From NCBI GenBank assembly GCA_017550445.1, contig JAFZOV010000122.1, forward strand, positions 1-15,218: a stretch of DNA of 15,218 nt. The letters are read 5' to 3'. Position 1 is the stretch's first letter. The number at the start of each line of letters is the position of its first letter. Both the position numbers and the translations under genes were made by a program. A model generated the notes under the pieces. That model searched no databases. It had not been told where the DNA came from and saw only the letters and a list, made by a program, of their open reading frames with translations. The DNA comes from Fibrobacter sp. GTDB taxonomy: Bacteria; Fibrobacterota; Fibrobacteria; Fibrobacterales; Fibrobacteraceae. Positions 1 to 15,218 of this stretch are shown piece after piece.

Positions 1-969
<969 letters not shown>

Positions 970-1006
970 GGTTTAGGTCGTGGGGTTAAGTTTAAAAGTT
1001 CCAGGT

Positions 1007-1043
1007 AAAAAAATTAAAGGCCCTCGGGAGTCCGAAGGCCTTT
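1007..1043 (-). terminator. Attenuator terminator of the trpB leader (regions 3:4)
   Basis: On the minus-strand RNA, AAAGGCCUUCGG (1043-1032) pairs with CCGAGGGCCUUU (1027-1016): 12 bp with one G-U and a 4-base loop. A run of seven U follows (1013-1007). A competing antiterminator forms between GAGUCCG (1077-1071) and CGGACUC (1034-1028), a perfect 7-bp match that breaks the terminator. A third pairing, GGGCUCU (1092-1086) with AGAGUCC (1078-1072), would sequester the antiterminator. This is the 1:2 / 2:3 / 3:4 logic of enterobacterial trp attenuation. Confidence 0.93.
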
Positions 1044-1046
1044 TAC

Positions 1047-1068
1047 AAACACTTGATGAAATCGGCAA
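1047..1068. repeat. Direct repeat shared by the two tandem leaders, copy 1
   Basis: On the minus strand this reads TTGCCGATTTCATC followed by AAGTGTTT. A near-identical copy lacking one base is at 1211-1231. Each copy sits just upstream of a terminator stem. Both are complementary to GAUGAAAUUGGCAA at the start of the longer transcript (1300-1287); this copy gives 14 continuous pairs with one G-U. Confidence 0.85.
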
Positions 1069-1076
1069 AACGGACT

Positions 1077-1133
1077 CTATTTCTTAGAGCCCCACCACCA
1101 ACGGTTGAAACGAATTGCAGAAATCATCTTCAT
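1077..1133 (-). CDS. trpL: trp leader peptide upstream of trpB, 18 aa with three consecutive Trp
   Basis: The reading frame encodes MKMISAIRFNRWWWGSKK and stops with TAG. Three tandem TGG codons (1092-1100 on the plus strand) sit just before the region 1 stem. A ribosome stalled there for lack of charged tRNA-Trp would cover GGGCUCU and free AGAGUCCG to form the antiterminator. A ribosome that reaches the stop codon would let the terminator form. The peptide resembles the leader in front of trpE (shared NR-WW-G core), and its MK..AIRF start resembles the Trp-less leader at 1234-1299. The start codon is only 7 nt downstream of a predicted -10 box, so the message is expected to be almost leaderless. 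Too short for ordinary gene calling; the call rests on Trp codons plus RNA architecture. Confidence 0.92.
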   Translation of the reverse strand: MKMISAIRFNRWWWGSKK

Positions 1134-1140
1134 GTGCCCT

Positions 1141-1169
1141 AATTTAGGAATTGAATTTTAATTTGGCAA
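1141..1169 (-). promoter_or_regulatory. Predicted promoter of the trpB leader
   Basis: TTGCCA (1169-1164) and TAAATT (1146-1141) are separated by exactly 17 nt. Transcription would start at about 1134-1133, which is the first base of the leader ATG. The -35 context CCCTTGCCAA also occurs in the trpE leader promoter (8606-8611 and flank). The promoter lies directly behind the U-run of the upstream terminator. Confidence 0.7.
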
Positions 1170-1172
1170 GGG

Positions 1173-1204
1173 TAAAAAAGAAGACTCTCTATAATCGAGA
1201 GTCT
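1173..1204 (-). terminator. Terminator of the upstream Trp-less leader
   Basis: On the minus-strand RNA, AGACUCUC (1204-1197) pairs perfectly with GAGAGUCU (1189-1182) across a 7-base loop and is followed by UCUUUUUU. It ends the short transcript expected from the promoter at 1312-1340, or acts as a first attenuator in front of the trpB leader. Confidence 0.85.
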
Positions 1205-1210
1205 CACGTT

Positions 1211-1231
1211 AAACACTTGATGAAATGGCAA
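1211..1231. repeat. Direct repeat shared by the two tandem leaders, copy 2
   Basis: On the minus strand this reads TTGCCATTTCATC followed by AAGTGTTT, one base shorter than the copy at 1047-1068. It can pair with the 5' end of its own transcript (13 bp with one bulged U). Confidence 0.85.
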
Positions 1232-1233
1232 GC

Positions 1234-1299
1234 CTAAATCCCTTCTTTGAGAACCTCGTCGATAGCGGCGCTAGCGTCAAAGCGGATTGCCAATTTCAT
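1234..1299 (-). CDS. Putative second leader peptide, 21 aa, no Trp codons
   Basis: A 21-codon frame begins with MKLAIRFDAS and ends with LKEGI and TAG. It lies 12 nt behind a good -10 box and 30 nt before a terminator, so it has leader layout. Its start (MK.LAIRFD) resembles that of the trpB leader (MKMISAIRFN), which suggests a duplicated and diverged attenuator. There are no tandem codons for any single amino acid, so what it would sense is unclear. The same stretch can fold into a long hairpin: GAUGAAAUUGGCAA (1300-1287) pairs with UUGCCAUUUCAUC downstream, with CUUUGA/UCAAAG nested inside. It may therefore be a structured RNA and not a translated frame. Confidence 0.45.
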   Translation of the reverse strand: MKLAIRFDASAAIDEVLKEGI

Positions 1300-1311
1300 C
1301 TTTATGCTTAT

Positions 1312-1340
1312 AATATACTTACTAACTCATTGATTGTCAA
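1312..1340 (-). promoter_or_regulatory. Predicted promoter of the upstream leader
   Basis: A consensus -35 TTGACA (1340-1335) and TATATT (1317-1312) are spaced by 17 nt. It drives a short transcript of about 130 nt ending at the terminator at 1173-1204, or reads on into the trpB leader. Confidence 0.7.
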
Positions 1341-1384
1341 TAGGTTAGCAAAATATTTTTGTAAAAATTTCTTTTATAATTTGT

Positions 1385-1406
1385 ACAAAAAGGCCAAAAT
1401 TTGGCC
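1385..1406 (-). terminator. Terminator after trpCF
   Basis: GGCCAA (1406-1401) pairs with UUGGCC (1397-1392) around a 3-base loop and is followed by five U. It lies 14 bases after the trpCF stop codon and separates that gene from the trpB unit. Confidence 0.75.
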
Positions 1407-1419
1407 ATTTGGGCTATTT

Positions 1420-3006
1420 TTACGAAAGAGACGCAAACAGCGCTTTGAGCTTTTCAGCGTTTTTGATGCCGGGGACATCTTCGATGCCGCTGGAAACATC
1501 GACCAGTTCGGGGCTGAATTTCGCAACCAAATCGGCCACATTTTCGGGATTGATTCCGCCTGCAAGCCAGAGAGGGATATCCCCCGCTTTTTCGCGCAAC
1601 AGGCTTTCGGGAATCTGCTTACCCGTGCCGCCAGGAATTCCTTCGACCTTAGCATCCAAGAGAATGCGGGGTTCGCCGCTCTTGCGGAGGGCGGCCACCT
1701 TGTCAAAATCAGATTCTTCGCCGACGCGGGCAGCGCAGTAATGCGGTAAGTCGCTGAATTCGGCTCCAGGAAGCACGCCGTGGAACTGAACCGCATCAAG
1801 CACACCTTCACGGGCAAGCTTAATAGCAGTTCTGCCTTCGGTGGATTCCGGATCGGTGATAACACCAACGAGAAGAGGAGATCCTTCGACTCCGCTGACG
1901 CGGAGTTTACCCTGAGCCTGTCGAATGGGCTCAGGATGACAACTGGAGCGGAACTTGGTCGAGAACGACCTTACAAATTCTTCAGTGGTCAAGCGCTTGG
2001 TGGTGCTGAACACAAAGCCAAGCATATCGGCACCCAGTTCGGCAGCGAGCAAGCCATCTTCTTCGCGGGTGATGCCGCAGATTTTTACCATCGGTCGAGT
2101 CGCTCTTTGGATTGCTTCGCTTCGCTCGCAATGACGTGCAAAATGAGCAGCCTTGCGTTCTGCATACTTTTTCCAGAACTGACCCTTCGCATTTTCGCGA
2201 CCATTTTCGAAAGAGCCGACCACTTCTTTGGCAAGCGGCGGATTCTTGGCAACCGCCTCGCCCACCAAAATACCCGTAAACCCGAGGCTACGCGCATAGG
2301 CAGCATCGGCGCCGCTATGAATGCCAGATTCAAAGACAGCTTTTGCCGGGAGCCTGCTACGAATCGACGCCGGAACCAGCGGATCCGTATGGAAAGTCGC
2401 CAAGTCGCGAGAATTGACACCCGCCACCACCGTCTTGGCAGCAGCATCGCCCAAGGCTTCCGTCACAACTTTCAACTTGCGCAAGTCATCGGCTTCGCGG
2501 ACTTCCACAAAGGCCTGCATATCAAACGATGCAGCACGCTTCGCCATACGCACGAGTTGTTCATCATCAAGAATGCGGGCAATCAAAAGCACAGCATCGG
2601 CACCGCAACGGTAAGCAATATCGATTTCATCTTCGAACAAAAGGAAATCTTTGCGAAGGACGGCACAGGCATGCAAGCCCTGCTTACGGCGGGAATCCAT
2701 CAAGTTCGCCACCGCAATCAAATCGCGCAGCGAGCCCTTGAAAAAGTTACCTTCGGTAAGCACCGAAACTGCCTGCGCATGAGCTTCGGCATAAGTCGTC
2801 GCAAGTCCCACCGGATCAAGGTCCGGTGCAATATCGCCCTTCGAAGGCGATGCACGCTTGACTTCGAGAATCGCACCCGCATTACCGAGGAATTCCGTAT
2901 GGCCCACCTGGCGTTTTTCAGGAATGTCAATTCCAAAATTCAAGCCAAGCCGCTCGATATCCTCGCGGCGCATGCGTACGATTTTCGCTAAAATGTCTTC
3001 GCTCAT
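1420..3006 (-). CDS. trpCF: Fused indole-3-glycerol-phosphate synthase / phosphoribosylanthranilate isomerase
   Basis: The 528-residue protein carries out two consecutive steps: isomerisation of phosphoribosylanthranilate by the C-terminal half and ring closure to indole glycerol phosphate by the N-terminal half. TrpC spans about residues 1-265, with EVKRASPSKG, SVLTE, LRKDFL, GVNSRDL (usually GINNRDL), ESGI and GILVGEAV. TrpF starts near residue 306 with MVKICGI (catalytic Cys), then GVITD, VQFHG, LLDAKV (likely catalytic Asp) and GGTGK. The linker (about 291-301) and TrpF between helix 2 and strand 3 (about 356-376) each contain a translated palindromic repeat; the reading frame is intact. 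A TTG lies one codon upstream (3009), but the ATG at 3006 has AAGGGA before it and is preferred. It starts 9 nt after the permease stop, so the two are probably co-transcribed and coupled. Confidence 0.95.
   Translation of the reverse strand: MSEDILAKIVRMRREDIERLGLNFGIDIPEKRQVGHTEFLGNAGAILEVKRASPSKGDIAPDLDPVGLATTYAEAHAQAVSVLTEGNFFKGSLRDLIAVANLMDSRRKQGLHACAVLRKDFLLFEDEIDIAYRCGADAVLLIARILDDEQLVRMAKRAASFDMQAFVEVREADDLRKLKVVTEALGDAAAKTVVAGVNSRDLATFHTDPLVPASIRSRLPAKAVFESGIHSGADAAYARSLGFTGILVGEAVAKNPPLAKEVVGSFENGRENAKGQFWKKYAERKAAHFARHCERSEAIQRATRPMVKICGITREEDGLLAAELGADMLGFVFSTTKRLTTEEFVRSFSTKFRSSCHPEPIRQAQGKLRVSGVEGSPLLVGVITDPESTEGRTAIKLAREGVLDAVQFHGVLPGAEFSDLPHYCAARVGEESDFDKVAALRKSGEPRILLDAKVEGIPGGTGKQIPESLLREKAGDIPLWLAGGINPENVADLVAKFSPELVDVSSGIEDVPGIKNAEKLKALFASLS
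1880..1940. repeat. Dispersed palindromic repeat inside the TrpF coding region
   Basis: The element contains two perfect hairpins, ACTCCGC/GCGGAGT (1889-1906) and CCTGAGCC/GGCTCAGG (1911-1935), flanked by ATCCTTCGA and ATGAC. This GTCATCCTGAGC...GAAGGATCT type of sequence is a widespread bacterial intergenic repeat. Here it is read in frame as the segment around SCHPEPIRQAQGKLRVSG, replacing what is normally a short loop in TrpF. Confidence 0.85.
2105..2136. repeat. Dispersed repeat in the TrpC-TrpF linker
   Basis: On the minus strand this is CGTCATTGCGAGCGAAGCGA followed by AGCAATCCAAAG, a common bacterial interspersed sequence with ATTGC/GCAAT ends. It is translated in frame as HCERSEAIQ between the two enzyme domains, where extra residues should be tolerated. 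Confidence 0.85.
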
Positions 3007-3015
3007 CAAATTCCC

Positions 3016-4206
3016 TTAAGCGCTTTTATGTGCTTTCGTCAGCGTCTTAGAGAAAAGATAGGAAATTACAGCCGCAGCGATGATAGAAAGAAGCGTGGGG
3101 CCGAGGAATACCGAGTCCAAGTGAGACGTGACTTGGTAAACGCCCAAACCCACCAGCCATGCAAACAAATTTAAAATCCAGTACTTGTGGCCCACCTGGT
3201 GATTTTTCGCCAAGAAGAACGAAACCAAGAGCACGGCCGCCATCGGAGCAAACACCGAGGCAATCAGGTAAAGGAATCCGATGTAATGGTCCATAATCCC
3301 CGAAATGGCAAGCACCGCGCTGATGCCGCTCACCACCACGCCCGTAATCTTGGGGTTCAGCTTATGGACAATTGCCTTTGCCGATTCACCCGCTGAATTA
3401 GCCGCCAAGAAGTTGGTCGTCACGGTCGAAAGCACCACGATGATGATGCCCGGCACACCAAGGCCCGCAAGCAAAATAGCGCGAGCGATATCGTTTCCGA
3501 CTCCGGCACCCGCAATCTGCAAACCGATAAAGTACATCCAGAAACTTGCAACAGAATACGCTATCGCAGACACCGCCGTTGCACGCGTCGGCTTTTCCAC
3601 ATCCTTAGTGTAATCCGAAATCACCGGCAACCAAGAAAGCGGAAGCGCCATCGAAATTTCAAAAATATTCCAGAAGGTAAACGCATGTTCCGTAGTTGCA
3701 GAACCATTCAAGGAACCCACGCCGAACAGCTTCGCCGTAAGCGCCACCAAAAGCACCGTGAGAACCGCCATCACGACAGTCGTGACCTTAGCAAAGCGGC
3801 GGAGCCCCACAAAAACCCAAACGGCAATCAACACCGCCAAAAGCACGCACGTAAGCGGGAAAGAAATCGGAAGGTTGAGGCCAGCCAACACAGAAGCGCC
3901 CTGCGCATTCAACACGGCAATCCAAGCGACCAGCTGGAATAAGTTCAGCGACGCAAAAAACTTGGAGCCGTAAGTACCATAAACAGAGGCAGTCGTTTCC
4001 ATGGCATTCAGGCGAACACGCGCGCCGATAAGGCCCACAAAGAACAGCAAAATGCCACCAAGAATATGGCCAAGAATCAACGGAAGCCAAACGGAATCAT
4101 ACGAAGATTCTGCACCGATTTCTATACCGGCCTCGATTTCGGAAACCGAGATGGCAACTCCGAACCAAATAACACCATTCGTCAAAAGATTTGTGCGTTT
4201 TTCCAT
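3016..4206 (-). CDS. NCS1-family permease, CytX-like
   Basis: This 396-residue integral membrane protein has about twelve hydrophobic segments and no signal peptide. The N-terminal stretch VIWFGVAISVSEIEAG, then GHILGGILLFFVGLIGAR, LNAMETTASVYGTYGSKFF and LNLFQLVAWIAVLNAQGA, resembles the CytX branch of the nucleobase:cation symporters, whose members are thought to import hydroxymethylpyrimidine for thiamine synthesis. No TPP riboswitch is visible upstream. Its place between a LysR regulator and trpCF is odd for a thiamine transporter, so the substrate is open. The frame is open back to 4233, but the ATG at 4206 has a strong GGGAGG seven bases upstream and begins the usual N-terminus. It likely shares a transcript with trpCF. 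Confidence 0.8.
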   Translation of the reverse strand: MEKRTNLLTNGVIWFGVAISVSEIEAGIEIGAESSYDSVWLPLILGHILGGILLFFVGLIGARVRLNAMETTASVYGTYGSKFFASLNLFQLVAWIAVLNAQGASVLAGLNLPISFPLTCVLLAVLIAVWVFVGLRRFAKVTTVVMAVLTVLLVALTAKLFGVGSLNGSATTEHAFTFWNIFEISMALPLSWLPVISDYTKDVEKPTRATAVSAIAYSVASFWMYFIGLQIAGAGVGNDIARAILLAGLGVPGIIIVVLSTVTTNFLAANSAGESAKAIVHKLNPKITGVVVSGISAVLAISGIMDHYIGFLYLIASVFAPMAAVLLVSFFLAKNHQVGHKYWILNLFAWLVGLGVYQVTSHLDSVFLGPTLLSIIAAAVISYLFSKTLTKAHKSA

Positions 4207-4232
4207 GTGATGCCTCCCATAAAGACGCGCCA

Positions 4233-4261
4233 AAAATAAAAAAGTCCAAGCCTATACGCAA
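4233..4261 (-). promoter_or_regulatory. Predicted promoter of permease-trpCF
   Basis: TTGCGT (4261-4256) and TATTTT (4238-4233) are 17 nt apart. The -35 box lies in the loop of the preceding terminator and the -10 in its U-run, so terminator and promoter are superimposed. The expected 5' leader is about 20 nt and includes GGGAGG. Confidence 0.5.
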
Positions 4262-4271
4262 GACTTGGACT
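4235..4271 (-). terminator. Terminator between lysR and permease
   Basis: AGUCCAAG (4271-4264) pairs with CUUGGACU (4250-4243), followed by a U-run. An alternative 8-bp pairing, AGCCUAUA (4302-4295) with UAUAGGCU (4256-4249), would disrupt the hairpin, so this may be a conditional attenuator and not a plain terminator. Confidence 0.8.
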
Positions 4272-4312
4272 GATACTGTTTTCTAATACTTTGCTATAGG
4301 CTGAAATTATTA

Positions 4313-5239
4313 CTACGACTTGCAGGTTGCAAGGTAGCGTTGCAGTTCTTCGACGTAGCGCTCCCCTACCAAGCCCAGCAACATATTGCGCTTTGCAATG
4401 TAGCCGATTTCCATCACGCGGCGGGACTCTTCGCTCTTGTCCTTGAAAGGCACCGCCAAAAAGTCAGAGCCGTTCAACTCTTCGCAGATAATGCCCGAGC
4501 AAAGGGTATAACCGTTCAGGCCCACCATCAAGTTCAGCATGGTCGCACGGTCGTTCGCCTTAATGGTACGTTTATATTCATTTGTACTTAAAATTTCTTC
4601 GGCGAAATAGAAGGAACTGTTGTCGCCCTGTTCAAACGAAAGGCACGGATATTCGGCCAGTTCATCGAGGGTAATGAACTTGTTGTTTGCCAGCGGGTGG
4701 CCTTTCCACAAGTACACATAAGCCTTACAGTCAATGAGCTTATGGAATGCGAGGTCGCGGGCATTCAGCAGGTTCGTGATAATTTTGCGGTTGAAATCAC
4801 TCAAGTACAGAATGCCGATATCGCTCTTGAAAGAGGCTACATCTTCGATGACTTCTTTGGTGCGGGTTTCGCGGATGGCGAATTCGTACTTGTCGGTATC
4901 GAACAGTTTGACAGTTTCCACGAAACTCTTGACCGCAAAGGAGTAATGCTGCGTCGAGACGCCGAACTTCTTTTTGCGTTTGCCGATTTTGCCGTACTTG
5001 TCGAGCACCGTTTCGTAGTGGTGGTAAAGTTCGCGGGCATACGAAATGAATTCTTCGCCTTCGCTGGTGAGCTTGACACCGCGGCTGGTACGATTGAAAA
5101 TGAGGATGTTCAGTTCATCTTCAAGATCCTTGATGGCAGCGGTCAAAGACGGCTGCGAGATATAAAGCTTTTCGGCGGCCTTGTTGAAAGAGCCCGTTTC
5201 TGCAATGCCAATGGCATATCTTAATTGTTGGAGAGTCAT
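4313..5239 (-). CDS. LysR-type transcriptional regulator
   Basis: The 308-residue protein has the normal LysR length. The N-terminal winged helix-turn-helix is at about residues 1-60 (LQQLRYAIGIAETGSFNKAA, then ISQPSLTAAIKDLEDEL and FNRTSRGVKLTSEG), followed by a linker helix and a periplasmic-binding-protein-like effector domain from about residue 90. The STQHYSF and LRxxIGILYL-like segments resemble a subgroup seen in Firmicutes; its inducer is not known to me. It lies between trpGD and the permease, each side marked by a terminator, so it forms its own unit. A dyad with T-N11-A spacing just after its -10 box suggests autoregulation. Natural targets would be itself and the permease-trpCF unit, but this is inference. 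The start ATG at 5239 gives the canonical MTLQQLRY beginning. Confidence 0.93.
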   Translation of the reverse strand: MTLQQLRYAIGIAETGSFNKAAEKLYISQPSLTAAIKDLEDELNILIFNRTSRGVKLTSEGEEFISYARELYHHYETVLDKYGKIGKRKKKFGVSTQHYSFAVKSFVETVKLFDTDKYEFAIRETRTKEVIEDVASFKSDIGILYLSDFNRKIITNLLNARDLAFHKLIDCKAYVYLWKGHPLANNKFITLDELAEYPCLSFEQGDNSSFYFAEEILSTNEYKRTIKANDRATMLNLMVGLNGYTLCSGIICEELNGSDFLAVPFKDKSEESRRVMEIGYIAKRNMLLGLVGERYVEELQRYLATCKS

Positions 5240-5267
5240 GTTGAGCGGTCTCCCTATTTATTCAGTT

Positions 5268-5295
5268 TTATTTCCTAGTTGTTTTGTAGGAATAA
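5268..5295. promoter_or_regulatory. Candidate LysR binding dyad in the lysR promoter
   Basis: TTATTTCCTA and TAGGAATAA form an inverted repeat around a 9-base centre, with exact T-N11-A geometry (CTAGTTGTTTTGTAG core). It abuts the -10 box and would cover the transcription start, the usual place for autorepression. Confidence 0.6.
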
Positions 5296-5323
5296 ATATA
5301 AGAAAAAACTATAAGGCTGGCAA
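5295..5323 (-). promoter_or_regulatory. Predicted lysR promoter
   Basis: TTGCCA (5323-5318) and TATATT (5300-5295) are 17 nt apart. The -35 box is part of the 3' arm of the trpGD terminator. Confidence 0.65.
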
Positions 5324-5350
5324 GAGGTTATAAAAACTTTTTGCCAGCCT
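5302..5350 (-). terminator. Terminator of trpE-trpGD
   Basis: AGGCUGGCAA (5350-5341) pairs perfectly with UUGCCAGCCU (5323-5314), a 10-bp stem with a 17-base loop, followed by AUAGUUUUUU. It lies just after the trpGD stop codon. Confidence 0.85.
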
Positions 5351-5359
5351 AATTTCTAT

Positions 5360-6955
5360 TTACGAGTTCGTCGCGACCTTCACTTCTTCGATTTTCTTGA
5401 GGACGGAGCCGTCTTCCATCGCCTTGATGGCCTTGTCAAAGCCATCCTTGAGGGTCTTGGCCTTCTTGCTGATGTAGAGGGCAGCGCCGGCGTTCAGGGC
5501 GCAGGCATACTTGATGCCGGGGCGGCCCTTGCCATTCAACACGTCGAGAGCGAGGTTGATGTTATCGACGCCCGTACCGCCAGCAAGGTCTTCGGGGTCA
5601 ACAGCCGGGACGCCGAAGTCCTTCGGATCGATGCGGTATTCGCGATATTCGCCGTCTTCCAAGATTTCGGCAATGGTCGTCGGAACGCACGGAGAAATTT
5701 CGTCGTAACCGTCATCGGAGATGGCGACCATCACGCGCTTTGCACCGAGAGACTTTGCAGCCTTGGTGAACGGTTCCAGAATTGACTTGCTGTAAACACC
5801 GAGCATGAGGTACTTGGCTTCGGCCGGGTTCGTGAGTGGTCCGAGCAAGTTCATGATGGTCTTGACACCGAGGGCACCGCGAACCGGGCCGGCAAAGCGC
5901 ATGGCGCTGTGGTAAACCGGAGCCATGAGGAACACAAAGTTCGTCTTATCGATGACAGAAGCAGCCTTGTCCGGAGTCATGTCCAGCTTGAAGCCGGCTG
6001 CGGTGTAGAAGTCGGCGGCACCGGACTTGCTAGAGACAGCGCGGTTGCCATGCTTGGCGACCTTGGCACCGCAAGTAGCGGCAATCAGGCCGGAGAGAGA
6101 GCTCACGTTGAAGCTACCCTTGCCGTCGCCACCGGTACCCACGATATCGGTGAGTTCGTCGCCGCTGTATGGGAACTTGCGCTTCTTGCTGCTAAGCACC
6201 TTGGCGCAGCCTGCGATTTCCTGAGCCACGGGGCCCTTGCAAGAAAGGGCGGTGAGAATAGCGGCCATCTGGCGTTCGTCGAGAATGCCATCGGTCAAGT
6301 CTTCCATGAAGAGTTCCGCCTGTTCGCGGCTCAAATCCTTGCCGTCGATGAGCGTGTTCAAGATGCCGCGCACATCGAGCGGATCGCGACGGTAGTTGAG
6401 GAAGGCCTTGAAGAATTCGGCTTCCTTGCCGCTTGCGATAGATTCTGGGTGGAACTGCACGCCTTCAATCGGCATGGTCTTGTGACGAATGCCCATGATG
6501 TCGCCGTCGGTGGCGCGGGCGGTGATTTCAAATTCCGGCGGAAGCGTCGATTCGTCGATGACCAAGCTATGGTAACGCGTGAATACGTTCTTCTTGCCGA
6601 TGGTGCGGAAAAGTCCCTTGCCGTCGAGGTTGATTTCTTCGGCGATGCCGTGCTTGATGAACTTGGCACCCACAATCTTTGCACCGAAGGCGTAGCCGAT
6701 GGCCTGGTGGCCGAGGCACACGCCGAGAATCGGGAGCTTGCCTGCGAAATGCTTGATGGCTTCCACAGAGATGCCCGCATCTTCAGGGCGGCCCGGACCC
6801 GGGCTCACGATGAGGCGACTCGGATGGAGCGCTTCAATGTCGGCGATGGAGCATTCACGGCTGCGGAGCACGCGGATTTCTTCGGTGGTAATTTTTGCAA
6901 TGGCCTGATAGACATTGTAGGTAAAGGAATCGTAGTTATCGATAATGACGATCAT
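5360..6955 (-). CDS. trpGD: Fused anthranilate synthase glutaminase / anthranilate phosphoribosyltransferase
   Basis: This 531-residue fusion supplies ammonia to TrpE and then transfers phosphoribose to anthranilate. The class I glutamine amidotransferase domain (about 1-190) begins IIDNYDSFTYN, has the oxyanion SPGPGRPEDAG motif, nucleophile Cys80 in GVCLGH, the RYHSL motif, and His169/Glu171 in FHPES. TrpD (about 195-531) has GTGGDGKGSFNVS near residue 273, KHGNRAVSSKSG near 301, and NLLGPLTNPA. All catalytic residues are present. The same fusion is characteristic of enterobacteria. The start codon overlaps the trpE stop by one base (TAATG), so translation is coupled, which suits the TrpE:TrpG stoichiometry. 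The gene is followed by a strong terminator. Confidence 0.97.
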   Translation of the reverse strand: MIVIIDNYDSFTYNVYQAIAKITTEEIRVLRSRECSIADIEALHPSRLIVSPGPGRPEDAGISVEAIKHFAGKLPILGVCLGHQAIGYAFGAKIVGAKFIKHGIAEEINLDGKGLFRTIGKKNVFTRYHSLVIDESTLPPEFEITARATDGDIMGIRHKTMPIEGVQFHPESIASGKEAEFFKAFLNYRRDPLDVRGILNTLIDGKDLSREQAELFMEDLTDGILDERQMAAILTALSCKGPVAQEIAGCAKVLSSKKRKFPYSGDELTDIVGTGGDGKGSFNVSSLSGLIAATCGAKVAKHGNRAVSSKSGAADFYTAAGFKLDMTPDKAASVIDKTNFVFLMAPVYHSAMRFAGPVRGALGVKTIMNLLGPLTNPAEAKYLMLGVYSKSILEPFTKAAKSLGAKRVMVAISDDGYDEISPCVPTTIAEILEDGEYREYRIDPKDFGVPAVDPEDLAGGTGVDNINLALDVLNGKGRPGIKYACALNAGAALYISKKAKTLKDGFDKAIKAMEDGSVLKKIEEVKVATNS

Positions 6956-8367
6956 TATTTTGCTCCTTCGAGGACAGCGCGAACAGCGCCAAGCTTTTCA
7001 TTAGTTTCTTCAAATTCACGGTCGGCGTTAGAGGCCGCCACAATGCCACCACCAGCCTGCAGGCTAATCGTCTTGCCCTGCTTGAGGCAGCAACGGATAG
7101 CGATACAGAAGTCAAGATCGCCGTCGGATTCCATGTAACCTACGGCACCGGCATAGAAGCGACGCTTCACCTTTTCGAGGCCGGAGAGGATTTCGATGGC
7201 GCTAATCTTCGGCGCACCGCTCACGGTACCGGCCGGGAAGCTGGAACGCAGCACTTCAATCGCCTTCTTGCCCACGGAAACCTTGCCCTGCACATCAGAG
7301 ACCAGGTGAATCACGTGGCTGTAAAGTTCGCACTGCATGAACTTGACGGTATCCACGGTGCCGGCGGTGCAGACGCGACCGAGGTCGTTACGAGCGAGGT
7401 CCACCAACATCAAGTGTTCGGCGCGTTCCTTCGGGTCGTTCTTGAGTTCGTCCATCAGCACATAGTCTTCAGCTTCATTCTTGCCGCGGCGGCGAGTGCC
7501 TGCAATCGGGTGGATGCTTGCAACGCCATCACGCACGCGCACGAGGCTCTCGGGCGATGCGCCAATCAGCTGGTGAGTGCCGTAATCAATGTAGAACAGG
7601 TACGGAGACGGGTTCACCGTGCGGAGGCGGCGGTAAATTTCCATAGCCTCGATATCGCTTTCGAACTGCAAGCGGCGAGACGGCACGGCCTGCACGATGT
7701 CGCCAGCGATGATATGTTTCTGAAGTTCGGCAACCTTCTGCGTGTATTCCACGCGGGTCTTTTCAAAGTCGCTCTTAATTTCGCTCTTCTTGACATCCTT
7801 TTCAGGGGCGAGGTAGCTGAAATCAAGGTCGGCGAGGCGTTCCTTGACGCGCTCGATGGCAGCCTTCAAATCAATTTCATGTTCTTCGTAGTTCAAGGCG
7901 AACAGGTGAAGCTTTTCGGTGAAGTGGTCAAATACGATGTAGATGTGACCGACAATGAATTCGCATTCAGGGATGTTGAGTTCATCGACCTGCGGAGCGA
8001 GGCGGATTGTATCGCAACGGGCGCAGAATTCGTAGCCGAGATAGCCAATGCCTGCTGCCGGAATAGGAATCTGGTTGGGCGGCACGGTGTTTTCGCCCGC
8101 AATCTTCAGCAAGTAATCCAGAATATCGCCATCCTTAAGGACAACCGTTTCATTGCCGTCAACGACAATAGAGACGTTGTCTTCGTTCTGGCGAACGCGG
8201 AAGGCTTCATCGACCATCAGGGTCGAATAGCGGTCGCGGCCGTGAGCGAAAGATGCCGATTCAAGAATGGCCTTTGCGCCAAGCTTTTTGGCAAGGGAGA
8301 AGGGAGTGTATCGTTCACCGGGAAGCGCCTCGTAGATGCTGTCGGTGCGGGGTTCTTTGTTGTTCAT
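6955..8367 (-). CDS. trpE: Anthranilate synthase component I
   Basis: The 470-residue enzyme converts chorismate and ammonia (from TrpG) to anthranilate, the committed step of tryptophan synthesis. The Trp-binding LES element is visible at residues 35-37 (AILESASF), so feedback inhibition by tryptophan is likely. The chorismate-binding half contains PSPYLFYIDYG, GASPESLVRV, HPIAGTRRRG, LVDLARNDLGRVC, FPAGTVSGAPK, AVGYMESDGDLDF and QAGGGIVAASN. The frame can be extended two codons to a TTG, but the ATG at 8367 has AGAGG seven bases upstream and is preferred. Transcription should start from the leader promoter at 8583-8611 and pass the attenuator at 8441-8475. Confidence 0.97.
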   Translation of the reverse strand: MNNKEPRTDSIYEALPGERYTPFSLAKKLGAKAILESASFAHGRDRYSTLMVDEAFRVRQNEDNVSIVVDGNETVVLKDGDILDYLLKIAGENTVPPNQIPIPAAGIGYLGYEFCARCDTIRLAPQVDELNIPECEFIVGHIYIVFDHFTEKLHLFALNYEEHEIDLKAAIERVKERLADLDFSYLAPEKDVKKSEIKSDFEKTRVEYTQKVAELQKHIIAGDIVQAVPSRRLQFESDIEAMEIYRRLRTVNPSPYLFYIDYGTHQLIGASPESLVRVRDGVASIHPIAGTRRRGKNEAEDYVLMDELKNDPKERAEHLMLVDLARNDLGRVCTAGTVDTVKFMQCELYSHVIHLVSDVQGKVSVGKKAIEVLRSSFPAGTVSGAPKISAIEILSGLEKVKRRFYAGAVGYMESDGDLDFCIAIRCCLKQGKTISLQAGGGIVAASNADREFEETNEKLGAVRAVLEGAK

Positions 8368-8440
8368 TTTCAATCCTCTAGTTTTTCAAATTCGTTTGCG
8401 TTTTCGCAAAGGCTTGGGTTTCCGGAGGATTTTCAGAAGT

Positions 8441-8475
8441 AAAAAAGAAAGGCCTCCGTGAGTCCGGAAGCCTTT
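8441..8475 (-). terminator. Attenuator terminator of the trpE leader
   Basis: AAAGGCUUCCG (8475-8465) pairs with CGGAGGCCUUU (8458-8448): 11 bp with one G-U, then UUUCUUUUUU-type tail. The antiterminator is GAGCCCGG (8515-8508) with CCGGACUC (8467-8460), seven of eight pairs. The stem-loop sequence is nearly the same as that of the trpB attenuator (GGACTC loop, AAAGGC..GGCCTTT arms). Confidence 0.92.
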
Positions 8476-8519
8476 GCTTTAAAATCTTGGGTGATTTGCG
8501 ACAAATGCCGGGCTCTATG

Positions 8520-8576
8520 TTAGAGTCCGCGCCACCAACGACGGTTCATAGTTGCTGTAGTCACAAAATTCATCAT
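8520..8576 (-). CDS. trpL: trp leader peptide upstream of trpE, 18 aa with tandem Trp
   Basis: The frame encodes MMNFVTTATMNRRWWRGL and ends with TAA. Two TGG codons lie at 8532-8537 (plus-strand coordinates), just before the GGACUCU/AGAGCCC segment that acts as the 1:2 stem. It has exactly the same length as the trpB leader and shares the NR-WW-G core. The first ATG is six bases after the predicted -10 box, so the transcript probably begins at the start codon; the second ATG at 8573 is an alternative start. Confidence 0.9.
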   Translation of the reverse strand: MMNFVTTATMNRRWWRGL

Positions 8577-8582
8577 AGCCCA

Positions 8583-8611
8583 AAAATATCAATCCAAAAA
8601 ACGCTTGGCAA
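8583..8611 (-). promoter_or_regulatory. Predicted trpE leader promoter
   Basis: TTGCCA (8611-8606) and TATTTT (8588-8583) are 17 nt apart, with start predicted at about 8576. It shares the extended -35 sequence CCCTTGCCAA with the trpB leader promoter. A GGGGCGAACCCC hairpin lies just upstream. Confidence 0.7.
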
Positions 8612-8703
8612 GGGGTTCGCCCCAAAAAATCGTAAAATATTTGAAATCAATAGCCCAATTAGGCAAAAATTGGCCCCCACTATCACATAATTTTGCCCCT
8701 CGG

Positions 8704-8732
8704 TTGCGGGGGCATAATCATTTATATATATT
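8704..8732 (+). promoter_or_regulatory. Predicted promoter of the lipoprotein/radical SAM pair
   Basis: TTGCGG (8704-8709) and TATATT (8727-8732) are spaced by 17 nt. The -35 box is inside an inverted repeat (TGCCCC/GGGGGCA, about 8693-8714) that could be a protein-binding site or the end of another RNA. Confidence 0.6.
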
Positions 8733-8766
8733 CGAAAGGAACAAGAATCTTAGACAGGAGAACACC

Positions 8767-9444
8767 ATGTTCTACAAACACTGGAAAAAATTGGCACTTG
8801 CTTTGACCGGATTTTTCTGGGCCAGTTGCGACTTCGGATCTTCTTCGAGTGAAGAAGCAGCCCTCTATGGTTGTCCACCGGAAGGTTGCGAGCCCAACCC
8901 CGCTATTTCCAGTTCCAGCACCGAAGGAAACCTTTCGAGTAGCGCAACAGAGACTTCTAGTTCTTCTGAAGAACAAAAGCCTGTTTCCAGCAGCGAAGAT
9001 TTCGGCAAAGTAGTTCCTCTGTACGGTATCGAATACGAAAAATTCGTATCCTCGAGCAGCGCAGAAGAATCTTCAAGCAGCTTTACAGAAATCATGCCTG
9101 CCTACGGAGTTCTTGATAAAATCGCTTGTATCCAAAAACCGGGCGAAAAAACAATGCTCTGCGACGACGGAGTCACCTGCAAGCAAGTGACCGAAGAACG
9201 CTGGGCACCCGAAAACCCCTGCGTTGACGAAATCTGCCCCGATTACGGCGTCGTTCAGATTTCCGAAAACACCTATGAATGCGACGGCGTTAAATACAAC
9301 GAAGCCGAATTCCACGCCCGTTACAAAAAGATCACTGAAGCCGAAAATTCTGAACAGGATTCCTCTTTCCAAGGAGAAATACAACCGGCCCTTTACGGTC
9401 CACCTTGCGTATTCAACGGAACCTGCGACGATGCTGAAAAATAA
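8767..9444 (+). CDS. Cys-rich lipoprotein, likely substrate of the adjacent radical SAM enzyme
   Basis: The 225-residue protein has a short basic N-terminus, a hydrophobic stretch and a signal peptidase II-like site WASC with lipid Cys21, so it is probably a membrane lipoprotein; Asp follows the Cys. Residues 24-105 are Ser/Glu-rich linkers of the kind common in Fibrobacter surface proteins. Five Tyr-Gly motifs are spread along the chain: ALYG (32-35), PLYG (84-87), PAYG (111-114), PDYG (158-161) and ALYG (208-211). Ten further Cys are present (36, 41, 121, 132, 138, 152, 157, 172, 214, 220). Together with the radical SAM gene 54 bases downstream, this resembles the 'radical SAM-associated putative lipoprotein' family of Bacteroidetes, in which YG motifs recur. 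Any modification is inferred. The ATG at 8767 has AGGAG at ideal distance; the frame upstream to 8605 is not used. Confidence 0.82.
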   Translation: MFYKHWKKLALALTGFFWASCDFGSSSSEEAALYGCPPEGCEPNPAISSSSTEGNLSSSATETSSSSEEQKPVSSSEDFGKVVPLYGIEYEKFVSSSSAEESSSSFTEIMPAYGVLDKIACIQKPGEKTMLCDDGVTCKQVTEERWAPENPCVDEICPDYGVVQISENTYECDGVKYNEAEFHARYKKITEAENSEQDSSFQGEIQPALYGPPCVFNGTCDDAEK

Positions 9445-9446
9445 GT

Positions 9447-9475
9447 AGGTGAACCTTGTTCGACAAGCCTCACCT
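9447..9475 (+). promoter_or_regulatory. Intercistronic hairpin between lipoprotein and radical SAM gene
   Basis: AGGTGA (9447-9452) pairs with TCACCT (9470-9475), and CTTGT pairs with ACAAG inside, with a TCG loop. No U-run follows directly, so it may stabilise the upstream message or limit read-through instead of ending transcription. The rest of the gap is a C/A/T-rich stretch (CACATTCTACATTACACATT) of the sort that recurs between genes in this group. Confidence 0.55.
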
Positions 9476-9498
9476 CACATTCTACATTACACATTTTT

Positions 9499-10575
9499 AT
9501 GAAACTCTCTCTTAAAAAGAAACTCGCACTCGAAGCTTATCGCCTTTATCGTCACAACGAAATCAAGGCTCATCCTCTTACGTACTTTTTCTGGGAATGC
9601 ACCCTGCGTTGCAACCTGCACTGTTTGCACTGCGGCAGCGACTGTGTAAAAGATGCTATTCCCGACATGCCCCGCGAAGATTTTATGGGCGTACTCGACA
9701 AGCTCGCCCCGCACATTGACCCAAAGCACTTTATTGTGGTGATTACCGGTGGCGAACCCCTGATGCGCCCTGACCTCGAAGAATGCGGCCAAGAAATCAA
9801 GAAACGCGGCTACCCCTGGGGCATGGTCAGCAACGGCCTCGCCATGACGCCGGAACGTTTCGTGAAGCTCCTGAACGCAGGTCTACGCTCGCTCACCATT
9901 AGCCTCGACGGCCTGCAAGAAAGCCACAACCATTTCCGCGGCGACCCGCATAGCTTTGAGCGAGCGCTGCGGGCCATTGACATGGCCGCCCACACCGAAG
10001 GCCTGACCTTCGATGTGATGACCTGCGTGAACCGCCAAAACCTCAAGGAACTGCCAAAAATCCTCGATATGCTCCTTAAAATCGGCGTCAAGCGCTGGCG
10101 TATTGCAACGGTGTTCCCCAAAGGCCGCGCCAAGGACAATCCGCTGTTCCAGCTCACGAACCAGGAATTCCGCCAGGTATTCGACTTCATTCGCGAAGTC
10201 AAGAAGCTGAATGTCATCAACGTGAATTACGGCTGCGAAGGCTTCCTCGGCAGCTACGAAAAAGATGCCCGCAACTACCCGTTCTTCTGCCGTGCCGGCG
10301 TGAACGTGTCTTCGGTGCTCTGCGACGGCAGCATCTCGGCCTGCCCGAGCCTGCGCGGCGACTACATTCAAGGTAACATCTACAAGGACGATCTGTGGGA
10401 AGTCTGGCAGAAACGCTACCAGGTGATGCGCGACCGCAGCTGGGCTAAAATCGGCGATTGCAAGACCTGCAAATACTGGCGCTACTGCGAAGGCTCCAGC
10501 CTCCACCTCCGCGACGAGAAGACCAAAGAACTCGCCTACTGCCACGTGAAGCGCCTCGAAGACGCCGGCGCATAA
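9499..10575 (+). CDS. Radical SAM/SPASM protein of the rSAM/lipoprotein type
   Basis: The 358-residue enzyme has the radical SAM cluster motif CNLHCLHC (Cys38, Cys42, Cys45) preceded by FFWECTLR, the GGEPL motif, and a C-terminal SPASM domain: CRAGVNVSSVLCDGSISACP, CKTCKYWRYC and a last Cys in AYCH. SPASM enzymes hold extra 4Fe-4S clusters and usually modify peptides or proteins. The gene follows a Cys-rich lipoprotein with repeated YG motifs, the likely substrate. Chemistry cannot be read from sequence. The start ATG lacks an SD, so lower expression than the lipoprotein is plausible. A strong terminator follows 18 bases after the stop. Alternative: an AdoMet maturase for another target. Confidence 0.9.
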   Translation: MKLSLKKKLALEAYRLYRHNEIKAHPLTYFFWECTLRCNLHCLHCGSDCVKDAIPDMPREDFMGVLDKLAPHIDPKHFIVVITGGEPLMRPDLEECGQEIKKRGYPWGMVSNGLAMTPERFVKLLNAGLRSLTISLDGLQESHNHFRGDPHSFERALRAIDMAAHTEGLTFDVMTCVNRQNLKELPKILDMLLKIGVKRWRIATVFPKGRAKDNPLFQLTNQEFRQVFDFIREVKKLNVINVNYGCEGFLGSYEKDARNYPFFCRAGVNVSSVLCDGSISACPSLRGDYIQGNIYKDDLWEVWQKRYQVMRDRSWAKIGDCKTCKYWRYCEGSSLHLRDEKTKELAYCHVKRLEDAGA

Positions 10576-10593
10576 GGCAAGAATTGCGAAAGT

Positions 10594-10630
10594 AAAAAAG
10601 CCGTGCCCCGCAAGTTGGGCACGGCTTTTT
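10594..10630. terminator. Bidirectional terminator after the radical SAM gene
   Basis: GCCGTGCCC (10600-10608) and GGGCACGGC (10617-10625) form a perfect 9-bp stem with an 8-base loop. It is flanked by AAAAAA on the left and TTTTT on the right, so it can stop transcription from both sides. Confidence 0.93.
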
Positions 10631-10700
10631 CCAGTAGGAGGTACACCTACCGGGGCTAGAACCTTGACCGCAGTTGTTCTTTCCCCCAAACAACTCCCTT
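10594..10700 (-). ncRNA. Candidate small structured RNA, unidentified
   Basis: Read on the minus strand, this gene-free stretch gives three hairpins in a row: AGUUGUU/AACAACU (10695-10672), CCGGUAGG/CCUACUGG (10653-10631, one G-U) and the terminator stem with a U-run. The G-run in the first loop can pair with CCCC before the second hairpin, a possible pseudoknot. The second hairpin exposes ACCUCC, which matches the anti-SD of 16S rRNA. No convincing promoter was found, and the hairpins also exist on the plus strand, so orientation is uncertain. The remaining gene-free bases (10700-10910) are AT-rich with small inverted repeats, such as GTTGTT/AACAAC at 10806-10823, and show no gene. Confidence 0.35.
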
Positions 10701-10913
10701 AGCAGTCAAGAAAATTTCCAAACCAATCTCTAGCCTTAGGTGTTTTTACCTAGCCGCAAATTAGGTATTTACATACTCAAATTAAATAGTTGATAAAAAC
10801 AAAGTGTTGTTCACAAAAACAACAGACAAGTGTTCTGCAAAAACCCTTATTTTTCGCTTATTTCGCAAAAATCGTCATTCCAAGAAGCTTTTTTTTAGAT
10901 ATTATTTAGGGTG

Positions 10914-13058
10914 ATGGTACAAGCGAGCCTCACATCGAACCAAACGCACATTGTAGATGTGCTTTTAAAGAAGAATCCCAACCTTAACCGGGAGATTCTT
11001 GAAAAGGCTGTTGCCTTTATTGCCGAGGCTCATGAAGGTCAATACCGCAAGAGCGGCATGCCCTACACCGAACACCCCTATGAAGTGGCAAAGATCCTTG
11101 CCGACCTCAAACAGGACCAGTCCACGGTCTTGGCAGGGTTGCTCCATGATGTGGTCGAAGATACCGACCATTCCCTCGAAGAAATTGCCGAAGAATTTGG
11201 AAACGACACCGCCTTCATGGTGGATGCCGTCACTAAGATTACTGCTGCCCAGGAATCAAGCAAAACAGCCCAAAAAGCGGAAACCTACCGTAAGCTGATT
11301 ACGGCCATGGCAAAAGACCCTCGGGTCATCATGATCAAAATCGCAGACCGCATCCACAACATGCGCACCATGCGGTACATGAAACCCGAAAAAAGGCAGT
11401 TGATTGCCCAGGAAACCCTGGACATCTATATTCCGCTTACCCACCGATTCGGTCTCTACAAGCTGAAAAACGAACTTGAAGACTTAAGTTTCAAGTACGT
11501 AAACCCCGACGAATACCAGAAGCTGGTGGACCTCCTTATCGAAAATAAGGAATCCCGCGAAAAATACATTCAGTCGGTGATCGGACCGTTGCAAATCAAG
11601 ATGGCGCTGGAAGATTTCGACTGCACCATCCAGGGCCGCACCAAGAATATTTACAGCATCTACAACAAGATGCTCAGCCGCGGTTGCCAGTTCGAAGACA
11701 TTTTCGACATTTTCGCCATACGCATTATCGTCGATACCATTCCCGAATGCTATTTGGCATTGGGCTACGTCCACAACCTGTGGACGCCCCTGCAAAGCCG
11801 CTTTAAGGACTACATCGCAACCCCGAAGCCGAACCTTTACCAGAGCATTCACACCACCGTGATCGGTCCCGAAAACAAGATGGTGGAAGTCCAGATCCGT
11901 ACCAAGGACATGGACCTCACCGCCGAAAAGGGATTCGCCGCCCACTGGGCCTACAAAATGGAAACCCAGCACGAAGGCGAAGAACTGGAATGGCTCAACC
12001 ACATGGTAAAGCTCCAATCGGAAATTTCCGACTCCAAGGAGTATCTCGACTTCTTGAAGGTGGACTTGAAACCCTCGGGCATGACGGTATTTACCCCCAA
12101 GGGGACCTCTATCGAATTGCCGCAAGGTTCCATCGTCTTGGACTTTGCATTTGCAGTCCATACCGAACTGGGCCTGCACTGCATTGGCGCAAAAATCAAC
12201 GACGAAGTGGTGAATCTGGACACGGTGGTCGAACATGGTGCCACCATCCAGGTGCTCAAAAGCCCGAACCAGGAACCGAGCCCCGAATGGCTGGACATGG
12301 TTAAGACGGTCAAGGCCAAGCAGGAATTGCGCCGCTGGATGAAAACCAGCATCATGAAGCAGGCCCTTGACCTCGGCAAGGAAATCTGGGACCGAGAACT
12401 CCGCCTGCAGAAAATCGAAAAAGCCAAGCGCCCCTCGGAAGAAAGCATTTGCAAATATTTCGGAACCCCCTCCATCGATGACTTCTACGAACGTCTCGGC
12501 CAGGGCGAACTTCCACTTGCGGACATCCAACGATTCTTGAACGGTGGCGAAACCACGCAGAAGGAATCGAATTCACTCCGGTTCTTCCCCATATTCAACA
12601 AGGACCTGAAGGCTGACCGCAGAGACGAAATGCCTCTGCAAATCGGCCAAGAAACCAGTTTGGTGGTCCACTTCGCCAAGTGTTGCAGTCCGATCCCCGG
12701 CGATCCGGTGGTTGGCGTCTTGCGCCCGAAGATCGGTATCGAAGTCCACAATGCCGACTGTCCTCAGCTTAAGAACCTGCCCATGGAACAACGCATTGCC
12801 GTGGAATGGAGTGAAGACATCAAGCATTCCTTCGAAACGCACTTGACCATCGAAACGGAAAACCGCAAGAACATGACCTTCGACGTGTTGCAGGAACTCA
12901 AGCGCGCCAACGTGTTCCTAGAACGGATTTCAGCGGCAAGCCAACATTATTCAGGAAGAATCAAACTGGTGTTCAAGGCATTCCGCAAGGAACAAGTGGA
13001 TTCAATCATTACCGCAATCAAGAATATTGCTGGCGTCAAGCAGGTGGTAAAATCATGA
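10914..13058 (+). CDS. rel: Bifunctional (p)ppGpp synthetase/hydrolase, Rel/SpoT family
   Basis: The 714-residue stringent-response enzyme makes and degrades (p)ppGpp. Order of domains: HD hydrolase (about 35-190, with LLHDVVEDTD near residue 78), synthetase (about 230-370), TGS (about 385-450, VFTPKGTSIELPQGS), a Cys-containing region (AKCCSPIPGD near 588) and C-terminal ACT (about 640-714). The HD motif is intact and the synthetase carries RFKD (296-299), the RXKD signature of bifunctional enzymes, plus NLYQSIHT and VEVQIRT. The length is normal. A GTG lies one codon upstream (10911); the ATG at 10914 is preferred, with AGGG close by. TATTAT at 10900-10905 may be a -10 box very close to the start, but no good -35 was found. 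The next gene overlaps its stop by 4 bases. Confidence 0.95.
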   Translation: MVQASLTSNQTHIVDVLLKKNPNLNREILEKAVAFIAEAHEGQYRKSGMPYTEHPYEVAKILADLKQDQSTVLAGLLHDVVEDTDHSLEEIAEEFGNDTAFMVDAVTKITAAQESSKTAQKAETYRKLITAMAKDPRVIMIKIADRIHNMRTMRYMKPEKRQLIAQETLDIYIPLTHRFGLYKLKNELEDLSFKYVNPDEYQKLVDLLIENKESREKYIQSVIGPLQIKMALEDFDCTIQGRTKNIYSIYNKMLSRGCQFEDIFDIFAIRIIVDTIPECYLALGYVHNLWTPLQSRFKDYIATPKPNLYQSIHTTVIGPENKMVEVQIRTKDMDLTAEKGFAAHWAYKMETQHEGEELEWLNHMVKLQSEISDSKEYLDFLKVDLKPSGMTVFTPKGTSIELPQGSIVLDFAFAVHTELGLHCIGAKINDEVVNLDTVVEHGATIQVLKSPNQEPSPEWLDMVKTVKAKQELRRWMKTSIMKQALDLGKEIWDRELRLQKIEKAKRPSEESICKYFGTPSIDDFYERLGQGELPLADIQRFLNGGETTQKESNSLRFFPIFNKDLKADRRDEMPLQIGQETSLVVHFAKCCSPIPGDPVVGVLRPKIGIEVHNADCPQLKNLPMEQRIAVEWSEDIKHSFETHLTIETENRKNMTFDVLQELKRANVFLERISAASQHYSGRIKLVFKAFRKEQVDSIITAIKNIAGVKQVVKS

Positions 13059-13648
13059 TTTCAAAGCTCCACCACAGCGACTACACTTTAAAGAACCGCG
13101 CCTTCAACTGCAGAATGCGCAACCGTTACTACGAAGAAGTGTACTACGCGTTCAGGGCAATTTTCCCAAACGAAATTGCCGAGCGAACTGAAAAAGATCC
13201 TGTGGCGGATACAATCTGGTTCCAGAACCTGAGCAAAGAAATCAAGCGTTACGAAAGACTGATCATGACCTGTCTGGAATATGCACAGGCGGCCATTTTC
13301 TATGGCAAGGCCGAAAACAAGGCCATGTACTCCAAGGACAAACGCTGGGGTATTCTGCAAGAAGAAATCTTCCTGGTTCACTTTTTGCAGGAACTGCTTT
13401 CAACCACACGCTATGTGATTGCCCGAATCGAAACCGACCAGATGGTGCAACGCTGGGCTGGCGAAATGCAGGATCTCAAGACCAAGCCAGTCGCTTCGGG
13501 TTACGTGAACGCCATTCAGGAAAAGCTGAACGAAATGAACGCGGCAACGCTTGACGAATTCAAGGACCTGTTGCGGCATGTGCTAGACAGATTCCAGATT
13601 GGCAACACATTGTTCGGAACCGTACAGGAGCTGCAGAACTTCTATTAA
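13055..13648 (+). CDS. Hypothetical protein translationally coupled to Rel
   Basis: I do not recognise this 197-residue protein. It has no signal peptide, membrane segment or Cys cluster. It is rich in charged and aromatic residues and looks mostly helical (for example RNRYYEEVYYAFRAIF near 22, LQEEIFLVHFLQELLSTTRY near 100). The ATG overlaps the rel stop (ATGA), so the two are translated together. A role in or near the stringent response is possible on position alone. Codon use resembles the neighbours, which supports a real gene. Confidence 0.8.
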   Translation: MISKLHHSDYTLKNRAFNCRMRNRYYEEVYYAFRAIFPNEIAERTEKDPVADTIWFQNLSKEIKRYERLIMTCLEYAQAAIFYGKAENKAMYSKDKRWGILQEEIFLVHFLQELLSTTRYVIARIETDQMVQRWAGEMQDLKTKPVASGYVNAIQEKLNEMNAATLDEFKDLLRHVLDRFQIGNTLFGTVQELQNFY

Positions 13649-13662
13649 AAAGGAACCAAAAT

Positions 13663-13740
13663 AATTCGGATTTCGGATTTCAGATTTCGGAATTTTTAAT
13701 CAAAGAACAACTCCGAATTCCGAATTCTGAATTCATAATT
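13663..13740. repeat. Inverted clusters of 7-bp tandem repeats in the gap before nuoA
   Basis: The left arm has four heptamers (AATTCGG, ATTTCGG, ATTTCAG, ATTTCGG; 13663-13690). The right arm has four of the reverse type (CCGAATT, CCGAATT, CTGAATT, CATAATT; 13713-13740). Together they can form a long imperfect hairpin. They fill most of the 100-base gap between the hypothetical gene and nuoA. No terminator U-run is present. Confidence 0.75.
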
Positions 13741-13748
13741 TACCAACT

Positions 13749-14129
13749 ATGTCTGAATATATCATACTTTCAATATTTCTGTTTCTGGGCGCGTTTATCG
13801 CGGCAGCAGCGACCATTACAGGTCTTTTGCTCGGTTACCGTACCAAGAAAACCAAGAACAAGATGGCTCCCTACGAATGCGGTATGGAAACCATCGGCAA
13901 CGCGCGAATCCAGTTCAAGGTGGGCTACTACCTGTTCGCGCTCCTCTTTTTAGTTTTCGACATCGAAGCTCTTTTCCTGTTCCCGGTAATGGCGAACTTC
14001 AAGGAAATCATGGCGGGCAATTCCCCGCTTTCGCCTACGATTGTCGTTATTGACCTGGTGATTTTCATGGCAATTCTCGTTTCTGGTCTTGCCTACGCAT
14101 GGAAAAAAGGAATCCTTAAGTGGGAATAA
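13749..14129 (+). CDS. nuoA: NADH-quinone oxidoreductase subunit A
   Basis: The 126-residue membrane subunit of respiratory complex I has three hydrophobic helices (about 5-30, 60-82, 95-117). Between the first two is the conserved loop with [20 protein letters not shown], followed by [16 protein letters not shown], the family hallmark with conserved Asp and Glu. The length is normal. No SD is visible before the ATG. It is 4 bases from the next gene, which fits the standard nuoA-nuoB order. Complex I here pumps protons or sodium during NADH or ferredoxin oxidation. Confidence 0.96.
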
Positions 14130-14133
14130 CCCT

Positions 14134-15218
14134 ATGGGAATAATTAACCTCGCTCCTAAGATTTTAGACCCGATACCCGGCGGAAAGTACGTCGTCAATG
14201 CGATTGACTACGTTGTCAACTGGGCTCGTGCAAACTCCATTTGGCCCCTTACCTACGGTACCAGCTGTTGCGCCATCGAAATGATGAGTAGTTCCATGGC
14301 ACGCTACGATATTGCCCGCTTTGGCTCAGAAGTGTTCCGCGCTTCGCCCCGCCAGGCGGACCTTTTTATTATCGCAGGTACCATTACCCGCCGTATGGCG
14401 CCCGCCCTTCAAATGCTTTGGGAACAGATGCCTGGCCCTAAGTACGTGCTCGCTATGGGCGCCTGCACCATCAGCGGAGGCCCCTTTGTTTACGACAACT
14501 ACGCTGTGGTGCGCGGGGCGCAGAACCTGATTCCAGTCGATGTATTCGTCCCCGGTTGCCCGCCTCGCCCCGAAGCATTGTTCCACGGACTTTTAACGCT
14601 GCGCGAAAAGATTCTCAAGGAAACTTGCCGCGACCCTTGGCACGAAGGCGAAATCCGCAACGTGTCCACGATGGACCGCTACCGCGAAGCCGCAAAGGCT
14701 TGGGCCGCCCTTGAACGCATCAAGGACGAAGAAATGGCCGAAGCCCGCGCGAAGTTCAAAGAAGAAAATCCTGATTACAAGAGCAGCTTCAAGCCGGTAC
14801 GCGTCAAGAAAGAAGACTTCCCCGAAGTAGAACGTGTCGCCTGCAAGCGTTTTGGCATGAGCCAGCTCGACATCTACAAGAAGCTCAAGGCGAAATTCCC
14901 GGACATCACCGTGCACACGCACAGCGAAGACCCGATTGAAGACGTGGTCGCCGCCATGCCTGCCGACCGTCCGCTCGAAGTGATGATCAGCGTCGAAGAT
15001 TATCTGCCTGCCGTGGAATATGTCAAGAACGATCCCGAATTCAAGATGAATTACCTCATCGACGTGACCGCGATTGACTATGACGACCACTTTGACATGG
15101 TCACGCAGCTCCGCAGCATCGAAAAAGGCCACAAGATTTTCTTCTGCGTGCAAATCAAGAAAAACTTTGATATCCCCGAAGATAAGCGCCCGACATCGCT
15201 CCTCGGCAAAGTTCCGAC
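14134..15218 (+). CDS. nuoBC: Fused complex I subunits NuoB-NuoC, 3' end outside window
   Basis: The frame is open for 361 codons to the window edge. NuoB occupies about residues 1-180: [10 protein letters not shown] (Cys45, Cys46), then ACTISGG and [11 protein letters not shown] supply the four Cys ligands of cluster N2, where electrons pass to quinone. A charged, mostly helical linker (about 180-240) leads to a NuoC-like domain starting near residue 242 ([16 protein letters not shown]), with [16 protein letters not shown]. Separate NuoB and NuoC are usual; fusion of C to D is known in enterobacteria. Whether NuoD is also fused cannot be seen. The ATG lies 4 bases after nuoA. Confidence 0.93.

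Follow-up and report, generated by a model that had tools for sequence, protein, structure and literature searches.

A Fibrobacter radical SAM/SPASM enzyme encoded next to a lipoprotein with five Tyr-Gly motifs: a candidate multi-site splicease system

Introduction

One of the closest described counterparts of the gene pair analysed here is PlpXY, the cyanobacterial splicease system. According to PMC10533398, the native PlpXY sites are MYG and LYG, the tag frames PIRP-X-YG-LPI and AVAA-X-YG-VVFP place Pro or Ala at position -2 relative to Tyr, and ketoamide production is independent of the leader. In the same paper, PlpXY did not accept LYG-bearing tags at the FtsZ positions tried, and two GYG versions were accepted, so that the motif alone is insufficient for PlpXY. 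Moreover, PMC10373908 states that a single precursor can undergo several XYG-directed events. Both PMC10373908 and PMC11117315 cite earlier work in describing spliceotide products as inhibitors of proteases; proteases are not mentioned in PMC10533398. The figure of 939 predicted splicease systems is that of Scott et al. 2022 (cited via PMC10533398).

A second related arrangement is the rSAM/lipoprotein system of Bacteroidales, in which a TIGR04133 enzyme is paired with a TIGR04134 lipoprotein. TIGR04133 is listed as 'hypoth_equivalog' and its NCBIfam name carries no function (release of June 2026). Our literature search found no paper on TIGR04133 or TIGR04134, none combining radical SAM, lipoprotein, SPASM and Fibrobacter, and none linking a lipoprotein with splicease or spliceotide; an earlier description is possible, for instance if TIGR04133 is among the 939 systems of Scott et al. 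2022.

Results

The window, i.e. the whole stretch of 15,218 nucleotides of Fibrobacter sp. DNA that was analysed, encodes on the plus strand a lipoprotein of 225 amino acids (8767..9444), which is a predicted multi-site substrate, and directly after it, as originally predicted, a co-directional radical SAM/SPASM enzyme of 358 amino acids (9499..10575). The gap between the two genes is 54 nt. The enzyme contains the CxxxCxxC motif as well as the Radical_SAM and SPASM domains, and one SPASM Cys (GGC motif) is absent. Based on their translations, the neighbours that flank the pair are trpE on the minus strand and a RelA/SpoT gene. Between 8690 and 10911, no further plus strand ORF of at least 60 amino acids was found save an overlapping frame inside the lipoprotein gene, and no PlpY-like (RRE-type) partner gene was found in the window. 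The intergenic gap contains a predicted hairpin (9445..9478, plus strand; RNA fold of 9440-9500, -13 kcal/mol, z -4.5) that could possibly set the substrate/enzyme ratio. A terminator-like hairpin is predicted 3' of the enzyme gene (10596..10629, plus strand; RNA fold of 10585-10640, -26.3 kcal/mol, z -5.1); it is absent from the sites given by a consensus scan. The Rfam search gave no match. Elsewhere in the window, a TrpC-TrpF-like fused ORF on the minus strand (1420-3009) contains stretches, e.g. HCERSEAIQRATR and CHPEPIRQAQGKLRVSGVEGSP, that resemble in-frame insertions of a repeated element.

By direct reading, the lipoprotein starts with the signal peptide MFYKHWKKLALALTGFFWAS (8767..8826), a possible recognition element, and this signal peptide terminates in W-A-S-Cys21, the lipobox Cys (8827..8829) being the predicted lipidation site. 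The predicted five [AP]-x-Tyr-Gly motifs are indeed present, i.e. ALYG (site 1, Tyr34, 8860..8871), PLYG (site 2, Tyr86, 9016..9027), PAYG (site 3, Tyr113, 9097..9108), PDYG (site 4, Tyr160, 9238..9249) and ALYG (site 5, Tyr210, 9388..9399), all on the plus strand. In 100,000 shuffles of the mature part of 205 residues, at least five YG occurred with a frequency of 0.0001 and five [AP]xYG occurred zero times. The mature protein contains 11 Cys and 30 Ser; the further claim that each motif lies beside Cys or an acidic/Ser-rich stretch is loosely right, since at three of the five sites a Cys is no more than three residues away from Tyr-Gly (YGC, CPDYG and YGPPC by direct reading). In the structural model (mean pLDDT 55), the lipoprotein is disordered apart from a small Cys-containing beta domain at residues ~118-190; sites 1, 2, 3 and 5 are in segments modelled with a pLDDT below 50 while site 4 is at a strand edge of the beta domain.

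The enzyme is a member of TIGR04133, which it matches over its full length with 622 bits (cut-off 425). By contrast, the lipoprotein matched no NCBIfam family at E<=1, including TIGR04134 (cut-off 39.8), and had only a match below the cut-off in Pfam. TIGR04134 matched five of five Bacteroidales lipoproteins and none of five Fibrobacterota lipoproteins. Thus, the proposed match to the rSAM/lipoprotein system holds for the enzyme and not for the lipoprotein. Compared to the Bacteroidales system, the enzyme family and the gene order are the same, and the Bacteroidales lipoproteins also have YG shortly downstream of the lipid Cys and, in several of them, a second time at the C terminus; the Fibrobacter lipoprotein differs by its Ser-rich stretches and by belonging to a family with up to eight YG sites. 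Moreover, a CarboxypepD_reg-like match was found in three TIGR04134-type lipoproteins (one over the cut-off) and is absent from the Fibrobacter lipoprotein. The original prediction had placed the system mostly in Bacteroidetes; in our samples, 62 of 120 Fibrobacterota genomes encode a TIGR04133 member as opposed to 2 of 198 Bacteroidota genomes, one of these two being a chosen centre carrying the gene.

The window enzyme has 95-99% identity to sequences on many Fibrobacter contigs. An enzyme relative was encoded in 130 stretches, of which the best 80 were kept; these gave 79 loci with an enzyme relative, and 76 of them offer at least 400 nt upstream. Using a lenient pattern, a lipoprotein-like YG ORF ending at most 1.3 kb upstream of the enzyme gene was detected in 74 of the 76 loci, and in 63 of these 74 the distance was at most 100 nt. 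The two loci missed by the pattern, L028 (cut contig) and L064 (signal without a Met in front), also encode YG proteins. Of the 51 lipoprotein matches obtained in eight whole Fibrobacter genomes, 43 were on contigs with a TIGR04133 match above the cut-off. Many Fibrobacter loci contain arrays of several YG lipoproteins; in L012, L014, L056 and L058, where the trpE and relA flanks are both present, two to four YG lipoproteins are encoded compared to one in the window. The adjacency expected in relatives is therefore borne out, and we conclude that the gene pair is real and conserved.

The lipoprotein has 618 homologues at E<=0.001, and the 120 of them that were listed contain three to six YG per protein. 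Across 38 homologues, sites 2-5 were YG in 139 cases and gaps in 13 with no substitution: YG was present in 28 at site 2 (10 gaps), 37 at site 3 (one gap), 38 at site 4 and 36 at site 5 (two gaps). Site 1 was YG in 23 of the 38, substituted in 14 and a gap in one. The YG motifs are, as anticipated, a conserved multi-site feature, with site 1 departing from the rule. Within the disordered regions, average identity is 95% for the eight Y/G columns compared to 55% for 122 other columns, 51 of which equal or exceed the weakest Y/G column. In the alignment of 39 rows, the six Cys at residues 121-172 are invariant and so are Y3, W6, K8, A10, L11, L13, F17, W18, A19 and C21 of the signal peptide.

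For a broader view of the motif, we used 110 Fibrobacter lipoproteins, dereplicated from 182 and selected by their signal peptide and not by YG. Tyr is followed by Gly in 312 of 1105 cases in these proteins and in 53 of 899 cases in control ORFs. At least one YG (maximum eight) is present in 104 of the 110 and absent from six. Pro or Ala at -2 (72%), Leu at -1 (46%), Val after Gly (50%) and Pro as the next residue (37%) make [PA]-X-Tyr-Gly-V-P the commonest context, and X in the 222 [PA]-X-YG sites among the 312 YG is Leu (88), Lys (53), Asp (23), Ala (20), Glu (17), Val (12) or another residue (9). Cys is somewhat enriched near YG, with 19% at -3 and 13% at +7 counted from Tyr, and reaches 6% at +2 and 8% at +4. 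In 29 lipoproteins from non-Fibrobacterota loci, the YG context is similar (P/A 45%, V 46% and P 46% at the corresponding positions) and the protein bodies are different. In some lipoproteins, e.g. those of L041 and L046, the YG unit is multiplied. Separately, the YG lipoproteins encoded upstream of the enzyme in L063, L065, L069, L070 and L072 are very short: roughly 35-60 residues follow the lipid Cys, and the two YG motifs lie near each other. Their spliced forms would be small lipopeptides.

The n-region of the signal peptide follows the pattern [KR]-x-[WFYL]-x-[KRN]-[ILVMAF] in 125 of 161 and 19 of 29 nearby YG lipoproteins compared to 9 of 55 and 2 of 16 others, a contrast that is exploratory and post hoc as the pattern was drawn up after the sequences had been viewed. 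At least five of the nine pattern-bearing others resemble the same lipoprotein family by eye. These counts give a hint, likewise post hoc, that the signal peptide may be what the enzyme recognises.

The enzyme scored equally close to TIGR04053 (139 bits), to TIGR04103 (138 bits), which we take to be the PlpX family, and to AhbD (134 bits). With a cut-off of 725 bits, the enzyme is not a member of TIGR04103, the PlpX equivalog; the published identifier for the PlpX family is IPR026482. Similarly, a Nostoc enzyme and a second Fibrobacter radical SAM enzyme (both described below) scored slightly higher against AhbD than against TIGR04133. The HMM score alone was therefore dropped as evidence of PlpX kinship, and because of the ties between TIGR04103, TIGR04053 and AhbD, trees were built.

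In three trees, TIGR04133, TIGR04103, TIGR03913, the second Fibrobacter radical SAM enzyme and three other enzymes form one clade (support 99/97, 100/99 and 100/100), separate from the NirJ, AhbD-like, MftC and PqqE enzymes tested. The first tree omitted rows L057, L073, L090 and L099; the second also omitted seven long or remote outgroups, including MftC and PqqE, and added three AhbD-like rows; the third included five of eight AhbD-like loci, with L120, L121 and L122 missing as the pattern did not extract them, L121 being the sole AhbD-like locus above the AhbD cut-off. Grouping with PlpX-family enzymes, which we took as a mark of a splicease, was thus observed with a TIGR04133 stem of 2.7 to 3.5 changes per column, and long branches of this kind are flagged by the tree tool as possible false joins. 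An alignment of 34 TIGR04133 and 5 TIGR04103 sequences has 51 invariant columns, of which many are general features of the superfamily. The residues in common include CNLxCxHCGS, CPSL, GNI and G-[FY]-[LY]-G-x-Y-E, the last of which is confined to TIGR04133, TIGR04103 and TIGR03913 among 17 rows.

The enzyme model (pLDDT 89) gave SuiB and SkfB, which are RiPP maturases, and the sulfatase maturase anSMEcpe as best matches in a fold search. Among ten sequence matches to solved structures, none was named splicease and the best were BlsE, PqqE and SkfB. In a tblastn search of a plasmid collection with the window enzyme, the 60 of 295 records that were listed include three close relatives (50-56% identical), two of them annotated as TIGR04133, and as the next best match a Nostoc enzyme annotated as TIGR04103 (853 bits, cut-off 725). 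The Nostoc enzyme is preceded by a Nif11 precursor ending in IALYGLPPELF and followed by an ORF of 71 amino acids without a Pfam match; the end of this PlpX-family precursor, ALYGLPPELF, compares with ALYGPP in the window. The X-Tyr-Gly motif in its published context, our second mark of a splicease, is present in the window lipoprotein, and PlpXY and the window pair have in common a substrate motif of the form [PA]-X-Tyr-Gly in which the second residue past Gly is often Pro. They differ in that PlpXY enzymes have 30% identity to TIGR04133, and in that the window has neither a PlpY-like gene nor a Nif11/NHLP leader, the substrate being an exported lipoprotein with several sites in which a lipoprotein signal peptide without an NCBIfam match stands in place of that leader. 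Sequence comparison thus points to a likeness to the splicease recognition site and to a clustering with PlpX-family enzymes, both of which the original prediction missed.

Two further systems belong to the same clade. In the GDL-motif system (TIGR03913), four of the eight DUF1843 peptides examined have x-Tyr-Gly near the N terminus, which suggests a related reaction; unlike the window lipoprotein, these peptides are small, lack a signal peptide and have one site, and the other four have Tyr-Met or Tyr-Ala instead. The N-terminal variants with YG are KPYG, MLYG, RPYG and QPYG, and GDL loci are at L093 4156-4869, L096 3290-3745 and L099 1528-2243. The second Fibrobacter radical SAM/SPASM enzyme has a TPR tail and is encoded in L109 (1504-2961, minus strand), L110 (1065-3419, plus strand) and L111 (1535-3899, minus strand); in L110 and L111 it adjoins a protein with 11-13 YG in tandem KYGYPC-type repeats. 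This partner is, like the window lipoprotein, rich in YG; it differs in lacking a signal peptide by eye and in having mostly Lys as X. At least three YG are present in 118 of 120 listed homologues of the KYGYPC-repeat protein, some of which are named Lachnospiraceae. In one of these 120, P0347, the N-terminal part matches PF09394, which we take to be inhibitor family I42. A chagasin-like identity of the partner was rejected: apart from this single homologue, neither Pfam nor PDB supported it for the proteins queried, and our literature search found no paper combining chagasin and radical SAM.

Discussion

The gene pair, the enzyme family, the conserved multi-site motif, and the clade and motif in common with PlpX-type systems are directly established. 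The likeness of the lipoprotein motif to the site that spliceases recognise, together with the place of the enzyme among PlpX-family enzymes, allows a specific chemistry to be put forward. From sequence comparison, we consider it likely that enzyme and lipoprotein form a multi-site splicease system that works like PlpXY, even though the enzyme is not a TIGR04103 member. The predicted tyramine-excising splicease of the PlpX kind would act in the cytoplasm, ahead of Sec export, on the unfolded pre-lipoprotein. Each [PA]-X-Tyr-Gly site would be a target at which the backbone is altered at X-Tyr, and not at Cys, such that up to five tyramine excisions would occur, each with a loss of C8H9NO (~-135.07 Da). 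The mature lipoprotein would then display up to five electrophilic ketoamides at the cell surface, most of them on flexible Ser-rich segments. The signal peptide may stand in for a RiPP leader as recognition element. We infer the chemistry, its timing and this leader role, and several observations count against splicing: the HMM ties, the long stem, the missing SPASM Cys, the lack of a PlpY-like ORF and of a leader, the three clade enzymes without an evident YG partner in the short stretches examined, the LYG tags not accepted in FtsZ, the substitutions at site 1 (14/38), the YG-free lipoproteins (6/110) and the DUF1843 peptides without Tyr-Gly (4/8).

SPASM enzymes catalyse many reactions, and on the basis of this general knowledge, the YG sites may be the target of another radical chemistry, i.e. 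a Tyr-centred C-C or C-O cross-link, C-alpha oxidation, epimerisation or an MftC-like Tyr decarboxylation without rejoining. The long TIGR04133 stem, the missing SPASM Cys and the best folds of the enzyme model would fit such a reaction; nevertheless, we judge it unlikely, as clade and motif both favour splicing while MftC and PqqE branch elsewhere. Moreover, because X and the downstream residues vary, no fixed partner for a cross-link is conserved beside Tyr-Gly across the family.

We find it quite improbable that the YG segments serve for docking or as structural repeats, with the enzyme acting on a different residue or substrate. The clade enzymes of L089, L091 and L097 would fit this view, as no YG partner is evident for them in the short stretches examined. 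YG is common to lipoproteins of very different architecture across phyla, and YG units are multiplied within some proteins. A pure repeat or structural role was rejected as the lead reading because YG is kept or deleted, and never substituted, at four of the five sites. Finally, a thioether or other Cys-based modification of the sactipeptide or ranthipeptide type between Cys and residues of the YG sites was rejected as the lead, and we regard it as highly improbable, because the coupling of Cys to YG is loose: for all the Cys in the mature part and their partial enrichment near YG, at each nearby position, Cys is missing from the majority of YG sites in the family, and the six invariant Cys sit in the modelled beta domain, fitting disulfides.

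If the sites are spliced, X would become the P1 side chain in a surface-tethered set of protease inhibitors. We infer this function by analogy with spliceotides and hold it only tentatively as the most likely of the possible roles; it fits with the varied X, the surface anchoring and the domain match resembling I42 that a single homologue of the sister-system partner shows. Less likely than not is the wider picture that Fibrobacter and, more sparsely, members of other phyla would be coated with lipoproteins spliced at up to eight sites, with the signal peptide as leader. In this picture, variable gene sets, which in close relatives comprise one to four lipoprotein genes at a given chromosomal site, would equip the surface with ketoamide inhibitors of proteases that differ in X (Leu, Lys, Asp, Ala, Glu, Val).

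If the splicing prediction is right, the rSAM/lipoprotein system would gain a defined reaction that is easily tested by mass, and backbone splicing would extend to exported lipoproteins and to many sites, with neither a RiPP leader nor a PlpY-type partner encoded alongside. TIGR04133 would also be a candidate tool for putting several bio-orthogonal ketoamides into one protein. It would also point to a role at the cell surface for these lipoproteins, a multi-copy family in bacteria that degrade fibre in the rumen.
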